A stretch of 64,000 nt of DNA from Paludibaculum sp. GTDB lineage: Bacteria; Acidobacteriota; Terriglobia; Bryobacterales; Bryobacteraceae. The notes beneath the pieces were generated by a model. That model had not been told where the DNA came from, searched no databases, and saw only the letters and a list, made by a program, of their open reading frames with translations. Below, in pieces: positions 1-64,000 of this stretch (positions are counted from its first letter, which is position 1; each line of letters starts with the position of its first letter). The translations under genes and the position numbers were made by a program. The stretch is from NCBI GenBank assembly GCA_029973955.1, contig JARKQJ010000198.1, forward strand, positions 62,001-126,000, given 5' to 3'.

Positions 1-598
1 CGGAGCCGCGTTCGTCGCAGTGGCCCTCGATGGAGAGGACGGCGGAGGGGAAGTCGTTGAGGATGGCCTTGATGGCGTCGGCGTTGCGTTGCAGCGTGGC
101 GCGGGCATCCTCGCGGACTTCGCTCTTGTCGTAATCGAAGAAGACGTCCTGGACTTCCTTCGCCACCCGATCAGAGAGGCTGAGCTTTTCGGCGGGAGCG
201 GGCGGAGGAGGCGGGGGCGGGGTGGTGACGGCGACGGAGACAGCGGAGATGGCGTCACCGCCGGCGCCCTTGGCGGTCATGCGGTAAGTGGTGTTGGAAG
301 AAGGGGAAACCTGGCGGCTGCCGCGGGAAGGCACGGTACCGATGCCGTTGTCGATGGTGACTTCGGTGGCGTTGGCAACATCCCAGCGCAAGGTGGATGA
401 TTCGCCGCGCACGATGGTGGAGGGCTCGGCGGTAAAAGACTGGATGACCGCGGCGGGGCCTTTCTCAGTGGGGGCGGCGGGCGCCGGCGTCGGCTGCGGC
501 GTCTGAACAGGTGTTTTCTTCTTGCATCCCGCGGCGAACATCAGTAGAGACGCTGCGAGCAGCGTGGTGGCGATATGTCTAGTTCTCATGGTCCTCAT
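1..598 (-). CDS. pal: Pal, peptidoglycan-associated lipoprotein (C-terminus cut by window edge)
   Basis: Outer-membrane lipoprotein that anchors the envelope to peptidoglycan as part of the Tol-Pal complex. The reading frame starts at the ATG ending at 598, with AGGAGGG 12 nt upstream, and a second in-frame ATG ends at 589. A short basic N-terminus leads into a hydrophobic stretch and the lipobox-like FAAGC, then KKK and a Pro/Ala-rich linker. A middle Ig-like segment precedes the OmpA-type domain, which begins around VFFDYDKSEV. The last visible residues, EGHCDERGS, match the Pal peptidoglycan-binding motif. The C-terminal part of the OmpA domain lies outside the window. It follows tolB after 59 nt on the same strand, so it is probably the last visible member of the tol operon. 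Confidence 0.93.
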   Translation of the reverse strand, partial: MRTMRTRHIATTLLAASLLMFAAGCKKKTPVQTPQPTPAPAAPTEKGPAAVIQSFTAEPSTIVRGESSTLRWDVANATEVTIDNGIGTVPSRGSRQVSPSSNTTYRMTAKGAGGDAISAVSVAVTTPPPPPPPAPAEKLSLSDRVAKEVQDVFFDYDKSEVREDARATLQRNADAIKAILNDFPSAVLSIEGHCDERGS

Positions 599-657
599 GA
601 TGGGCTTTGGCCCTCCTGCTGAATCATATGCGATAACAGGCCTTTGGGTCTGGCCGC

Positions 658-2007
658 TCACTTGGCCCACACAGGCATGCTGTTGTTGCCCTGAGTGGTA
701 AGCTGCTTAACCTCGGTCCCATCGGCGAGCATCGTGAAAATCTGGCTTCCCCCGGCGCGGTTGGAAGAGAAGACCAAGTGGCGCCCGTCGGGGGCCCAAG
801 TGGGATTCTCATTCCTGCCTTGTCCGTGGGTAAGCTGCACGGTCTCCCGGGAGGCGACGTCCATAATGAAGACGTTCCAGTTTCCGGGGGCAAATCCTCT
901 GGTCCAGGCAAACGCGATGTGTTGACCGTTCGGATTCCAGGCGGGGTTGGAAGCCTCGCCTTCTCCTGTGGTCAAGCGCTCGACGTCCGCGCCGTCCATA
1001 TTCATTCTATAAATTTGTTGGAGTCCGCCGCGCCCGCTGACGAAGACCATGTCGGTGCCGGTCTTGGGATTGACCTTGGGTTCGACTTCGATGGCGCGGG
1101 AGTTGGAGAGGCGGCGGGGGTTACCGCCGTCGAGGCCGGCGATGTAGAGCTGGGCGAAGCCGCTGATGGTGGAGGAGTAGAGAATCTGCTGGCCGTCGGG
1201 GGTGAAGGACGGGGTGGCGTTCATGGAGGCCTGGGAGTTGCGGAAGGGGATGAAGCGGCCGGTTTCGGTGGAGTACATCATGATCTGCGGCTGGCCCTTG
1301 GCGTAAGTGGTGAAGGCGAGGCGGCGGCCATCGGGGCTGATGGCGGGCATGGTGGTGATGGAGCCGAAGCGAGTGAGCTGCTTCTGGTTGGAGCCGTCGA
1401 AATCCATGACCCAGATCTCCTTGGAGCCGCTGCGATTGGAGACGTAATAGATCTTGCTGCCGGCGAGGGAGGGGACGCCGAACTGCTGGAGGATATCGGC
1501 GGCGTACTGGTGGGCGGCCTGGCGGGCGCCGTCCTCGGTGAGGGGGCCGGAGTAGAGCTTGCGGAAGATCTTGGCGCCGGCGACGTCAGGTACGGCGGTG
1601 TTGTAGAGATGGCCGAAGGCGACGAACTGGCCGCCCTGTTCGGCGAGGTAGCCGAAGCCGACGTAGTTGGCGTTGACGGGGGCGCCGGCCCAATCGGCGA
1701 GGCAGCGGCCGCCGCAGGAGGTGGCGGGGGCGCCGCGGAGGTCGCCTTCCTGCTGGGGCGGGTTGAGGGGATAGAAGCTCTTGGCGGCCATGTTGAGCAT
1801 GCCGGAGCGCTGGATGTCTTCAAAGACGGTGCTGTTAAAGACGGCGGCGAACTGGGTGGTGGCGCCGGCGCCGCGGAAGTCGGGCAGGGCGATGACCTTT
1901 TTGGTGCCGCCGGTCAGCTTGATGACGATGTCGCTTTGGCTCTGGCTGAAGGCGGCGGCCGCCAACAGGGCGAGGGAAACAAGAATGGCAGAGATTGTTT
2001 TTTTCAT
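658..2007 (-). CDS. tolB: TolB, periplasmic beta-propeller of the Tol-Pal system
   Basis: Periplasmic protein linking the TolQRA motor to Pal. The 449-residue length is close to the family norm. Residues 1-21 form a signal peptide (MKKTISAIL, then Ala-rich, ending AAFSQ). An N-terminal alpha/beta domain runs to about residue 180. Repeated PD40/WD40-like blades follow, with motifs such as SNRSGSKEIW, PAISPDGRRLAF, PSFTPDGQQILY, PAWNPNGQHIAFAW and PTWAPDGRHLVFSS. Its ATG overlaps the stop of the upstream TolA-like gene by 4 nt (ATGA), indicating translational coupling. The order tolQ-tolR-tolA-tolB-pal supports the assignment. Confidence 0.97.
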   Translation of the reverse strand: MKKTISAILVSLALLAAAAFSQSQSDIVIKLTGGTKKVIALPDFRGAGATTQFAAVFNSTVFEDIQRSGMLNMAAKSFYPLNPPQQEGDLRGAPATSCGGRCLADWAGAPVNANYVGFGYLAEQGGQFVAFGHLYNTAVPDVAGAKIFRKLYSGPLTEDGARQAAHQYAADILQQFGVPSLAGSKIYYVSNRSGSKEIWVMDFDGSNQKQLTRFGSITTMPAISPDGRRLAFTTYAKGQPQIMMYSTETGRFIPFRNSQASMNATPSFTPDGQQILYSSTISGFAQLYIAGLDGGNPRRLSNSRAIEVEPKVNPKTGTDMVFVSGRGGLQQIYRMNMDGADVERLTTGEGEASNPAWNPNGQHIAFAWTRGFAPGNWNVFIMDVASRETVQLTHGQGRNENPTWAPDGRHLVFSSNRAGGSQIFTMLADGTEVKQLTTQGNNSMPVWAK

Positions 2008-2795
2008 CGTTTGAGCTCAAACCAGAATTCGACGACGGCCGGATTGCCGGGGCAATTCGGGGGGATGGGTTCAAAGGGGCCGGCCTCAGTGACGGCGCGC
2101 TGGGCGGAGTAGTCGAGAGCGACGTTGCCGCTGGACTGCGTGACGCGGACAGAGCGGACCTGGCCGTTGCGGGCGAGTTCGAAATTGACGATGGCCGGCG
2201 GGAGGGTGTGGATGCGGGCGTCCACCTGATCGGTGCGCCAGCGGGTGGCGACGCGATCGCGGACGAGCATGGCGTAGCCGCCGCACATGGTGCCGAAGGG
2301 CGCGCCGGTGCCGACGCCGACGCCGCCGGAGCCGGGAGCGAGGCCATAGAGCGGAGAGGTGGCGGCCTGGCCGCCGCGGCTATAGACCTGATTGGGGGTG
2401 TACTCGCGCTGGTCCTTGCGATTGGAAGCGTAGCGTTCAGTGCGCTCCTGCTTGCTGGGCTTCTTCCTGGACTTGAGCGAGATGGCGTCGGGGTCTTCCT
2501 TGACCGCCTTTTTGGTCTCTTTGGTGACGGGTTCGGGGATTTGAGATTCGGTATCGTTGGCGACGCGATTGACGGGGCCGGTGCGGCCGGGCAGTGGGAT
2601 GGCTTTCACGGCGGAGACGCTGAAGGCGCCGCCGCCCATGGAGTTGGGATCGCCCCAGGTGGCCTTTTTGCCGAATTCCGAGACGGAGAGCACGGTGATG
2701 AGGCCGAAGACGGCGACGTGCAGCCCGAGCGAGGTGAAGAGAGGTCTCTTCAGCGAATCGCGCTCATCGAGGACGTCGGCGTGACGGGGCTGCAT
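2004..2795 (-). CDS. TolA/TonB-like energy transducer
   Basis: Probable TolA equivalent: an inner-membrane-anchored, periplasm-spanning protein that transmits TolQR force to TolB/Pal. The start is placed at the ATG ending at 2795 (MQPRHADVLDE) because the longer upstream frame runs through tolR. That gives 263 residues. One membrane segment lies near residues 22-40 (LGLHVAVFGLITVLSV). A charged and proline-containing linker follows, with KETKKAVKEDPD and a Lys/Arg-rich stretch. The C-terminal domain is TonB/TolA-like (PPAIVNFELARNGQVRSVRVTQ, then EFWFELKR). It is much shorter than E. coli TolA and lacks a long Ala-rich helix. The position between tolR and tolB supports TolA function, while the C-terminal fold alone would read as a TonB-family protein. 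Confidence 0.85.
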   Translation of the reverse strand: MQPRHADVLDERDSLKRPLFTSLGLHVAVFGLITVLSVSEFGKKATWGDPNSMGGGAFSVSAVKAIPLPGRTGPVNRVANDTESQIPEPVTKETKKAVKEDPDAISLKSRKKPSKQERTERYASNRKDQREYTPNQVYSRGGQAATSPLYGLAPGSGGVGVGTGAPFGTMCGGYAMLVRDRVATRWRTDQVDARIHTLPPAIVNFELARNGQVRSVRVTQSSGNVALDYSAQRAVTEAGPFEPIPPNCPGNPAVVEFWFELKR

Positions 2796-2799
2796 GGCG

Positions 2800-3240
2800 T
2801 TACTTGGACCCGCCCCCGTCGTCGGGCTGAGTGACGAGTTTGACGTCGAGGCCGGCGAGGCCGAGGGTGGAGACGACCTGGGCGATGGGATCGTAGATGG
2901 TCTGCTTGTCGGCGCGGACGTAGACTTCGCGGGAGCCGGGGAAGCGGCGCTTGAACTCATCGCCGAGCTGATGGATGTTGACGGGCTTGTCGTTGAGGTA
3001 GAGTTCGCCGCTCTTGCTGATGGCGACGACGGGGAGCTCCTTGGAGCTGTCGCGGGTCTGCTTCACCTTGGGGACGTCGATTTCGAGGCCGAAGTCCATG
3101 ACGTGGGCGGTGAGCATGAAGATGACGAGGAGGACGAGGACGACGTCGACGAGCGGAACGATGTTGATTTCGGCGAGGGAGCCGGTAGATCCGCCCCTGC
3201 GCCGGGAGCCGAGGCCGCCGCCGTTGGTGGAGAAGGCCAT
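2800..3240 (-). CDS. tolR: TolR/ExbD-family proton-channel subunit
   Basis: Inner-membrane subunit of the TolQR proton-driven motor, 146 residues. A short cytoplasmic Gly/Arg-rich N-terminus is followed by one membrane helix at about residues 26-46 (INIVPLVDVVLVLLVIF). It contains the conserved membrane Asp at residue 32, which carries protons in this family. The periplasmic part has the ExbD/TolR pattern of beta-strands (LEIDVPKVKQT, VAISKSGELYLNDKPV, VYVRADKQTIYDPI). It lies 3 nt after tolQ and 4 nt before the TolA-like gene. Confidence 0.95.
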   Translation of the reverse strand: MAFSTNGGGLGSRRRGGSTGSLAEINIVPLVDVVLVLLVIFMLTAHVMDFGLEIDVPKVKQTRDSSKELPVVAISKSGELYLNDKPVNIHQLGDEFKRRFPGSREVYVRADKQTIYDPIAQVVSTLGLAGLDVKLVTQPDDGGGSK

Positions 3241-3243
3241 GGG

Positions 3244-3927
3244 TTACTCCTGGAAGTGGCGCTCAGTGAGGTTGAGGCACTCGAGGGAGCCGTCGTCCAC
3301 GCGGGCGCCGAGTTCACGGAGGGAGTGGCCGAAGGCGTTGTAGGCGATGGCGGCCGGGATAGCGGCGGCGAGGCCGGCGGCGGTGGCGATGAGGGCTTCA
3401 GAGATGCCGGGGGCGACGGCGCGGAGGCTGGCGGAGCCGGCGGCGCCGAGGCCCTGGAAGGAGTCGATGATGCCGAGCACGGTGCCGAAGAGGCCGACGA
3501 AGGGGCTGACGGAAGCGGTGGTGGCGAGCCAGCTCATGCTGCGTTCGAGGCGGGCGATCTCCTCGCTGATGCCGAGCTGGAGAGTGCGTTCGAGGGCGGG
3601 CTTGTTGACGATGCCGCCTTTGGACTTGAACTGGCGGACGACTTCCTGGTAGCCGAAGTCGAAGACGCCGGTGAGGGGCGAGCTGCGGAACTGCTCAGCG
3701 GAGGCCGCGATGGCGTCCATGCTGGGAGCCTTGCGGAAGGCGCGGAGGAAAGAAGTGTTGGCGGAGGCGGCGTTCCTGAACTGGGTCCACTTGGCGAAGA
3801 TTACGGTCCAGCTCATGAGCGAAGCCACGAGCAGGAGAATGAGCACCATCTTGGAGACGAGGGAAGCGGCCATCACCAGCTCCCACAGCGAAAGCTGGAG
3901 AAAAGCGCCGAAGAAAGTGTGTGTCAA
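3244..3927 (-). CDS. tolQ: TolQ/ExbB-family proton-channel subunit
   Basis: Inner-membrane motor subunit, 227 residues, partner of TolR. The first membrane helix lies near residues 10-42 (LSLWELVMAASLVSKMVLILLLVASLMSWTVIF). Two further helices follow in the MotA/TolQ/ExbB domain around SWLATTASVSPFVGLFGTVLGIIDSF and APGISEALIATAAGLAAAIPAAIAYNAF, both typical of the family. The start codon is TTG (ending at 3927), supported by AAGGGAG 8 nt upstream. It is the first gene of the visible tol operon and is divergent from recN. Confidence 0.95.
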   Translation of the reverse strand: MTHTFFGAFLQLSLWELVMAASLVSKMVLILLLVASLMSWTVIFAKWTQFRNAASANTSFLRAFRKAPSMDAIAASAEQFRSSPLTGVFDFGYQEVVRQFKSKGGIVNKPALERTLQLGISEEIARLERSMSWLATTASVSPFVGLFGTVLGIIDSFQGLGAAGSASLRAVAPGISEALIATAAGLAAAIPAAIAYNAFGHSLRELGARVDDGSLECLNLTERHFQE

Positions 3928-4075
3928 TCCGAATGCTCCCTTGGGGGTTGTCTACAACCATGATAACGAAGGACACCGGGGCGGGGTCCTCTAAACATTT
4001 TCGCCTTTCTTTGTCTGCCACTACTGAGACGCAGGCAAGGGCGGAAAAAGTTGCCTTCCGGCGCGGCTCGCCTTT

Positions 4076-4081
4076 TATACT
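4076..4081 (+). promoter_or_regulatory. -10 box close to the recN start
   Basis: TATACT lies 8 nt before the recN ATG, and no Shine-Dalgarno sequence is visible in between. TTGCCT at 4051-4056 could be a -35 element with 19 nt spacing. Transcription would begin at or just before the start codon, giving a leaderless mRNA. This is inferred from position only. Confidence 0.45.
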
Positions 4082-4089
4082 TGTCCTGA

Positions 4090-5769
4090 ATGCTGGTGGA
4101 ACTGGTTGTGGAGAACTTTGCGGTGGTGGAGAAGCTGCGGCTGCGGCTGCACCCGGGGTTCAACGCGCTGACCGGCGAGACGGGCAGCGGCAAGAGCCTG
4201 GTGGTGGACGCGCTGAGCCTGCTGCTGGGCGGGCGGGCGTCTGGAGAGATGATCCGCACGGGCGAGGCGCGGGCGTATGTATCGGGGATCTTCGAACTGC
4301 CGGCGGAGCGCGGGTTAAAGAGATTACTGGAAGACGCCGGGGTGGTGGCGGAGGATGGCGAACTGCTGATCGAGCGGGAGATACAGGCGGGCGGCAAATC
4401 GCGGGCGTGGGCGGGGGGCAAGCCGGTGACGGCGGCGCTGCTGAAAGAGATGGCGCCGTACCTGGGCGACATCCACGGGCAGCACGACCAGCAGAAACTG
4501 TTCAGCTCGGATTCGCAGAGAGAGTTGCTGGACGACGCGGCGGGGGCGCAGGCGGCAGTGGAGGCGGTGGGGGATGCGTATGGGGCGTGGCGCGGGGCGG
4601 TGCGGGAGTTGGAAGAGCTGAACCGGGGCGAGCAGGAGAAGCTGCGGCTGGCGGATCTGTGGAACATGCAGCGGCGGGAGATCGAGGCGGTGGAGTTGAC
4701 GCCAGGGGCGGACGCGCATCTGGAGAATGAGCGGCGCGTGCTGAGGAACGTGGCGAAGCTGAGCGAGGCGGTGACGGCGGCCTACGATGCGCTGAGCGAG
4801 GCGGAGCACAGCGCGGCGGCGCAGATCGGGCAGGCGTTGAAGAGATTGGAGGAGGCGGCGCGCGTGGACGAGGGGCTGGCTCCGCTGGTGGAGACGCTGC
4901 GGCCGGCGCTGATCGCGGTGCAGGAGGCGGGGCACGAGCTGCGGCATTATCTGGGGCATCTGGAGGGGGATCCGCGGAAGCTGGAAGAGGTGGAGAGCCG
5001 GCTGGCGCAGATCGAGAAGTTGAAGCGCAAGTACGGGACGACGATAGAGGAGATTCTGGCATTCCTCTTCGAAGTGACGCAGAAGCTGGAGGCGGTGGAG
5101 ACGGCGGGCGAGCGGCGGGCGGCGCTGGAGGAATCGATCGCGGCGCTGGAGAGCGAGTATCGGGGGAGGGCGCTGAAGCTGCGGGCGCTGCGGCAGAAGG
5201 CGGCGCGGAAGCTGGAGAAGCAGGTGGAAAGCGAGTTGGGCGGGCTGGCGATGGCGGGCACGTCGTTCCGCGTGGCGATGACGGCGGGCGAGCCGGCGGC
5301 GCACGGATTGGACGCGGTGGAGTTTCTGGTTTCGGCCAACGTGGGCGAAGAGTTGAGGCCGCTGGACAAGGTGGCGAGCGGGGGCGAGATTTCGCGGATC
5401 GCGCTGGCGCTGAAGACGTGCGTGACGCAGAAGGCGGCGGCGAACGGGGCGCGGACGCTGGTGTTCGACGAAGTGGACGCGGGCGTGGGCGGAGCGGCGG
5501 GCGAGACGGTGGGGCGGCGGTTGAAGTCGATTTCGAAGACGAGCCAGGTGCTGTGCGTGACGCACCTGGCGCAGATTGCGGGCTTCGCGGATCACCACTA
5601 TGTGGTGTCGAAGGCGGAGGCGAAGGGGCGGACGGTGGCGGCGGTGGAACACCTGGAAGATGCGGCGCGCGTGAAGGAGATTGCGCGCATGATCTCCGGA
5701 CAACGGCTGACGCAGGAGGCGCTGCGGCACGCCGAGAAACTGATAGAGGACTCAGCGGCGCGTGCCTGA
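4090..5769 (+). CDS. recN: RecN, DNA double-strand-break repair ATPase
   Basis: SMC-like ATPase acting early in recombinational repair of double-strand breaks. The 559 residues compare with about 553 in E. coli. Walker A is GETGSGKS at residues 29-36. The central coiled coil contains many Glu/Lys/Ala residues (around residues 150-370). Near the C-terminus are the ABC signature ASGGEISRIALALK, Walker B LVFDEVDAGVGG and the switch histidine in VTHLAQIAG. The gene stands alone except for the overlapping cupin gene downstream (8 nt overlap). No LexA-type operator was recognised. Confidence 0.97.
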   Translation: MLVELVVENFAVVEKLRLRLHPGFNALTGETGSGKSLVVDALSLLLGGRASGEMIRTGEARAYVSGIFELPAERGLKRLLEDAGVVAEDGELLIEREIQAGGKSRAWAGGKPVTAALLKEMAPYLGDIHGQHDQQKLFSSDSQRELLDDAAGAQAAVEAVGDAYGAWRGAVRELEELNRGEQEKLRLADLWNMQRREIEAVELTPGADAHLENERRVLRNVAKLSEAVTAAYDALSEAEHSAAAQIGQALKRLEEAARVDEGLAPLVETLRPALIAVQEAGHELRHYLGHLEGDPRKLEEVESRLAQIEKLKRKYGTTIEEILAFLFEVTQKLEAVETAGERRAALEESIAALESEYRGRALKLRALRQKAARKLEKQVESELGGLAMAGTSFRVAMTAGEPAAHGLDAVEFLVSANVGEELRPLDKVASGGEISRIALALKTCVTQKAAANGARTLVFDEVDAGVGGAAGETVGRRLKSISKTSQVLCVTHLAQIAGFADHHYVVSKAEAKGRTVAAVEHLEDAARVKEIARMISGQRLTQEALRHAEKLIEDSAARA

Positions 5770-6244
5770 CATTCAACTGATTACCCGGACGCTGTTCGAG
5801 GAAGTGCGACGGCAGGCGGAGGGGAGTCCGCGGCGGCGGATGAACCACAACTTCCATGCGTCGATGGAGGACAATCCGCACCGGTTTCTAAACGTGCTGC
5901 TGAAGGGCACGTATTGCCGGCCGCACCGGCATCTGGCGCCGCCGAAGGCGGAGAGCTGGGTGCTGCTGAGCGGCGCGGCGCTGCTGCTGATCTTCGACGA
6001 CGCGGGGACGATTACGGGGAGCTACAAGCTGGAGGCGGGCGGCGAGGTGTGCGGGATCGACGTGGCGCCGGGGGTGTGGCACACGGTGTGCGCGCTGACG
6101 GAGTGGGCGGTGATCTATGAAGTGAAGCCGGGGCCGTGGGATGCGGCGACGGACAAGGCATTCGCGGAATGGGCGCCCGAGGAGGGAGATCCGCGGGCGC
6201 CCGAGTTTCTGGAGCGGTGGTTGTCTCAGGCCTTGTGCCAGTAG
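5762..6244 (+). CDS. WbuC-type cupin-fold protein
   Basis: Small 160-residue cupin, most like the WbuC cupin-fold metalloprotein family seen in some O-antigen loci. No precise reaction is assigned. Visible features are the N-terminal segment RRRMNHNFHASMEDNPHRFLNVLLKGTYCRPHRH, which carries two His clusters likely to hold a metal. Next come VLLSGAALLLIFDDAG and the closing strand PGVWHTVCALTEWAVIYEVKPGPW. It starts at GTG 5762, overlapping the recN stop, so the two genes are probably cotranscribed. Its 3' end overlaps the convergent fucose-isomerase-like gene by 19 nt. Confidence 0.75.
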   Translation: MPDIQLITRTLFEEVRRQAEGSPRRRMNHNFHASMEDNPHRFLNVLLKGTYCRPHRHLAPPKAESWVLLSGAALLLIFDDAGTITGSYKLEAGGEVCGIDVAPGVWHTVCALTEWAVIYEVKPGPWDAATDKAFAEWAPEEGDPRAPEFLERWLSQALCQ

Positions 6245-7635
6245 ATGTTCCAGCCGAGATAGGTGCGGGCGGCTTCGTAGACGGCGGCGGCCACCTGGCT
6301 CATGTTGGCGGCGACGTGGTGTTCGAAACCGTTCTCGCAGATGTAGCGGAGCAGGCCCTGCATGTTGGGAATGTGGACGACGCCGGCGCCGCCGAAGGTT
6401 TCGAGCGGATCGTCAGTGAAGGCGCCCTGGCCGACGTAGGCGCAGATGCGGCCTGAGGCGTCGTTGGTGGAGACGCGCAGGAAGGTCATGGGGCTGGCTT
6501 TGACTTTGCCGACGACGGTGCCGAAGGTGTTGAGCTTGCCGACGGTGCCGGCGATGATCTCCTGGTAGTCCATGCGGGCGGACTCGAAGAAGTGCTTGGG
6601 GAGATTGGAGCAGTGGAAGCAGACGGCCTTATCGGGGTCGGCGCCATAGTTGTTGTTCCAATCGAGCAGGGCGGAGGGGGTGCCGGAGGCGAGGGCGAGG
6701 GCGTACATGCCGACGACGCCGGGGACATCGACTTCGCAGGCGGAGGGCAGGAGCTTGTTGGAGAGCATGCTCATGACGGTGCAGGGGACGACGCCGAAGT
6801 ACTCTTCCATGGAGGTCCAGCACTGGACGGCGGTGATGTCGATGGAGTTGTCGCGGGTCCAGGTATCGATGACGACGCCGAGCTTGGCCATTTTGAGGAG
6901 GGCGTCGGCGGCGATGCCCTGGGTGGGGACGTAGGCATTGATTTCGGCGAGCTTGGCGGTGACGGCGGGGTGGTCGTCGGCGAGGCGGGAGATGCGGCCG
7001 AAGATTTCGGAGAGGTCGATGGTGTCGACGTCGATGCCCGAGCCTTCGAAGATCTTTTCGCTGTAGCGGACGGTGTTGAAGGCGGTGGGGCGTGCGCCGA
7101 TGGCGCCGACGCGGCAGTTGCGAAGGCCCTTGACGACGCGGCAGACGGCGGCGAACTGGGCGAGGTCGGCGGCGAATTCGGGAGAGTCGAGGGCTTCGGT
7201 GTGGAGCGTGGTGAGGGAGTAAGGGATGCCGTACTGCTTGAGGTTGTTGCAGGCGCTCATCTTGCCGCAGAAGGAGTCGCGGCGGTCGGAGATGGCCATG
7301 GAGTCGACGCGGTCTGGGGTGGCTTGGATGAGGACGGGGACCTTGAGGCCGGAGCCGTGGATGGCTTCGACGATGCCGCGCTCTTCGCCGAAGTTGGGGA
7401 GGGTGACGATGATGCCGTCGATTTCGTGGCGGTGCTGGTCGAAGAGGGCGGCGCACTTTTTGGATTCGGCGCGGGTTTCGACGGCGCCGTACTTGGAGTC
7501 TTCGGGGGAGAGGATGACGACGCGGTAGCCGGCGGCTTCGAGGACCTTGATGATCTCTTCGCGGCCGGATTTGGCGAGGTGATCGGGGAAGAAGCCGCGG
7601 TTGCCGACGATGACGCCGAAGATTTGGGGATTCAT
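6226..7635 (-). CDS. L-fucose/L-arabinose isomerase-fold protein
   Basis: Cytoplasmic protein of 469 residues related to the fucose/arabinose isomerase superfamily. The exact sugar is not deducible. The start is the ATG ending at 7635 (MNPQIFGVIVGNRGFFPDHLAKSG), with AGGAG about 7 nt upstream. The longer frame runs antisense through the tRNA and is rejected. Visible family features include the N-terminal Rossmann-like half (IIVTLPNFGEERGIVEAI, VPVLIQATPDRVD), a middle half (GAIGARPTAFNTVRYSEKI) and a C-terminal metal-site region (TSMEEYFGVVPC, ACEVDVPGVVGMYALALASG, CFHCSNLPKHF). A role in deoxysugar or pentose catabolism fits the rhamnose isomerase at 20192. Confidence 0.82.
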   Translation of the reverse strand: MNPQIFGVIVGNRGFFPDHLAKSGREEIIKVLEAAGYRVVILSPEDSKYGAVETRAESKKCAALFDQHRHEIDGIIVTLPNFGEERGIVEAIHGSGLKVPVLIQATPDRVDSMAISDRRDSFCGKMSACNNLKQYGIPYSLTTLHTEALDSPEFAADLAQFAAVCRVVKGLRNCRVGAIGARPTAFNTVRYSEKIFEGSGIDVDTIDLSEIFGRISRLADDHPAVTAKLAEINAYVPTQGIAADALLKMAKLGVVIDTWTRDNSIDITAVQCWTSMEEYFGVVPCTVMSMLSNKLLPSACEVDVPGVVGMYALALASGTPSALLDWNNNYGADPDKAVCFHCSNLPKHFFESARMDYQEIIAGTVGKLNTFGTVVGKVKASPMTFLRVSTNDASGRICAYVGQGAFTDDPLETFGGAGVVHIPNMQGLLRYICENGFEHHVAANMSQVAAAVYEAARTYLGWNIYWHKA

Positions 7636-7680
7636 GGTGGGAACTCCTGTAAACGGTTGCAGTGAGCACATTCTATCACC

Positions 7681-7703
7681 GGGGGGAAGGGGGGGAAGGG
7701 GGG
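7681..7703 (+). repeat. G-tract with quadruplex-forming potential
   Basis: Three runs of 6, 7 and 6 guanines are separated by AA dinucleotides, and another G-run follows at 7716-7720. The tract lies between the start of the fucose-isomerase-like gene (- strand) and tRNA-Pro (+ strand). It therefore overlaps both upstream regions. The pattern is visible directly; any folding is inferred. Confidence 0.7.
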
Positions 7704-7709
7704 AACTGC

Positions 7710-7715
7710 TAGAAT
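7710..7715 (+). promoter_or_regulatory. -10 box for tRNA-Pro
   Basis: TAGAAT lies 8 nt before the first base of the tRNA, the distance expected for a -10 element. No clear -35 is present; the G-tract occupies that position. Confidence 0.5.
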
Positions 7716-7723
7716 GGGGGAGT

Positions 7724-7800
7724 CGGGGCGTAGCGCAGTCTGGTAGCGCACCTGCCTTGGGCGCAGGGGGTCGCCAGTTCAAATCTGGCCGCCCCGACCA
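7724..7800 (+). tRNA. tRNA-Pro (anticodon UGG)
   Basis: A 77-nt cloverleaf. Acceptor arms CGGGGCG and CGCCCCG pair perfectly. The D-arm contains TAGCGCAGTCTGGTAGCGCA. The anticodon stem CCTGC/GCAGG encloses CTTGGGC, so the anticodon is TGG (proline). The T-arm is GCCAG-TTCAAAT-CTGGC, and the 3' ACCA includes an encoded CCA. It forms the left boundary of the accessory islet. The antisense frame across it produces the familiar spurious protein motif SGRPDLNWRPPAPKAGALP, which is not a gene. Confidence 0.98.
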
Positions 7801-7962
7801 AAACCTTTCCAATCAGAGGCTCTACGCCATTAATGGGGGCAGTCCCGCCTCCGACTCCCTCCTCCTGTGGTGGTGCTGTGTGGGCGCAGCCAGTCGAAAG
7901 CCAGCCGAGACGTGGACCTTCGAATTTGATACATTCAACCGTTCTAGAGAGGGATGCCCAGG

Positions 7963-9006
7963 ATGTTCGCGCACAATTCGTTGACGCCACGGGACGCCAA
8001 ATTGCTCGTTCGTTATTTCGATGGAGCCGATGACGTTGTGTCGGCACGCCTGACGCGTGGGTTCAGCCCGCATGAGGATCACCTCACGTCCCTTCTCTGC
8101 GAGATGCTGGATGACAACCTCAGCGCCTTGAACACGCTCCCGTATCCTCTCCCGAAGTTGAAGGAAGATCTCGCAGCGGATAAGCGGAGTCTGCGTGCAT
8201 CTCTTCAGATCGAAGCTAGGAAGTACCCGCCCCACATCGAGCGCCGGTTGACCTCATCCGACCTGGGAATCATCGTTGACTACCGCGACAATTTCACGCC
8301 GCGAAACTCGTTTCAGAAAGGTGCTCTCTTCCAGGCCAAGAAACTCTACAACCAGCGCAATCACGAGCGCTATTCAATCACAGACTGCTTTGATGAGTTT
8401 GATCCGGATCAGTTGCGGAGAATGCTGGACATGGCTACCGATCCATCACTCAACGCTGATCCAGCGCATCCGGAGCACTCGGGCGGTGACCTATTCCATT
8501 ACCTGTTCTACTGCCCGCGTGTCGAAGCCTATGATGAGCCATCACAAGAGGAACTGTGGCACCATGTGATCCCTGCCGGCAATTGTCTATTGCGGTACTG
8601 GCATCACCACCCGATGTGGTTCGCGGAAGGCCCACTGTGCTTGGCAGAGGCACATCACCTTCACGAGTTTGCTTCGGACCCATCGCGCCATTTCCCCGGT
8701 CTCATCGTCAGCGACATTGGCTGGTTGGAGAGCGAGTATTTTCCAAACGGCAACCAACCCGCGCCTCCGATGCCTCGCAAGCCGAAGACGCGGGCGCGTG
8801 ATGTGTACGAGCGATTGTGGGCGCACACGGACCCATTGTCCTGGTTCCTGGTCTACGGAATGTTGATGGGGCGTTGCGGCTCGTCAGGGCGGCGTGCTCT
8901 CGCGTTGGTTATGGGCAATCCTGATGCGGCAACTCAGATGGACTTCCCGATTTTGCCGAGGTACGTCATGACCGTTCGGGTTGAGGTTGGCACGCAGCGC
9001 GGATAA
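7963..9006 (+). CDS. Putative PD-(D/E)XK-type nuclease of the tRNA-Pro islet
   Basis: Uncharacterised protein of 347 residues. The chosen ATG has GAGAGGG 9 nt upstream; another ATG at 7954 abuts that sequence directly. Visible motifs fit a restriction-endonuclease-like fold: an acidic helix around PHEDHLTSLLCEML (Glu38/Asp39), SSDLGIIVDY (Asp100), and GALFQAKKLY (Gln124-Ala-Lys126). The last is a QxK variant of the (D/E)xK motif. The C-terminal half contains HHHPMWF and HHLHEF but no domain I recognise. Base composition is visibly lower in GC than flanking genes. The DUF6236-like gene follows after 48 nt on the same strand. DNA cleavage is inferred from motifs only. A non-nuclease binding role is possible. 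Confidence 0.6.
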   Translation: MFAHNSLTPRDAKLLVRYFDGADDVVSARLTRGFSPHEDHLTSLLCEMLDDNLSALNTLPYPLPKLKEDLAADKRSLRASLQIEARKYPPHIERRLTSSDLGIIVDYRDNFTPRNSFQKGALFQAKKLYNQRNHERYSITDCFDEFDPDQLRRMLDMATDPSLNADPAHPEHSGGDLFHYLFYCPRVEAYDEPSQEELWHHVIPAGNCLLRYWHHHPMWFAEGPLCLAEAHHLHEFASDPSRHFPGLIVSDIGWLESEYFPNGNQPAPPMPRKPKTRARDVYERLWAHTDPLSWFLVYGMLMGRCGSSGRRALALVMGNPDAATQMDFPILPRYVMTVRVEVGTQRG

Positions 9007-9054
9007 GACGAAAGTGTGCTATGGTGCTTGAAGCCAAGGTCAAGGAGTCGCTTT

Positions 9055-10167
9055 ATGGCATTCACTAAGGCTCTCTATTATCCTCGTATTCAGGTGCCAA
9101 ACGAAGGCTGGCTCAAGACAGCTATTCTCTATTGGGAGGATGTCCAAACCATTGTTCCGGCTTCGATGCCTGAACCCTATTGCGGCACATCGCGAGTTCT
9201 CTTTGACGCGGGCGTACTCTCTCCACTCCATGTTCATCCGCAAATGGACTCGGTTGAACGTCTAGCGGTCAAGGTACTAGACTATTTCGGCTCCACTGAG
9301 GCAGATGGCGTTCTGATTGAGGGTGGATTGCGGCAGTCAGATCTTATCCATCCGGAGAAACTGCCTGAGTTGCGTGAACTCGTAGAAATCCATCCGGAGA
9401 AATTCCCCTACGGGCTACAGCATCAATTGCAGCGCATGTTCCATGGGCGAAAAGATGGGTGGGTCAGAGTGGATCGCCCTTTCGCGAGATTCTACATGAC
9501 CCTCTTGGCCACGGCGCTGGCAGAGGATCACGGTATAGCACTGTTGACCGACCTTCCCGCCAGTGATCGTCTCGCCGTCAGCGTGCGCCTCGATAGCAAA
9601 CTAGGAATCCCCTACATGCGTTTTGGTGAGCCGTATTGGCATCGATACGGACGGCACTGGCTCCACGAACAGCGTGTTCCAGGCAGTCTGGCAACGGCAT
9701 TGCTGGCTGATTTGACGCTCCAGAAGATTGCCATCAATCCCGAAACGCCTATCGACGCCCTGCTCCGATTCCGCGAAGACCATAAGAATGAGTTGGGCCG
9801 TTTCCGGACCAAGATGGCTGAGTTAACAAAGTCGATAGATGGTGAATTGACGATAGAGGCCCTTCAACAGCGTGTCGCGGACATCTATGCCAACGAGGTC
9901 AAACCAACGCTGGCCGAAATGAGGGATTGCTTAAGCGCATCGAGAATCAAGTGGGGGCTTGAGAGTTTTCTCAAGACGTCGATGCTGTCGGTTCCTACCA
10001 CCGGCACATTGGCGACCTGCGGCCTGAGCGTTCCACATGCGCTCTTGGCTGGTGCCGGGATCTCACTCACAGTGTCCGCCGTTCTCTACAACGTTCAGAG
10101 ACGCGAAGAAATGTCTAGGAATCCCTACTCGTACCTATTGGCAGCCGAAGCACATTTCCGGCACTAG
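9055..10167 (+). CDS. DUF6236-like protein, partner of the islet nuclease
   Basis: Protein of 370 residues. The ATG at 9055 is preceded by AGGAG at 7 nt, so the longer frame from 9016 is rejected. The N-terminus (KALYYPRIQVPNEGWLKTAI, then LYWEDVQTIVP) matches my memory of the uncharacterised DUF6236 family. A helical middle region follows (LRFREDHKNELGRFRTKMAELTKSI). Near the C-terminus is a hydrophobic segment (VPHALLAGAGISLTVSAVLYN), then RREEMSRNPYSYLLAAE. The hydrophobic segment could be one membrane helix or a buried core. Function is unknown. Its conserved spacing from the nuclease-like gene and shared low GC suggest the two act together, perhaps in defence. Confidence 0.55.
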   Translation: MAFTKALYYPRIQVPNEGWLKTAILYWEDVQTIVPASMPEPYCGTSRVLFDAGVLSPLHVHPQMDSVERLAVKVLDYFGSTEADGVLIEGGLRQSDLIHPEKLPELRELVEIHPEKFPYGLQHQLQRMFHGRKDGWVRVDRPFARFYMTLLATALAEDHGIALLTDLPASDRLAVSVRLDSKLGIPYMRFGEPYWHRYGRHWLHEQRVPGSLATALLADLTLQKIAINPETPIDALLRFREDHKNELGRFRTKMAELTKSIDGELTIEALQQRVADIYANEVKPTLAEMRDCLSASRIKWGLESFLKTSMLSVPTTGTLATCGLSVPHALLAGAGISLTVSAVLYNVQRREEMSRNPYSYLLAAEAHFRH

Positions 10168-10272
10168 GCAGCCCCGGTGCAGAAGTTCCGGCGGGGATCC
10201 CCATTCTCGGTTTACGGGCCACGAAAACGTTCGCTACCACGCCGGACAGCGCCCCAGTGAGGGACACGACCC
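10168..10272. other. Short region with no supported gene
   Basis: About 100 bp between the DUF6236-like gene and the orphan ORF, with overlapping small frames on both strands. No RNA, repeat or terminator was recognised. Confidence 0.4.
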
Positions 10273-10575
10273 TCAGTTGACGGCTTCTGTGCTGCGCTGC
10301 AAAGTCCTTTGGAAAGCCTGGCGTTCGGCCGGGTCGTCCCATGACGGCCCGGAGTCGATGACGTAGAATTGCCGAAGTAGTTGTCGGACCGTCCACCCTT
10401 GCTGCAACCGGTGAAGGGCCAGCCCGGCGCGGCCGGTTTGCTTCAGATGCGTGGCGGCCAGCGTCACGGCTTCGTTGTACGAGTAGCATCCCTCCGACAA
10501 ACTGCGCTCACCGATTCGGCCCGGCACGCGCTCATCGTTGGCCACCACGGCCCTCCGGCAGATCGCAGCCAACAC
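10273..10575 (-). CDS. Orphan hypothetical protein of the islet
   Basis: A possible 100-residue protein starting at GTG (ending at 10575), with no family recognised. It is Arg/Gln/Leu-rich, with segments such as NEAVTLAATHLKQTGRAGLALHRL and TVRQLLRQFYVIDSGPSW. No signal peptide or membrane segment is visible. It lies 59 nt downstream of hicA on the same strand and could share its transcript. It may instead be a decayed fragment of a longer gene, since frames here are poorly resolved. Existence as a protein is uncertain. Confidence 0.3.
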   Translation of the reverse strand: MLAAICRRAVVANDERVPGRIGERSLSEGCYSYNEAVTLAATHLKQTGRAGLALHRLQQGWTVRQLLRQFYVIDSGPSWDDPAERQAFQRTLQRSTEAVN

Positions 10576-10634
10576 GGCCCGGCCGCGTGTGAAAGCTCAA
10601 ATGGCGTGGCTCGCCCCTGGCAGCAACGCAATGG

Positions 10635-10862
10635 CTACCTGGGCCAATTCACTTCGTCTATGCCACTCCCGTCGATGATGGCTTTCATGGTGCCCAGTGG
10701 CAGGATTCGCCCACGGTGGTAAGGCACAATGACTTGTTTTCCGGTGACAACATTGCGCCACTTCTGGTGGCTGCCGCTGGAAGCGGCCAGCGCAAAGCCG
10801 TGCCGCCGAAGGATTGAGATCACCTGGTCGGCGTTCAGCCGGGGCGTACCGCGATCACCCAA
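10635..10862 (-). CDS. hicA: HicA-family mRNA interferase toxin
   Basis: Toxin of a type II toxin-antitoxin module that cleaves mRNA. It has 75 residues, the usual HicA size. The dsRBD-like fold is seen in ADQVISILRRHGFALAASSGSHQKW, with the catalytic histidine at residue 32, and ends TMKAIIDGSGID. The start appears to be TTG ending at 10862, overlapping the end of hicB by 8 nt, so translation is probably coupled. HicB lies upstream in the transcript, the less common order. The pair sits at the right end of the tRNA-Pro islet. Confidence 0.88.
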   Translation of the reverse strand: MGDRGTPRLNADQVISILRRHGFALAASSGSHQKWRNVVTGKQVIVPYHRGRILPLGTMKAIIDGSGIDEVNWPR

Positions 10863-11058
10863 CCGTTACCTCGACCAACTTCGCGGTTGGCGGCACTTCG
10901 ATGTCGGTGGGCGAGAGGTACAGCCGAATGGCTTCCTCGATTCCTCGTCTCGCCTCATCTTCCGTCTCACCAGCCGAGGCGCAGCCCGGCAGTTCAGGGC
11001 AGACGGCGGAGAAGCTCTCGGTCTCCGGATCGTATTCCAAGACCACTCGGAACCTCAT
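10855..11058 (-). CDS. hicB: HicB-family antitoxin (short form)
   Basis: Antitoxin that binds HicA and usually represses the operon. The ATG ending at 11058 (MRFRVVLEYD) is chosen over an upstream frame because it matches the HicB beginning. The 67 residues form the partial RNase-H-like domain: VVLEYDPETESFSAVCPELPGCASAGETEDEA, then AIRLYL. It ends soon after (KLVEVTVG) with no visible C-terminal helix-turn-helix or ribbon-helix-helix domain. Autoregulation may therefore need another factor. No -10 or operator was recognised with confidence. Confidence 0.88.
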   Translation of the reverse strand: MRFRVVLEYDPETESFSAVCPELPGCASAGETEDEARRGIEEAIRLYLSPTDIEVPPTAKLVEVTVG

Positions 11059-11137
11059 GCTTGCAGTATAACGCCACGCCCTTCTGGCCGCCCTGAGCAA
11101 ATCCGTTGCTAGGTTTTGTGATGGCTGTGGTGGGTGC

Positions 11138-11167
11138 GGGGCGGCGGACTTGGCCGCCCCGGTTTTT
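11138..11167 (+). terminator. GC-rich hairpin with T-run at right end of the islet
   Basis: A perfect 8-bp stem, GGGGCGGC (11138-11145) with GCCGCCCC (11153-11160), encloses a 7-nt loop and is followed by GGTTTTT on the + strand. It lies just past the stop of the - strand gene at 11170. The T-run is on the + side, although no + strand gene is adjacent. The right arm shares 11 bases (TGGCCGCCCCG) with the 3' end of tRNA-Pro. Confidence 0.6.
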
Positions 11168-11169
11168 GG

Positions 11170-11682
11170 TTAGGACAGGGGGACGTTGAGCTTGCGGGCG
11201 ATGGCCTTTAGGAGCTCGCGGTCCTGGTTGCTGAAGTTGACTGGGAGTTCGGTGTTGAGCGTTTTGTTGCGGACGTAGACTGCGCCGCCGAAGTCGACGA
11301 TCAGCTCTTCGTCGGGGTCGAGGGCGCGGACGGGCACGGGGACTTCGGGGGTCCGGGTGCCGGGCTCGTTGGCCGCGACCTTGGGGGGGATGTTGACGCT
11401 CATGGCTTCCGAGCGAAGCATCATGAGCGGCTCGAAGTAGGGCTTGCCTTCGGCATTGAGCTTGGGGTTGCCCTTTTCGTCCATGGCGAGCACATTCTCG
11501 TAGATGACCGTGCGCTTGGTGGACTGAGCGAGGCTGGGGTCGAACCAGCCTTGGGGCGGACGAGTTTCGTCGAACACGGGCGGCTCGGAGCCGGTCGCGA
11601 GACGATACTGTTCGCGGGTTTGGTAATGGGGAAAAAGATAGAGCTTGTCGAGCCCGTACTTCGGAATTGGTAAAGCGGCCAT
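11170..11682 (-). CDS. Hypothetical protein downstream of the LamB-like porin
   Basis: Protein of 170 residues; no family recognised. The start is the ATG ending at 11682 with GGAGG 8 nt upstream. Visible features are an N-terminal MAALPIPKYGLDKLYLFPHYQ, a proline-rich central part (RTPEVPVPVRALDPDEEL) and a C-terminal IVDFGGAVYVRNKTLNTELPV with a short helix. There is no signal peptide or membrane helix. It lies 103 nt after the porin on the same strand and may belong to that operon. It marks the return to core genome composition after the islet. Confidence 0.7.
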   Translation of the reverse strand: MAALPIPKYGLDKLYLFPHYQTREQYRLATGSEPPVFDETRPPQGWFDPSLAQSTKRTVIYENVLAMDEKGNPKLNAEGKPYFEPLMMLRSEAMSVNIPPKVAANEPGTRTPEVPVPVRALDPDEELIVDFGGAVYVRNKTLNTELPVNFSNQDRELLKAIARKLNVPLS

Positions 11683-11785
11683 AGTTGGCACCTCCGCGCG
11701 AAAAGGTCGCGCCGGAGCAAGGGCTTTCCGAAGAGAAGCGCGCTAAGACGAAGAGAAGACGGGAAAAATAAACCGTGCTCCTGGG

Positions 11786-13276
11786 TCACCACCAGGTTTC
11801 CATCTGGAGGCCGGCGGAGAGTCCGTTGGTCCGGAAGCCGTAGACGGTGGGGGCGACGAAGCCGCGGAGGCCGTCGCTCCAACTGGCGTAGGTGAAGAAC
11901 GCGCGGAGGACGGGGCGGGAGAAGAAGTCGCGCTTGGGGGCGATTTGGGGAGCGATGGTGAATTTGCGGAGCCAGCCTTCGTATTGGCCGCGGGGGTCCT
12001 TGACGTAGTCGAAGCCGGGTTCGAAGGCGAGGGAGACGTAGCGGGAGAAGTGCCAGATGGGGCGGACGCCGAAGGAGTACCAGCGGGCGTAGCCGATGCC
12101 GGGATCGCCGGGCTTGGACCATTTGGCGACGAAGGCGGGCATGATGCTGAACCTGTCGTTGGGCTGGAGGAGGGCGTGGTCGGTGAGGACGACGGTGCGG
12201 GCGTTCTGCCAGTGGAGGCTGGGGGCCTGGAGGGAGGCCTGGAGGTTGGCGGCGGCGCCGGTGCCGGTCTGGATATTGAAGCGATGGTAGCCGCCGTGGA
12301 ACTCGGTGCGTTTGTGTTCGAAGCCCCAGTTGTGGCCGGTGGTGGCGGGCAGGGAGAAGCCGGTGCCGGTGAGAGTTCCGATTTTGGAGTTGGCGAAGTT
12401 GTACCAGAGGGCGACCTTGCCGCCGGGGGCCTTGAGGTCGTACCAGCGGGCGTCGATGTTGGATTTGGGGACGTTGCCGACGGTCACGAGAGAGGTGGGG
12501 ATGGCGCTGCCGATGTAGGCGACGGCGGCCTTACCGGAGGGGAGGCGAATGTCCTCGACGCCGCCGCCGTAGCCGCTCATGTCGACGTACCAGAAGTCGT
12601 TGAGGTGGATGTCCTGGCGCTGGTAGTAGCGCTGGCCGCCCCAGAATTTGGCATCGCGGAAGTAGCCGGGGAGGATGTTGCCGGCCTGGGCGAAGGCCTC
12701 GCGGAACTTGAATTCGGAGCTGGAGTCGAAGCTGCTGAGGTTGAGCGTCTTGGCCATCACGAGGACTTCGGTTTTGAACCAGGCCTTATCGGGGCCGCGA
12801 TCGGGGTTGAGCCAGTTGTTGACGAAGACGAGTTCGGCGTAGGTTTCGGCCTCGTTGCCGAGGCGGTATTTGGCGTCGGCGCCGGGGGCCTGGAAGGCGA
12901 CCTGCTGGCCGCCGAGGCCGTTGAGGCCGAAGCCGGAGCGGGCGTAGCCGTGGAACTCGAAGGCCTTGTTGGCCTCTTCGAGGGTTTCCACCTTATCGAA
13001 GAGCGGCGTGCGGCCGAGGGTGGCGGTGGCGGCCTGGGCCTGTTTGGCCTCGGCCAAGGCTTCCTCGGAACGCTGGCGGTTGGCTTCGACGGCCTGCTGG
13101 AGGGCGAGGTCCTTCTTCGAGAGGTCGTCGATCTTCTGTTCGAGGAGGCGGATCTTCTGCTGGTAGTCGGCCTTGAGGGCTTCGAGTTCCTTGCGGAGGG
13201 TCTCGATGTCGGCCGACTGGGCGCGGCAGAGGGCGGCTGCCGCGAGCAGCGCGGCGGCGCAGCGAAGGCTCGACAT
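11786..13276 (-). CDS. LamB-like carbohydrate porin
   Basis: Outer-membrane porin of 496 residues, related to maltoporin/ScrY. Residues 1-19 are a signal peptide ending ALCRAQ. Residues 22-85 form a heptad-rich coiled coil (IETLRKELEALKADYQQKIRL), as in ScrY, suited to trimerisation and sugar capture in the periplasm. The barrel begins near residue 108 with FEFHGYARSGFG, the typical LamB start, and ends with alternating aromatic residues LSAGLQMETWW, a C-terminal Trp. The substrate is not predictable. It follows the S9 peptidase gene by 19 nt in the same direction. Confidence 0.85.
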   Translation of the reverse strand: MSSLRCAAALLAAAALCRAQSADIETLRKELEALKADYQQKIRLLEQKIDDLSKKDLALQQAVEANRQRSEEALAEAKQAQAATATLGRTPLFDKVETLEEANKAFEFHGYARSGFGLNGLGGQQVAFQAPGADAKYRLGNEAETYAELVFVNNWLNPDRGPDKAWFKTEVLVMAKTLNLSSFDSSSEFKFREAFAQAGNILPGYFRDAKFWGGQRYYQRQDIHLNDFWYVDMSGYGGGVEDIRLPSGKAAVAYIGSAIPTSLVTVGNVPKSNIDARWYDLKAPGGKVALWYNFANSKIGTLTGTGFSLPATTGHNWGFEHKRTEFHGGYHRFNIQTGTGAAANLQASLQAPSLHWQNARTVVLTDHALLQPNDRFSIMPAFVAKWSKPGDPGIGYARWYSFGVRPIWHFSRYVSLAFEPGFDYVKDPRGQYEGWLRKFTIAPQIAPKRDFFSRPVLRAFFTYASWSDGLRGFVAPTVYGFRTNGLSAGLQMETWW

Positions 13277-13295
13277 GGAGGGACCTCCTGGCGGA

Positions 13296-16220
13296 TTACT
13301 TGAGTCCGGCGGCTTTGAGGAAGCGCTCCTTTTCCTCTTCGCGATCGATATAGGGGACGCCGTTCTTCATCCAGTCGGGCGCATCGGCGTCTTTGAGGAA
13401 GTGGTCGAAGAACTGTTTCATGCGGATGGCGTAGTCCATCTGATTGTGGCGGCGGCGGAGGCCGTGGAGTTCGCCGTTGTAGTTCATGAGGTAGGCTTCC
13501 TTGCCGTTGCGGCGGAGGGCGAGGAAGAGCTCGATGCCCTGGTACCATGGCACGGCGTCGTCGTTGTCGTCGTGCAGGAGGAGGACGGGGGTCTGGACGC
13601 GTTTGATGTGGAAGATGGGGGAGTTTTCGATGTATTTGAGCGGGTCGTCGTAGAGGGGCTCGCCGATGCGGCTTTGGCTCTTCTCGTACTGGAACTGGCG
13701 CGGCATGCCGGAGCCCCAGCGGATGCCGGAGTAGGCGGAGGTCATGTTTCCGACGGGAGCGCCGGCTTCGGCGGCGCGGAAGCGGTTGGTCTGAGTGATG
13801 AGATAAGCGGCCTGATAGCCGCCCCAGCTATGGCCGGCGATGCCGATGCGCTTGGGGTCGATGAAGCCTTTGTCCTCGACGGCCTGGACGGCGGCGAGGA
13901 TGCACTTGAGGGCGCTCTGGCCGGGCTGGCCGGTGGTGTAGACGATGTCCGGGGTGAGGACGACGTAGCCGTCGCTGACGTACTGGGAGAAGTTGAAGTT
14001 GTGGCTGGGGCGGGGCTCGACGAAGGTATGGACGGTTTGGGAGAGGCGCTCATAGAAGTAGACCATGAGCGGGTATTTCTTTTTGGGGTCGAAGTTGGCG
14101 GGCTTGTAGAGGGCGGCCTGGAGGGGGATGCCGTCGGTGTTCTTGTAGGAGATGAGTTCGCCGGAGCCCCAGGCGAAGGGAGCAAGCTGGGCGCTGCCGT
14201 CGGAGGATTTCCTGGGGGCGCGGAACTGCTGGTCAGTGACGAGGAGGTCAGGGAACTCGTCGAAGCGCTGGGCGGTGATGACGAGGACGTCGGCATCCTG
14301 AGCGCGAGTGGCGTAGCGGTAGTTGCGATCGCCCCAGAGCAGGCGTTGGGGGGCGCCGTTGGGGGTGGTGCGATAGAAGCCGGTCTGGCGGGTGGCTTCG
14401 CTCTCGGCGCGGAGGGTGAGGGGTTTGGTGGAGTCGATGCCGCGATCTTCATCACCGGTGGTGGGATCGATGGGGTTGATGCGGAACTCGATGCCTTCTT
14501 TGCGGCCCACGCCGGCGGTGACGTTGCGGGGGGGCGTGGCATCGGTGAAGAGCTGCCAGACGTCGTAGCGGTCGTAGAGATAGAAGCTTTTGGAGTCTTT
14601 AGCCCAGCCGGCGGAGCCGTAGGCGCGGGGGGCGTCGGGGGTGTCGTGCTCCTCGTTGTGGAAAGCGACGCCGAGGGAACTGGAGACGTTGCGGGAGGCG
14701 CCGTCGGGGAGAGTGATGAGGAACCAGGCGCGGTCATTGAAGAAGATGGCGTGCCTGCCGTCGGGGGCGAGTTGGAAGGGGCTGCCGAAGCCGCCGCCAC
14801 GGAGCATACGGGCGAGGAGGGTGCGGCGGCCGGTGGTGGCATCGACGATGTAGGCGTCGAGGTAAGAGGTGTCGTAGTCGACCATACGGCGATAGGCGCG
14901 GTCGTCGGAGCCGACGGCGAGGAGGCCGTCGTCGGTGGGGGTGACGTTCTGCATTTCGCGGGAGGCAAGCTGAACATACTTCTTGTCTTCGATGTGATAG
15001 ACGCCGCGGTAGGTGCGGTTGCGGTCCTGGTTGGCGCGGACCTTCTGCATGGGCTGAACGGAGTCGTCGCGGTAGTGCCAGAGGTCCATCAGAACCTTGT
15101 CTTCCGTGGATGCGGCGGCGGTGGGTGCGGCGCCTTCGGCGGGCGCGGGGGTGGATTCCCTGGCGGGAGGAGCGACGGGAACGAAGAGGCGTTTGCCGTC
15201 GCGGGAGAAAGAGAGCGCGCCTTTTTCGCTCACCACCATACCGGCGGGGACGCCGGGGGTTTGCGCATTGACTACTTCCGAGGCGGCGACATCTGTGCGG
15301 AGCCAGAGCCAGGCGCCCTGCTTGTCCTGGAAGAAGGCGAGGCGGGATTGATCGCGATCCCAGGCGAGTTTGGAGTACTTGCCCTTGGCGGCGCGAAGAG
15401 CGGCGGGGGCGGCGTCCGTGCCGGGGGTGGCGGCGAAGACGCCGTTTTCCTCTTCCTTGCGGGAGGAGACGGTGTATACGAGCGTTTTGCCGTCGCGGGC
15501 GAAGGAGTATTCGGCGACGGAGGCGAAGGTGCGTTCGTTGTTTTCGGATTTGGTGAGATCGCGGAGGATGAGATCGGTGCCGAAGGTGGAGGCGCCGCCG
15601 CCGGGAGCGCCGGCGCCGCGCCGCTGCTGGTCAGCGGAGTCGCCGTCTTTGGCTTCTTCCGCGGGTTTGGCGGCGGGCGCGGGGCGTGCTTCTTTCAGGT
15701 AGGCGAGCCAGGGGCCGCCCTTTTCGGGGACCTGGAAGCTTTTCACATCGGAGATGCGGAGGGCGTCGGGGGCGCCGAGCCTGACGATGAGCAGGCCCTG
15801 TTTGGGCATTTCGTCGGGCCGCTTGCGTTCCTTGCGGGCCTTTTCGGTTTCGGCCTTGGCGGGGTAAGTTCCGGCGATGAGGTACTGGTTGTCGCTGGTG
15901 AAGGAGAGGCGGATGGAGCGAGGCGGCGGCGGGGGACCTTCGGAGTCGGCGGGGCCCACGGGCGGAGGCGGCAGCGCGCCGACGGCGTGGCGCCATTCCT
16001 TGCCAGTGGAGAGTTCGCGGATGATGATGTCGCCATCGCCGTCCTGGGGCATGTAGGAGTAAGCGAGGAACTTGCCGTCGCGGGAGAGGGTAGGGCCCGC
16101 GATGGAGCGCCAGGCGTCGAAGTCCTTGTGAGAGATGGGGCGTTTGGCCTGGCCGGCAGCGAACGAGGCAGCGACGAGGAGGGAGGTGGTGAGGCGTAAA
16201 AGCGAAGACCGGCGGAGCAT
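13296..16220 (-). CDS. Secreted S9 family prolyl-oligopeptidase-like peptidase
   Basis: Large serine peptidase, 974 residues, with a signal peptide (LLRLTTSLLVAASFAAGQ). An N-terminal beta-propeller of repeated Asp/Gly-rich blades covers most of the first 650 residues. The alpha/beta-hydrolase domain follows. The catalytic triad can be read as Ser798 in GHSWGG, Asp887 in NDDAVPW and His919 in GELHGLRR. A Pro/Ala/Gly-rich insertion (around residues 180-215) and another near residue 350 are low-complexity loops. It heads the porin operon. A TATAAT box 6 nt before the ATG suggests a leaderless transcript. Confidence 0.93.
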   Translation of the reverse strand: MLRRSSLLRLTTSLLVAASFAAGQAKRPISHKDFDAWRSIAGPTLSRDGKFLAYSYMPQDGDGDIIIRELSTGKEWRHAVGALPPPPVGPADSEGPPPPPRSIRLSFTSDNQYLIAGTYPAKAETEKARKERKRPDEMPKQGLLIVRLGAPDALRISDVKSFQVPEKGGPWLAYLKEARPAPAAKPAEEAKDGDSADQQRRGAGAPGGGASTFGTDLILRDLTKSENNERTFASVAEYSFARDGKTLVYTVSSRKEEENGVFAATPGTDAAPAALRAAKGKYSKLAWDRDQSRLAFFQDKQGAWLWLRTDVAASEVVNAQTPGVPAGMVVSEKGALSFSRDGKRLFVPVAPPARESTPAPAEGAAPTAAASTEDKVLMDLWHYRDDSVQPMQKVRANQDRNRTYRGVYHIEDKKYVQLASREMQNVTPTDDGLLAVGSDDRAYRRMVDYDTSYLDAYIVDATTGRRTLLARMLRGGGFGSPFQLAPDGRHAIFFNDRAWFLITLPDGASRNVSSSLGVAFHNEEHDTPDAPRAYGSAGWAKDSKSFYLYDRYDVWQLFTDATPPRNVTAGVGRKEGIEFRINPIDPTTGDEDRGIDSTKPLTLRAESEATRQTGFYRTTPNGAPQRLLWGDRNYRYATRAQDADVLVITAQRFDEFPDLLVTDQQFRAPRKSSDGSAQLAPFAWGSGELISYKNTDGIPLQAALYKPANFDPKKKYPLMVYFYERLSQTVHTFVEPRPSHNFNFSQYVSDGYVVLTPDIVYTTGQPGQSALKCILAAVQAVEDKGFIDPKRIGIAGHSWGGYQAAYLITQTNRFRAAEAGAPVGNMTSAYSGIRWGSGMPRQFQYEKSQSRIGEPLYDDPLKYIENSPIFHIKRVQTPVLLLHDDNDDAVPWYQGIELFLALRRNGKEAYLMNYNGELHGLRRRHNQMDYAIRMKQFFDHFLKDADAPDWMKNGVPYIDREEEKERFLKAAGLK

Positions 16221-16226
16221 GGGTGG

Positions 16227-16232
16227 ATTATA
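16227..16232 (-). promoter_or_regulatory. -10 box close to the S9 peptidase start
   Basis: TATAAT on the - strand, a perfect consensus, lies 6 nt before the ATG ending at 16220. There is no room for a Shine-Dalgarno sequence. The divergent heparinase-like gene starts within the next 55 nt. Confidence 0.6.
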
Positions 16233-16285
16233 TCGCTCCGCCGCGGGTGCGCCGCGTGGCGTATAAAGGGATGGGGTTTTCGCTC

Positions 16286-18040
16286 ATGATTCGACGGCTT
16301 TTCGGGCTTCTCGTTGCGCTGGCGGCAGTGGCTGCCGGGCAGGTTTCCATGGCGAAGTTACGGAAGCAGCATCCGCGGCTGATCGCGAGTAACCAGGACA
16401 TTACGCGGATCCGGAAGCTGATCCGCAACGACGCGGGGGCGAAGGAGGCGTACGCGCGGCTGGTGGCGGTGTCGGACCTGGTGATGCAACAGCCGCCGGT
16501 GGAGTACAAGCTGATTGGGCCGCGGCTGCTGGACAAGAGCCGGGCGGTGCTGGGGCGAGTGTACACGCTGGGCCTGATGTACCGGATCGAAGGCGACCGG
16601 GCGGTGTTGACGCGGATTGTGGACGAACTGCGTGCGGCGGCGAATTTTCCGGATTGGAATCCGAGCCATTTCCTGGATGTGGCGGAGATGACGCATGCGT
16701 TTGCGATCGCTTACGACTGGCTGTATCCGGTGTTGTCGGAAGAGGAGCGGGGGTGGATCCGGAAGGCGATTGTGGAAAAGGGCCTGAAGCCGGCGCTGGT
16801 GACGGAGGGTCGGGGCCGGTGGTGGGCGTCGGTGACGCACAACTGGAACCAGGTTTGTAATGGCGGGATCACGCTGGGGGCGCTGGCCGTGGCTGAGGAT
16901 GAGCCGGAGCTGAGCGAGCGGTTGTTGAAGATGGCGGTGGAGTCGATTCCGAAGGCGATGAATTCGTATGCGCCGGATGGGGGCTGGAATGAAGGGCCGG
17001 GGTATTGGGCGTATGCGACGCGGTACAACGTGGCGTTTCTCGCCGGGCTGGATTCGGCGCTGGGGGCGGATTTCGGGTTGTCGAAGACGAAGGGGTTCGA
17101 CAAGGCGGGCGAGTTCCGGGTGTATTTCAGCAGCCCGGTGGGGCGGACGTTCAACTACGCGGACGCGGGGGACGGGCTAGGGACGGCGGAGTGCATGCTG
17201 TGGCTGGCGCGGAGATTTGAAGATCCGGTGTATGCGTGGCAGGAGTTGGAGCTTCTGAAGACGAGCAAGTGGGTGCACGCGCTGGACCTGGTGTGGTGGC
17301 CGGAGAAGACGCAGAGTCCGGTGGAGGCGCGCTGGCCGCTGGACAAGTACTACGAAGGGGTGCAGACGGCGTTCCTGCGGGGATCGTGGACAGATGTGGG
17401 GACGATGTGGATTGGGGCGAAGGGCGGGGACAACAAGGCCAACCACTCGCACCTGGACCTGGGGACGTTCGTGCTGGATGCGCAGGGAGAGCGCTGGGCG
17501 ATGGATTTGGGTCCGGACGACTACAATCTGCCGGCGTATTTCGGGGACAAGCGGTGGACGTATTACCGGCTGCGGACGGAGTCTCACAACGTGGTGCTGA
17601 TCGACGGAGAGAACCAGGAGGCGAAGGCGGAGGCGAAGCTGGTGTCGAAGGAGTTCACGCCGGCGCTGTCGCGGGTGACGTTCGATTTGAGCGGGGCGTA
17701 TCCGGGCAAGCTGTCGCGGCATGAGCGGACGGTGATGTTGAGAGACCGGAAGACGTTTGTGGTGCGCGACGAGATTGCAGCGCCGCAGGCGGTAGAGGCG
17801 TTATGGGGGATGGTGACGCAGGCGGAGGTAAGGTTGGACGGGACGCGGGCGGTGTTGGAGAGGAACGGGAAGAAGATGGCGGCGCGGATTGTGTCTCCCC
17901 AGGGGGCCAGGTTTGAGACGGTACCGACGCAGCCGCCGGCGCCACAGATGCAGAATGAAGGGACGCGAAAGCTGGTGGTGCGCTTGCAGGGGAAGGTGAC
18001 GCAGGTGAAGATCGAAGTGGAGATCACAAACGGCGAATGA
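16286..18040 (+). CDS. Secreted heparinase II/III-like polysaccharide lyase
   Basis: Polysaccharide lyase of the heparinase II/III-alginate lyase group, 584 residues. The start is set at the ATG giving MIRRLFGLLVALAAVAAGQ, a clean signal peptide; other in-frame ATGs lie at 16271 and 16223. The N-terminal alpha/alpha toroid contains the catalytic-type segment THNWNQVCNGG (about residue 190) and PDGGWNEGPGYWAYATRY. The C-terminal beta-sandwich has KANHSHLDLGTFVLDAQGERWAMDLG with candidate catalytic His, then RTESHNVVLIDGENQ. Substrate is likely an acidic polysaccharide. The last 4 nt overlap the ankyrin gene (ATGA). Confidence 0.85.
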   Translation: MIRRLFGLLVALAAVAAGQVSMAKLRKQHPRLIASNQDITRIRKLIRNDAGAKEAYARLVAVSDLVMQQPPVEYKLIGPRLLDKSRAVLGRVYTLGLMYRIEGDRAVLTRIVDELRAAANFPDWNPSHFLDVAEMTHAFAIAYDWLYPVLSEEERGWIRKAIVEKGLKPALVTEGRGRWWASVTHNWNQVCNGGITLGALAVAEDEPELSERLLKMAVESIPKAMNSYAPDGGWNEGPGYWAYATRYNVAFLAGLDSALGADFGLSKTKGFDKAGEFRVYFSSPVGRTFNYADAGDGLGTAECMLWLARRFEDPVYAWQELELLKTSKWVHALDLVWWPEKTQSPVEARWPLDKYYEGVQTAFLRGSWTDVGTMWIGAKGGDNKANHSHLDLGTFVLDAQGERWAMDLGPDDYNLPAYFGDKRWTYYRLRTESHNVVLIDGENQEAKAEAKLVSKEFTPALSRVTFDLSGAYPGKLSRHERTVMLRDRKTFVVRDEIAAPQAVEALWGMVTQAEVRLDGTRAVLERNGKKMAARIVSPQGARFETVPTQPPAPQMQNEGTRKLVVRLQGKVTQVKIEVEITNGE

Positions 18041-19209
18041 CAGCCGCGCTCATTGCGGTACTCATCATTTTTGACGTGCATGCGGGGGCAGACCTGCACA
18101 CGGCGGCGAGGAACGGCGACGTGGAGACGGTGCGCGCGCTGTTGGAGCACGGGGCGAAGGCGAACGAATACGACGACCTGGGCGGGACACCGCTGCACGA
18201 CGCGGCGTGGAGCGGGCAGACGGAGATCGCGCTGCTTCTGATCGAGCACAAGGCGAACGTCAACGCGAAGCACAAGGAGGCGGGATCGACGCCGCTGCAC
18301 TATGCGGCGCTGATGAACCGGGTGGAGACGGCGCGGCTGCTGCTGAAGAGCGGGGCGGACGTGAAGGCGGCGCACAAGAACGGGGCGACGGCGCTGCATC
18401 TGGCGGCGGGGCGCGGGTATCTGGAGATGATTACGCTGCTGCTGGATGCGGGGTCGGATGTGCAGGCGCGGGATCTGGGCGGGAGCACGCCGTTGGAGGA
18501 GGCGGCGTGGAAGGGGAATGAGGATGCTGTGAAGCTGCTGGTGGAGCGGGGCGCGAGCGTCAACTCGCAGAATCCGGAGACGGGCCAGACGGCGCTGCAC
18601 GCGGCGGCGGTGAAGGGTCATGCGGACGTCGTGCAGGTGCTGCTGGCGGCCGGGGCGGATGTGAGGTTAAAAGATGCGTCGGGAGCCACGGCGATGGACG
18701 AGGCGCTGCGGTACCGGGAGACGAAGGTGGCCAAGTTGCTGGCGGCGAAGGGGGCTCCGCTGGCGGTGGACAAGCAGATGAAAGACGCGGTGCTGAGAGG
18801 GCAGGCGGATGTAGTGGAGATGTTGCTGGGGTTGGGGGCGGACCCGAAACCGCACCTGGCGGACGCGGCGCTGAAGGGGCACAGAAGGGTGGCGGAACTT
18901 TTGATTGCGGCCGGTGCGGACGTGAAGGCGAAGACGGCCTCGGGCGGGACTGCGCTGCACGAGGCGGCGCTGGCGGGGCAGGCGGGCGTGGCGGAGCTGC
19001 TGCTGGACCAGGGCGCGGAGATCAACGCGCGGGATGGAGAGAGTGGGGCGACGGCATTGATGGTGGCGGCGGGGTTTGGCAGGGTGGAGGTGGTGAAGCT
19101 GCTGGTGGCGCGGGGCGCGGACCGGGGATTGAAGAACAGGGCGGGGAAGACGGCGCGGGAGTTGGCGAAAGAGGGGGGATTCAGCGAGGCGGAAGAGGCG
19201 CTGAAGTAG
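18037..19209 (+). CDS. Secreted ankyrin-repeat protein
   Basis: Protein of 390 residues with a short signal peptide (MTAALIAVLIIFDVHAGA), so it probably acts in the periplasm or outside. About eleven ankyrin repeats follow, recognisable by recurring GxTPLHxAA and LLLxxGADVxA phrases (for example GGTPLHDAAWSG, GSTPLHYAALMN, GATALHLAAGRG, GQTALHAAAVKG). One repeat near residues 240-280 is degenerate. No catalytic domain is present. Its ATG overlaps the stop of the lyase gene, so translation is coupled and the protein may bind the lyase or its substrate. The end overlaps the convergent transporter gene by 29 nt. Confidence 0.93.
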   Translation: MTAALIAVLIIFDVHAGADLHTAARNGDVETVRALLEHGAKANEYDDLGGTPLHDAAWSGQTEIALLLIEHKANVNAKHKEAGSTPLHYAALMNRVETARLLLKSGADVKAAHKNGATALHLAAGRGYLEMITLLLDAGSDVQARDLGGSTPLEEAAWKGNEDAVKLLVERGASVNSQNPETGQTALHAAAVKGHADVVQVLLAAGADVRLKDASGATAMDEALRYRETKVAKLLAAKGAPLAVDKQMKDAVLRGQADVVEMLLGLGADPKPHLADAALKGHRRVAELLIAAGADVKAKTASGGTALHEAALAGQAGVAELLLDQGAEINARDGESGATALMVAAGFGRVEVVKLLVARGADRGLKNRAGKTARELAKEGGFSEAEEALK

Positions 19210-20086
19210 GGCTGGCTCCGGTGGCGGAGTGCTGTCTGAGGCGATAGCGGCCGTAGAGGGTGGTGGTGAGGATGGTGACTACGGCGAAGAGTAGAACCGC
19301 GGCCGGGATGAGATGATCGCCGGGCCAGTTCTCCTTGGCGATGGCGAGAGCGACGCCGGGGTGGCGGACGGCGGCGAAGATGCCCAGAGCGGTGCGGTCC
19401 TGTTCGCCGGGGCCCCCGATCCAGTGGCCGGCGGCCATGGCGGCGAGAGCGAGGACAGTGATGGAGAGGATGGTTCCGTTGCCGACGAGGGCCCAGATGT
19501 CCGGGGCGGACTTCCAGAAGATGGGGGCGAGTCCGATGAGGAGGAGGAGGTTGCAGACGCGGGCGATGCGCTGGCTGGCACCGGCGATGCGCTGGGGGGC
19601 GAGGGCGCGGAGCGACATGCCGATGCCGAGCGGCAGGAGGATGGTGCGGGCGATGAGCCAGGAGATCTCCAGGAAGCTCATGTGTGCGTCCCGGCCAAAG
19701 AGGCGGCCGAGGAGTTCGACGGAGAGCGGCACGGAGAGGACGGCCACGAGGGAGACGGCAACGAGGAGGCCGTAGACGTAGCTGGTGCTGGCGCCGAGGC
19801 GCAATTGCTTGCCGGGCACGAGCGGGGGCACCGGGGAGATAGCCATGGCGACGAGTGCGATTTTCACCGGCATGTGGAGGCTGAAAGTGAGGGCGATGGC
19901 CGCGGCGACCAGGGGCACGACGAAGTTCATGGCGAGGACGGCGCGGAAGAGGCTGGCCGGGGGGCGGAACGGGTTGTGGAAGAAGCTGGTGGCCTCCGCG
20001 AAGCTGGCGCGGGTGCCGAGGTGGACGACGAGCAGGAAGATGTTTGCGGTGAGAGCGTATTTGACGATCTCAGCGATGGTGGGCAT
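19181..20086 (-). CDS. BASS-family (bile acid:Na+ symporter-type) transporter
   Basis: Inner-membrane transporter of 301 residues. The ATG ending at 20086 (MPTIAEIVKYALTANIFLLVV) is used; the longer upstream frame is non-coding. Around nine hydrophobic helices are visible. Family-like signatures include MAISPVPPLVPGKQLRLGAS in the first half and the C-terminal FAAVRHPGVALAIAKENWPGD, the crossover region of the BASS fold. The substrate is unknown. A TACACT box lies 13 nt upstream of the start. Confidence 0.75.
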   Translation of the reverse strand: MPTIAEIVKYALTANIFLLVVHLGTRASFAEATSFFHNPFRPPASLFRAVLAMNFVVPLVAAAIALTFSLHMPVKIALVAMAISPVPPLVPGKQLRLGASTSYVYGLLVAVSLVAVLSVPLSVELLGRLFGRDAHMSFLEISWLIARTILLPLGIGMSLRALAPQRIAGASQRIARVCNLLLLIGLAPIFWKSAPDIWALVGNGTILSITVLALAAMAAGHWIGGPGEQDRTALGIFAAVRHPGVALAIAKENWPGDHLIPAAVLLFAVVTILTTTLYGRYRLRQHSATGASPTSAPLPPR

Positions 20087-20191
20087 GGCTGCCGATTCCA
20101 GTGTATACAGGCGCGGCAACAAGCGGAGCCGCGTTTGTGGTGATAGAGTTCGATTCAGACCCAGTTGGTCGAATTGCAAGGAGAAGCAGCC

Positions 20192-21460
20192 ATGAGTGAG
20201 AACGTGGTGAAGGCCTATGAGTTGGCCAGAGAGCAATATGCGGCAGTGGGTGTGGATCCCGCGGCGGCGATGAAGACGCTGGCGACGGTGCCGATTTCGA
20301 TGCACTGCTGGCAAGGTGACGACGTGGGCGGGTTCGAGACCGTGGGTGCGCAGCTATCGGGCGGCGGCATCCAGGCGACGGGCAACTATCCGGGCAAGGC
20401 GAGGACGGTGGCGGAGCTGCGGCAGGACTTCGAGCAGGCGCTCTCCGTGATTCCGGGCAAGCACCGGTTCAGCCTGCACGCATCGTATTTGGAAAACGGC
20501 GGGAAGTTTGTGGACCGCGACGAAGTGGAGCCGAAGCACTTCCAGGGCTGGATCGACTGGGCGAAAGAGAAGGGGCTGGGGCTGGACTTCAACCCGACGT
20601 ATTTCTCGCACGCGAAGGCCGCGGACGGCTACACGCTGGCGCACGCGGACAAGGCGATCCGGGACTTCTGGATCGACCACGGCATTCGTTGCCGCAAGAT
20701 TGGCGCGGAGATGGGGCGGCAGTTGGGATCGACGACGGTGACGAACGTCTGGATTCCGGACGGGTACAAGGACATCCCGGTGGACCGCACGGGTCCGCGG
20801 GAGCGGCTGGTGGATTCGCTGGACAAGATCTTCGCCGAGCCGATCGATGAGAAGCTGCACCTGGACGCGGTGGAATCGAAGCTGTTCGGGATTGGGGCGG
20901 AGAGCTACACGGCGGGGTCGGCTGAGTTCTATCTGGGCTATGCGGTGTCGCGGCAGAAGCTGCTGACGCTGGATTCGGGACACTATCATCCGACGGAGTG
21001 CATCTCGGAGAAGATCTCGTCGGTGTTGATGTTCTGCCCGGGGCTGCTGCTGCACGTGAGCCGGCCGGTGAGGTGGGACAGCGACCACGTGGTGATTTTG
21101 GACGACGAACTGCAGATGATCGCCAAAGAGCTGGTGCGCAGCGGAAAGCTGGCGGACAAGATCCACCTTGGGCTGGATTACTTCGACGCGAGCATCAACC
21201 GCGTGGCGGCGTGGGCGATTGGATCGCGGAACATGCTGAAGGCGCTGCTGATTGCGATGCTGGAACCGACAGAGACGCTGAAGAAAGCGGAGCTGGCCGG
21301 CGATTTCACGGCGCGGCTGGCGATGTTTGAAGAGCAGAAGAGCCTGCCCTGGGCGGCGGTGTGGAACTACTACTGCGACCAGCAGGGGGTTCCGGTGGGC
21401 GGCGCCTGGTTCGAGCAGATCCGGCAGTACGAGAAGGACGTGCTTTCGAAGCGCGGCTAA
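20192..21460 (+). CDS. rhaA: L-rhamnose isomerase
   Basis: Converts L-rhamnose to L-rhamnulose in the cytoplasm, the first step of rhamnose catabolism. It has 422 residues, the usual RhaA size. The ATG at 20192 has AAGGAG 8 nt upstream. Recognisable segments include [65 protein letters not shown] and the metal-site region [18 protein letters not shown], then [15 protein letters not shown] and [18 protein letters not shown]. No rhaB or rhaD is adjacent, so the pathway is split in the genome. Confidence 0.96.
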
Positions 21461-21480
21461 GAGGAAGACTGGAAAGTCAC

Positions 21481-21508
21481 GCGCCGGGGAGCCTGGGCTT
21501 CCCGGCGC
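21481..21508. terminator. Strong hairpin between convergent genes
   Basis: A near-perfect 13-bp inverted repeat (one G-U pair) with a very small loop lies between rhaA on the + strand and the phosphoesterase on the - strand. It starts GCGCCGGGG and ends CCCGGCGC. No long T-run follows on either side, so it is a possible bidirectional terminator or RNA-stabilising hairpin. Confidence 0.6.
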
Positions 21509-21525
21509 TCTGCATTAGGAGAGGG

Positions 21526-22266
21526 TTAGCGGCCGGCGGCGAGGCGTTCGGCGAGGACTTCGGGGAGGCCGGCTTCGAGGATGCGGGCCTGGGCGAGGCG
21601 GATGTCGTACTTCACGCGGCGGAACTTGAGGAGGTGATCGGTGGAGTCCCAGAGGGCGTAGGCGGCGCGGGGGTCGCGGTCGCGGGGCTGGCCGACGGAG
21701 CCTGGGTTGATGAAGTAGAGGTATTCGGGATCGAGATCGATGACGCGCTCGGTTTCGCTGAGGGTGGGGCGGGAAATGGGGATGAGGCCGCCGCGCTGCC
21801 AGGACCAGCCGCCTTGGATGTGCGAGTGGCCGGCGAAGCAGATGGTGCGGAGGAGGTGGGCGTCGAGGGGTTCGACTTCGTCGGCGGTGATGGCGTATTC
21901 ATCTTCATCGACTGGGGTGCCATGGACCACTTCGTAATCGGCGCGAAAGACGGGGCCGGCGGGCAGGGCCTTGAGCCAGTGGAGGTCGGACTGAGGGAGT
22001 TCGGAGCGGGTCCAGAGCACGGAGGCGCGGGCGGGGAAGTTGAAGTCGCTCATGTCGAGGAGGCCGCAGCAGGCCTTGTCGTGGTTCCCGCGCACGAGGC
22101 AATCGGCGAAGCGGCGGGTCCATTGAATGACTTCGACCGGGCTGGCGCCGTAGCCGACGATGTCGCCGCAGCAGACGACTTCGTCCCAGTTGCCGGCCGC
22201 ATCGTTGAGGACGGCTTCCAGGGCTTCCAGGTTGGCGTGGATATCGCTAAGGATCAGGCGCCGCAC
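21526..22266 (-). CDS. Metallophosphoesterase (YfcE/DR1281-type)
   Basis: Cytoplasmic calcineurin-like phosphoesterase, 246 residues. All metal-site motifs are visible: SDIHANLEAL (D-x-H), CGDIVGYG (GD), LVRGNHDKA (GNHD), and CFAGHSHIQG (GHSH), with VVHGTP between. These hold a dinuclear metal centre that hydrolyses phosphate esters. The substrate is unknown. It overlaps the 3' end of the neighbouring membrane phosphoesterase gene by 13 nt, so the two are probably cotranscribed. Confidence 0.92.
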   Translation of the reverse strand: MRRLILSDIHANLEALEAVLNDAAGNWDEVVCCGDIVGYGASPVEVIQWTRRFADCLVRGNHDKACCGLLDMSDFNFPARASVLWTRSELPQSDLHWLKALPAGPVFRADYEVVHGTPVDEDEYAITADEVEPLDAHLLRTICFAGHSHIQGGWSWQRGGLIPISRPTLSETERVIDLDPEYLYFINPGSVGQPRDRDPRAAYALWDSTDHLLKFRRVKYDIRLAQARILEAGLPEVLAERLAAGR

Positions 22267-23384
22267 AATTGGATCAATGTTACCTCAGGCGGCGCGCCCA
22301 ACCGGATGGGGACGCCGACGGTGCCGAGGCCGCTGCTGACGTAGAGCTGGCCGCCACCCATCTCATAGCGGCCCTTCACGAAGGGCGTGAAGACGCGGGC
22401 GACGTTCACGTTCTCTTCGAGGATCTCGACGTTGATCTGGCCACCGTGGGTGTGGCCGCTGAGGACGGCCTGAAAACCGGCGGCGATGGCGCGGGGGAAG
22501 ACGTCGGGATTGTGTTGAATGAGGAGATTGAGAGCGTCGGGGCGGGCCATGGCTTCGAGGCCCGGCAGGTAGTTGGAGCCCATTTTCTCGTAGTCGTGGC
22601 CGGCGAGGTTGAGGCGGGCCTGGCCGAACTGGAGGAGGGTGGACTGGCCGCGCAGGAAGCGGAGGCCGTACTGGGCGCCGCGGCGGGTGGTGAGGTCGAG
22701 AGTGCCGGCGTAGTATTCGTGATTGCCGTGGCAGCCGAAGACGCCGGCCTCGGCGCGGAGGGCTTTGAGTTCCTGGAGGCAGCCTTCGACGTCGTCTCCG
22801 CGGCGGGTGATGAGATCGCCGGTGAGGAGGGTGAGGTGGGGGCGGAGCCCGTTGGCGATATCCACGGCGCGGCGCAAGTCGTTCCGGTCCAGGAAGGGTC
22901 CGAAGTGGATGTCGGTCATCTGGACGAGGCGGAGGCCGTGGAGATCCTTGGGGAGGCCGGGGATGGGCAGGGACACTTCGGTGACGAGGGGATCGCGCCG
23001 GGCGACGATCACGCCGACGCCGGCGGAGACCAGCGGCGCGGCGGCCACTGGCGCGGCGAGGGCGAGGAGATGGCGGCGGCGCGGGTCGAACAACACAGGT
23101 TGGGCAAACTTCAGCCAGGCCGCGGCAGAGACCATGACCAGCACCCAGAAGAGCGAGCCGGCCACCAGGTAACTGATGGTTTCGGAGGGCAGCCCCTGCG
23201 TGCGGTGAGAGATGAGATAGGGCACGGCCAACAGCATCCAGGCGGAGGCGAACGCGAAACCGGCCCAGGCCTGGCGGCGGTATTTGGGCGCGCGCCGCAG
23301 GACCTGGCGCAGCACGTAGAGCTGTAGCGCCAGAGTGGCAGTGATCACCGTGATGTTCGGCGCCCAGCGCCGGAACTCTTCCAT
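22254..23384 (-). CDS. Membrane-anchored metallophosphoesterase (YkuE-like)
   Basis: Protein of 376 residues. About four membrane helices occupy residues 8-165. The calcineurin-like domain follows with QMTDIHFGPF (D-x-H), LLTGDLITRRGDD (GD), FGCHGNHEYYAG (GNHE), LIQHNPDVFP and LSGHTHGGQI (GHTH). Related YkuE-type proteins are implicated in lipid or nucleotide phosphate hydrolysis, but no substrate is assigned here. The ATG ends at 23384 with GAGGGAA close upstream. It is divergent from the PfkB kinase. Confidence 0.9.
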   Translation of the reverse strand: MEEFRRWAPNITVITATLALQLYVLRQVLRRAPKYRRQAWAGFAFASAWMLLAVPYLISHRTQGLPSETISYLVAGSLFWVLVMVSAAAWLKFAQPVLFDPRRRHLLALAAPVAAAPLVSAGVGVIVARRDPLVTEVSLPIPGLPKDLHGLRLVQMTDIHFGPFLDRNDLRRAVDIANGLRPHLTLLTGDLITRRGDDVEGCLQELKALRAEAGVFGCHGNHEYYAGTLDLTTRRGAQYGLRFLRGQSTLLQFGQARLNLAGHDYEKMGSNYLPGLEAMARPDALNLLIQHNPDVFPRAIAAGFQAVLSGHTHGGQINVEILEENVNVARVFTPFVKGRYEMGGGQLYVSSGLGTVGVPIRLGAPPEVTLIQLCGA

Positions 23385-23398
23385 GCGGTTCCCTCTAC

Positions 23399-23404
23399 TA
23401 CAAT
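23399..23404 (+). promoter_or_regulatory. -10 box close to the PfkB kinase start
   Basis: TACAAT lies 7 nt before the ATG at 23412. No Shine-Dalgarno sequence intervenes, which is consistent with leaderless initiation. Confidence 0.5.
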
Positions 23405-23411
23405 TAAACCA

Positions 23412-24320
23412 ATGTCTCTAGTGATTGTTGGATCTGTGGCGTATGACGGCGTGACCACGCCGGCAGGCAAGGTCGACCGGATGCTCGGCGGCGCCTGCAC
23501 GTATATCGCGCTTTCCGCGAGTTATTTTACGCCCACTTCGATTGTGGGCGTGGTGGGTGAGGACTTCGCGCAGGAGGATGTGGACCTGCTGGCATCGCGC
23601 AGCATCGGCCTGGAAGGGCTGGAGCGCGTGCCGGGCAAGACCTTCTTCTGGGCGGGCGTCTATTCGGCGGATATGAACGACCGCGAGACGCTGACGACGG
23701 ACCTGAACGTGTTTGCGGCGTTCGATCCGAAGCTGCCGGCCAGCTACAAGGAGCAGCCTTACCTGATGCTGGGTAACATCCAGCCGGGGCTGCAGCGGAG
23801 CGTGCGCGAGCAGATGCCGGCGTTGAAGCTGGTGGGCGGCGACACGATGAATTTCTGGATCAACGATTTCCGCGCGGAGCTGCTGGAGACGCTGAAGGGC
23901 TGGAATTTTCTACTGATCAACGACAGCGAGGCGAAGCTGCTGTCGGGCGAAGCGAATCTGAAGAAGGCGGCGGCGAAGATCCGGGCGCTGGGGCCGAAGA
24001 TTCTGGTGATCAAGCGCGGCGAGTACGGCGCGACACTGTTCCACGAAGGCGGTTACTTCAGCGTGCCGGGCTACCTGCTGGATTCGCTGAAGGATCCGAC
24101 CGGCGCGGGCGACTGCTTCGCCGGCGGCTTCATCGGCTATCTGGCGTCGCGCGGCGTGGATGTGAACGCGCCGGCGGGAGAGCTGGCGAAGGCCGTGGTG
24201 TACGGATCCGTGATGGGCAGTTTCTGTTGCGAAGAGTTTGGCGTGGACCGCTTCCGCACGCTCACCCGCGATGACATCGAAGCGCGCTTCCAAGAGTTCC
24301 ACAAGCTCACCGCGTTCTAG
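23412..24320 (+). CDS. PfkB-family carbohydrate kinase
   Basis: Cytoplasmic ribokinase-type kinase of 302 residues. The N-terminal motif VGSVAYDGV and the GG pair in DRMLGGACTYIALSASYF are typical of the substrate lid. The C-terminal PfkB signature is DPTGAGDCFAGGFIGYLASRG, with the catalytic Asp in GAGD. ATP-site residues KRGEYGATLF precede it. The sugar or nucleoside substrate is not predictable. The 3' end overlaps the GT39-like gene by 50 nt. Confidence 0.9.
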   Translation: MSLVIVGSVAYDGVTTPAGKVDRMLGGACTYIALSASYFTPTSIVGVVGEDFAQEDVDLLASRSIGLEGLERVPGKTFFWAGVYSADMNDRETLTTDLNVFAAFDPKLPASYKEQPYLMLGNIQPGLQRSVREQMPALKLVGGDTMNFWINDFRAELLETLKGWNFLLINDSEAKLLSGEANLKKAAAKIRALGPKILVIKRGEYGATLFHEGGYFSVPGYLLDSLKDPTGAGDCFAGGFIGYLASRGVDVNAPAGELAKAVVYGSVMGSFCCEEFGVDRFRTLTRDDIEARFQEFHKLTAF

Positions 24321-25824
24321 GGGGCTGGGCGCGCTCGCCCTGCTCGGCGTGTGGTGCGCCGCCGCTGCTGTCTTCGTCTTTGCGCAAGGCTGGACGCTGT
24401 ACTACGGCGACGCGGAGGCGCACCTGAACATCGCGCGGCGGATTGTCGATTCGCGGCTGGCAGGGTATCACCAGATCGGGACGGTATGGCTGCCGCTGCC
24501 GCATCTGCTGATGCTGCCGCTGGCGGCCAGTGGCTGGCTGTGGCGGACGGGCATTGCGGGCGTAGTGCCCTCGGTGTTGTGTTTTGTGGCGGCGGCCTGG
24601 CTGATGTACCTGGCGGTGCGGAGGATGTTTGCGAGCGAGGCGGCGGGGTGGGCGGCGCTGGCGGTGTTTGCGCTGAATCCGAACGCGCTGTATCTGCAAG
24701 CGGCTCCGATGACGGAGCCTCTGGCGCTGTGTTGCGCGGCGGCGCTGCTGTACTGCTGCGCGCGGTTCCGCGAGTCGGGCTCGATGTGGGATGCGGCGGC
24801 GGCGGGCGTGGCGGCGTGCTGTGGGACGCTGACGCGGTATGAGGCGTGGTTTCTGCTGCCGTTCGCGGCGGGGTTCTTCCTGCTGTACGGCGGGGAGAGG
24901 AAGTGGCGGGCGGCGGCGGTGTTCTCGATGGTAGCCGGATTGGGCCCGTTGTACTGGCTGGGGCACAACTGGGTTCTGTACTCGGATCCGCTGGAGTTTT
25001 ATCACGGGGAGTGGAGCGCGCGGGCGATCTACCAGCGTTCGCTGGACGCGGGCGTGGCGCGCTATCCGGGCGATCACGACTGGGCGAAGGCGTGGCAGTA
25101 CTACAAGGCGGCGGCGGTGCTGTGCATCGGCACGCCGCTGGCGTGGCTGGGCCTGGCTGGTTTTGTGGCGGCGTGCGTGAAGCGGGCGTGGTGGGCGGCG
25201 GCGCTGCTGGCGTTGACGCCGGCGTTCTATGTGTTGAGCCTGTACTCCTCGGGCACGCCGATCTACGTGCCGCAGTTGTGGCCGAATAGCTGGTACAACA
25301 CGCGGTATGGATTGAACGCGCTGCCGCTGGCGGCGCTGGGCTTGGGCGCGCTGGTGGCGCTGATGCCGGGCCGGCTTCGCGGGCCGGTAGCGGTGGTGCT
25401 GGCTGTAGCGGCGGTGTCGCCGTGGGTGGCTTATCCGCGGAAAGAGACCTGGGTGTGCTGGAAGGAGTCTCAAGTGAACTCCGCCGGGCGGCGGGCGTGG
25501 ACGCGGGCAGCGGCCGCGTATCTGGAGCCGCGTTACCGGACGGGCGCCGGCATTCTGCTGAGCTTCGGCGACGCGACGGGGGTACTGCGAATGGCAGGCA
25601 TTCCGATCCGCGAGGCGCTGCACGAGGGCGACCTGGCGCTGTTTGAGGCGCCGGTGGCGCGGCCGGACCTGTTCCTGCGCGAGGAGTGGGCGATTGCGGT
25701 CCAGGGAGACCGCGTGTCGCGGGCGATGAACAAGATGCGGCGAGGCGCGCGCCGCTATGAGTGTGTGCGAACCTACGCTGAGAAGGACTCGCCAGTGATC
25801 GAAATCTGGCGCCATATTCAATGA
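24271..25824 (+). CDS. GT39-like membrane glycosyltransferase
   Basis: Polytopic membrane protein of 517 residues, probably a polyprenyl-phosphate-sugar-dependent glycosyltransferase of the PMT/ArnT type. The ATG at 24271 is inside the kinase gene; no better start is seen downstream. The first loop carries the acidic pair in YYGDAEAHLNIARRI, matching the family D-E catalytic loop. About ten hydrophobic helices follow, with RYEAWFLLPFAAGFFL and YNTRYGLNALPLAALGLGA. A soluble C-terminal part (residues 400-517) has no recognised motif. Acceptor unknown. Confidence 0.75.
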   Translation: MTSKRASKSSTSSPRSRGLGALALLGVWCAAAAVFVFAQGWTLYYGDAEAHLNIARRIVDSRLAGYHQIGTVWLPLPHLLMLPLAASGWLWRTGIAGVVPSVLCFVAAAWLMYLAVRRMFASEAAGWAALAVFALNPNALYLQAAPMTEPLALCCAAALLYCCARFRESGSMWDAAAAGVAACCGTLTRYEAWFLLPFAAGFFLLYGGERKWRAAAVFSMVAGLGPLYWLGHNWVLYSDPLEFYHGEWSARAIYQRSLDAGVARYPGDHDWAKAWQYYKAAAVLCIGTPLAWLGLAGFVAACVKRAWWAAALLALTPAFYVLSLYSSGTPIYVPQLWPNSWYNTRYGLNALPLAALGLGALVALMPGRLRGPVAVVLAVAAVSPWVAYPRKETWVCWKESQVNSAGRRAWTRAAAAYLEPRYRTGAGILLSFGDATGVLRMAGIPIREALHEGDLALFEAPVARPDLFLREEWAIAVQGDRVSRAMNKMRRGARRYECVRTYAEKDSPVIEIWRHIQ

Positions 25825-26633
25825 TCAAGATCCCGTTTACGAAGGCGCACGGCGCCCGCAACGACTTCCTTTTGACGTGGGACCACGAGGCTCCGGAAGA
25901 GAGCCTGCGGACGCGCGCCGCCATCGCCATCTGCGACCGCAACACGGGCGCGGCGGCCGACGGCTGGCTGCTGGTGAAGCCGCCCGTGGGCGAGCGTCCG
26001 GCGGGGATCCGCCTGATCAACTCCGACGGCAGCGAGGCGGAGATCTCCGGCAACGGCACGCGTTGCGCGGCGGCGTTTCTGTGCGATGCGGGCCTGGTGG
26101 GCGATGAGATTGTGATCGAGACCGGCGCCGGCGTAAAGCATCTGCGGCGGCTGCAGCAGGACGGGCTGTCGTATCAGTTCGAGATGAAGATGGGTGAGCC
26201 GCGGATCGAGGACGGGCACCTGAGGTTCGCCCTGGCGTGCCGCGACGGCGTACACGAGTGCACGATTCTATGGGTGGGCAATCCGCAGTGCGCGCTGTTT
26301 GTGGACGATTTCGAGTTCGACTGGAAGGCGCTGGGCGCGGAGATCGAGTGGCACCCGCAGTTCCCGAAGCGAACGAACGTGAGTTTCGTGAAGGTGGTGG
26401 ACCGGCACACGCTGGACGTGCGCTTTTTCGAGCGCGGGGCAGGCTTCACGATGTCGAGCGGGACGGGTTCGACAGGCGCGGTGGCCGCGGCGGCGGCCCG
26501 CGGATTGGTGGAGAGTCCGGTGACGGTGCAGACGCTGGCCGGGCCGCTGGAGTTCCGCGGTGACGGGGCGGGCTGGACGATGGTGGGGCCGGCGGAGATC
26601 GTAGCGGGCGGAGAGTTCTATTTCCGGGCCTGA
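25821..26633 (+). CDS. DapF-like protein lacking the second catalytic cysteine
   Basis: Homologue of diaminopimelate epimerase, 270 residues. The first active-site motif is intact: SGNGTRCAAAF with Cys82. Other expected motifs are partly altered: HGARNDF at residues 10-16, GNPQC at 153-157 where the family has His at the Gln156 position, ERGAG at 204-208, and SSGTGS at 212-217 where the usual motif is ACGTGA. Cys is thus replaced by Ser213. DapF uses two cysteines as acid and base, so ordinary epimerisation is doubtful. It starts 4 nt inside the GT39-like gene. A different racemase or dehydratase activity is possible. Confidence 0.85.
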   Translation: MIKIPFTKAHGARNDFLLTWDHEAPEESLRTRAAIAICDRNTGAAADGWLLVKPPVGERPAGIRLINSDGSEAEISGNGTRCAAAFLCDAGLVGDEIVIETGAGVKHLRRLQQDGLSYQFEMKMGEPRIEDGHLRFALACRDGVHECTILWVGNPQCALFVDDFEFDWKALGAEIEWHPQFPKRTNVSFVKVVDRHTLDVRFFERGAGFTMSSGTGSTGAVAAAAARGLVESPVTVQTLAGPLEFRGDGAGWTMVGPAEIVAGGEFYFRA

Positions 26634-26672
26634 GACCAATCCGCAAGCTGGTTTGCCGCGTGACTCGAATGC

Positions 26673-26678
26673 TATGAT
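26673..26678 (+). promoter_or_regulatory. -10 box close to the large glycosidase-like gene
   Basis: TATGAT lies 8 nt before the ATG at 26687, with no Shine-Dalgarno sequence between. Consistent with leaderless initiation. Confidence 0.45.
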
Positions 26679-26686
26679 CGCCTCGG

Positions 26687-29011
26687 ATGAAGACGACGAC
26701 TCTGTTGGTTGCTGTGTGCCTGGCGCTGCCTCTGGCAGCGGTTGAAGTGGATCTGGCGAAGGCCGTGGTGGTGACTGCGCGAGGGGCTTCCAAGCGTGAG
26801 ATGAAGGCCGCTTCCGTGCTGGTGGAAGAGGTGGAGCGGCGGACCGGGATTCGATGGAAGACGGCTCAGTCTGCGCCGGATGCGGGCGCGGCGGTGGTGA
26901 TCGGATCGAAGGCCGAAGTGGACGGGCTGCTGAAGGCGGCGGTGCCTGCGGCTCCGGGCGCGGAAGGATATTCCACGGGCCTGAAGAGCGGGAAGGTGTT
27001 TGTGGCGGGCGCCGATGAGCGCGGGGTGTTGTTCGGCGTGGGGCACCTGCTGCGGAATCTGGAGATGAAGAAGGGCCGGGTGACGCTGCGGGACGACTAC
27101 CAGGCGGCGAGCGCGCCGGAGTCGAAGCTGCGCGGGCACCAGTTGGGCTACCGGCCGAAGACAAACTCCTACGACGGCTGGGATGTGGCGCAGTGGGGCC
27201 AGTACATCCGCGATCTGGCGATCTTCGGGACGAACGCGATCGAGCTGATTCCGCCGCGTTCGGACGATGACAAAGACAGTCCGCATTTTCCGCGGCCGCA
27301 GATGGAAATGATGATCGAGATGTCGCGCATCGCCGATGACTACGGTCTGGATGTATGGATCTGGTATCCGGCGATGGATGACGACTACTCGGACCCGAAG
27401 ACGGTTGAGTTTGCGCTGGCTGAGTGGGGCGCGGTGTTCGCGAAGCTGCCGAGAGTGGATGCGGTGCTGGTGCCGGCGGGCGATCCGGGCCACACGCCGG
27501 CGCCGATTCTGATGCCGTTTCTGGAGAAGCAGGCGGCGAATCTGAAGAAGTACCACCCGAAGGCGCAGCTCTGGCTGGCGCCGCAGGGGTTTGACTCGAA
27601 GAGCGTCGAGTTCTTCTTCGCGGAGATGGCGAAGCGTCCGGCATGGCTGAGCGGCATCACGTATGGGCCGCAAGTGCGCGTGAGCCTGCCCGAGTTGCGC
27701 AAGCGGCTGCCGAAGGAAATTCCGATCCGGCACTATCCGGACATCACGCACTCGCGGCAAGCGCAGTATCCGGTGCCGGATTGGGATGTGGCGTGGGCGC
27801 TGACCTCCTCGCGCGAGCCGATCAACCCGCGGCCGGTGGACGAAGCGAAGATCTTCCACGCGCAACAGAAGCACACGATCGGTTTCATTTCGTATTCGGA
27901 AGGCTGCAACGACGACGTGAATAAGATTGTGTGGAGCGGCCTGGGCTGGGACAGCAAGCGGCCCGTGGTGGAGTGGCTGCGCGAGTTTGGGCGGTACTTC
28001 ATCGGCGCTGAGATGGCCGACGATTTCGGGCAGGGACTTTTGGGCCTGGAGCGGAACTGGCGTGGGGCGGCGCAGACGAACCAGGATGTGGAGATCACGC
28101 TGGCGCAGTTTCAGGCGATGGAGCGGCGGGCGACGCCGCAGCAGTTGCTGAACTGGCGGTTCCAGCAGGCGCTCTACCGGGCGTACTACGACGCCTATGT
28201 GCAGCGCCGGCTGAAGCACGAGATGGCGGTGGAGGACCGGGCGATGGACACACTGCGCCGCGGCATGGCGACGGACACCGTGGGCGCGATGTCGGCGGCA
28301 GGCCGGGTGCTGGACGAATCCGGCACGAGGGTGGCGGAAGATCTGCGCGTGCGGGTGTACCAGTTGGCCGAAGCGCTGTATCAGAGCATTCGCATGCAGC
28401 TCGCGGTGAAGCCCTACATCGCGCAACCGGGGCGCGGCAATACTCTGGACACGCTGGACGTGCCTTTGAACCAGCGCGGCTGGCTGAAGGAAGAGTTCGC
28501 GCGGATCGGCAAGCTGGACACGGAGCGTGAAAGGAGGACCGCGCTGGCGCGGATAGCCAACTGGAGCGACCCGGGGCCGGGCGGCTTCTACGACGATCTG
28601 GGCAACGCCGCTCGTCAACCGCATCTGGCGCCGGGGGCCGGCATGGAGACCGACCCGCAGTTCTTCGCCACGCCGGTAAACTTCTTCAATCCGAATCAAA
28701 AGGGGCCGCGCTCGTGGTGGGACCAGGCGATGGCGCTCTATGAGTATCCGCTGGAGCTGAACTACGAAGGGCTGGATGCGCGGGCGCGCTACAAGGTGCG
28801 CGTGGTGTATGCGGCCGGTCCGGTGCGGATGGAGGCCGAAGGGGTGGAGATCCACGGCTATGTGGAGAAGCCCTGGGAGGTGCTGGAGTTCGACGTGCCG
28901 GAGAGCGCCACGGCCGACGGCAAGCTGACGGTGAAGTGGAACCGCCCGCCTGGAGTGGGCGGGCCCGGGCGCGGCTGCCAGTTGGCCGAGATCTGGCTGA
29001 TGAAGAAGTAA
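26687..29011 (+). CDS. Secreted glycosidase-like protein with GH20/GH67-type N-terminal domain
   Basis: Secreted protein of 774 residues with signal peptide TTTLLVAVCLALPLAAVEV. Residues 20-140 resemble the zincin-like domain that precedes GH20 and GH67 catalytic barrels (AASVLVEEVERRTGIRW, then DERGVLFGVGHLLRNLEM). A TIM-barrel-like region follows, with LAIFGTNAIELIPP, YGLDVWIWYPAMDDDY, VDAVLVPAGDPGHT and PIRHYPDITHSRQ. The C-terminus is helical, then a beta domain. The catalytic acids cannot be named with certainty; acidic clusters at ELIPPRSDDDKD and VPAGDPG are candidates. Substrate is likely an oligosaccharide, possibly with uronic acid or amino sugar. Confidence 0.75.
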   Translation: MKTTTLLVAVCLALPLAAVEVDLAKAVVVTARGASKREMKAASVLVEEVERRTGIRWKTAQSAPDAGAAVVIGSKAEVDGLLKAAVPAAPGAEGYSTGLKSGKVFVAGADERGVLFGVGHLLRNLEMKKGRVTLRDDYQAASAPESKLRGHQLGYRPKTNSYDGWDVAQWGQYIRDLAIFGTNAIELIPPRSDDDKDSPHFPRPQMEMMIEMSRIADDYGLDVWIWYPAMDDDYSDPKTVEFALAEWGAVFAKLPRVDAVLVPAGDPGHTPAPILMPFLEKQAANLKKYHPKAQLWLAPQGFDSKSVEFFFAEMAKRPAWLSGITYGPQVRVSLPELRKRLPKEIPIRHYPDITHSRQAQYPVPDWDVAWALTSSREPINPRPVDEAKIFHAQQKHTIGFISYSEGCNDDVNKIVWSGLGWDSKRPVVEWLREFGRYFIGAEMADDFGQGLLGLERNWRGAAQTNQDVEITLAQFQAMERRATPQQLLNWRFQQALYRAYYDAYVQRRLKHEMAVEDRAMDTLRRGMATDTVGAMSAAGRVLDESGTRVAEDLRVRVYQLAEALYQSIRMQLAVKPYIAQPGRGNTLDTLDVPLNQRGWLKEEFARIGKLDTERERRTALARIANWSDPGPGGFYDDLGNAARQPHLAPGAGMETDPQFFATPVNFFNPNQKGPRSWWDQAMALYEYPLELNYEGLDARARYKVRVVYAAGPVRMEAEGVEIHGYVEKPWEVLEFDVPESATADGKLTVKWNRPPGVGGPGRGCQLAEIWLMKK

Positions 29012-29040
29012 GGGCGCCGGGGGCGCTCTTGCTGGAAGAG

Positions 29041-30648
29041 TCAATCCCTGCTGTGAGAAGCGGGCTGGGCCGGGCTGGAAGGTGGCCCCACCGCTGTCAG
29101 CATCTCAGGGATCTGGTCGAAGGCCGAGATCCGGCCCTGGAGGATCCGGAGCACCAGTTCCGAAGTGGCAACTGTGCTGAACGGCCGGTCGAATGTGGCG
29201 GTTTGGAGTGTGCCCGGGAGATGCAGCAGAAAGGGGACTTTGGAGGGATCGGTCTTCTCGACGACGGCCTCCTCTTCCGGGGTCCAGTCCGGCCCGCCGC
29301 GCCAGAGTGGGCGCCAGCCGTGATCGGAACTGACGATTAGGGTAGTGCGATCTTCGAGGCCCGCGGAGCGGATGGCCTGGCGGATCTGGCCCAGGGTACG
29401 GTCTGCCAGGGCCAGGCTGTCGAAGTAGTTCTCGGGCCCGCGTGTGGCATAAGAGCCGGTAGCGCGGCTGTAGATGGCGGGCGGGTGGGGCACGGGCAGA
29501 TGGAGGAACACCAGCCCCAGGGCGGGATCTGAGACGTAAGTGGTGGCCTGGCGGAGCAGGTACTGGAAACGCTCCATCATCTGCTGCCGCTGATAGGAGC
29601 GCGGCGCATAGCCAGGCAGATGGCCCAGCAGCGGGTAGACGGCCAACTGGCAGCGGACGCGGTGCTTGACCTCATGGAGGAGCGGCTGCGGCGGGAAGTG
29701 CTGTTCGGTGCCGGAGAGCAGCCAGCCGGCCGTCCAGGAGCAGTCGGTGAGGTCCTTGTGAAGGAGGCGGCCATAGGGATGGAACCAGCCAGCCAGGGCC
29801 GAGTTGACGCCGAGGCCGCGCGCGCGGCGGAAGACGTTGGTTTCCGCCTGCCAGTCCAGCCGCTGGGTCTGGCCGGGGACGGTGAGCAGCAGGGTGGCGG
29901 TGTCCTGAGGTTCGGAGACGGAGACAGGCCTGCCGAGCAGAAGGGCGGGCAAGGATTCCTGGGTGGACTGAGCGGCGGCGAGAGCCTGGGTGGCGTAGAA
30001 GCCCTGGCGCCGGAGGAGGTCGAAGTTCGGGAGGCCCACGCCGGCGGGGCGCCGATCGAACGTCAGCTCCTGGCTGAGTTCATCGAAGACGATCCACACG
30101 ACGCGGCTGCCGGGCTGAGTGGCGAAACGAGAGGCGAGGGGGCCGTCTGCATACGCGCTGGATGGGTAGCGCAGCAGCGTGGCCGAGCAGGACTGGAAGA
30201 TCACCACCAGCAGCACCGGCCAGGACCAGAGCAGGGTGCCGGCGGCCAGAGGGAAGAGCCTCCGCGGCCGGCGCAGCAAGGCGATGCCAGCCGGAACAAG
30301 AATAGCGAGCGTCACCGGCCAGAACCACCTTTGCCGTACAACGTCGACGATGCCGGCCGGCAGAAGGCGCAGCAGCGCGACGGAGAGAATGCCGGCGGGC
30401 ACCAGACAGGCGATCAGAAACAATAGCCGCCCGGCGAATTGCACGCGCGGGCCCTGCCGGCGCAGAATCTCCCACGCAGCCCATAGTCCGGCGGCGATGA
30501 GCGTTTGCAGGACGAAGACAGACGGAGTGGTGGAGCGGAGAGGGGCGTAGCGGGCGAAGTAGGGGATCTCGCCTTGGGCCAGTTCCACCCAGGTATTGGA
30601 GAAGCAGAAGAACGAGAAGGCCAGGCAGACGAGCGCGCGGCGCAGCAC
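29041..30648 (-). CDS. Sulfatase/phosphatase-superfamily membrane protein
   Basis: Protein of 535 residues starting at GTG (ending at 30648), immediately after the stop of the methyltransferase gene. About four hydrophobic segments in residues 1-165 are followed by a periplasmic alkaline-phosphatase-superfamily domain. Metal-site-like motifs are VVWIVFDELSQE, a nucleophile region STQESLPALLLGR with Ser/Thr candidates, LVFLHLPVPHPP and VSSDHGWRP. No C-x-P-x-R sulfatase formylglycine motif is seen, so a phospho-transfer role on a surface glycan is more likely than sulfate removal. Confidence 0.75.
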   Translation of the reverse strand: MLRRALVCLAFSFFCFSNTWVELAQGEIPYFARYAPLRSTTPSVFVLQTLIAAGLWAAWEILRRQGPRVQFAGRLLFLIACLVPAGILSVALLRLLPAGIVDVVRQRWFWPVTLAILVPAGIALLRRPRRLFPLAAGTLLWSWPVLLVVIFQSCSATLLRYPSSAYADGPLASRFATQPGSRVVWIVFDELSQELTFDRRPAGVGLPNFDLLRRQGFYATQALAAAQSTQESLPALLLGRPVSVSEPQDTATLLLTVPGQTQRLDWQAETNVFRRARGLGVNSALAGWFHPYGRLLHKDLTDCSWTAGWLLSGTEQHFPPQPLLHEVKHRVRCQLAVYPLLGHLPGYAPRSYQRQQMMERFQYLLRQATTYVSDPALGLVFLHLPVPHPPAIYSRATGSYATRGPENYFDSLALADRTLGQIRQAIRSAGLEDRTTLIVSSDHGWRPLWRGGPDWTPEEEAVVEKTDPSKVPFLLHLPGTLQTATFDRPFSTVATSELVLRILQGRISAFDQIPEMLTAVGPPSSPAQPASHSRD

Positions 30649-32052
30649 TCAGCGGCTCCTCCTGGCCAGGCTGTAGATGCAACGGGTGGGGCTGAGCTGA
30701 AGTTGGCGTTGAACGGTGAAGTGCCGCAGGGCGCAGGCTTCGAAGCGATCCTTGTTCCAATCGCCGAACAACTCGTCCCGCCCGCGGGCCAGCAGCCGGA
30801 ACTGCGAATCGCTGGCATCGATGAACTCGATGATGAGGTTTTCGCTGGTGAGCGCAGCGGCCAGTTCGAACATGCGTTCCAGCGGGATGCGCTCCACGAC
30901 GCTGAGGTGATGCACCAGCCCCAGCATCATTACGCAGTCGAACCTGCCTTTTGCGCGATGCAGGAAGGAAGGCGCCTCCACATTGTCCCAGCCGACGGCC
31001 GGCGAGGGGCGGGCGATGTTCACAACCAAGGGGAGCACGGCCTTGCCGTCCCGCGCGGCTTTCAGCCAGAGCGCGTCAATGGCCTCCGGGACATGATCGA
31101 TCGCGACCACGCGCGCCCCGCATTCCGCCGCCAGAAGGCTGAATGTGCCCGTGTTGCAGCCGATGTCGAGCACGCCTCTGCGTGGTTCTTCCCGCAAGCA
31201 CCGCTGCACGAACTCGCGTTTGGCTTCCAATGCCTCGCGCGTGTAGGGGCAATCCTGGCTCATGTAGCGCACGGCGGGGTTTTGTTTCGATTCGGCCGGC
31301 CGGGCTCGCTCGAGCGAACGGCGTAGTTTGCGCAAGAGGGCGAGCTGCACATACTCGGCCTCCGCTCGATCCGCGGAGGGGCGTTGCTGGTAGCCTCCCG
31401 GGCGCGCGGCGGCAGAGGAGGCGAGCTTCGGTAATGTGACCAGCCCGAAGAAGGGCGGGAGTAACAATCGCCAGGCGGGCGTCATTCGCCACATCCGGTC
31501 CGTGTCGAGGCCTTCGCGGCAGATTGTGAAGATCTCATCCAGCCGCATGCCGCAGCGGGTGGCGGCGAGCAGAGGATAGAGGAAGGAGCTGATGAATTGC
31601 CCGCAGGCTCGCCACACGGTCTCAGGCCGTTGCGGCTTGGAGAACGAGAGTTCGTCGATGAAGAGGGGCTTGGCGCCTTCAAATATGAAGTTATTCGGAG
31701 TGGCGTCTTTCAGGAGGAAGCCGTTCCGGAGCGCTCTTTCCGCCAGTTCCAACGTGGCCTGCGCGGCGGCGAAGAGCATGCGCGGAGACCACTCCCAGGG
31801 GTAGTTCGGGAAGGTGGCGGGCCGGTGTTCGATGAGAAGCGCGCCTGGAGGCAGCCCTTCGTGGAGGTCAGGAAACTCTTCAGCAGGGAGGAGTGCGGCG
31901 GGGTAGATTTGTTCATTTTCGGCGAGACTTCTCCGGAAAGAAGAGTCGAAGAAAATGCCAAAATCCTGAGCGGCGGAGGGGTGAATACAGCGCAGAATCC
32001 GGCCCTGGGCCGCGAATACGTATCCATCCGGATCACGGAAGGAAAGCCGCAT
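30649..32052 (-). CDS. Kinase-like/methyltransferase fusion (NoeA-like)
   Basis: Protein of 467 residues in two halves. The N-terminal half has a kinase-like catalytic loop, LKDATPNNFIF (Asp116, Asn121), followed by LFIDELSF (Asp133); it resembles the N-terminal region of NoeA-type methyltransferases. The C-terminal half is a class I SAM methyltransferase with LDIGCNTGTFSL (294-305), acidic Asp319 in VVAIDH, and DCVMMLGLVHHL. It starts 2 nt after the stop of the DPGSG protein gene and abuts the sulfatase-like gene. Likely target is a surface polysaccharide or lipid-linked sugar. Whether the kinase-like half is active is unknown. Confidence 0.75.
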   Translation of the reverse strand: MRLSFRDPDGYVFAAQGRILRCIHPSAAQDFGIFFDSSFRRSLAENEQIYPAALLPAEEFPDLHEGLPPGALLIEHRPATFPNYPWEWSPRMLFAAAQATLELAERALRNGFLLKDATPNNFIFEGAKPLFIDELSFSKPQRPETVWRACGQFISSFLYPLLAATRCGMRLDEIFTICREGLDTDRMWRMTPAWRLLLPPFFGLVTLPKLASSAAARPGGYQQRPSADRAEAEYVQLALLRKLRRSLERARPAESKQNPAVRYMSQDCPYTREALEAKREFVQRCLREEPRRGVLDIGCNTGTFSLLAAECGARVVAIDHVPEAIDALWLKAARDGKAVLPLVVNIARPSPAVGWDNVEAPSFLHRAKGRFDCVMMLGLVHHLSVVERIPLERMFELAAALTSENLIIEFIDASDSQFRLLARGRDELFGDWNKDRFEACALRHFTVQRQLQLSPTRCIYSLARRSR

Positions 32053-32054
32053 GC

Positions 32055-32195
32055 CTAGTCACCGGGCTGGGTGGAGCGTTCCTGTGGCTTGCGGAAGAGG
32101 GCGGCGAGCGCGCGGCGGAAGCGGTAGACGGCCGTCAGCGAAGCGGCAATAATCACTTGCAGGAAGAAGATGCCAGAGCCGGGATCAGTGTACAT
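32055..32195 (-). CDS. 46-residue DPGSG membrane protein
   Basis: Very small protein. After MYT comes DPGSG (residues 4-8), then a hydrophobic helix IFFLQVIIAASLTAVY (9-24), then Arg/Lys-rich RFRRALAALFRK. This architecture, a short DPG(S/T)G start plus one helix and a basic tail, recurs in small proteins near polysaccharide genes. Function is unknown. It leads a tight three-gene operon with the methyltransferase fusion (2-nt gap) and the sulfatase-like protein. Coding is supported by composition, the conserved look of the motif and gene packing. No convincing Shine-Dalgarno sequence precedes it. Confidence 0.75.
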   Translation of the reverse strand: MYTDPGSGIFFLQVIIAASLTAVYRFRRALAALFRKPQERSTQPGD

Positions 32196-32515
32196 TCAGT
32201 TCACCACCAAGTCGAATGCCGGAGAGCGGTGGGTTTTATCGAAGACCCTGACTGGCGTCCAACCCTGGGGCACCGTACGATTCGGCGCCGCTCACCCCAA
32301 AACCATTGACGTGGGATTTTGATTTTAGTTTACGTGAAAAGCAGAATTGCCGCCAATAGTCAATCTGTCTTCTGATCAGATCTTAATGAAGCGCCAGGAT
32401 GAAGCGCGAGGTTTGGCCCGGCAGGCGTGAAACGAAGGACAAAATGGCCGGTGCACTGCAAAGCGGGGGGCGAAGAGTGATACATTCGCAGTGCAAGCAG
32501 GAGGTTCCTACGCGA
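32196..32515. other. 320-bp intergenic region, partly AT-rich
   Basis: Divergent upstream region for the DPGSG operon and the DUF1080 gene. It contains an unusually AT-rich patch for this genome (about 32310-32370). A 9-of-11 match to a Bacillus-type XerD half-site lies at 32328-32338 on the - strand, but no matching XerC half is present. AGGAGG at 32499-32504 serves the DUF1080 gene. Confidence 0.5.
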
Positions 32516-33115
32516 ATGAAGACACTGGCATTGATTCTGATGACGGGCATGCTGGCCCTGGGACAGCAGGGGAAATTTCAGCCGTTGTTCGACGGCAAAT
32601 CTCTGAAGGGCTGGGACGGCGATCCGCGGCTGTGGTCAGTCAAGGACGGCGAACTGGTGGGCTCCACGGATGGAGTGAAGCTGACCCACAACACGTTCCT
32701 GATCTACAAGGCGGAGAAGTTTTCCGACTTCGTGCTGCGGGCGCAGGTGAAGTTGCGGAACCACAACAGCGGCATTCAGTTCCGCAGCGAAGAGTTGCCG
32801 GAATGGGTGGTGAAGGGCCTGCAGGCCGACATGGCGCAGGGCAACTGGTGGGGCTCGATCTATGACGAGAAGGGCAAGCGCGGCGTGATGGTGAACGGTT
32901 GGAAGGGCAAGGCCGAAAACGTTGTGAAGCCGAACGACTGGAACGACATCGAGATCTACTGCAAGGGTGAAGAGATCCGCATTACATTGAACGGCCTAGT
33001 GACAGCCGAACTGAAGGACTCCGAGAAGATGGAAGGCATCATCGCGCTGCAGTTGCACGCCGGGCCGGAGATGGAAGTGCGCTTCAAGAAGATCGAGCTG
33101 ATGAAGTTGAAGTAG
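32516..33115 (+). CDS. Secreted DUF1080 (3-keto-disaccharide hydrolase-type) protein
   Basis: Protein of 199 residues with signal peptide MKTLALILMTGMLALGQQ. The start at 32516 has AGGAGG 11 nt upstream; a longer frame from 32399 is rejected. The single domain is the DUF1080/LamG-like beta-sandwich: PLFDGKSLKGWDGDPRLWSV, DGELVGS, DFVLRAQVKLRNHNSGIQFRS, NDWNDIEIYCKGEEIRITLNG and a final EVRFKKIELMKL. Proteins of this family in Bacteroidota and Planctomycetota act on 3-keto-disaccharides. Substrate binding here is inferred. Confidence 0.88.
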   Translation: MKTLALILMTGMLALGQQGKFQPLFDGKSLKGWDGDPRLWSVKDGELVGSTDGVKLTHNTFLIYKAEKFSDFVLRAQVKLRNHNSGIQFRSEELPEWVVKGLQADMAQGNWWGSIYDEKGKRGVMVNGWKGKAENVVKPNDWNDIEIYCKGEEIRITLNGLVTAELKDSEKMEGIIALQLHAGPEMEVRFKKIELMKLK

Positions 33116-33149
33116 AGGGCTGGAAATCAGAACGAGGTCAGAGAGTTGC

Positions 33150-34673
33150 ATGGCCGAATCTGAGATGATCGGCGCGTGGCGTCCGTGGCGGTTCACCGCA
33201 ACAGAGACGAGGGCATTGTGGATTGCCTTCCTGATTGGGTTGGGGGCGCGCGCCGGCGGGCTGCTGTACACCGCCTCCACCGACGATTTCGTCTTCCTGA
33301 CGAATCCGGCGGCCGGGCGATTCGCCTTTGACATCCTGGTGACCAACGGCCGATTCGCCGGCGGGGTGCTGTTGCGGGCATTGAGTGTGTTGGGCATGAC
33401 CCAACCACACGCCAACGTGCTCGGCATCGTGCTGGGTACTCTGGCGCTGGCGCTGACCGGCGTCATCGCCTGCCGCCTTTGGCGCCTGCCCGGTGGGGCG
33501 GCGCCGGCAGCGATTGTCACGTGCCTGATCTCGATCCACCCCTATCAGGCCGACATCGCCACCTACCGGGTCACGTACCTGGTGGTGTGCCTGGCGTTTC
33601 TCCTGGCGGCCGCGGGGGCCTTCCTGCTGCTGGAGACGCGTGTGCCCTTGCTTGTGCCGACTGTCATTCTGTCGTTGGCGTACGCGATGTATCAAGTGGC
33701 GATCAGCTATGCCCTGATGGTGTTGGTGGGCGCCTGGTGGTTGAGTTTGATTGCTCCGGAGGGCGGGGTCCGGCGGGAGGCGGCGGTACTGCGGCGCGCT
33801 GTCATTGCGGTGCTTGCTTCGTTGCCGGTGTACTTCCTTGCGAGCGCCGCGGCGCTCGCGGTCACCGGCTTGCAGGCCGCGGCCCGCGTGTCGGCGATCG
33901 CTCCGTCGCAGTTGGGCGAGCGGGCCGGTAATCTACTCGGCCTGATCCGCAAACTGGCCTTCGAGGGTGAGCCGATTGTGCCTGGGATGGTGAAGGCGCT
34001 GTTATTGCTGCTGCTCGTGGGTGCGGTCTGCGCGGTGGCCTCCCGGCGGTTGCGCGAAGGGGGCGCACGAGCGGGATTGCTGGCGGTGCTGATCGCAATG
34101 GTAATGGTAAGCCTGCTCAGCCTGCTGATGGTGGCGCATCTCTTTGTCGTCGTGGAGTGGTGGCCGGCGGCGCGCACGCTCAGCCAGATCGGAGTCTTCT
34201 GGGGACTGATCTTCGCCGCCGGTTACGCGGCCTCCGAAGGGCGCGGGCGTGTGGCGTTGCTCTGCCTGGGCGGACTGCTGGTGGCCTGCTTCGCCGGGCT
34301 GGTGAATCAGGTCTTTCTCGACGAGCACCGCATGAACACGCGCGACATGCTGCGCTCCAATCGTATTGTGTCCCGGTTGGAGGCAAGGCCCGATTTTGCG
34401 GCCGTGAAAGAGCTTGCTGTGGTTGGCGGTGCGTGGAACTATCCGTTGCCGGCCGCCACTACCTACTACGACCTGAACGTTTCCGCGTTGTATGCGCCGT
34501 GGTCGCGCGTGGCCGTCATCAACGAAGTGAGCGGATACAACTTCACGGCAACCACCGATGCAGGAAAGCTGGACGCCGCGAAGCGATACTGCGCCGCGGC
34601 CGCGCCGTGGCCAGCCGAAGCGTCGGTGGCCGTGCAAGGGGAGGTGGGGGTTGTCTGCCTCGGCAAGCCCTGA
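33150..34673 (+). CDS. GtrII-like glucosyltransferase, multi-pass membrane protein
   Basis: Polytopic membrane protein of 507 residues resembling GtrII-type glucosyltransferases that modify O-antigen using lipid-linked glucose. About ten hydrophobic helices are visible. The first periplasmic loop contains TASTDDFVFLTNPAAGRFA with acidic Asp-Asp, and then NGRFAGGVLLRALS. The C-terminal soluble part (ERFVV-type loops, AVINEVSGYNF) is periplasmic. Assignment is by topology and the DD loop. It lies upstream of a methyltransferase and a GtrB-like glycosyltransferase, overlapping the former by 23 nt. Confidence 0.65.
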   Translation: MAESEMIGAWRPWRFTATETRALWIAFLIGLGARAGGLLYTASTDDFVFLTNPAAGRFAFDILVTNGRFAGGVLLRALSVLGMTQPHANVLGIVLGTLALALTGVIACRLWRLPGGAAPAAIVTCLISIHPYQADIATYRVTYLVVCLAFLLAAAGAFLLLETRVPLLVPTVILSLAYAMYQVAISYALMVLVGAWWLSLIAPEGGVRREAAVLRRAVIAVLASLPVYFLASAAALAVTGLQAAARVSAIAPSQLGERAGNLLGLIRKLAFEGEPIVPGMVKALLLLLLVGAVCAVASRRLREGGARAGLLAVLIAMVMVSLLSLLMVAHLFVVVEWWPAARTLSQIGVFWGLIFAAGYAASEGRGRVALLCLGGLLVACFAGLVNQVFLDEHRMNTRDMLRSNRIVSRLEARPDFAAVKELAVVGGAWNYPLPAATTYYDLNVSALYAPWSRVAVINEVSGYNFTATTDAGKLDAAKRYCAAAAPWPAEASVAVQGEVGVVCLGKP

Positions 34674-35424
34674 CCAGCCCGGCGGCGCGGAGATCCAGCG
34701 GCTGCTGAGGAGCTACCCGCGGCGGCGGCCCGCATTGCCGGCTGCCTATCAGGCCATCTACGTCGATCATCACCGCAAGAACCGTTCGTCCCGCGGCCTG
34801 CTGCAAGGCGTGGTGCTCCGGCTGGAAGGCTGGATGCACCGGTGTGTGGCCGCGCGCGCGAAGGGAGGGGAGACGATTCTCGAGATCGGCGCCGGAACGT
34901 TGAACCACCTGCCGTACGAGCGCGGCTTTGCCAGCTACGTTGCGGTGGAGCCCTTTCATGAATTGTGGGAGGACAGCCCGCACCGCCGGGAGGTGGAACG
35001 GATCTACCCAAGTTTGAGGGATGTGCCCGCTGCGAGCCGGTATCACCGGATTCTCTCCGTGGCCGTGCTCGAACACCTGGAAGAGTTGCCCGGCATGGTG
35101 GCGCGCGGCGCGCTGCTGCTGGAGCCCGAAGGGATATTCCAAGCCGGCATTCCGACGGAGGGGGGCCTGCTGTGGGGCCTGTCCTGGCGCTGCACCACCG
35201 CGATCTCCTTTTATCTGTCGCGCAGGTTGAACTACGCCCGCATCATGCGCCACGAGCACATCAACGACGCCGCCGAGATTGAAGCGGTGCTGCGATACTT
35301 CTTTCATCGCGTGGAGCGGAGACGCTTTCCGGCGTCCTGGCGCCATGTGAGTTTCTACACCTACCTGGAGGCACGCGGGCCCCGGCTCGAACTCTGCCGT
35401 GCCTATCTGGAGCAGACTGGCTGA
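34651..35424 (+). CDS. Class I SAM-dependent methyltransferase
   Basis: Methyltransferase of 257 residues. It appears to start at TTG 34651, with GGGGAGG 6 nt upstream, inside the end of the GtrII-like gene. Motif I is GGETILEIGAGTLNHLPYE, followed by YVAVEPFHELW, and SVAVLEHLEELPGMVARGALLLEPEG as the post-motif region. Substrate is unknown. The operon context (GtrII-like, GtrB-like) suggests modification of a lipid-linked or surface sugar. Confidence 0.8.
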   Translation: MSASASPDQPGGAEIQRLLRSYPRRRPALPAAYQAIYVDHHRKNRSSRGLLQGVVLRLEGWMHRCVAARAKGGETILEIGAGTLNHLPYERGFASYVAVEPFHELWEDSPHRREVERIYPSLRDVPAASRYHRILSVAVLEHLEELPGMVARGALLLEPEGIFQAGIPTEGGLLWGLSWRCTTAISFYLSRRLNYARIMRHEHINDAAEIEAVLRYFFHRVERRRFPASWRHVSFYTYLEARGPRLELCRAYLEQTG

Positions 35425-35434
35425 GGCCGTGGAG

Positions 35435-36382
35435 ATGGACGCACACACGCATTCACCGGAGCCGCCGGAGATCACCGCCGTTATCCCGGCCTTCAACGAA
35501 GAGCAGGGGATTGATGCCTGCGCGGCGGCTGTCCGGGCGGCGCTGGAAGGGGCGCAGGCGAGTTTCGAACTGATTTTTATCGACGACGGATCCAGCGACG
35601 GGACATGGGACCGCATTGAGCGATGCCACCGCCACGACCCGCGCGTCAAGGGGCTGCGCCTCAGCCGCAATTTCGGCAAGGAGGCCGCCATGCTGGCGGG
35701 ATTGGAGGCGGCGCGAGGCCGGGCGATTCTCACACTCGACGCCGACCTGCAGCATCCGCCGTCGTTGATCCCGGAGATGATCCGGACCTGGCGGGCCGGC
35801 GGCGTTCAGGTGGTGGACGCGGTCAAGCGTTCGCGCGGCGGCGAGCCGTTCCTGCGGCGCCTGGGTTCGCGCCTGTACAATCGCATGGCGTTGATGGCGA
35901 CAGGCGTGGAACTGGAGGATTCGTCGGACTTCAAGCTGTTCGACCGCGAGGTGGCGGCCGCTCTGCTGGCCATGGGGGAACGCCGGCGCTTCTTCCGCGG
36001 CATGGCGGTGTGGGCCGGGTTCTCCCACGCGCGCATCGAATTCGACGTCGGCGGCCGTGCGGCGGGTTCTTCCAAGTGGAGCTTCCGTGGCCTGGTCTGG
36101 ATGGCCTGGAAGACCATCGTCTCCTATTCGGCCGCGCCGCTCCGGATCATTCACGCAGCCAGCGCCAGTTTCCTGATCCTGGCCGTGGCGCTCTTCATCC
36201 GCGCCATGCAACTGTGGCTCACGGGCCGCGCAGTCAGCGGATTCACTACCGTCATCATCCTACTCCTGATCGTCGGCGGGCTGATGTTGTTCTGTCTGGC
36301 GGTGATCGCCGAATACATCATGGCGATCTATGACGAAGTGAAGGCGAGGCCACACTACCTGCTGCGCGAACGGCTGGACTAG
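35435..36382 (+). CDS. GtrB/DPM1-type family 2 glycosyltransferase
   Basis: Membrane-bound family 2 glycosyltransferase, 315 residues, which likely transfers a sugar to undecaprenyl phosphate. The start used is ATG 35435; a GTG lies 6 nt earlier. The GT2 domain begins with EITAVIPAFNEEQGI, then LIFIDDGSSDGTWD, LSRNFGKEAAMLAGLEAARG, LTLDADLQHPPSLI (metal-binding DAD) and FRGMAVWAGF. Two C-terminal membrane helices follow (FLILAVALFIRAM, IILLLIVGGLMLFCLAVIAEYI), as in GtrB. It would feed the GtrII-like transferase. Confidence 0.9.
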   Translation: MDAHTHSPEPPEITAVIPAFNEEQGIDACAAAVRAALEGAQASFELIFIDDGSSDGTWDRIERCHRHDPRVKGLRLSRNFGKEAAMLAGLEAARGRAILTLDADLQHPPSLIPEMIRTWRAGGVQVVDAVKRSRGGEPFLRRLGSRLYNRMALMATGVELEDSSDFKLFDREVAAALLAMGERRRFFRGMAVWAGFSHARIEFDVGGRAAGSSKWSFRGLVWMAWKTIVSYSAAPLRIIHAASASFLILAVALFIRAMQLWLTGRAVSGFTTVIILLLIVGGLMLFCLAVIAEYIMAIYDEVKARPHYLLRERLD

Positions 36383-36394
36383 GAGCCGGCGCCC

Positions 36395-36739
36395 TCAGGC
36401 GAAGGCGGCGATCGCCGCGTCCCGGTCGGGATAGATCTGGAAGACCGTGTTGAGCTTGGTGATTTCCAGCAGTTCCAGGATCTTTTCCGGAACAGCGGCC
36501 AGCTTGATGGCGGCGCCCGAGTTGTGGGCGGCGGTGTAGGCGCCTACCAGTTCGCCGATGCCAGTGGAGTCGAGATACGAAACCTGGGCGAAGTCCACGA
36601 TAATCGCCTGGGCGCCCTGCTGGAGCAGTTCCCTCAGCACCGCGCGGAACTGGTTGGAGCCCAGGCCGAGCGTAATCTGCCCATTGCACGCGATGATCGT
36701 AATGCCATTATGAACCGTTGTCTGAATCTCAACTGACAA
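36395..36739 (-). CDS. STAS-domain anti-sigma-factor antagonist
   Basis: SpoIIAA-like regulator of 114 residues. The phosphorylatable serine is Ser58 in YLDSTGIGELVG, and the fold segments VDFAQVS and AAVPEKILELLEITKL are typical. It would be switched by an anti-sigma kinase and a PP2C phosphatase, neither of which is nearby. The start is TTG (ending at 36739) with AGGAGG 12 nt upstream. Confidence 0.93.
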   Translation of the reverse strand: MSVEIQTTVHNGITIIACNGQITLGLGSNQFRAVLRELLQQGAQAIIVDFAQVSYLDSTGIGELVGAYTAAHNSGAAIKLAAVPEKILELLEITKLNTVFQIYPDRDAAIAAFA

Positions 36740-36789
36740 GTGGTGCGAATTCCTCCTACCGGTGTTTCATCGTAGCACTGACGGACGGT

Positions 36790-37827
36790 TCAAGACAGCA
36801 CGGCGGCGAGCGTCTCCAGCGCCGTCTGGCACTGGCTCCGCGAGACGTCATAGTGAGTGACGGCGCGCATCACGGTGGGGCTGATGGGGTTCATCAGAAC
36901 TTGCTGCGCTTTCAATGCCTGGCTGATCTCTTTCGCCGGCCTGCCGGTGGCGGTAGTGTCGAAGATCACGATGTTGGTGGCCGGCGGGCTCGGTTCCACG
37001 GAGATGCCGAGAATGGCCGCCAGACCGGCGGCCAGGAACTGCGCGTTGGCATGGTCCTGCGGCAACAATGCCGGCGACTCCTCCAGTGCCAGCAGCCCGG
37101 CCGCGGCGAGAATGCCGGATTGCCGCATGCCGCCGCCCAGGCGCTTCCGGTACAGCCGGGCGCGGTCTATCACGTCCTTCGGCCCGGCCAGCATGGACCC
37201 GGCCGGCGCACCCAGCGCCTTCGACAGACAGAACATCACCGTGTCGGCATGCCGGCAGATGCGGCTCACCGGCGTGCCCGTTGCCGCCGAGGCGTTGAAG
37301 ATCCGCGCGCCGTCGATGTGCACGCCGATGCCACGCTCATGGGCACGCAGGCAGATCTCATCCAGAACCTCCTGCGGATACACCGTGCCGCCCGCCATGT
37401 TGTGCGTGTTCTCGAGTTCGATGCAGCCGGTGTTGGCGGCGTGCGGTCCCAGCGGGCGGATCTCCCTCTCGATCATCTCCCAAGTGAGGATCCCATCCGC
37501 CGTGGGGATGGAGCGGATCAGGCAGCCCGCAAACCAGGCGGTCATCGAAAGTTCGTAGTTCAGCAGGTGGCCGCGTGCGTCGCAGATCACCTCCTGCCCA
37601 TGCTGCGTCAGGCACTTGATGGCGATGGTGTTGCCCATGGTGCCGGTAGGTACGAACAGCGCCGCCTCCTTGCCGCAGACCTCGGCGGCCCGGGCTTCCA
37701 GCCGGTTTACCGTGGGGTCTTCGCCGTACACGTCGTCGCCGACCTCGGCGTCGAACATCGCCTGCCGCATCTTTGGCGTCGGCCGGGTCACGGTGTCGGA
37801 ACGGAGATCGATCAGGAGATCAGTCAT
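36790..37827 (-). CDS. ltaE: Low-specificity L-threonine aldolase
   Basis: PLP-dependent aldolase that cleaves L-threonine or allo-threonine to glycine and acetaldehyde; 345 residues. The start is the ATG ending at 37827 ([20 protein letters not shown]), a typical family beginning. Visible motifs are [27 protein letters not shown], the active-site area DGARIFNAS and the PLP lysine in [10 protein letters not shown]. The gene overlaps the end of hemW by 8 nt and is probably cotranscribed with it. Confidence 0.95.
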
Positions 37828-38905
37828 GGAGAAATGCCTCGAAAACATCATTGGACAATAGGACACCGCGCGCTGTCAGGCGGATGTTGCCGCCCGCGCG
37901 CGCCAACAGACCCTCTTCGACGAACCTCGCGATGGCGGCGCCATGGCGTGTCTCATCCTCGGCGGTGAGTTCGATGCCGGCCATCAGCCGCAGGCCGCCA
38001 AAGAACCGCTCCTCATCCAGGCGCGCGGGCGTGGCCGCCAGACGCGGGTTCTCCGCGGCCAGGTATTCCGCCATCGACTCCACGTTTTGTGTGCGCATGC
38101 GCCCGTCGAAGCCGTGCGCGTCCGCGCCGAAGCCCGCGTATGGCTCCAGCCGCCAGTACTTCAAGTTGTGCAGCGACTCATGCCCGGCCCGCGCGAAGTT
38201 CGAGATCTCATAACGCGCCAGCCCGCCCTTCGCCAATCGCTCCACCGCCGTTTCGTACAGCTCGGCGATCAGTTCTTCCGCCGGCACATCCGGCGCGCCG
38301 AACCGCAGGCCGCTCTGCAGGATCTCATTGCCGAGCCGCGAGTCTTCGTCGATTTCGAGCATGTAGACCGAGACGTGCGGGGGCGCCAGCCGCTCTAGCC
38401 ACTCAAGAGACTCCAGCCAGGATTCGCGCGTTTGCCCGGGCAGCCCGGCGATCAGGTCGATGTTGATCTCCTCGATCCCCGCGCTGCGCAGCGCCGCCAC
38501 GTCCGCTTCCACGGACGTTGCGGTGTGTTTCCGCCCCGTACGCCGCAACTCGGCCTCGACGAAACTCTGCACGCCCAGGCTAACGCGATTGATGCCCGCG
38601 CCCTGCCAGGCGTGCGCCTGTTCCGCGGTGATGGCGCCCGGCGCCGCCTCCAGCGTGGCTTCCTTCCACGGCCGTCCGGGGATCTCCGCCAGGATCGCCG
38701 CCAGCACCTCAGCCGCCATGGAGCCCGGCGTGCCGCCGCCCAGATAGACGGTTTCCGGCGCCCAGTCCCACCGCTGCGCCCGGATTTCAGCCTGAAGCCG
38801 CGCGAGATACTGCGCTTCGGCAGCCTTGGGAAACACGCCTGACGCGAAGTTGCAGTAGGTGCATTTCTGCGAGCAAAACGGCCACGAGATGTAGACGCCG
38901 GCCAC
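37820..38905 (-). CDS. hemW: HemW-like radical SAM heme chaperone
   Basis: Radical SAM protein of the HemW family, which binds heme and aids its insertion; 361 residues. The GTG start ending at 38905 overlaps the stop of the frataxin-like gene by 1 nt (TAGTG). The [4Fe-4S] motif CSQKCTYC is near the N-terminus, with Tyr and Cys of the family. [37 protein letters not shown] and [15 protein letters not shown] follow. It was once annotated as oxygen-independent coproporphyrinogen III oxidase. Confidence 0.92.
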
Positions 38906-39231
38906 TAAAACTCGAATTCCGGGATCAGTTTGCGGATGGCGTCGGCCATCAGGTCGTCCAGCGTCTGGCCGGAGGGCAGCACGAACGCAGAGCCATTCCA
39001 ATCGAACTTGTAGCTCTGCACGTGGGCCGAAACCCAGATCTGTTTCACCGGCGAATTGGGGCTGACGACGAAGCGCTGCGGCGGGTCCTCAAACTCCACG
39101 GTGAGTGCGCCGTTGTTCATGTCCACGTCGAAATCGTAGTTTTCGCTGGCCTCGGCCAGGCGTGAGCAAAGCGCGGTGAGGGCCTGGTCTGCCAGTTGCT
39201 GGAACTCTGGATCGGAGAGCATCAACTCCAT
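38905..39231 (-). CDS. cyaY: Frataxin/CyaY-like iron-binding protein
   Basis: Small protein of 108 residues resembling bacterial frataxin, which donates or senses iron in Fe-S cluster assembly. The start is the ATG ending at 39231 (MELMLSDPEF). The N-terminal helix (FQQLADQALTALCSRLAEA) is acidic toward its end. The beta-sheet carries DFDVDMNNGALTVEF, VVSPNSPVKQIWVSAH and FDWNGSAFVLPSG, like frataxin QxWxA. Its gene overlaps hemW by 1 nt, linking iron handling with heme trafficking. Confidence 0.85.
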   Translation of the reverse strand: MELMLSDPEFQQLADQALTALCSRLAEASENYDFDVDMNNGALTVEFEDPPQRFVVSPNSPVKQIWVSAHVQSYKFDWNGSAFVLPSGQTLDDLMADAIRKLIPEFEF

Positions 39232-39279
39232 AGTAGCGGCGGGCGCGCGCCGCGGCGGGAAGGTGGTAACTTGAATCAC

Positions 39280-39879
39280 ATGTCCCGCTTCCTGCTCTCC
39301 TGCCTTACCGTGTTTCTGGCGGCCTGCAACGCCCAGGCTCTCTCGCAAGGCGACCGCGACTTCACGATGAGCGCCCTGCACGCCACGCGCAAGCAGTTCC
39401 TCGATACCGTGGCCGGCCTCAGCGAGAAGCAGTTGAAGTGGAAGCCCTCGCCCGACGTATGGTCTGTCTTCGAAACCGCCGAGCACCTGGCGCGCGCCGA
39501 GGATGAGATCCCCGCCCTCGCGGCAAAGTCTTTGCAGGGCCCCGCGGCCACTCGCAAGCCCGCCGGCCGCGCCGAGGACGAGAAGATCCTCAGGGCGGTC
39601 GCCACGCGCGACCAGAAGTTCAAAGCCCCGGCCTCGCTGGTCCCCTCGGGCAAGTACAGGAACATCGCCGACCTGGCCGCCGCCTTCAAAGCCTCGCGCG
39701 ACCGCAATATCGCCTACATCCGCGACACGCAGGATGCCCTGCGGTTCCACCTCGCGCCGCACCCCGTCTTCGGAGACATGGACGCGCTCCAGTGGTATGT
39801 CCTCATCGCCGGACACACCGAACGTCACGTGGCGCAGATGAAGGAAGTGATGGCCCAGCCCGGTTTCCCCAAGAAGTAA
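39280..39879 (+). CDS. DinB-family secreted protein
   Basis: DinB-like four-helix metal-binding protein of 199 residues with an N-terminal signal peptide (FLLSCLTVFLAACNAQALSQG). The start at 39280 is divergent from the frataxin-like gene. TAACTT 7 nt before the ATG resembles a -10 box. Family residues include the His in AEHLARAEDEI, then the C-terminal WYVLIAGHTERHVAQM with two His. The exported location is unusual for thiol-transferase-type DinB members. Function unknown. Confidence 0.8.
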   Translation: MSRFLLSCLTVFLAACNAQALSQGDRDFTMSALHATRKQFLDTVAGLSEKQLKWKPSPDVWSVFETAEHLARAEDEIPALAAKSLQGPAATRKPAGRAEDEKILRAVATRDQKFKAPASLVPSGKYRNIADLAAAFKASRDRNIAYIRDTQDALRFHLAPHPVFGDMDALQWYVLIAGHTERHVAQMKEVMAQPGFPKK

Positions 39880-40689
39880 TCAATCCACCTGCTCCAGCGC
39901 CCAATCCAGGGCGTGCAGGTGATCCACGTGGTCCGGCGCGGAGTTGCCGGCGAAGCCGATTACCCGCAGCTTGCCCTTGCGCGTGTCGCTCACCATCTGC
40001 ATGCCCAGCGGGCCCCAATGCAGCACCGGATGCCGCTTCACGCTGAGCCGTTGCAGCAGCCAGTCTGTGGTCTCCGTGGTGCTGGCGAAGGTGGAAGGGA
40101 AGACCTCCGAGTGCAGGATCAACAGCCGCTTGTGTCCGGCGAGCGCCTCGCGGGCGAACTGCTCGAAGGCGTACAGGTCCGCCTCCGCCGGCACGCGCTT
40201 TTCTTCTGGTGCATCGTAGCCGGAGTGCATTCCATCCAGCAGGACCACGGTTTGCACCCGCGCGGCGTTTTCCGGCTGCCGCAGAATCTCTCGAATTGCC
40301 CCGTAGCCGGCGCTCCAGCCCGTCAGGACCAACCGGGAGACGGGCCGTTCCAGCGCCGCCAGAATCCCGGAGAGCGCTGCTGGATCCCGGAACGGGTCGC
40401 CATACGCCCGTGAGCCCGAGCCCAGTTGCACCGCCAGCACCGCCGCCTTCGGGTACGCTTTCCGGACGGACTGCTGCGCCACCCACGGCTCCCCGTGAAA
40501 GTGAATCACCAACTCGATCGGCCTGCCTGGACGGGCCGACGGCGGCAGGATGATCTCGCCGAATTTCGTCGGAATTCGCTGGCCCGGCACTTCCTTCTGC
40601 GTCTGACGCTCATGAATCCGCGTGTTCTCCACCAGCGGAGACGGAGATTGAGCGAGCTGAAAAGCCAGCAGCAGTGGCAGCACGACCAT
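39880..40689 (-). CDS. Secreted alpha/beta-hydrolase-like protein
   Basis: Protein of 269 residues with signal peptide MVVLPLLLAFQLAQS (start ending at 40689). The core contains ELVIHFHGEPWVAQ (oxyanion HG) and LVLTGWSAGYGAIREIL, where GWSAG is a nucleophile elbow. VVLLDGMHSGYDAP follows and DHVDHLHALDWA provides a possible catalytic His. Substrate not predictable. It abuts the DinB gene 3' end on the other strand, and its own 5' end sits beside a hairpin shared with the transglycosylase gene. Confidence 0.75.
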   Translation of the reverse strand: MVVLPLLLAFQLAQSPSPLVENTRIHERQTQKEVPGQRIPTKFGEIILPPSARPGRPIELVIHFHGEPWVAQQSVRKAYPKAAVLAVQLGSGSRAYGDPFRDPAALSGILAALERPVSRLVLTGWSAGYGAIREILRQPENAARVQTVVLLDGMHSGYDAPEEKRVPAEADLYAFEQFAREALAGHKRLLILHSEVFPSTFASTTETTDWLLQRLSVKRHPVLHWGPLGMQMVSDTRKGKLRVIGFAGNSAPDHVDHLHALDWALEQVD

Positions 40690-40697
40690 TGAGCTTA

Positions 40698-40737
40698 GCG
40701 CGTTGCGCGAAGCAGGAGTGAGCTTAGCGCAACGCGC
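40698..40737 (-). terminator. Hairpin overlapping the transglycosylase stop
   Basis: A perfect 11-bp inverted repeat, GCGCGTTGCGC (40698-40708) with GCGCAACGCGC (40727-40737), has an 18-nt loop. The TAAGCTCA that follows each arm on the - strand is also repeated. The right arm forms the final codons of the lytic transglycosylase, and its stop lies in the loop. The structure precedes the next gene start at 40689. No long T-run is present, so it may attenuate rather than terminate. Confidence 0.55.
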
Positions 40738-41368
40738 CAAGGATGTTGCTGACATAAGCCTGCGTTTCAGGGATCGGCGGAATGCCGCCGAACGCCTCCA
40801 CGCGCGACGGGCCGGCATTGTAGGCACCCAGCGCCAGTGGCAGATCGCCCTGAAAGCGGTCCAGGAGTTGCCGGAGAAAGGCGGAACCGGCGGCGATGTT
40901 CTGTTCCGGATCGAATGGGTCTTGGACGCCGAACTGTGCGGCGGTAGCCGGCATCAGTTGCATGAGCCCCAGCGCTCCGGCAGAACTCACGGCGCAAGGC
41001 CGGGCGGCGGACTCCTGGCGCACCACCGCCCGCAACAGCGCGGGCGCCAGCGAGTTCGCCACGCCTGCCCGTTCCAGAATCGGGTCCAATTTGCCGGCCG
41101 GCAGCGGCGGGCAGAGCAGGGAGGCGCTGTTGCCCGCCGCCGGCTCGGGCGCCGGGGGCGGATCGGGCCACGTCACGCGCGGCTGCTTTGCGGAGGATGT
41201 CTTTTGTTTTTCTATGCTTGTGGCCTGGCGCGCGAACGATCCGTCCTGCGCTTGCAGGGCGGCCAGTTGCTGCTCGATGGCCTGACGTTGCAGGGCCGCG
41301 GCATTCTCCTGCGGCGTCTGCGGCCAAGCGGCGTTGGCCAGCAGAAGGACGAGGGCGGCGTGCCTCAC
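40724..41368 (-). CDS. Lytic transglycosylase, SLT domain
   Basis: Periplasmic peptidoglycan lytic transglycosylase of 214 residues. It starts at GTG (ending at 41368) with a signal peptide (LVLLLANAAWPQ). A Gln/Ala-rich helical linker is followed by a Pro-rich spacer and the SLT domain. The catalytic Glu is in VVRQESAARPCAVSSAGALGLMQLMP, typical of Slt70/MltE folds, with the C-terminal GAYNAGPSRVEAFGG. It is divergent from the TonB receptor with about 90 nt between. Confidence 0.93.
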   Translation of the reverse strand: MRHAALVLLLANAAWPQTPQENAAALQRQAIEQQLAALQAQDGSFARQATSIEKQKTSSAKQPRVTWPDPPPAPEPAAGNSASLLCPPLPAGKLDPILERAGVANSLAPALLRAVVRQESAARPCAVSSAGALGLMQLMPATAAQFGVQDPFDPEQNIAAGSAFLRQLLDRFQGDLPLALGAYNAGPSRVEAFGGIPPIPETQAYVSNILGALR

Positions 41369-41459
41369 GCCCTATCTATCGGATCATTGCGCGCACGACA
41401 TTACATTGCTTAACGGGGTTGGTGTAATCTGCCTGCCCTCGGCCAGCGTCCTTCTAGAT

Positions 41460-44400
41460 GTGGTAAAGCCCATCCTCATTCTCCTGGCGTGTTTGGCCGG
41501 CACGGCCGCGCGAGCCCAGGGGCCCGTCTCCGGCAAGGTCACTTTCAATGGGAAAGCTGTGCCGGGCGCGATTGTGACCGTGCAGGCGGGCGGCCAGAAC
41601 TTCTCCACCACTACGGGCGAAGACGGGTCGTACCTGGTGGAAGGTGTCCCGGATGGCACCGCGAAGGTCGCGGCCCGGCTCTTTGGATTCCAACGGATGG
41701 AGCGGGAGGTGACGCTGGCGCAGCGGCAGGCCCGGGTCGACTTGGCTCTTACCCTGCAGGCCGTCAATCCCGGCTTTGGGCGTGCCTCCGGCGTCAACGG
41801 CGGGGCTGCGGGCAGTGGCGAAAACAGCGTGGAGACGCAGGTGACGAGGGCGCTTGAGTCGGCTCCCCCGGCAGCGGCGGAGGGCGGAGCGGAGGCCAGC
41901 GAGTCGTTCCTCGTTCAGGGCTCGATGAGCCGGGGGCTGCAGGAGGCGGAGCGGCCGGCATTCTTTGAGTTCGGTCCCGGCGGACCCGGTGGCATGGTGG
42001 GCGGTCCCGGCGGCCCTGGCGGCATGGGTGGGCCGGCAGGCGGAATGAGCGGGCCGGGCGGCGGCCCTGGAGGCGGTGGCATGGGCGGCCCCGGCGGCGG
42101 GTTTGGCGGGCCCGGCGGCGGCGGAGGCGGGATGATGGGCGGTCCGGGTGGCGGCATGCGGGGCGGCGGCTTTGGCGGGCCCGGCGGCGGTGGCTTCGGC
42201 GGACGCGGCGGTCAGGGCGGACCCGGCATGGGGCCACGCATGTCCCCGGAAGAACTCCAGAGAATGACCCCCGAGGAGCGCGAGAAGTTCCGCCGCGAAA
42301 TGGCCGCGCGTGGTCCGGCCGCCTGGCGGCGCGAAGGTTTCGGAAATCGCTCCCGCCGAGTTCGCGACCAGATCCGCGGCGGCGCCTTCTTCACCTTCCG
42401 CGGCGACGCCCTCGATGCAGCCCCCTTCGCCCTGAACGGCCGCGCCTCAGAGAAACCCAACTATACGCAGATGCGCTATGGCGTCTCCCTTGGCGGCCCG
42501 CTCGCGCTCGGTAAGATCTTCACCCAGAGCACCTCCTTCTTCTTCATCAATTACAGCGGCAACCGCGGCGACCAGGTCTACAACGGCTACTCCGTTCAGC
42601 CTGTCGAAGCCCTGCGTTCTGGCGACTTTTCCGCCCTCACCGGTGGCAAGGCCACCACGATCTACGACCCCCTCACCTTGAGCCCCTTCCCTGGGAACAG
42701 AATTCCCACCACGCGCATCAGTTCCATCGCCAGCGGGCTCCTTCCTTATATTCCGCTGCCCACCACCACCGGCGTTCTCCAGAACTACTCCTACACCACC
42801 ACTAACCCCCAGAACACCGACGACCTCAGTTTTCGCCTCAATCGCACGCTCACCAAGAAGGACCGCCTCTCCGGCAGCCTCAACTGGCAACGCCGCAGTT
42901 CGCAAAGCGTGCAGCTCTTCGGCTGGAAAGACTCCTCCGAAGGCAACGGCCTGAATACCAGCATCAGTTGGAGCCACAACTTCAGCTCCCACCTCATCAA
43001 TAACGCCAGCATCCGTTACAACAACAACTACAACGCGCTGCTCCCCTACTTCGCCTACGGCACGGATGTCGCCGGCGTCCTGGGCATCTCCGGAACCTCC
43101 CGCGACCCCGTCAACTACGGCCCGCCCAATCTCAACTTCACGAACTTCGGCGACCTCAACGACGGCAATCGCTCCCGCCGTTACGTCCACACTTTCTCTT
43201 TCTCCGATGGCTGGACCTTCGTCAAGAAGACCCACACCCTCACCACCGGCTTCGACTTCACCCGCACCCAGCAGAACACTCTCTCCGATCCCAATGCCCG
43301 CGGCACCCTCTTCTTCGGCGGCCTGGCCACCAGCGGCTTCGATTCCGCCGGCCTTCCGCTCTCCAAAACCGGCAACGACTTCGCCGATTTCCTCCTCGGC
43401 TACGTCCAGCAGAGCACCATCCGCTACGGTTCGCCCGATACCTACCTGCGCCAGAGCAATCTCGGCGCCTACGTGCAGGACGAGTGGCGCGCCAAGCCCA
43501 ACCTCACCTTCAACCTGGGCCTGCGCTACGACGATTGGGAGCCCTTCACCGAGAAGTACAACCGCATGGCGAATATAGACTTCGCGCCCGATCTGAGCGG
43601 CGCCGTCGTCGTCACCCCAGGCTCCACCGGCACCTGGAACGGTGTCGCTCCGGCTGGCCTCATCCGGCCGGACCGCAATAACTTTTCCCCGCGTATCGGT
43701 GCCTCCTGGCGGCCGTTCAAGAAACGCCGCACCATCGTCCGCGGCGGCTACAGTCTCTTCTTCGACGGCTCCACTTACAGCCGCGTCCCCTCCCGCCTCA
43801 TCTACCAGCCGCCCTTCGCCACCAGTTCCACCTTCAATACCTCTCTCGCAGCGCCGCTCAAGCTGACCGATCCGTTCACCGGCCCCAAGGACACCACCAT
43901 CCTCAACAGTTACGCCGTCAACCCCAACTACACCGTGCCCTACGCCCAGACCTGGAATTTCTCTGTCCAGCACGAAATCCACGGCTACATCGTCGAACTC
44001 GGCCTGCTGGGTACCAAAGGCACTCAACTGGTGGTCCAGCGCATCCCCAACCGCGCCGCTCCCGGTTCCTCGCTCAACTCGGAGAACCGGCGTCCCATCC
44101 CTTACGCCACCGGCTTCACCTACGACAGCCCGGAAGGCAGCTCCATCTTCAACGCCGGCCAGTTGCGCGTCGTTCGCCGCATGCGCCGCGGCGTCAACTG
44201 GAGTTTTCTCTATACCTACGGCAAGTCCATCGACAACGCCTCCTCCATCGGCGGCACCGGCAGCACCGTTGTGCAGGACGACAAGAACCTCGCCGCCGAG
44301 CGCGGCCTCTCCTCGTTCGACGTCCGCCACAACTTCCAGTTCAATGCCATGGTCACTTCGCCTTGGGGCCCCAGCGGAGTCTGGCTGAAGCGCCGGAACG

Positions 44401-44861
44401 CGCTCACCAGCGTGCTGCGCGACTGGAACCTGAACACCAGCATCAGCGCCAACACCGGCCGCCCGCTCACCGCCCGGGTCCTCGGCTCTGTCGCCGATGC
44501 GGCCGGCACCGGCGCCACCGGCAGCGCCCGCGCCGACGCCACCGGCCAGGCCATTGACTCCGGCTCCGGCTACTTCAATACCGCCGCCTTCTCCGTGCCC
44601 TCCGCGAACCACTATGGAAACGCTGGACGCAACACCATTCCCGGCCCCGGCAGCTTCATGCTCAACGCCTCCTTCGGCCGCTCGTTCCAGGTTGGCGAAA
44701 GCACGCGCCGCCGCCTGGAAGGCCGCCTCGAAGCCACCAACCTCCTCAACCACGTCAACATCACCGGCTATGGCACCGTGGTGAACGCCGCCAACTACGG
44801 CCTGGCCACCGCCGCCGGCAACATGCGCTCCATTCAACTCACCGTGAGGTTTCGCTTCTAG
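41460..44861 (+). CDS. Oar-like TonB-dependent receptor with Gly-rich insertion
   Basis: Outer-membrane protein of about 1133 residues of the acidobacterial Oar/TonB-receptor type. The start is GTG 41460, giving a signal peptide PILILLACLAGTAARAQ. A carboxypeptidase-regulatory-like beta-domain covers about residues 20-105 (GKVTFNGKAVPGAIVTV). Residues about 170-275 are almost entirely Gly/Pro/Met low complexity (repeated GGPGG). The large beta-barrel begins near residue 310 with FFTFRGDALDAAPFALNG and ends in an aromatic strand (RSIQLTVRFRF). No clear plug domain is seen where one would be expected. Ligand unknown; oligosaccharide uptake is plausible. The VWFA gene follows after 2 nt. Confidence 0.88.
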   Translation: MVKPILILLACLAGTAARAQGPVSGKVTFNGKAVPGAIVTVQAGGQNFSTTTGEDGSYLVEGVPDGTAKVAARLFGFQRMEREVTLAQRQARVDLALTLQAVNPGFGRASGVNGGAAGSGENSVETQVTRALESAPPAAAEGGAEASESFLVQGSMSRGLQEAERPAFFEFGPGGPGGMVGGPGGPGGMGGPAGGMSGPGGGPGGGGMGGPGGGFGGPGGGGGGMMGGPGGGMRGGGFGGPGGGGFGGRGGQGGPGMGPRMSPEELQRMTPEEREKFRREMAARGPAAWRREGFGNRSRRVRDQIRGGAFFTFRGDALDAAPFALNGRASEKPNYTQMRYGVSLGGPLALGKIFTQSTSFFFINYSGNRGDQVYNGYSVQPVEALRSGDFSALTGGKATTIYDPLTLSPFPGNRIPTTRISSIASGLLPYIPLPTTTGVLQNYSYTTTNPQNTDDLSFRLNRTLTKKDRLSGSLNWQRRSSQSVQLFGWKDSSEGNGLNTSISWSHNFSSHLINNASIRYNNNYNALLPYFAYGTDVAGVLGISGTSRDPVNYGPPNLNFTNFGDLNDGNRSRRYVHTFSFSDGWTFVKKTHTLTTGFDFTRTQQNTLSDPNARGTLFFGGLATSGFDSAGLPLSKTGNDFADFLLGYVQQSTIRYGSPDTYLRQSNLGAYVQDEWRAKPNLTFNLGLRYDDWEPFTEKYNRMANIDFAPDLSGAVVVTPGSTGTWNGVAPAGLIRPDRNNFSPRIGASWRPFKKRRTIVRGGYSLFFDGSTYSRVPSRLIYQPPFATSSTFNTSLAAPLKLTDPFTGPKDTTILNSYAVNPNYTVPYAQTWNFSVQHEIHGYIVELGLLGTKGTQLVVQRIPNRAAPGSSLNSENRRPIPYATGFTYDSPEGSSIFNAGQLRVVRRMRRGVNWSFLYTYGKSIDNASSIGGTGSTVVQDDKNLAAERGLSSFDVRHNFQFNAMVTSPWGPSGVWLKRRNALTSVLRDWNLNTSISANTGRPLTARVLGSVADAAGTGATGSARADATGQAIDSGSGYFNTAAFSVPSANHYGNAGRNTIPGPGSFMLNASFGRSFQVGESTRRRLEGRLEATNLLNHVNITGYGTVVNAANYGLATAAGNMRSIQLTVRFRF

Positions 44862-44863
44862 CC

Positions 44864-46987
44864 ATGCGCCGCACGATGCTCTCTCTCCTCACCGCGCTCT
44901 CTCTGCTGGCCCAGCAACAGCAGGACGAGGTGCCCGTCTTCCGCACCTCCTCCAACCTGGTCATCGTCACCGTCTTCGTTCGCGACCGCAACGGTAAGCC
45001 CATGCCGGGCCTCAAGAAGGAGGATTTCATCCTCTCAGAGAACGGTAAGCCTCAAACCATCAGCGTCTTCGACTTCCAGCAGCTCTCTCCCGCCGCTGTG
45101 GCGCCGGTCGCAGCCGCGTCGGTCGCCGTCGAAAACAATGCCGCCGTTGCGGCGCCCCGGTCTCCAGCCACCACCGGCAGCGCCGGCAGCGCCCGCTTCC
45201 GCGATCGCCGCCTGCTCGTACTTTTCTTCGATTGGAGTTCCCTGCAGCCCGCCGATCAGGTCCACGCCAAGGAAGCGGCCGAAAAGTTCCTGAAGGAGAA
45301 GATGACTCCGTTCGATCTCGTCCAGATCGTCAGCTTCGGCTCCCGCCTCCGCGTCGATCAGGAGTTCACCGATGACCGCGATACACTCCTCTCGGTCGTC
45401 AGCAAGTTCCAGACCGGCGAGATGAGTGAACTGGCCGCCATGGGCGACACCGGAGGCGACGGCAGCGAAGACTCCGAGTTCACCGCCGACGACACCGAGT
45501 TCAACATCTTTAATACGGACCGCAAGCTGGCCGCCCTCGAAGAACTGGCACGGAACCTCTCCGCCCTGCCCGAAAAGAAGGCCGTCGTCTACTTCACCGG
45601 CGGCGTCAATCGCACCGGCGATGACAATCAGGCCCAGATCCAGGCCACGGTCAACAGCGCCGTCCGTTCCAACGTCAGCTTCTACCCTGTCGACGTGAAG
45701 GGCCTGACGGCCGATCCTCCCGGCGGATCGGCCGGAGGCGGCAACGCCGGCAACGGTGGCGGTGGCGGGCGTGGCGGCAGTGGAACCGGCCTCTTCTCCG
45801 GCGCTACCCAGAACTCCCAGCGCCAGCAACAGATCTCCGCGCAGGACTCCCTCACCATGCTGGCCGAGGATACCGGCGGCAAGGCCCTGCTCGATAACAA
45901 CGAACTCGTCCTCGGCATCCAGCAGGCCCAGGATGATATCCAGAGCTACTATATCCTCGGCTACTACTCCTCCGACGAGCGCAAAGACGGCCAGTTCCGC
46001 CGCGTCGAACTCAAGCTCAATCCCGCCAGCCGCCTTCAGGCCCGGCTCGACTATCGCCGCGGCTACTTCGCGGACAAGGAGTTCAAAGCCTTCAACAGCT
46101 ACGACAAGGAGAAGCAGCTCAACGACGCTCTCACTCTGGGCGATCCCGTCACTGACCTCCGCGTCGCCATGGAGGTGAACTGGTTCCGCCTTGGCGGCAA
46201 CGTCTACTTCGTCCCCGTCGCCCTCAAGATTCCCGGCTCCGCCATTCCGCTCAAGAAGCAGGGGAGCGCCGAAACCACCACCTTCGACTTCATCGGCCAG
46301 GTGAAAGACGCCAAGGGAGTCATCGCCGCCAATGTCCGCGATGCCATCAAGATTCAGCTCCGGGAGGAGAAGGCCGGCCAACTCGGCTCTCGCAACCTCG
46401 TCTACGACACCGGCTTCTCGCTCTCCCCGGGCGAGTACCGGCTCAAGATGCTGGTCCGCGAGAACCTCACCGGCAAGATGGGTACCTTCGAGACGAAGTT
46501 CACCATTCCGAATCTCGCCAGCGTCAAAGACGCCGCCCGCCTGAGTTCCGTCGTCTTCGGCTCTCAGCGCGTGCCTATCAATGAGGCGGTCGGCGTCGCC
46601 GACAAGTCATCCCTCAAGCACCAGTCCACACACCCCCTGGTGCGGGACAAGCAGAAGCTCCTGCCTAGCGTCACCCACGTCTTCCGCAAAGGCCAGAGCC
46701 TTTTCGTCTATGCGGAACTCTACGATCCCACGCTTTCCGAAACTCAGAGACAGCCCACCGTGGCCGCTTCTCTCAACGTCTATCAGGGCCGCAAGCTGAT
46801 CCTGGAGTCGCGCCCCGTAACCGTCAGCGCCCTGAAGGACGCGCGCAGCGGCATCGCGCCAGTCTATCTGGAACTCCCCCTCGCGAAATTCGAGCCCGGT
46901 GAGTACACAGCCCAGTTGAATGTGATCGACCGCACCGGTCAGAAGGTTGCGTTCGCCCGGGCCCCCCTGGTGATCCTCGCTCGCTGA
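44864..46987 (+). CDS. Acidobacterial VWFA-related secreted protein
   Basis: Secreted protein of 707 residues matching the acidobacterial VWFA-related family. A signal peptide (LLTALSLLAQQQQ) precedes the typical start, FRTSSNLVIVTVFVRDRNGKPMPGL, then KKEDFILSENGKPQTI. The von Willebrand A-like domain follows, with FFDWSSLQPAD at the MIDAS position (the D-x-S-x-S pattern is partial) and ALPEKKAVVYFTGGV. A Gly-rich stretch (residues 285-310) interrupts it. The C-terminal half has beta-rich domains (FRRVELKLNPAS, YFADKEF). It lies 2 nt after the TonB receptor gene, so the two are probably cotranslated and may act on one substrate. Confidence 0.9.
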   Translation: MRRTMLSLLTALSLLAQQQQDEVPVFRTSSNLVIVTVFVRDRNGKPMPGLKKEDFILSENGKPQTISVFDFQQLSPAAVAPVAAASVAVENNAAVAAPRSPATTGSAGSARFRDRRLLVLFFDWSSLQPADQVHAKEAAEKFLKEKMTPFDLVQIVSFGSRLRVDQEFTDDRDTLLSVVSKFQTGEMSELAAMGDTGGDGSEDSEFTADDTEFNIFNTDRKLAALEELARNLSALPEKKAVVYFTGGVNRTGDDNQAQIQATVNSAVRSNVSFYPVDVKGLTADPPGGSAGGGNAGNGGGGGRGGSGTGLFSGATQNSQRQQQISAQDSLTMLAEDTGGKALLDNNELVLGIQQAQDDIQSYYILGYYSSDERKDGQFRRVELKLNPASRLQARLDYRRGYFADKEFKAFNSYDKEKQLNDALTLGDPVTDLRVAMEVNWFRLGGNVYFVPVALKIPGSAIPLKKQGSAETTTFDFIGQVKDAKGVIAANVRDAIKIQLREEKAGQLGSRNLVYDTGFSLSPGEYRLKMLVRENLTGKMGTFETKFTIPNLASVKDAARLSSVVFGSQRVPINEAVGVADKSSLKHQSTHPLVRDKQKLLPSVTHVFRKGQSLFVYAELYDPTLSETQRQPTVAASLNVYQGRKLILESRPVTVSALKDARSGIAPVYLELPLAKFEPGEYTAQLNVIDRTGQKVAFARAPLVILAR

Positions 46988-46988
46988 C

Positions 46989-48089
46989 TCACACCACCAG
47001 GGACCACATCCAGAACGCGAACAGAAACGCCCCGTGCAGCACCGCCAGAACGGTGAGTAGCGCCGCGCGCGCGTACGGGTCTTTCAGTCCAGCTCCGAAT
47101 GCTCCGAACGCCGGGAACACGGACAGGAGATACCGCATCGTGCTCTGTAGCAGCGGATCCGTCTTCTTCGTCAGGAACAGCGCGATCAGTGCCGCCGAGT
47201 ATGCCGCATATGCCGGACGCAGCGGCCGCCGCCATACCAGCAACGCGATCAGAAGCAGGCACCCGAGATCGAGCCAAAGCACGACATCCCCGCCCCCTCG
47301 AACCACCGCCCACACAGTCTCCCATGGCCACGCCGGCACAGTGCGCCAGTGTACGGGATAGATCGCCGCGGGTTGCGGCAATCCGCTCAACCGGAGAATC
47401 GCCGGATACAAAACCACCCCGGCGGCCCCCAGCCCCAGCGGCCCCCAGCGCCACTCTCGATCCTTCCAGCACTGATAAGCCAGCCCCACCAGCACGGCAG
47501 CCCCCGCCGCTTTGGAAGCCGCCGCTCCCGCCGCGCAAAGCCCGGCCCCCCACCACTGGTCCCGCCGCGCCAGGTAGAACCCCCACACCGCAAACGCCAG
47601 CATCAGAGACTCCGGATACGCTGCCAGCAGCATGAACCCGCTCGGCCACGCCAGCATCCACACCGCCGCCCACTGCGCCTCGCCCGGCTCCAGATCCATC
47701 GATAGCAGCACAACGAATCCCCACAAAAACGCCACTGCCGCCAGTCGGGCCACCAGCACCGCCGCCCACAGCGGAGGCACGCCCAACAGCGAGATTCCGC
47801 GGATCAGCATCGGATAGAGCGGATAGAACACCACCGATCGCGGGTCCTCATAGCCATGCTCCGCAATCTGCAGATACCAGAACGTGTCGAACCGCTGCCA
47901 GACCCCAGCCAGTAGATAGCCCGGCGCATACGACGGCGCCTCCACCGCGGCTACGAAGTTCGTTTTCGCCAGCCCCTGGCTCTTCTGAATTCCTGGCACC
48001 GCCAGCGCCGCGCCGGCCGCATACACCACTGTCAGCAGCAGCACTGCCGCCAGTGCAAAGCGTAGTCCTGGCTGAGGCAATACAATCAT
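46989..48089 (-). CDS. PIG-V-like membrane mannosyltransferase
   Basis: Polytopic membrane protein of 366 residues similar to PIG-V-type mannosyltransferases and GT-C family enzymes. The start ATG ends at 48089 (MIVLPQPGL). The first loop has WQRFDTFWYLQIAEHGYED, where the Asp of RFD is the usual GT-C acidic residue, and VVFYPLYPMLIRGISLLG. About nine helices follow. Donor would be a polyprenyl-phosphate sugar. Its start codon is only 3 nt from the divergent GH2 gene start. Confidence 0.75.
   Translation of the reverse strand: MIVLPQPGLRFALAAVLLLTVVYAAGAALAVPGIQKSQGLAKTNFVAAVEAPSYAPGYLLAGVWQRFDTFWYLQIAEHGYEDPRSVVFYPLYPMLIRGISLLGVPPLWAAVLVARLAAVAFLWGFVVLLSMDLEPGEAQWAAVWMLAWPSGFMLLAAYPESLMLAFAVWGFYLARRDQWWGAGLCAAGAAASKAAGAAVLVGLAYQCWKDREWRWGPLGLGAAGVVLYPAILRLSGLPQPAAIYPVHWRTVPAWPWETVWAVVRGGGDVVLWLDLGCLLLIALLVWRRPLRPAYAAYSAALIALFLTKKTDPLLQSTMRYLLSVFPAFGAFGAGLKDPYARAALLTVLAVLHGAFLFAFWMWSLVV
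48081..48086 (+). promoter_or_regulatory. -10 box close to the GH2 gene start
   Basis: TACAAT lies 6 nt before the ATG at 48093 and inside the first codons of the divergent mannosyltransferase gene. It suggests leaderless transcription of the GH2 gene. Confidence 0.5.
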
Positions 48090-48092
48090 GAC

Positions 48093-49889
48093 ATGCGTTT
48101 GGTACTCATCCTTTTGTCTATCGTCTCTTTGGCATTCTCGCAGGAGATCCCCCGTCCGGAACACCCCCAGCCCCAGTTCATGCGCGACGCCTGGCTCAGC
48201 CTGAACGGCCCCTGGCAGTTCGAGTTCGATGATAACGATGCGGGCATCGCCGCCGGCTGGGCCACTTCCTCGAAACCGTTCTCAAAGACCATCAAGGTTC
48301 CCTTCGCCTTCGAATCCAAGCTCAGCGGCATTGCCGACCCCAGCTTCCATCCCGTCGTCTGGTATCGCCGCGCCTTCACCGTGCCCGCCGATTGGAAAGG
48401 CCGCCGCGTGCTGCTCAATTTCGGCGCTGTCGACTATCGAGCCACCGTGTGGGTGAACGGCAAATCCGCCGGCGAGCACGAAGGCGGCGGCACGCCCTTC
48501 CGCTTCGACGTCACTCCGCTTCTGCAGCCCGGCGCCAATACCATCACGCTCCGCGCCTGGGATCCGCCCACGGATCGCTCCATCCCCCGCGGCAAGCAAT
48601 ACTGGGAGCCCAAGAGCCGCGGCATCTTCTACACCCGCACCTCCGGCATCTGGCAGAGTGTCTGGCTCGAGGCCGCCGGCGAGAGTTATCTCGAATTCGC
48701 CCGCATCGACTCCACCCTCGACGGCAACGTCGCTTTCGACTCCCGCATCGCCCGACCCCAGCCTAACCTCACTCTCGCCTTCACCATCAGGAACGGCAAT
48801 GAAGTGGTAGCCTCGGGCAGCGGCGCGCTCAGCGACGGCAAGTACGCCGCCGCCGGCGCTTTCGTCCGCAATCCAAAACTGTGGTCGGTCGCCCAGCCGA
48901 ATCTCTACGACGTGACGCTCGAATTGAAGAAGGGCAGCCAGACGCTCGATACCGTCCGCACCTACTTCGGCTTTCGCACCGTCTCCATCGAAAACGGCCG
49001 CTTCTGCATCAACCACCGGCCCGTCTATCTCAAGTTCGTCCTCGATCAGGGCTACTGGCCCGAGAGCCTCCTCACGCCGCCCTCCGACGAAGCTATCCAA
49101 TACGACATCCGCATGACCAAGGAGATGGGCTTCAACGGCGCCCGCAAGCACCAGAAACTCGAAGATCCCCGCTTTCTCTACTGGGCCGACAAGATGGGTT
49201 TCTTAGTCTCCGACGAACTCGCCAACGCCTACCTCTACGACGAGCAGTACGTCCAGCGCATGCAAAAGGAGTGGCTCGAAGCCGTTGAGCGCGACATCAA
49301 CCACCCCTCCGTCGTCATCTGGGCCCCGCTCAATGAAAGCTGGGGTGTGCCCGACCTCCGCCAGTCGCGCCAGCAGGCCCATCTCCGTGCTCTCTACCAC
49401 ATGACCAAATCGCTCGATCCCACCCGTCCCGTCATCGACAATGAGGGCTGGGAGCACACCGAAGCCACTGACCTGTTCGCCGTCCACGACTATGCCGCCC
49501 AGTACGAAGGGCTCAAGGCGCGCTGGGGCAAGATCGAGGTGAAACCCGGCGCCACCCTGCCGCCGCACAGCCGCGGCTACACCGCCGCCGGCGTTGCTTA
49601 CAACGGCACGCCGCTCTACCTGAGCGAATTCGGCGGTATCGCCTTCATCCTGCCGGGCACGCAGGTGCCGGAATCGGCCTGGGGCTACTCTGGCGTGGAG
49701 AAAACCGCGGACGCGGTTCTGACACGGTTGGAAGGACAGTACAAAGCGATTGCGGAAAGCCCGTTCATCGGCATCTGCTACACGCAGATCACCGACGTCG
49801 AACAGGAGATCAACGGGCTCATGACCTATGACCGCAAGCCGAAGTTCGATGCCAGGCGGCTGCGCGCCATCAACGATCTGTTGAAGTGA
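48093..49889 (+). CDS. Secreted GH2 glycoside hydrolase
   Basis: GH2-family beta-galactosidase/glucuronidase-type enzyme of 598 residues with signal peptide MRLVLILLSIVSLAFSQ. An N-terminal jelly-roll (WLSLNGPWQFEFDD, VPFAFESKLSGI), an Ig-like middle and a C-terminal TIM barrel follow in the usual order. Catalytic candidates are the acid/base Glu in VIWAPLNESWG and the nucleophile Glu in LYLSEFGGIAF. It is shorter than E. coli LacZ. A beta-linked sugar substrate is likely; specificity is unknown. It ends 1 nt before the convergent small membrane gene. Confidence 0.9.
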   Translation: MRLVLILLSIVSLAFSQEIPRPEHPQPQFMRDAWLSLNGPWQFEFDDNDAGIAAGWATSSKPFSKTIKVPFAFESKLSGIADPSFHPVVWYRRAFTVPADWKGRRVLLNFGAVDYRATVWVNGKSAGEHEGGGTPFRFDVTPLLQPGANTITLRAWDPPTDRSIPRGKQYWEPKSRGIFYTRTSGIWQSVWLEAAGESYLEFARIDSTLDGNVAFDSRIARPQPNLTLAFTIRNGNEVVASGSGALSDGKYAAAGAFVRNPKLWSVAQPNLYDVTLELKKGSQTLDTVRTYFGFRTVSIENGRFCINHRPVYLKFVLDQGYWPESLLTPPSDEAIQYDIRMTKEMGFNGARKHQKLEDPRFLYWADKMGFLVSDELANAYLYDEQYVQRMQKEWLEAVERDINHPSVVIWAPLNESWGVPDLRQSRQQAHLRALYHMTKSLDPTRPVIDNEGWEHTEATDLFAVHDYAAQYEGLKARWGKIEVKPGATLPPHSRGYTAAGVAYNGTPLYLSEFGGIAFILPGTQVPESAWGYSGVEKTADAVLTRLEGQYKAIAESPFIGICYTQITDVEQEINGLMTYDRKPKFDARRLRAINDLLK

Positions 49890-49890
49890 G

Positions 49891-50283
49891 CTAAGCTCGC
49901 TTCGCGCCCGGATAGTACTGCAGCAGGGCGCCCGCCAGGGCGCCCACTGCGGCAATCGACAGCCACAGGATGTTCTTCGCCTGGGCCGCGCCGTCAAACC
50001 GGAACACCGGGCTGATGAAGAAGCCGTAGATGAACAGGCAAACCGTCACCAGCGTGAACGCCACCAGCAGCGGCTTCACCTTGCCCAGCACGGCAAGCAC
50101 CGCCGCCGCCACTCCCAACAGCCCAAACGCCAGGAGGAAGTACAGTACGTTCTCGCCTTTGAGCCAGGGCACCATGTCAAACTTGTAGTTCGATGTGCCG
50201 CCAATCAGCAGCACGAAAGATACTCCGGCCAGAAACAGCCCAAGCAGCAAGGAAAACAGATAGCTAAAGAAACGTAGCAACAT
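49891..50283 (-). CDS. Small four-helix membrane protein, unknown
   Basis: Protein of 130 residues with four hydrophobic helices (FFSYLFSLLLGLFLAGVSFVLLIGG, VLYFLLAFGLLGVAAAVLAVL, LLVAFTLVTVCLFIYGFF, ILWLSIAAVGALAGALL). No family recognised. The start could be the ATG ending at 50283, or GTG 15 nt upstream, which has GGAGG in front. The ATG overlaps the start codon of the divergent S41 peptidase gene by 2 nt. Confidence 0.75.
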   Translation of the reverse strand: MLLRFFSYLFSLLLGLFLAGVSFVLLIGGTSNYKFDMVPWLKGENVLYFLLAFGLLGVAAAVLAVLGKVKPLLVAFTLVTVCLFIYGFFISPVFRFDGAAQAKNILWLSIAAVGALAGALLQYYPGAKRA

Positions 50284-52048
50284 GGCGAAAACCTTCACGC
50301 AACCTCCAAACGCCGGCTCCCCGGCACGCGTCCATTCTATCAACTTGAGCGCCGCTTGCTGGACCCTCTCACTCCTCTTCGCCCTCCTTCTCCCCCTCTC
50401 CGCTCAAACCACCCCCGAGCAGCGCCGCGTCGACTTCGAACAACTCGCCGGCGCCGTCGCCAAGACATACGCCCCATACGCCTGGAAGATCCAGGCCTTC
50501 AACTACGACGCGCTCCAAATCAAGCCCTGGCTCGACCGCGTCGCCAAAACCAAGGACGATCTCGAGTATTTCGAACTCTGCATGGAGTACGTCGCCTCCC
50601 TGCGCGACCTCCACTCCGGCTACTTCCTCAAGTCCGACTTCACCGCCGAAATCCCCATCTACGTCGATCTCTTCGATGGCAAGGCGCTGGTCGAGTACAT
50701 CGATCGCGCCTCCCTGCCTGTCACGCGCTTCCCCTTCGAAATCGGCGATGAGGTGGTGGCCGTAGACGGGATCACCGCCGAGGCCTGGATGGACTACGCA
50801 TCCCGCCTCCAGTCGTTCGCCAACGAACGCGCTACGAAGCGTTGGGCGCTCGATCAGATCGCCTACCGCCAGCAGGCCGTGCTCCCCCGTGCCCACGAAA
50901 TCGGCACAGACGCCGTCCTCACCGTCCGCCGCGCCGCTACCGGCGCTCTCGAAACCTACCGCCTCCCCTGGTACAAATACGGCACGCCCATCACTGTGAT
51001 CGGCCCCGTTCCCACTCCCACGCGTACCAAGTCCATCTCGCCGCGCGCCGCGGACGAAGCCGCCGCGCCGGAACTCCTCCGCACCGTCCTCAGCCGGCGC
51101 CAAAGTCCCCGCGAAAAGCGCCTCCGCGGCTTTGGTGTCACCGCGCCCATCTTCAATCTCCCGGAGGACTTCGCTCTCCGCCTGGGCCGCGGCCGCTCGG
51201 ACTTCATCTACTCCGGTTCCTACACCTCCGGCGGCCAACGCATCGGCTTCCTCCGCATTCCGCAGTTCCCCACCTCCTCCGCCGGCTACAGCACCATGCT
51301 CCGCCAGGTGGATACCGAAGTCGCGTGGCTCCGCGCCAATACCGACGGCCTCGTCCTCGATGTCATGCGCAATCCCGGTGGAGACCAGTGCCTCACCAAT
51401 GAAATCCTCCGCCGCTTCATCCCCTACGCCTTCCGCACCACCGGCGACGAGATCCGGCCCACTTACGACATCGTGCAGTGGTTCCGCGACGACGTTCAAA
51501 CCGCCGAAGACTACGGCGTCGACCCCGTCACCCTCGCCTATCTCCGCGGCTTCCTCAAGGATGTTGAAACCGCCTACTACGAATACCGCGGCATCACTGG
51601 GCCTCTGCCCGTCTGCGATCTCTCGCTCGATCTTGAGCCGGTCCGCGATTCCGCCGGAAATTCCATCGCCTACGACAAGCCCATGATCGTCCTCATCGAT
51701 GAGTTCTCCACCTCCGCCGGAGACTCCTTCCCTTCCGTCATTCAGGACGCCTCCCGGGCCCTGATGGTAGGCAAAGCCACAGCCGGTGGCGGCGGCCTCT
51801 CGCAGCAGTACCCCGTCGGCTTCTACTCCGAGGCCGATGTCGTGCTCAGTTTCTCCCTCGGTACCCGCGCCCGCGAATGGCAGGCCCCCGGTCTGCCTCC
51901 TGCTCCCTACATCGAAAACATCGGCGCCCAGCCCGATGTCGAAATCGACTATATGACCCGCGCCAACCTCATCAACGGCGGCCGCGACTTCGTCGATGCC
52001 TTCACTGCCGTGATGCTGGAGCAGATTCGCCGCTCCACAGCGCCCTAA
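50282..52048 (+). CDS. Secreted S41-family C-terminal processing-like peptidase
   Basis: Peptidase of 588 residues related to S41 (C-terminal processing peptidase/tricorn core). The start is ATG 50282 with a longish n-region before the hydrophobic segment (WTLSLLFALLLPLSAQ); TTG at 50345 is an alternative. A PDZ-like region contains IGDEVVAVDGITAEAWMDY. The peptidase core has TDGLVLDVMRNPGGDQCL and VLIDEFSTSAGDSFPSVIQDA, where the Ser of TSAGD is the likely nucleophile, then GKATAGGGG. It is probably periplasmic. Confidence 0.88.
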   Translation: MAKTFTQPPNAGSPARVHSINLSAACWTLSLLFALLLPLSAQTTPEQRRVDFEQLAGAVAKTYAPYAWKIQAFNYDALQIKPWLDRVAKTKDDLEYFELCMEYVASLRDLHSGYFLKSDFTAEIPIYVDLFDGKALVEYIDRASLPVTRFPFEIGDEVVAVDGITAEAWMDYASRLQSFANERATKRWALDQIAYRQQAVLPRAHEIGTDAVLTVRRAATGALETYRLPWYKYGTPITVIGPVPTPTRTKSISPRAADEAAAPELLRTVLSRRQSPREKRLRGFGVTAPIFNLPEDFALRLGRGRSDFIYSGSYTSGGQRIGFLRIPQFPTSSAGYSTMLRQVDTEVAWLRANTDGLVLDVMRNPGGDQCLTNEILRRFIPYAFRTTGDEIRPTYDIVQWFRDDVQTAEDYGVDPVTLAYLRGFLKDVETAYYEYRGITGPLPVCDLSLDLEPVRDSAGNSIAYDKPMIVLIDEFSTSAGDSFPSVIQDASRALMVGKATAGGGGLSQQYPVGFYSEADVVLSFSLGTRAREWQAPGLPPAPYIENIGAQPDVEIDYMTRANLINGGRDFVDAFTAVMLEQIRRSTAP

Positions 52049-52182
52049 CGCGCTCTTCGCATTGGGCTGGATTACCTGGCCCTCGTTGTACCCCACCGGT
52101 CGGCTTGCCCCGTGATTGAGCGCGCGCGGCACCCTGCATGCGAGTCGGGAACTTCCGTTTGATGTGGGGTCTAATGGAAGGC

Positions 52183-54294
52183 ATGAATCTTCGCCCGGTC
52201 GCTGCCGGTCCGCTCGGTTCTTTGTCGCGGCGGCAGGTCTTGTCCCTGCCCGCCATGGCGCTTGCCGGCGCGGGCTATCGCGACTATTCCCTCTGCCTTC
52301 CGGACTACTTGCGTGGACTCGCCGAAGCCGCCTATCAGAAGCGCAACGCCGAGCTCGCCAGGCTGACCACGCCGGCCGCAATCCGCCTGCGCCAGGTTTG
52401 GGCTCGAGAAACGTTCTGGAAGCTCGTGGGCGGAATGCCGGAGCGCACACCGCTGAACGCCCGCACCGTGAGTGCACTCGAACGTCCCGGTTACCGCCTC
52501 GAGAGGGTAGTCTTCGAGAGCCAGCCGAACTTTCACGTCTCCGCCAATCTCTACATCCCAACCGCCGGCAAGCCGCCCTATCCGGCCGTTCTGTTCCAGA
52601 TGGGACACACGACCAACGGAAAGGCCGGGGATCTCTATCAGCGCTGCTGCCAGGGTCTCGTCAAGCTGGGCTACATAGTTCTCGGCTTTGATCCCATGGG
52701 ACAGGGCGAGCGCACCTACTATCCCGGCAGCCTGCCCTATTCCAGCCGCGTGGGCGCAGACGAGGAACATACGGCACCCGGACGCCAGATGCTCCTCTTC
52801 GGTGATACCAGCACTCGGCTTCAGGTCTGGGATTCCATCCGCGCCTTGGACTATCTCGCTGCTCATCCCTTGGTGGATCCCAAGCGATTGGCCTCCACGG
52901 GCCAATCCGGCGGCGGCACCAACACCATGCTGCTGGCTGCGGTGGACGACCGGCTGGCCGCCGCCGCGGTTGTATGCCCGATCAGCGAGAACTACGCCTG
53001 CGCCCGCTTCAATCCGCCCGGCTCCACCGACGACGCTGAGCAGAACTTCATTTCCTCGGGTCCGCTGGGCTTCGATCGCTGGGACCTGCTCTACCCTCTG
53101 GCGCCCAAGCCGCTCCTGATCATGGTCAGTGACAAAGACTTCTTCGGGACTTACTCGCCGAACTACATCAGGAGCGGGCATGAGGAATTTGCGAAGTTAA
53201 GCCAGGTATACGGGATACTCGGTCATCCGGGCCGAATCGCATGGCACGGCACGCCGCTGCCGCACGGCCTCGCCTATGAGCTGCGGCTTCGAATCTACAA
53301 CTGGTTCGAGCGTTGGCTGAAGGGCTCCGCGGCGCCGGTTCTGGACGAGCCGCCGACGGAGCCAGAGCCCGACGCCGCTCTGTTTGTCACCGAAAAGGGG
53401 AGTGTCGTGCAGTCGCTCGGGAGCGAAACGCCGTTCCTTCTCAACCGCCGGCGCGTCGTTGGCACGGCGCAGGTGCGTCTTGAGTCGCTCATTGGCCTGG
53501 AGCGCCCGGCGGCGCCTCCGCGGGCCGCGGTCCTCGGCCGGACAGCCTTCGGTAAAGTCGTGATCGAGGCGATTGAAGTGCCAGCGGCCCCCGGGGTTTG
53601 GGTGCCGGCCTGGCTCTTCCAACCCAAGAAAGCCGACCCTTCCAGGCCGGTTTTTGTTGTGCTCGAATCGGCTGGCCGCCGGAACTGGCACGAAGGGGAA
53701 TTGTACGACCAGTTGGCAACGGCGGGCTGCGTCGTCTGCGCACCGGACCTGCGCGGCGTTGGCGATCTGACGCCGGAGTTCTCGCGCGGCGCTGCCCGCC
53801 ACGCGCGGGAGCACAACAGCGACGAACACTGGGCCTGGGCCTCACTGATCTTGGGCCGGCCGCTGGTGGGCCAGCGTGCCGCCGACATTCTGGCGGTTGT
53901 GGGCGCCTTGCGCGCGCGGCCCGAGTTGGCCGGCCGCCGGATTGTCGTCGCTGCGCAGGGGATGCCTGCGGTGCCGGCCATTTTCGCGGCCGCATGCTCC
54001 CCGGCGATCGCTGCTCTTTATCTGGCCGGTGGACTCGTGTCGTTCCGCAACGTAGTCGACACGGAGGAATACCGCCTGCCGTTCGGCAACTTCGTGCCGC
54101 GGCTGCTGAACCACACCGATCTGCCGGAACTGGTGGCGAAACTGTCGCCCCGCCGCGTCGTCCTTGCCGGCGTGGTAGACGCCGCCGGCCGCCGTTTGGA
54201 CGCTGCGGAGGTGCGGACCACCTACGCCTTGGCTGCGAACGTGGAAGTGCGGCCGGATGCCGGTTGGCGCGCCGCCGACCTGATCGGGATGTAG
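52183..54294 (+). CDS. Tat-exported tandem alpha/beta-hydrolase, esterase-like
   Basis: Protein of about 703 residues (start uncertain; in-frame ATGs at 52138, 52162, 52174 and 52183). The N-terminus has a twin-arginine motif, SRRQVLSLPAMALAGAG, suggesting Tat export. The first hydrolase domain resembles acetylxylan-esterase-type enzymes: LYIPTAGKPPYPAVLFQMGH, GFDPMGQGER, nucleophile Ser in STGQSGGGTNTM and His in GRIAWHGTPLPHG. A second alpha/beta domain (about residues 430-690) has APDLRGVGDLTP, but the elbow reads VAAQGMPA, without a Ser. The second copy is probably inactive. Confidence 0.8.
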   Translation: MNLRPVAAGPLGSLSRRQVLSLPAMALAGAGYRDYSLCLPDYLRGLAEAAYQKRNAELARLTTPAAIRLRQVWARETFWKLVGGMPERTPLNARTVSALERPGYRLERVVFESQPNFHVSANLYIPTAGKPPYPAVLFQMGHTTNGKAGDLYQRCCQGLVKLGYIVLGFDPMGQGERTYYPGSLPYSSRVGADEEHTAPGRQMLLFGDTSTRLQVWDSIRALDYLAAHPLVDPKRLASTGQSGGGTNTMLLAAVDDRLAAAAVVCPISENYACARFNPPGSTDDAEQNFISSGPLGFDRWDLLYPLAPKPLLIMVSDKDFFGTYSPNYIRSGHEEFAKLSQVYGILGHPGRIAWHGTPLPHGLAYELRLRIYNWFERWLKGSAAPVLDEPPTEPEPDAALFVTEKGSVVQSLGSETPFLLNRRRVVGTAQVRLESLIGLERPAAPPRAAVLGRTAFGKVVIEAIEVPAAPGVWVPAWLFQPKKADPSRPVFVVLESAGRRNWHEGELYDQLATAGCVVCAPDLRGVGDLTPEFSRGAARHAREHNSDEHWAWASLILGRPLVGQRAADILAVVGALRARPELAGRRIVVAAQGMPAVPAIFAAACSPAIAALYLAGGLVSFRNVVDTEEYRLPFGNFVPRLLNHTDLPELVAKLSPRRVVLAGVVDAAGRRLDAAEVRTTYALAANVEVRPDAGWRAADLIGM

Positions 54295-54306
54295 CTGGTC
54301 AACGCC

Positions 54307-55041
54307 TCAGGAGCACAGCGCCCTGACGCGCGCTTCCAGCAGCGTCGTCAACGCCTGCCGCTCCTTCAGCGTGTAGTCGCTGGGGTCGATCGGCTCCCCG
54401 ATCCGCAACTCCACATCTCCCGGCATGAAGCACGAATCCTTCGCCGCCAGCACGTCCCACGTCCCAACCACCGCCACAGGCGCGGCCGGCACGCCGCTCT
54501 GAATCGACAGATACGCCGCCCCGTCCTTGAAATGCTGCATCTGCCCGTCCAGGCTGCGGGTCCCTTCCGCGAAGATCAGCACCGACAGCGCCCGCTCCCG
54601 GATCAGCCGCGCACATTCGTTCATCGACTGAATCGATGAGCGTAGCGACGCCCGGTCCACCGTCAGGTGCCCCGCGCGGTTCAGATACCAGCCAATGAAC
54701 GGCGCCCTCAAAAGCTCGCGCTTCGCCAGAAACTTGAACGGCACTGGCAGGCCCCTCACCATCACCGGCGTATCCACCAGCGAGAGATGGTTCGAGACAA
54801 TCACGTAGTTCTGGCCGGGTCGCAGGTTCTCCGCGCCCACCACGCGCAGCCGCGCGCCGAAGATCGCCAGCACCGTTTTGCCCCACAGACGGTAGAGGAA
54901 CGTCTGCCACCGCGCGCCCGGCGCGAACACTGAGGTCACAATGGCGGTTGTGATCAGGACCGCCGTGGCCAGCACGGCCACTGGAATCGTGTATAACCAG
55001 CTTCGAACGTAGCCCAACGCGGGGCGTTTCGGTCGTGTCAT
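54307..55041 (-). CDS. plsC: PlsC-type 1-acylglycerol-3-phosphate acyltransferase
   Basis: Membrane acyltransferase of phospholipid synthesis, 244 residues. One N-terminal membrane helix (YTIPVAVLATAVLITTAIVTSVF) precedes the domain. The catalytic HX4D motif is NHLSLVD. Block II lies around AKRELLRAPFIGWYL, and block III is LIFAEGTRSLDGQM, a variant of FPEGTRS. VPAAPVAVVGTWD follows. It lies 14 nt downstream of the CDGSH gene on the same strand and is probably cotranscribed. Confidence 0.92.
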   Translation of the reverse strand: MTRPKRPALGYVRSWLYTIPVAVLATAVLITTAIVTSVFAPGARWQTFLYRLWGKTVLAIFGARLRVVGAENLRPGQNYVIVSNHLSLVDTPVMVRGLPVPFKFLAKRELLRAPFIGWYLNRAGHLTVDRASLRSSIQSMNECARLIRERALSVLIFAEGTRSLDGQMQHFKDGAAYLSIQSGVPAAPVAVVGTWDVLAAKDSCFMPGDVELRIGEPIDPSDYTLKERQALTTLLEARVRALCS

Positions 55042-55055
55042 GCCTGAGAACTGCT

Positions 55056-55292
55056 CTAAACCTTCGGCTTCGGCGGCGGCAACTCCCGCGCTTCACACAC
55101 CGAATCGAACCCTTGCCGGTGAGACCCGTCGCAGAACGGCTTGTTCGCCGAAAGCCCGCAACGGCACAGTGAAACCACCGCTCGGCCTGCCAGCCCGAAG
55201 GCGCCGCCCTGCGCATCCAGAATCGCAAAATCGGCTGGGTCGCCTTCCACTCGGATCGGGCCGTTATTGATCACGGTCAGCTTGATGGCCAT
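55056..55292 (-). CDS. CDGSH iron-sulfur domain protein
   Basis: Small 78-residue protein with one CDGSH domain that binds a redox-active [2Fe-2S] cluster. Ligands are Cys43, Cys45, Cys54 and His58, in the pattern CRCGLSANKPFCDGSH, which matches the family consensus exactly. There is no membrane anchor. The ATG ends at 55292. It is the first gene of a pair with plsC and is divergent from the unknown secreted protein at 55344. Confidence 0.95.
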   Translation of the reverse strand: MAIKLTVINNGPIRVEGDPADFAILDAQGGAFGLAGRAVVSLCRCGLSANKPFCDGSHRQGFDSVCEARELPPPKPKV

Positions 55293-55299
55293 AGTCGTG

Positions 55300-55305
55300 A
55301 GAATA
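55300..55305 (-). promoter_or_regulatory. -10 box close to the CDGSH gene start
   Basis: TATTCT on the - strand lies 7 nt before the ATG ending at 55292. No Shine-Dalgarno sequence intervenes. Confidence 0.45.
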
Positions 55306-55331
55306 GCAAAGCCATCCACGGGCAGGCTAAC

Positions 55332-55337
55332 TATAAT
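55332..55337 (+). promoter_or_regulatory. -10 box close to the 55344 gene start
   Basis: A perfect TATAAT lies 6 nt before the ATG at 55344, with no space for a Shine-Dalgarno sequence. Strong example of a leaderless-type arrangement. Confidence 0.6.
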
Positions 55338-55343
55338 CAGGCT

Positions 55344-56615
55344 ATGCTCAGACTCGGCGCCTTTCTCCTTGCAGCCGGACTGGTCCACGCCCAGCAGTAC
55401 GACTCGAAAGCGCCGCTCACCCCCGAACAGGTCCTCCTCGGCCGCATCAAATACGTCGTCGGCCTCAGTCTCGCCAAGATGCCCAACTTCACTTGCGTCG
55501 AGACCATTGAGCGCTCCCAGCGCTACCCGGATTCGAAGAAGCACCAGTTGCTCGACAATATCCGCCTTGAGGTCGCCCTGGTCGATGGCAAGGAACTCTA
55601 CGCCTGGCCCGGCGCCAGGAAATTCGAAGATCGCGACCTCACGCAGATGGTCGGTGGCGGCGCCATCGGCACCGGTGACTTCGCCCTGCACGCCAAAAGC
55701 ATCTACCTCGCCGGCACCGCCCGGTTCACCTACCAAGGACTCGATCAGGCCTCCGGACGCAAAGCCCACAAGTTCCACTTCAAGGTCCCCATGGACAGCA
55801 GCCGCTACCTCATGCGCTACGGCGGCGCCGAGGGCTACGTCGGCTATCAGGGCGACGTCTGGAACGACGCCGATTCCTTCGAGATCATTCGCATTGAGAT
55901 GAGCATTGATGAGGTGCCGCCCCAGATCCCCCTCAAAACCGGCACCAAGTTCATCGAGTACGCCCCCATCGACATCGGTGGCGCCGTCTACAATCTGCCC
56001 CGCTCAATGGCGATGACCCTCGAAGCCCTCAACGGCGGCGAAAGCCGCAACCGCGCCGTCTTCACCTCCTGCCGCCAGTACACCGGAGAATCCACCCTCA
56101 TCTTCGATGAACCCCCTCCCGACGAAAAGCCCAAGTCCGCCCAGGTCGTGCTTACCCTCCCCCTCGGCCTCACCGTCAACATGAAGCTCGCCAAAACACT
56201 CGATCTCTCCAAGGCCGCCATGGGCGACATCGTCGAATTCGAAGTCTCTCGCAACGCGTCCCAGGATGGAAAGGTCTGGCTCCACAAGGGCGCCCGCGTC
56301 GAACTGCGCCTCGATCACGTCGCCTGCCGGGACTTCCCCTCCGCCCACTGCTTCGTCGCCATCGCCCCCGGCCGCTTCACAGACGGCAACTTCACCGGCG
56401 CCTTCACCGGGGAAATCACCATCCCGGACCTCCTTCAGGCCATGGAGATCAGCCTCCGCAACGCCCGCTCCGTCATGCGCACCCTCCCCTTCGAAATGGG
56501 CCAGGCCGCTCCCGGCTCCGCCATCATCTTCATGCCCGGCGGCCGAGGCCGCCTCTCCAGCGGCTACTCCACCACTTGGCGTACCCTGGAATCACGGGGA
56601 GTGAATGAGCCGTGA
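55344..56615 (+). CDS. Secreted protein of unknown function
   Basis: Protein of 423 residues with signal peptide LRLGAFLLAAGLVHAQQ. No domain recognised. The first half is a beta-rich region (TCVETIERSQRYPDSKKHQLLDNIRLEVALVDGKELYAWP, then RFTYQGLDQASGRKAHKFHFKVP), a style common in acidobacterial secreted proteins. The second half contains GDIVEFEVSRNASQDGKVWLHKGARVELRLD. A role in binding or stabilising a cell-surface polymer is possible but unproven. Its end overlaps the GH88 gene by 4 nt (GTGA), so it likely works with it. Confidence 0.8.
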   Translation: MLRLGAFLLAAGLVHAQQYDSKAPLTPEQVLLGRIKYVVGLSLAKMPNFTCVETIERSQRYPDSKKHQLLDNIRLEVALVDGKELYAWPGARKFEDRDLTQMVGGGAIGTGDFALHAKSIYLAGTARFTYQGLDQASGRKAHKFHFKVPMDSSRYLMRYGGAEGYVGYQGDVWNDADSFEIIRIEMSIDEVPPQIPLKTGTKFIEYAPIDIGGAVYNLPRSMAMTLEALNGGESRNRAVFTSCRQYTGESTLIFDEPPPDEKPKSAQVVLTLPLGLTVNMKLAKTLDLSKAAMGDIVEFEVSRNASQDGKVWLHKGARVELRLDHVACRDFPSAHCFVAIAPGRFTDGNFTGAFTGEITIPDLLQAMEISLRNARSVMRTLPFEMGQAAPGSAIIFMPGGRGRLSSGYSTTWRTLESRGVNEP

Positions 56616-57769
56616 TTCAGTTTGGACCAGAAATCGACCGAACGCTGCTTGAGGATACTCTCAAGTTCGCCGAAAACCAGGTAGGCCTGTTCCTGGATAA
56701 GTACCCTGGCTTCTATCCCATCTACACGATGGATGGGAAGTGGAAACACGACGGCCCGGCCTGGACCCATTGGTGTGACGGCTTCCTGCCCGGCATGATG
56801 TGGATCTTCCACCGCCGCAACCTGGAAAACGGCACCGGTAAGCGCTATTGGATGGACCGCGCTATCGAGTACAGCCGCGCCCTGGAGCCCCGCCAGTTCG
56901 ATCGCGAAGTCCACGACCTCGGCTTCATCTTCCTCTCCACGCACTACCGCTGGTATCAGTTCACCCGCGAACCCCGCCTCAATGAAGTCCTCATCCAGGC
57001 CGGCCGCACCATGGCCCAGCGCTTCATGGAGAAGGGCCAGTACCTCTGCTCCTTCGTCAACCCGAACTCCATCTTCATCGACATCATGATGAACGTGGCC
57101 GTTGTCTTCTACGCGGCTCGTGAAACCAACGACCGCCGCCTGCGCGATATCGCCATCCGCCACGCTCTCACCACCCGCCGCTACCTCGTTCGCGGCGACG
57201 GCTCCACCGCTCACGAAGGCATCTTCAACCTCGAAACCGGCGAGTTCCTCCACCAATCCACTCATCAGGGCTACCGTAGCGATGGATGCTGGTCCCGCGG
57301 CCTCGCCTGGGCCCTTTACGGCTTCAATAGCTGCTACGAATACACCCGCGATCCCCGCTTCCTCGAAACCGCCCAGCGCTGCGCGGACTACTTTCTCACC
57401 CACACCAACTCCGATGGCATCCCCGCCTGGGACTTCCAGGCCCCTGAAGAGTCCCGCAAACTCCTCGATACCTCCGCCGCCGCCATCGCCGCCAGCGGTC
57501 TACTCCGTCTCTGCCGCGCTCTGCCGGACCCCATCAAGGGCCTCTACTACTACTCCAGCGCCATCCGCATCCTCCACTCCCTCTGCGCCAAGCACACCGC
57601 CATCAACAACCCCAAGTGGGAAGGCATCCTTCAGGGCGGCGTCTATCATGTCCAGAAGAATCTCGGCGTCAACGAGAGCGTCATGTGGGGTGAGTACTTC
57701 TTCTGCGAAGCCCTCGATAACGCCCTGCGCCATGGCGCCAATCAGGCCCGCAAAGGCAACGGCAAGTAA
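56612..57769 (+). CDS. GH88-family unsaturated glucuronyl hydrolase
   Basis: Enzyme of 385 residues related to GH88/GH105, which remove unsaturated uronic acids released by polysaccharide lyases. The start is GTG 56612. An alpha/alpha-barrel is indicated by repeated WxxG and aromatic motifs: GPAWTHWCDGFLPGMMWIF, REVHDLGFIFLSTHYRWY (first catalytic Asp candidate), NSIFIDIMMNVAVVFYAA (second Asp candidate) and SDGCWSRGLAWALYGF. No signal peptide is visible, so it is probably cytoplasmic. It fits the heparinase-type lyase at 16286. Confidence 0.88.
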   Translation: MIQFGPEIDRTLLEDTLKFAENQVGLFLDKYPGFYPIYTMDGKWKHDGPAWTHWCDGFLPGMMWIFHRRNLENGTGKRYWMDRAIEYSRALEPRQFDREVHDLGFIFLSTHYRWYQFTREPRLNEVLIQAGRTMAQRFMEKGQYLCSFVNPNSIFIDIMMNVAVVFYAARETNDRRLRDIAIRHALTTRRYLVRGDGSTAHEGIFNLETGEFLHQSTHQGYRSDGCWSRGLAWALYGFNSCYEYTRDPRFLETAQRCADYFLTHTNSDGIPAWDFQAPEESRKLLDTSAAAIAASGLLRLCRALPDPIKGLYYYSSAIRILHSLCAKHTAINNPKWEGILQGGVYHVQKNLGVNESVMWGEYFFCEALDNALRHGANQARKGNGK

Positions 57770-57772
57770 CGC

Positions 57773-60160
57773 TCAGGCCGAGGCCTGCCGCGCCCGTGCC
57801 GACGTGATCGCCACAGTGACCAGAGCCAGCAGATAAAGCCCTGCTCCAATCAGCAGCGTATTCCGCAGCCCCAGGTAGATCGCCAGAAAGATCGCCGCGC
57901 ACGAGCCCAGCACGCTCGACGCCGCGTTCAACGACCACGCCCAGCGGATCGCCTTCGGCTGCCAGTGCTCCAGCCGCATCAGCCCCGACGGGAACGCAAT
58001 CCCCATCCCGAATCCGGCCGGTGCAATCAACGCCACCGCCACCAGTGCCTTCAAAGGTAGCGCCAGTCCCGCCGCAGCCGTCACCACCGGCGACGCCGCA
58101 TAGGCCAGCAACGCAATCACGCCCGCAATCACGCCCAGCGCCGTGCACAGCCTCCGGTCCTCGCCGCGCACCAGGCTCCGGCTGACGTAGCTGCCCAGCC
58201 CGCTCGACACCAGCATCGAGAAGATCACCACCGTCAGCGCATACGTCGGGTGGCCGAGCAGCAGCACCAACTTCTGAATCATTCCGACCTGCACCAGGAT
58301 GTAGCCCGCTCCCAGGCACAGGAAGTACAGCAGGAACACGTTCACGCCCGGCGTCCGCGGCAGCCGCGTTCCCAGCAGGAAAGGCGGCAACGCCAGAGTC
58401 ACCACCGTCGCCGACAGGCTGATGGCCAGCAGTGAGAACAACGTCGGCACAGCCATGTTCACCTTGAAGTCCGCGCTCTCCTTCGAAGCCGTCCGCTTGA
58501 AGTTCCACACATCGCGCGGCTGCACCGTGTAGAAAAAAAACGGCCGATCGTCCACCACCGGCGTCACGTCGTAAGGGTAGCTGGCGAAGAACTTCCGCGG
58601 ATCCGCGCTGTTCAGAAACTCCGCGAAGGCCGACTCCGGCGCCTGTCCCGGCATGTACACAATCTCAAACTGGCCCTGCGCCGCCGCCAGCGCCGCCCGC
58701 TCCAGTTCTTCCACTTGGAACGGCTTGCGCGAGATCACCACCGTATCCGTCGCGCCCCATCCCCCCAGCTTCTGGGTCTCCTCCCGTACCACCACGAAGT
58801 GCCGCGCCGGCTGCGTTTCGCCCAGCCGCAACAGCGCTTCCCGCGCCAGCGACAGCAGCCGCAGTGACTCCCGCGGCGGATCGAAGCCCCAGCGTGTGAA
58901 CGACAGTACCCCGTCCGGTGTCAGGTGCGATAGGTAATCGACGAACGCCTCCGTCGTGTAGATGTTGTTCTCCGACAGCGCATAGGCGCCCGCCGCCGTC
59001 GATGCCCACGTGTCCACCAGCGTCGCCTGGATCAGTTGATACTTCTCCTGGCTGCGCCGCACATAGCTCCGGCCGTCTTCCACCACCACTCTCACCCCTG
59101 GCCGGAAGTACAGCCCGTGGCTCAGGTCGCGGAACCGGCCCCGCATCACCGTATCCGCGATGATCGGGTTGATCTCCACCGCCGTCACATCCTTGGAGCC
59201 GGACGCCAGCGCCCGCGCTACGTCCCAGCCGCCGCCAGCCCCGATGATCAGCGTCTTCGCCCCTGGCCGCAGCCGGTAGGGGAACCCCGGTCCGTGCTTG
59301 ATCAGCGCCGCCCGGTCGTTGTCGTTCAACTGATCCAGATCGAACGTCGGGATGCCCGTCGTCGCATCCGCGTCGATCACCAGAATCGGATCCGTCTTCG
59401 CCGTGGCCGGCCGCAGCGAGATCCGCGAAAAACTGTTCCACTGCACGAACGCCTCTTCCCCCAGAGCCCCGCCCTTCGCCGAGTGGATGTCGATCAGGTG
59501 TGTGCCCTTGTTCGCGATGATCAGCGCCACCAGCGCCAGCGAGAGGGCCACGCCCAGCGCCCGCGCCGAAGTGGCGCGCGCCATCCCAAACCAGACCGCC
59601 GACGCCGCCGCGAACAGCACGGCCGAGCCCAGCACCGCACCCGGGCCGCCCATCACGTTCAGGAATGGAATCACCAGCAGGCAGCCCGCGGCCGCGCCCA
59701 GCAGGTCGAAGAAGTACACCCGGTCCACCCGCTGGATCGACTCCGCGATCGCCAGGGAAATCACGATCCCCGAAAACAGGAACGGCACCGCCGTGGAGAA
59801 ATACACCAGCGCCAGCGTCAGAAACGAGGGAGGCCGCCCCGCCAGGTTCAGCGTCAGCGCCAGAGAGAAAACCACCGCTACCGCGTTCACCGCCGATAAC
59901 GCACCCAGCTTCCTGAAAAGCGCGTCTCCGTGCGAGCTGAAGTAGTAGGAGATCACCCCGCCCGCGCCCAATCCGAACAGCGCAATCGAGATCGCCAGAA
60001 ACGCGAAATGGTAGTAGAACACCACCGAAAAGATCCGCGTCAGCGAAAGCTCCAGTACCAGCGTCGCAGCCGTGGTCAACGCCACGGCCGCATATAGCAC
60101 GGGCCAGGCTGCGGACCTTCCTGAAAGCGAGGACGAGACGGAGGACGAGACGATGGACAA
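57773..60160 (-). CDS. Membrane protein with spermidine-synthase-like domain
   Basis: Protein of 795 residues starting at TTG (ending at 60160). Six or more N-terminal helices (residues 15-230) and six C-terminal helices (545-785) flank a central soluble spermidine-synthase-like Rossmann domain. The domain has TLIIGAGGGWDVARALAS, VTAVEINPIIADTVM and VVEDGRSYVRRS (methyltransferase-fold motifs). Such proteins form a family of predicted membrane aminopropyl-transferase-like enzymes, and the substrate is uncertain. A TAGAAT box lies 6 nt upstream of the start. Confidence 0.85.
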   Translation of the reverse strand: MSIVSSSVSSSLSGRSAAWPVLYAAVALTTAATLVLELSLTRIFSVVFYYHFAFLAISIALFGLGAGGVISYYFSSHGDALFRKLGALSAVNAVAVVFSLALTLNLAGRPPSFLTLALVYFSTAVPFLFSGIVISLAIAESIQRVDRVYFFDLLGAAAGCLLVIPFLNVMGGPGAVLGSAVLFAAASAVWFGMARATSARALGVALSLALVALIIANKGTHLIDIHSAKGGALGEEAFVQWNSFSRISLRPATAKTDPILVIDADATTGIPTFDLDQLNDNDRAALIKHGPGFPYRLRPGAKTLIIGAGGGWDVARALASGSKDVTAVEINPIIADTVMRGRFRDLSHGLYFRPGVRVVVEDGRSYVRRSQEKYQLIQATLVDTWASTAAGAYALSENNIYTTEAFVDYLSHLTPDGVLSFTRWGFDPPRESLRLLSLAREALLRLGETQPARHFVVVREETQKLGGWGATDTVVISRKPFQVEELERAALAAAQGQFEIVYMPGQAPESAFAEFLNSADPRKFFASYPYDVTPVVDDRPFFFYTVQPRDVWNFKRTASKESADFKVNMAVPTLFSLLAISLSATVVTLALPPFLLGTRLPRTPGVNVFLLYFLCLGAGYILVQVGMIQKLVLLLGHPTYALTVVIFSMLVSSGLGSYVSRSLVRGEDRRLCTALGVIAGVIALLAYAASPVVTAAAGLALPLKALVAVALIAPAGFGMGIAFPSGLMRLEHWQPKAIRWAWSLNAASSVLGSCAAIFLAIYLGLRNTLLIGAGLYLLALVTVAITSARARQASA

Positions 60161-60166
60161 GCTACT

Positions 60167-60172
60167 ATTCTA
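60167..60172 (-). promoter_or_regulatory. -10 box close to the spermidine-synthase-like gene start
   Basis: TAGAAT on the - strand lies 6 nt before the TTG start ending at 60160. Consistent with leaderless initiation on a non-AUG codon. Confidence 0.4.
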
Positions 60173-60202
60173 CCCGCTTGCGCCTGAGCGGCTGTAAAGA
60201 AT

Positions 60203-60248
60203 CAGGCCGCGGAGCCGCGCTGCGAGCTGCGCGTGGCCCCGCGGCCTG
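60203..60248 (-). terminator. Hairpin downstream of the OPT transporter gene
   Basis: A 10-bp inverted repeat, CAGGCCGCGG with CCGCGGCCTG, starts 4 nt after the OPT stop and encloses a 26-nt GC-rich loop. On the - strand it is followed by ATTCTTTA, so it resembles a Rho-independent terminator. Confidence 0.6.
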
Positions 60249-60252
60249 GCTG

Positions 60253-62274
60253 CTACATGATCGCCGTCGGAGGCGCCGGTTCGTTCGGATCGCCCGCCTT
60301 CGTCAGCGGCCAGCGAACCATCAGGAACGCCAGCAGCGCCAGCACGATCAGGCCTGCCGCGGTCGGCGGCTCCGCGAAGAAGCTGAAAATCGAAGCCAGC
60401 GGCTTGTCCGCGATGTTGAATCCGGCCTTCACCAGGCCCATCAACGCTTCGCCCGCAATCAGACCCGACGCGATCAGCACCGCTGCGTTCTCCACCCGCG
60501 CCTTCTGCGCGTCGTTGAACCCCTGCTTGTCCCGGTAGCGATCCATCAGCCACCGGATCACGCCGCCCGTGAAGATCGCAAACGTCGTCTCCAGCGGCAG
60601 GTACATGCCCACCGAAAACAGCATCGGACTCTTCACCTGCAGCAGGATCAAAGCTATGCCCATCCCGATGCCGGTCACCACCAGCGGCCACGCCATGTCG
60701 CCGCCGACGATGCCCTGGCTCAACATCGCCATCAGGCCCGCCTGCGGCGCGCTCAGCTTCGGATCGCCAAAGCCGATGCCGCCCTCCTTGATGTTGCCCT
60801 GGTGCAGCATCCACAGCGGGAAGTACAGCACCAGACCCGACACCAGAATGCCGATGAAATCGCCGATCTGCATCGAGCGCGGCGTGCCGCCCAGGATGTG
60901 GCCCACCTTCAGGTCCTGCAGCATCTCGCCCGCTACCGCCGACGAGACGCATACCACCGCCGCCACGCCCAGCACTGCCGCAACGCCGGCCAGTCCTTTC
61001 ACCCCGATCGCTACCATCAGCAGCGCCGCCACAATCAGCGTCGACAGCGTCAACCCCGAAATCGGGTTATTCGACGAACCGATGATGCCCACCAGGTTGC
61101 CCGATACCGCCGCGAAGAAGAACCCCAGCACGATCATCACCGCCGCGGCCACAACCGCGCCCGGCAGAGACTGCGCGAAGAAGTTGTACAGCAGCACCAT
61201 CGCTCCAAACGTGATCGCCAGTCCCATGAACACCAGCTTGAAGCTCAGGTCGATCTGCGTCCGGTCCTGCGCTTCGCCCTGTCCGCCGGCCTTCTTCAGG
61301 TCCGCCACCGCGCGCTTGATGCCTGTCGCCAGCGAGTTCCGCATCTTGAACATCGTGTAGCTCGCGCCCACCAGCATGCCGCCCACTGCAATCGGCCGCA
61401 CGATGCTCCGCCATACGTTGTTCGATACCGCGTCCCAGGCCTGCTCGCCCGCGCCCGGCGGCAGCGTCTTGGAAAGCTCCGGCCCCAGGAAGTAAACCAG
61501 CAGCGGAACCATCAGGCCCCACGCCATCAGCCCGCCCGCGAAATTCAATGCGCCCAGCCGCGGCCCGATAATGTAGCCCACGCCCAGGTACGCCGGCGCC
61601 ACCGCCGGCAGCGAGAACTTCGACAGCCCGCCGACGCTCACCGCGCCCGACGAGCCCAGCTTCACTGCGCTCTTGCCCAGTTCGCCTACCTTCAACAGGA
61701 AATCCTTGCTCGCCGAGAACAGCCTGAACTCGCCCAGCAGGAACGTGATCCCGCCCACGCCCATCGCCTGGAACAGCGTCGAGGCCGCGTCCGCGCCACG
61801 CTGCCCCGCTTTGTGGATCTCCGCCGCCGCCGAAGACTCCGGATACGGCAGCTCCGGATCCTCCACCATCACCCTTCGCAGCAATGTCACAAACAGGATG
61901 CCCAACGTCCCGCCCACCAGCATCAGCGCGCTCGACTGCCAGTACGCCTCGAACGAATCGAATGCCGGCCATGCCTTCACAATCACAAAAGCCGGAATCG
62001 TGAAGATCGCGCCCGCCGCCACGGATTCGCCAATGCTGCCCACCGTTCGGGCAATGTTCTCTTCCAGAATTGAGCCCTTGAACACTCGCAGCACTGCCAT
62101 CCCGATCACCGCCGCCGGGTACGTGGCCGCAATCGTCTGGCCTGCACGCAATCCCAGGTAAGCGTTCGCGGCGCCTAGCACCACCGTCATGATCAACCCC
62201 AGGAAGACCGCGCGGAACGTAAACTCGGACATCTTCATGTCCGGAGGAACAAATGGTTTGTATTCTTTTGCCAT
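60253..62274 (-). CDS. OPT-family oligopeptide transporter
   Basis: Inner-membrane transporter of 673 residues of the oligopeptide/siderophore (OPT) family. About fourteen helices are visible. Family-like segments are FLGLIMTVVLGAANAYLGLRAGQTI, then GESVAAGAIFTIPAFVI, and PYPESSAAAEIHKAG in a cytoplasmic loop. GDFIGILVSGLVLYFPLWMLHQG and LPLETTFAIFTGGVIRWLMD lie in the C-terminal half. Substrate is probably a peptide, as usual for this family. The start has AGGGAG 10 nt upstream, and a TATGAT -10-like box lies further up. Confidence 0.93.
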   Translation of the reverse strand: MAKEYKPFVPPDMKMSEFTFRAVFLGLIMTVVLGAANAYLGLRAGQTIAATYPAAVIGMAVLRVFKGSILEENIARTVGSIGESVAAGAIFTIPAFVIVKAWPAFDSFEAYWQSSALMLVGGTLGILFVTLLRRVMVEDPELPYPESSAAAEIHKAGQRGADAASTLFQAMGVGGITFLLGEFRLFSASKDFLLKVGELGKSAVKLGSSGAVSVGGLSKFSLPAVAPAYLGVGYIIGPRLGALNFAGGLMAWGLMVPLLVYFLGPELSKTLPPGAGEQAWDAVSNNVWRSIVRPIAVGGMLVGASYTMFKMRNSLATGIKRAVADLKKAGGQGEAQDRTQIDLSFKLVFMGLAITFGAMVLLYNFFAQSLPGAVVAAAVMIVLGFFFAAVSGNLVGIIGSSNNPISGLTLSTLIVAALLMVAIGVKGLAGVAAVLGVAAVVCVSSAVAGEMLQDLKVGHILGGTPRSMQIGDFIGILVSGLVLYFPLWMLHQGNIKEGGIGFGDPKLSAPQAGLMAMLSQGIVGGDMAWPLVVTGIGMGIALILLQVKSPMLFSVGMYLPLETTFAIFTGGVIRWLMDRYRDKQGFNDAQKARVENAAVLIASGLIAGEALMGLVKAGFNIADKPLASIFSFFAEPPTAAGLIVLALLAFLMVRWPLTKAGDPNEPAPPTAIM

Positions 62275-62468
62275 TCGGATGAAACTCCCTGAACCGCCAA
62301 AATCATACCCGTTTCGGGGGAGTTCTCGCTACTGCGTCATTTCCCCCACCCCGCAGCCATCCCCCCAGACTGCCTTCGGACCCGGAAGTCCTCTAAAAAG
62401 TACAGCTTCACTTCCCGTCCCGGAATGGCCCTTCGGTTGCACTACTATTCGCGGAGCCCCAACTTACA

Positions 62469-62720
62469 ATGGCATACGTAATCACCGACACTTGCACCAA
62501 AGACAACCACTGCATCGAAGCCTGCCCTGTGAACTGCATTCATCCCACACCGGAAGAGGCTGGCTACGAGGAAGTCCCCCAGCTCTACATCCACCCGACC
62601 GAATGCATCGACTGCGGCGCCTGCGTCCCCGTCTGCCCCACTAACTCGATCTACGTCCTCGATGAACTCCCCGCCGAAATGGCCGAGTTCGCGGACAAGA
62701 ACGCCGCTTACTACGCCTAG
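62469..62720 (+). CDS. fdxA: FdxA-type ferredoxin, 7Fe/8Fe
   Basis: Electron carrier of 83 residues with two cluster motifs. The first reads Cys9, Cys15, Cys19-Pro and Cys23, in the style of 3Fe/4Fe FdxA ferredoxins (CTKDNHCIEACPVNCIHP). The second is Cys46, Cys49, Cys52 and Cys56-Pro (CIDCGACVPVCP). The insert GYEEVPQLYIHP separates them. A TACTAT box about 20 nt upstream could be the -10. A strong terminator follows. Confidence 0.95.
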   Translation: MAYVITDTCTKDNHCIEACPVNCIHPTPEEAGYEEVPQLYIHPTECIDCGACVPVCPTNSIYVLDELPAEMAEFADKNAAYYA

Positions 62721-62766
62721 ACCTTCCCCCCGAGGCTGCTTCCTCCGCAGCCTCATCGTTGTACCC

Positions 62767-62803
62767 AACCCGGCTCACAGACCTCCTCCCTGTGAGCCGG
62801 GTT
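62767..62803 (+). terminator. Rho-independent terminator after the ferredoxin gene
   Basis: A perfect 14-bp stem, starting AACCCGGCTCACAG, with a 9-nt loop lies 46 nt after the stop. The T-rich tail GTTCTGTTCC follows. The structure would also be strong in the opposite direction. Confidence 0.85.
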
Positions 62804-62882
62804 GTTCTGTTCCTCCATCGGTCTGGCCGGGCCCTGCTTGCGGCTGCGAAACTCTCCTTCTCCGCGTTGCCCCTGCCCCCCG

Positions 62883-63485
62883 ATGTATCATTCCCCAGTG
62901 GACCTCGCCTCCGCCATCCTTACTCTTTTCCTCATCCTCGATCCGCTCGGCAATATCCCCGTCTTCCTCTCCGTCCTCCGCCAAGTCCCGCCCGAGCGCC
63001 GCCGCCGCGTTCTCCTGCGCGAAATCTGCCTCGCCTACCTCGTCCTGCTCGCCTTCCTCTTCCTGGGCAAGTCGTTCCTTCTGTTCCTGGGCCTGAACCG
63101 AGAAACCATCAGCATCGCCGGCGGCATCGTCCTCTTCCTCATCGCCATCCGCATGATCTTCCCCAGGGAGTCCTTCTCGCAGTCCGAATCCTTCGAAGGC
63201 GAACCCTTCATCGTCCCGCTCGCCATCCCCCTCTTCGCCGGACCCTCCGCCTTCGCCGCCCTCCTGCTCATGGAACGCTCAACGCCCGGCGGACAGCAGG
63301 CCCTCCTCCTGGCCATGACCATCGCTTGGGCTGCCAGCGGCCTCATCCTCCTGGCGTCGTCGTTCTTCTATCGAATCCTCCGCGAGCGCGGGCTCATCGC
63401 CATGGAGCGGCTGATGGGCATGGTGCTCGTCATGCTCGCCGTCCAGATGTTCATGAACGGCGTGAAAGCTTCTCTGGCTCGTTAG
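62883..63485 (+). CDS. MarC-family membrane protein
   Basis: Integral membrane protein of 200 residues with about six helices, matching the MarC/YchE family of uncertain function. The start at 62883 (MYHSPVDLASAILTLFLILD) is preferred over an upstream frame. Typical segments are LILDPLGNIPVFLSVL, then FLLFLGLNRETISIAGGIVLFLIA, FIVPLAIPLFAGPSAFA and ERLMGMVLVMLAVQMFMNGV. It overlaps the convergent thioesterase gene by 4 nt. Confidence 0.92.
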   Translation: MYHSPVDLASAILTLFLILDPLGNIPVFLSVLRQVPPERRRRVLLREICLAYLVLLAFLFLGKSFLLFLGLNRETISIAGGIVLFLIAIRMIFPRESFSQSESFEGEPFIVPLAIPLFAGPSAFAALLLMERSTPGGQQALLLAMTIAWAASGLILLASSFFYRILRERGLIAMERLMGMVLVMLAVQMFMNGVKASLAR

Positions 63486-64000
63486 CGCGCAGAGCCGCTC
63501 CGCCACGTCCACCGCACCCGCGTGACCACCTTCTCCCCCACGCGAAGTACCTGCCGCGTCTCACCATGCCCCACCCACGAGGAGATCTCCACCGAATCCC
63601 CCAGCAGAGCCTCCCCCAGGTAGTCCACATCCAGCCTCCGGCAGTCCCCGGCACCTCCCCCCAACGCATCCCAAGCCCAGCCCACATACGAAACGTTGTT
63701 CGCATGCACGTTCTCATCCAGATCCGCTTCCACCACGAGATGCGAACTCACCCGATCCGCTGCCCCGGAGGCCTCCCACCCCGCATCCGGCGCCACTCCG
63801 GTGTCCTTCCCCGGAAATGCCAGCGTCGAGAACTCCCCCGGCAGCCGCGAAACCCGCTTGCTCCCCCGGTCCACAATCAACCAGATCGACGCCGCCTCCG
63901 CCAGCAGCGCACCGCCCGCGGTTCGCAATTCCAGGTCCCGCCAAGCCCGTACTCCCGCAGTCCGCCGCGAAGGCCAGGTTCCCACCGCCACTCGCTCTCC
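63482..64000 (-). CDS. Acyl-ACP thioesterase-like protein (N-terminus outside window)
   Basis: Partial frame running off the right edge, 172 residues visible. It resembles the C-terminal half of FatA/FatB-type acyl-ACP thioesterases, which release fatty acids from acyl carrier protein. Visible hotdog-fold parts are LLAEAASIWLIVDRGSKRVSRLP, VSSHLVVEADLDENVHANNVSYVGWAWDAL (with the Asn-His-type active region DENVHANN) and RLDVDYLGEALLGDSVEISSW. The apparent GTG at 63991 is internal, because the frame continues as GERVAVGTW. Cellular role is probably fatty acid supply. Confidence 0.8.
   Translation of the reverse strand, partial: GERVAVGTWPSRRTAGVRAWRDLELRTAGGALLAEAASIWLIVDRGSKRVSRLPGEFSTLAFPGKDTGVAPDAGWEASGAADRVSSHLVVEADLDENVHANNVSYVGWAWDALGGGAGDCRRLDVDYLGEALLGDSVEISSWVGHGETRQVLRVGEKVVTRVRWTWRSGSAR

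Follow-up and report, generated by a model that had tools for sequence, protein, structure and literature searches.

The window analysed here is a stretch of 64,000 nucleotides from Paludibaculum sp., whose source genome is a 6.5 Mb draft of 282 contigs, estimated to be 94% complete and 6% contaminated. The locus of interest is composed of two genes, A and B, placed between a tRNA-Pro and a HicA-HicB pair (Table 1). The spacing of 48 nt that the first-pass annotation had given for A and B, and its positions for E38, D100, Q124 and K126, agree with the ORFs and their translations. The start of A at 7963 is consistent with its relative in L012, a locus from a genome of another family of the same order, and ATG 9055 is favoured over GTG 9016 as the start of B, since the B of L012 begins at the same residue. 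As had also been proposed, the genes lie directly behind a tRNA, the end of tRNA-Pro (7800) being 162 nt from the start of A, and their GC content is lower than that of their surroundings (A 0.570 and B 0.540; window 0.646; recN, which lies nearby, 0.685). A search upstream of A gave no promoter-like site.

Table 1. Features of the A-B locus, in window coordinates.
Feature	Coordinates	Strand	Description and basis
Gene A	7963..9006	+	347 aa; PD-(D/E)XK-type nuclease (predicted); ORF and translation
Gene B	9055..10167	+	370 aa; DUF6236-like; hydrophobic C-terminal stretch at about 322-348, NPYSYLL end
tRNA-Pro(tgg)	7724..7800	+	ARAGORN; left edge of the variable site
Block common to window and L012	7956..10159	+	A, B and the gap between them; blastn
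Segment without homology at the same site of G403	7842..10632	.	Insertion in the wide sense
Left copy of attachment-site-like direct repeat	7784..7808	+	tRNA-Pro 3' end plus the next 8 nt
Right copy of attachment-site-like direct repeat	11083..11107	+	21/25 identical; just beyond HicB
HicA toxin homologue	10635..10862	-	PF07927, 49.7 bits; start codon uncertain; neighbour of the A-B unit
HicB antitoxin homologue	10855..11058	-	PF15919, 36.6 bits; neighbour of the A-B unit

Concerning protein A, no Pfam model matches it at E 10, and no NCBIfam, PADLOC or PHROGs model at E 1. An alignment of 12 A sequences, among which that of L016 is frameshifted and aligned only as far as the shift, shows E38, D100, Q124, A125 and K126 to be invariant (12/12), and the same holds for L41, T42, G102, L128, Y137, Q150, Y183 and P185, while position 91 is a His in 8 of the 12. 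E93, absent from the residue list of the first-pass annotation, is invariant as well. The AlphaFold2 model obtained with the 12 sequences (pLDDT 78.8, pTM 0.84) has an alpha-beta-beta-beta-alpha core (H38-49, E79-87, E99-109, E117-129, H148-158), where E38 opens the first helix and the second and third strands carry D100 and Q124-A-K126, respectively; pLDDT is below 50 for residues 93-97. The earlier description of A as PD-(D/E)XK-like, with E38, D100 and Q124-x-K126 as its signature, is thus borne out by the invariance of these residues and by a predicted nuclease-type core that shows the PD-(D/E)XK order of elements.

Foldseek searches with this model gave no match at E 0.001 in either the PDB or BFVD. 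VIA-align comparison with 278 chains gave five with Z > 2: Rep15, a Rab effector, was best (6.1 and 5.9), followed by I-Ssp6803I (4.5), which we take to be a PD-(D/E)XK homing endonuclease, and by two SPARDA entries (3.8 and 3.6), whose nuclease DREN is presumably a PD-(D/E)XK enzyme. The Holliday junction resolvase Hjc is also of the PD-(D/E)XK type. A similarity of Rep15 to Hjc is reported in an excerpt of PMC9308819. All these Z values lie in the common range of the tool, hence the fold matches favour a PD-(D/E)XK assignment of the modelled A without settling the case. Profile searches of solved structures with the alignments A2 and A3, the latter built from B relatives, each returned a single row no better than chance (E 0.28 and 0.45). 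Judged from its conserved positions and its model, A is very probably a PD-(D/E)XK nuclease, of a family for which the searched libraries contain no model.

Relatives of A are scattered. In a phylum sample of 396 genomes A is found in the window's own and two others; ten A loci come from genome contigs, two of them belonging to those two genomes, and further relatives lie on one Sphingomonas plasmid and in one virus contig (L022), beyond which repeat virus scans with A gave nothing. The gene is rare: L018's own genome is the only one with A among 385 of its class (at most five candidates per genome being scored), and in a profile search of 61 related genomes the other 59, including all eight others of the genus, gave no match. 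Since genome contigs were scanned with two short peptide patterns, the locus counts for A and B are lower bounds. L005 was left out of the A counts as a weak row (E 0.003, 46 residues), and so were L003 and L004, which duplicate L014 and L016.

The second protein, B, matches DUF6236 (PF19749) over residues 230-367 with E 2.6e-4 and 20.7 bits, and because this score is under the curated cut-off of 26.2 we label it DUF6236-like rather than a member. By tblastn, three plasmid proteins align with 89-100% of B; two of them are annotated as DUF6236 (E 1e-8 over 89% and 1e-5 over 100% of B), and the third comes from an unannotated record. Two more plasmid proteins align over 45% of B. All seven members of the alignment of B relatives match PF19749 at E 1, and among four more relatives scanned, L025 and L068 lie above the cut-off, while L064 and L065, which the profile of that alignment finds with E 2e-27 and 2e-16, are without a Pfam match at E 0.01. 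The sub-threshold match and the homology to annotated DUF6236 proteins together uphold the DUF6236-like label proposed at first pass. B shares with DUF6236 an NPxxYL-type end, and its C-terminal half is the part that aligns with the model. DUF6236-type genes were seen on plasmids of Pseudomonadota, Bacillota and Actinomycetota and in Acidobacteriota genomes; virus scans with B alone and with a Streptomyces-type DUF6236 set gave no match, and phage records gave no match to A, B or a phage-type DUF6236 protein at E 0.01. The Pfam entry PF19749 states no function, and none of the papers searched uses the word DUF6236.

Both a LYYP-type start and an NPYSYLL-type end recur in the relatives of B. 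The best 19-residue hydropathy window of B, near the C-terminus, has a mean of 1.66, the threshold for a membrane helix being 1.6; in five of six B relatives the most hydrophobic such window is likewise near the C-terminus, and in the sixth the window there ranks second. As the structure model of B is unusable (pLDDT 50, too poor for a structure search), membrane association rests on this borderline hydropathy. Hence, of the C-terminal end originally described, the NPYSYLL motif stands through its counterparts in relatives, and the hydrophobic helix is borderline.

The surroundings of the pair are best understood by comparison with G403, an 88% complete genome of the same genus that has the same locus (L103), with flanks 89-92% identical to those of the window. 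Homology runs through the tRNA to 7841, is found again at 10633-11075, which comprises HicA and HicB (82%), and resumes from 11169. Window positions 7842-10632 are replaced in G403 by roughly 750 nt, on which a 157-aa gene shows a weak likeness to Mrr_cat_2 (16.5 bits, cut-off 22), and positions 11076-11168 by 4.1 kb that contain one long ORF. Since G403 thus has HicBA at this site without A and B, the two genes occupy a variable slot between tRNA-Pro and an independent HicBA. On the other side of its tRNA, G403 carries an ADP-ribosylglycohydrolase gene; in G399, the tRNA is followed by yet other genes. The HicA and HicB homologues noted in the islet are real (Pfam cut-off 27 each, scores in Table 1); a role for HicBA as a component of an A-B system is rejected, given that G403 carries it with another gene replacing A and B.

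A direct repeat accompanies the tRNA end. The right copy matches 21 of 25 letters, the letters having been chosen by the repeat finder, and the next best match in the 64 kb, on both strands, reaches 17/25; at least 20/25 was reached by none of 60 random 64-kb controls (both strands) and by none of 1000 random 3.5-kb controls (one strand). From its sequence, the repeat could be an old attachment site; it is no proof of integration, since its letters were finder-picked, the right copy is situated past HicB instead of next to B, and G403 is without a second copy. Among the islet proteins scanned with Pfam, no integrase or transposase was found.

An indication of mobility comes from L012, where A is followed by B after 11 nt. 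Comparison of its 4447 bases with the window by blastn gives a single match at E 1e-3, window positions 7956-10159, with 71.2% identity over 2218 columns. Outside this block L012 has about 2 kb downstream and only 258 nt upstream, so that the upstream flank comparison is short, and no tRNA is present there. A and B are 78% and 79% identical between the two genomes, vs 48% for RecN, a yardstick assumed to be vertically inherited. Nonsynonymous divergence is low (pN 0.136 for A and 0.132 for B) and synonymous sites are saturated (pS 0.786 and 0.742), therefore both genes have been kept by purifying selection and the link between them is old. The pair seems to have passed from one bacterial family to another as a single block, which agrees with the mobile character ascribed to it at the outset, and horizontal transfer is the simplest reading of these comparisons; alternatively, sporadic loss may lie behind the patchy distribution. 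In the phylum sample, the window's genome alone combines an A match with a PF19749 match (the latter in 2/396), and among related genomes a profile search found distant relatives of B only in G402 and G414, both without A.

Wide conservation of the pair, on which its reading as one system would lean, was not found. B accompanies A in only 2 of 13 distinct A loci (the window, L006 and L012-L022), and A accompanies B in 2 of 15 B loci (the window, L007-L012, L025, L064, L065 and L067-L071; L085, with a truncated DUF6236 gene, was left out), leaving 11/13 and 13/15 with one gene only. For these counts every A locus had its ORFs searched with the B profile and every B locus with the A profile, and G402 and G414 were searched whole for A; some of the loci are short contigs, and the phage copies of B are not independent, the relative in L069, for example, being 98.8% identical to the Paracoccus copy. 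A whole search of 11 genomes or records with A relatives gave a B match in three: that of L012, that of L016, with a truncated gene on another contig, and that of L015, with a weak match (E 2e-5). Such a distribution argues that A and B are each able to do without the other. Because each gene is usually found alone, independent action with joint expression is at least as likely as an obligate complex.

It should therefore be considered whether A and B are unrelated accessory genes that came together a single time, ahead of the divergence of the two known copies, and have since spread by linkage alone. Both genes being found mostly alone, in virus contigs too, speaks for it, as does the lack of any sequence relation between A and B when one was looked for. 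Against it stand the same order, strand and tight spacing (48 and 11 nt) in two families, as well as the saturated synonymous divergence and the near-equal amino-acid identity of the two proteins, from which we conclude that the link has long been kept. Weighing these, we regard mere linkage as a serious contender whose odds fall somewhat short of even. It is compatible with reading the pair as a transferred cassette, and denies only joint function.

The genes found beside the relatives bear on what such a cassette might do. Around the A relatives, PADLOC matches at E of about 1e-10 or better were obtained in 6 of 10 loci, for 9 of the 18 neighbour proteins: PDC-S31 and PDC-S26 in L006, PDC-S49 and a type II methyltransferase in L018, PDC-S73 in L019, a TIR effector (4.9e-10) and PDC-S31 in L020, MkoA, which we take to be Mokosh, in L021, and in L017 a helicase that matches MkoA, perhaps merely as a helicase. 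A marginal match of an aspartyl-protease-like gene in L016 (6.8e-6) would make it 7/10 loci, and L013, L014 and L015 gave none. These neighbours were chosen by eye for L018-L020 and for two of L006 and were otherwise mostly the nearest called ORF, with L022 left out. For B, all neighbours were chosen by eye, and matches at E 1e-5 occur in 4 of 5 loci, for 9 of the 11 proteins, namely Gabija (GajA 7e-207, GajB 1e-174) with an effector-like gene in L065, whose B relative is itself one of the two that lack a PF19749 match, PtuA of Septu (7e-124), PDC-M01B and two restriction-type genes in L010, PDC-S06 in L008 and ShosT in L009, with none in L011. L025 and L064 lay outside the PADLOC scan; no defence gene is visible in them by eye. 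Many of the PADLOC matches are to candidate families (PDC). None of 10 control genes matched at E 1e-5, the control being small: they were 10 of 14 genes picked as closest to the midpoint of the initial 8 kb (or less) of contig 1 from seven A-bearing genomes.

Phage-type contexts were seen as well. In the virus contig L022, A stands alone among genes that look tail-like by eye; in L007 and L067-L071, B stands alone among phage genes, a type that also occurs on a Paracoccus plasmid; and in L017 an SU10-type portal gene follows the A relative. Extra genes at such phage positions are often immunity genes.

Hence, our preferred reading is that A and B make up a small cassette, transferred horizontally and placed at a variable site behind tRNA-Pro, most likely serving anti-phage defence; from the sequence comparisons we assign this a probability of about 0.6. 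The first-pass annotation had proposed a defence system made of both genes: a probable association with defence is supported by the defence-type neighbours of the A and B relatives, and joint action of the two proteins is not. In mechanistic terms, D100 and Q124 of A would bind the metal, K126 would be the catalytic lysine and E38 would assist; A would cut foreign DNA by the same PD-QxK chemistry as Mrr-type enzymes, and the target would be selected by its C-terminal part (about 160-347). B may be membrane-associated through its hydrophobic C-terminal stretch, and might either signal infection to A or be a second, independent protective gene. A stronger version, in which the pair is an as yet undescribed kind of two-component anti-phage system whose B, membrane-anchored by its hydrophobic C-terminal stretch, senses infection and licenses A, a nuclease of an unnamed PD-QxK family, to destroy incoming DNA, DUF6236 being a sensor module that islands and phages combine with different effectors, seems to us doubtful.

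Another explanation would make A a modification-dependent (type IV, Mrr-like) restriction enzyme and B an accessory to it. A shares with the PD-(D/E)XK superfamily, and with the PD-QxK enzymes of the Mrr type, the predicted core and the E, D, QxK arrangement, and excerpts of PMC12707154 and PMC3874165 describe PD-QxK replacing PD-ExK as the catalytic form in Mrr, MspJI-family and type ISP nuclease domains. Moreover, the Mrr proteins of related genomes contain a QAKRW string, sharing with A the QAK followed by R or K, and the five islet proteins scanned with Pfam include no methyltransferase. This absence of a partner methyltransferase among them also speaks against a type II restriction-modification system. 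Past QAK, however, no sequence relation between A and Mrr is detectable: none of the 12 A members matches a Pfam Mrr model at E 1 (Mrr_cat, PF04471, was among those tested), and hhalign, run between the A profile and that of eight Mrr proteins of relatives, returns a probability of 0.4%, with only 8 columns aligned around QAK. A also differs in its extra invariant E93 and in matching no Pfam DNA-binding domain. A was consequently rejected as an Mrr protein by sequence, and we consider the type IV explanation unlikely as a whole.

Two further explanations fare considerably worse. That A cuts for the element's own mobility, in the manner of homing or transposition, would fit the presence of I-Ssp6803I among its few structural neighbours and the occurrence of the genes in variable sites, plasmids and virus contigs, but is made very improbable by the islet proteins scanned, which include neither a transposase nor an integrase as a partner, and by the defence-type neighbours of the relatives. 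A toxin-antidote unit, where B would restrain a toxic nuclease A, accords with the two-gene layout and a partner directly behind the nuclease, yet can hardly be expected given that A without B is the rule, that B is large and that its relatives are mostly without A.

With respect to described systems, A and B match none of the families of PADLOC 2.0.0 at E 1, in agreement with the initial statement that no named system with this pair is known. The cassette resembles Gabija and Septu, near both of which relatives of B occur, in being a small two-gene unit in a variable island, and differs from them in having neither an ATPase nor a helicase. To SPARDA, a short Argonaute with the DREN nuclease, A has the weak structural matches given above (chains of two entries); unlike SPARDA, the islet has no Argonaute or APAZ in the five proteins scanned with Pfam.

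Overall, A indicates a nuclease family that no model of the searched libraries covers, and the uncharacterised DUF6236 family gains a concrete context, that of defence-type islands and of additional phage genes. Should either protein turn out to protect against phages, DUF6236 would become a testable defence component.

The tRNA-Pro site is variable on both flanks of the tRNA, since the same-genus relative G403 carries, at the corresponding site, a weakly Mrr_cat_2-like gene on one side and an ADP-ribosylglycohydrolase gene on the other. The window-specific segment also holds, between the DUF6236-like gene B and HicA, a small ORF, for which family searches (Pfam, NCBIfam, PADLOC and PHROGs) gave no significant match, and locus comparison shows that the corresponding site in G403 is without an equivalent stretch.

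Features at the tRNA-Pro site and at loci with relatives of A or B
Locus	Coordinates	Strand	Feature
Window	10273-10575	-	100-aa ORF
L103 (G403)	9623-10096	+	Weakly Mrr_cat_2-like gene
L103 (G403)	10315-11454	-	ADP-ribosylglycohydrolase gene
L007	5989-7209		DUF6236-like gene
L085	8695-9291	-	DUF6236-like gene
L065	624-8683		GajA-GajB pair and DUF6236-like gene
L016	4683-7028		Tyrosine recombinase, then A relative
L020	3227-4165		PDC-S31-matching gene
L006	7903-8616		PDC-S31-matching gene

Elsewhere, DUF6236-like genes occur as single extra genes amid apparent phage structural or packaging genes, as judged by eye, in L007 and in L067, L068, L069, L070 and L071. At L065, from the same genus as the window, the DUF6236-like gene adjoins a gene with a match to a PADLOC PN-superfamily effector and lies about 3 kb from the Gabija pair. 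The L085 gene is truncated or fused, its DUF6236-like N-terminal part running into a different C-terminal sequence; this locus shares a genome, on separate contigs, with L016, where the relative of the nuclease gene A bears a frameshift. The L016 recombinase, to which Pfam assigns phage integrase and SAM-like domains only, resembles an integron integrase. Two further A relatives, both at alphaproteobacterial loci (L006 and L020), lie near genes matching the candidate defence family PDC-S31, that of L006 being a DUF2971 protein.
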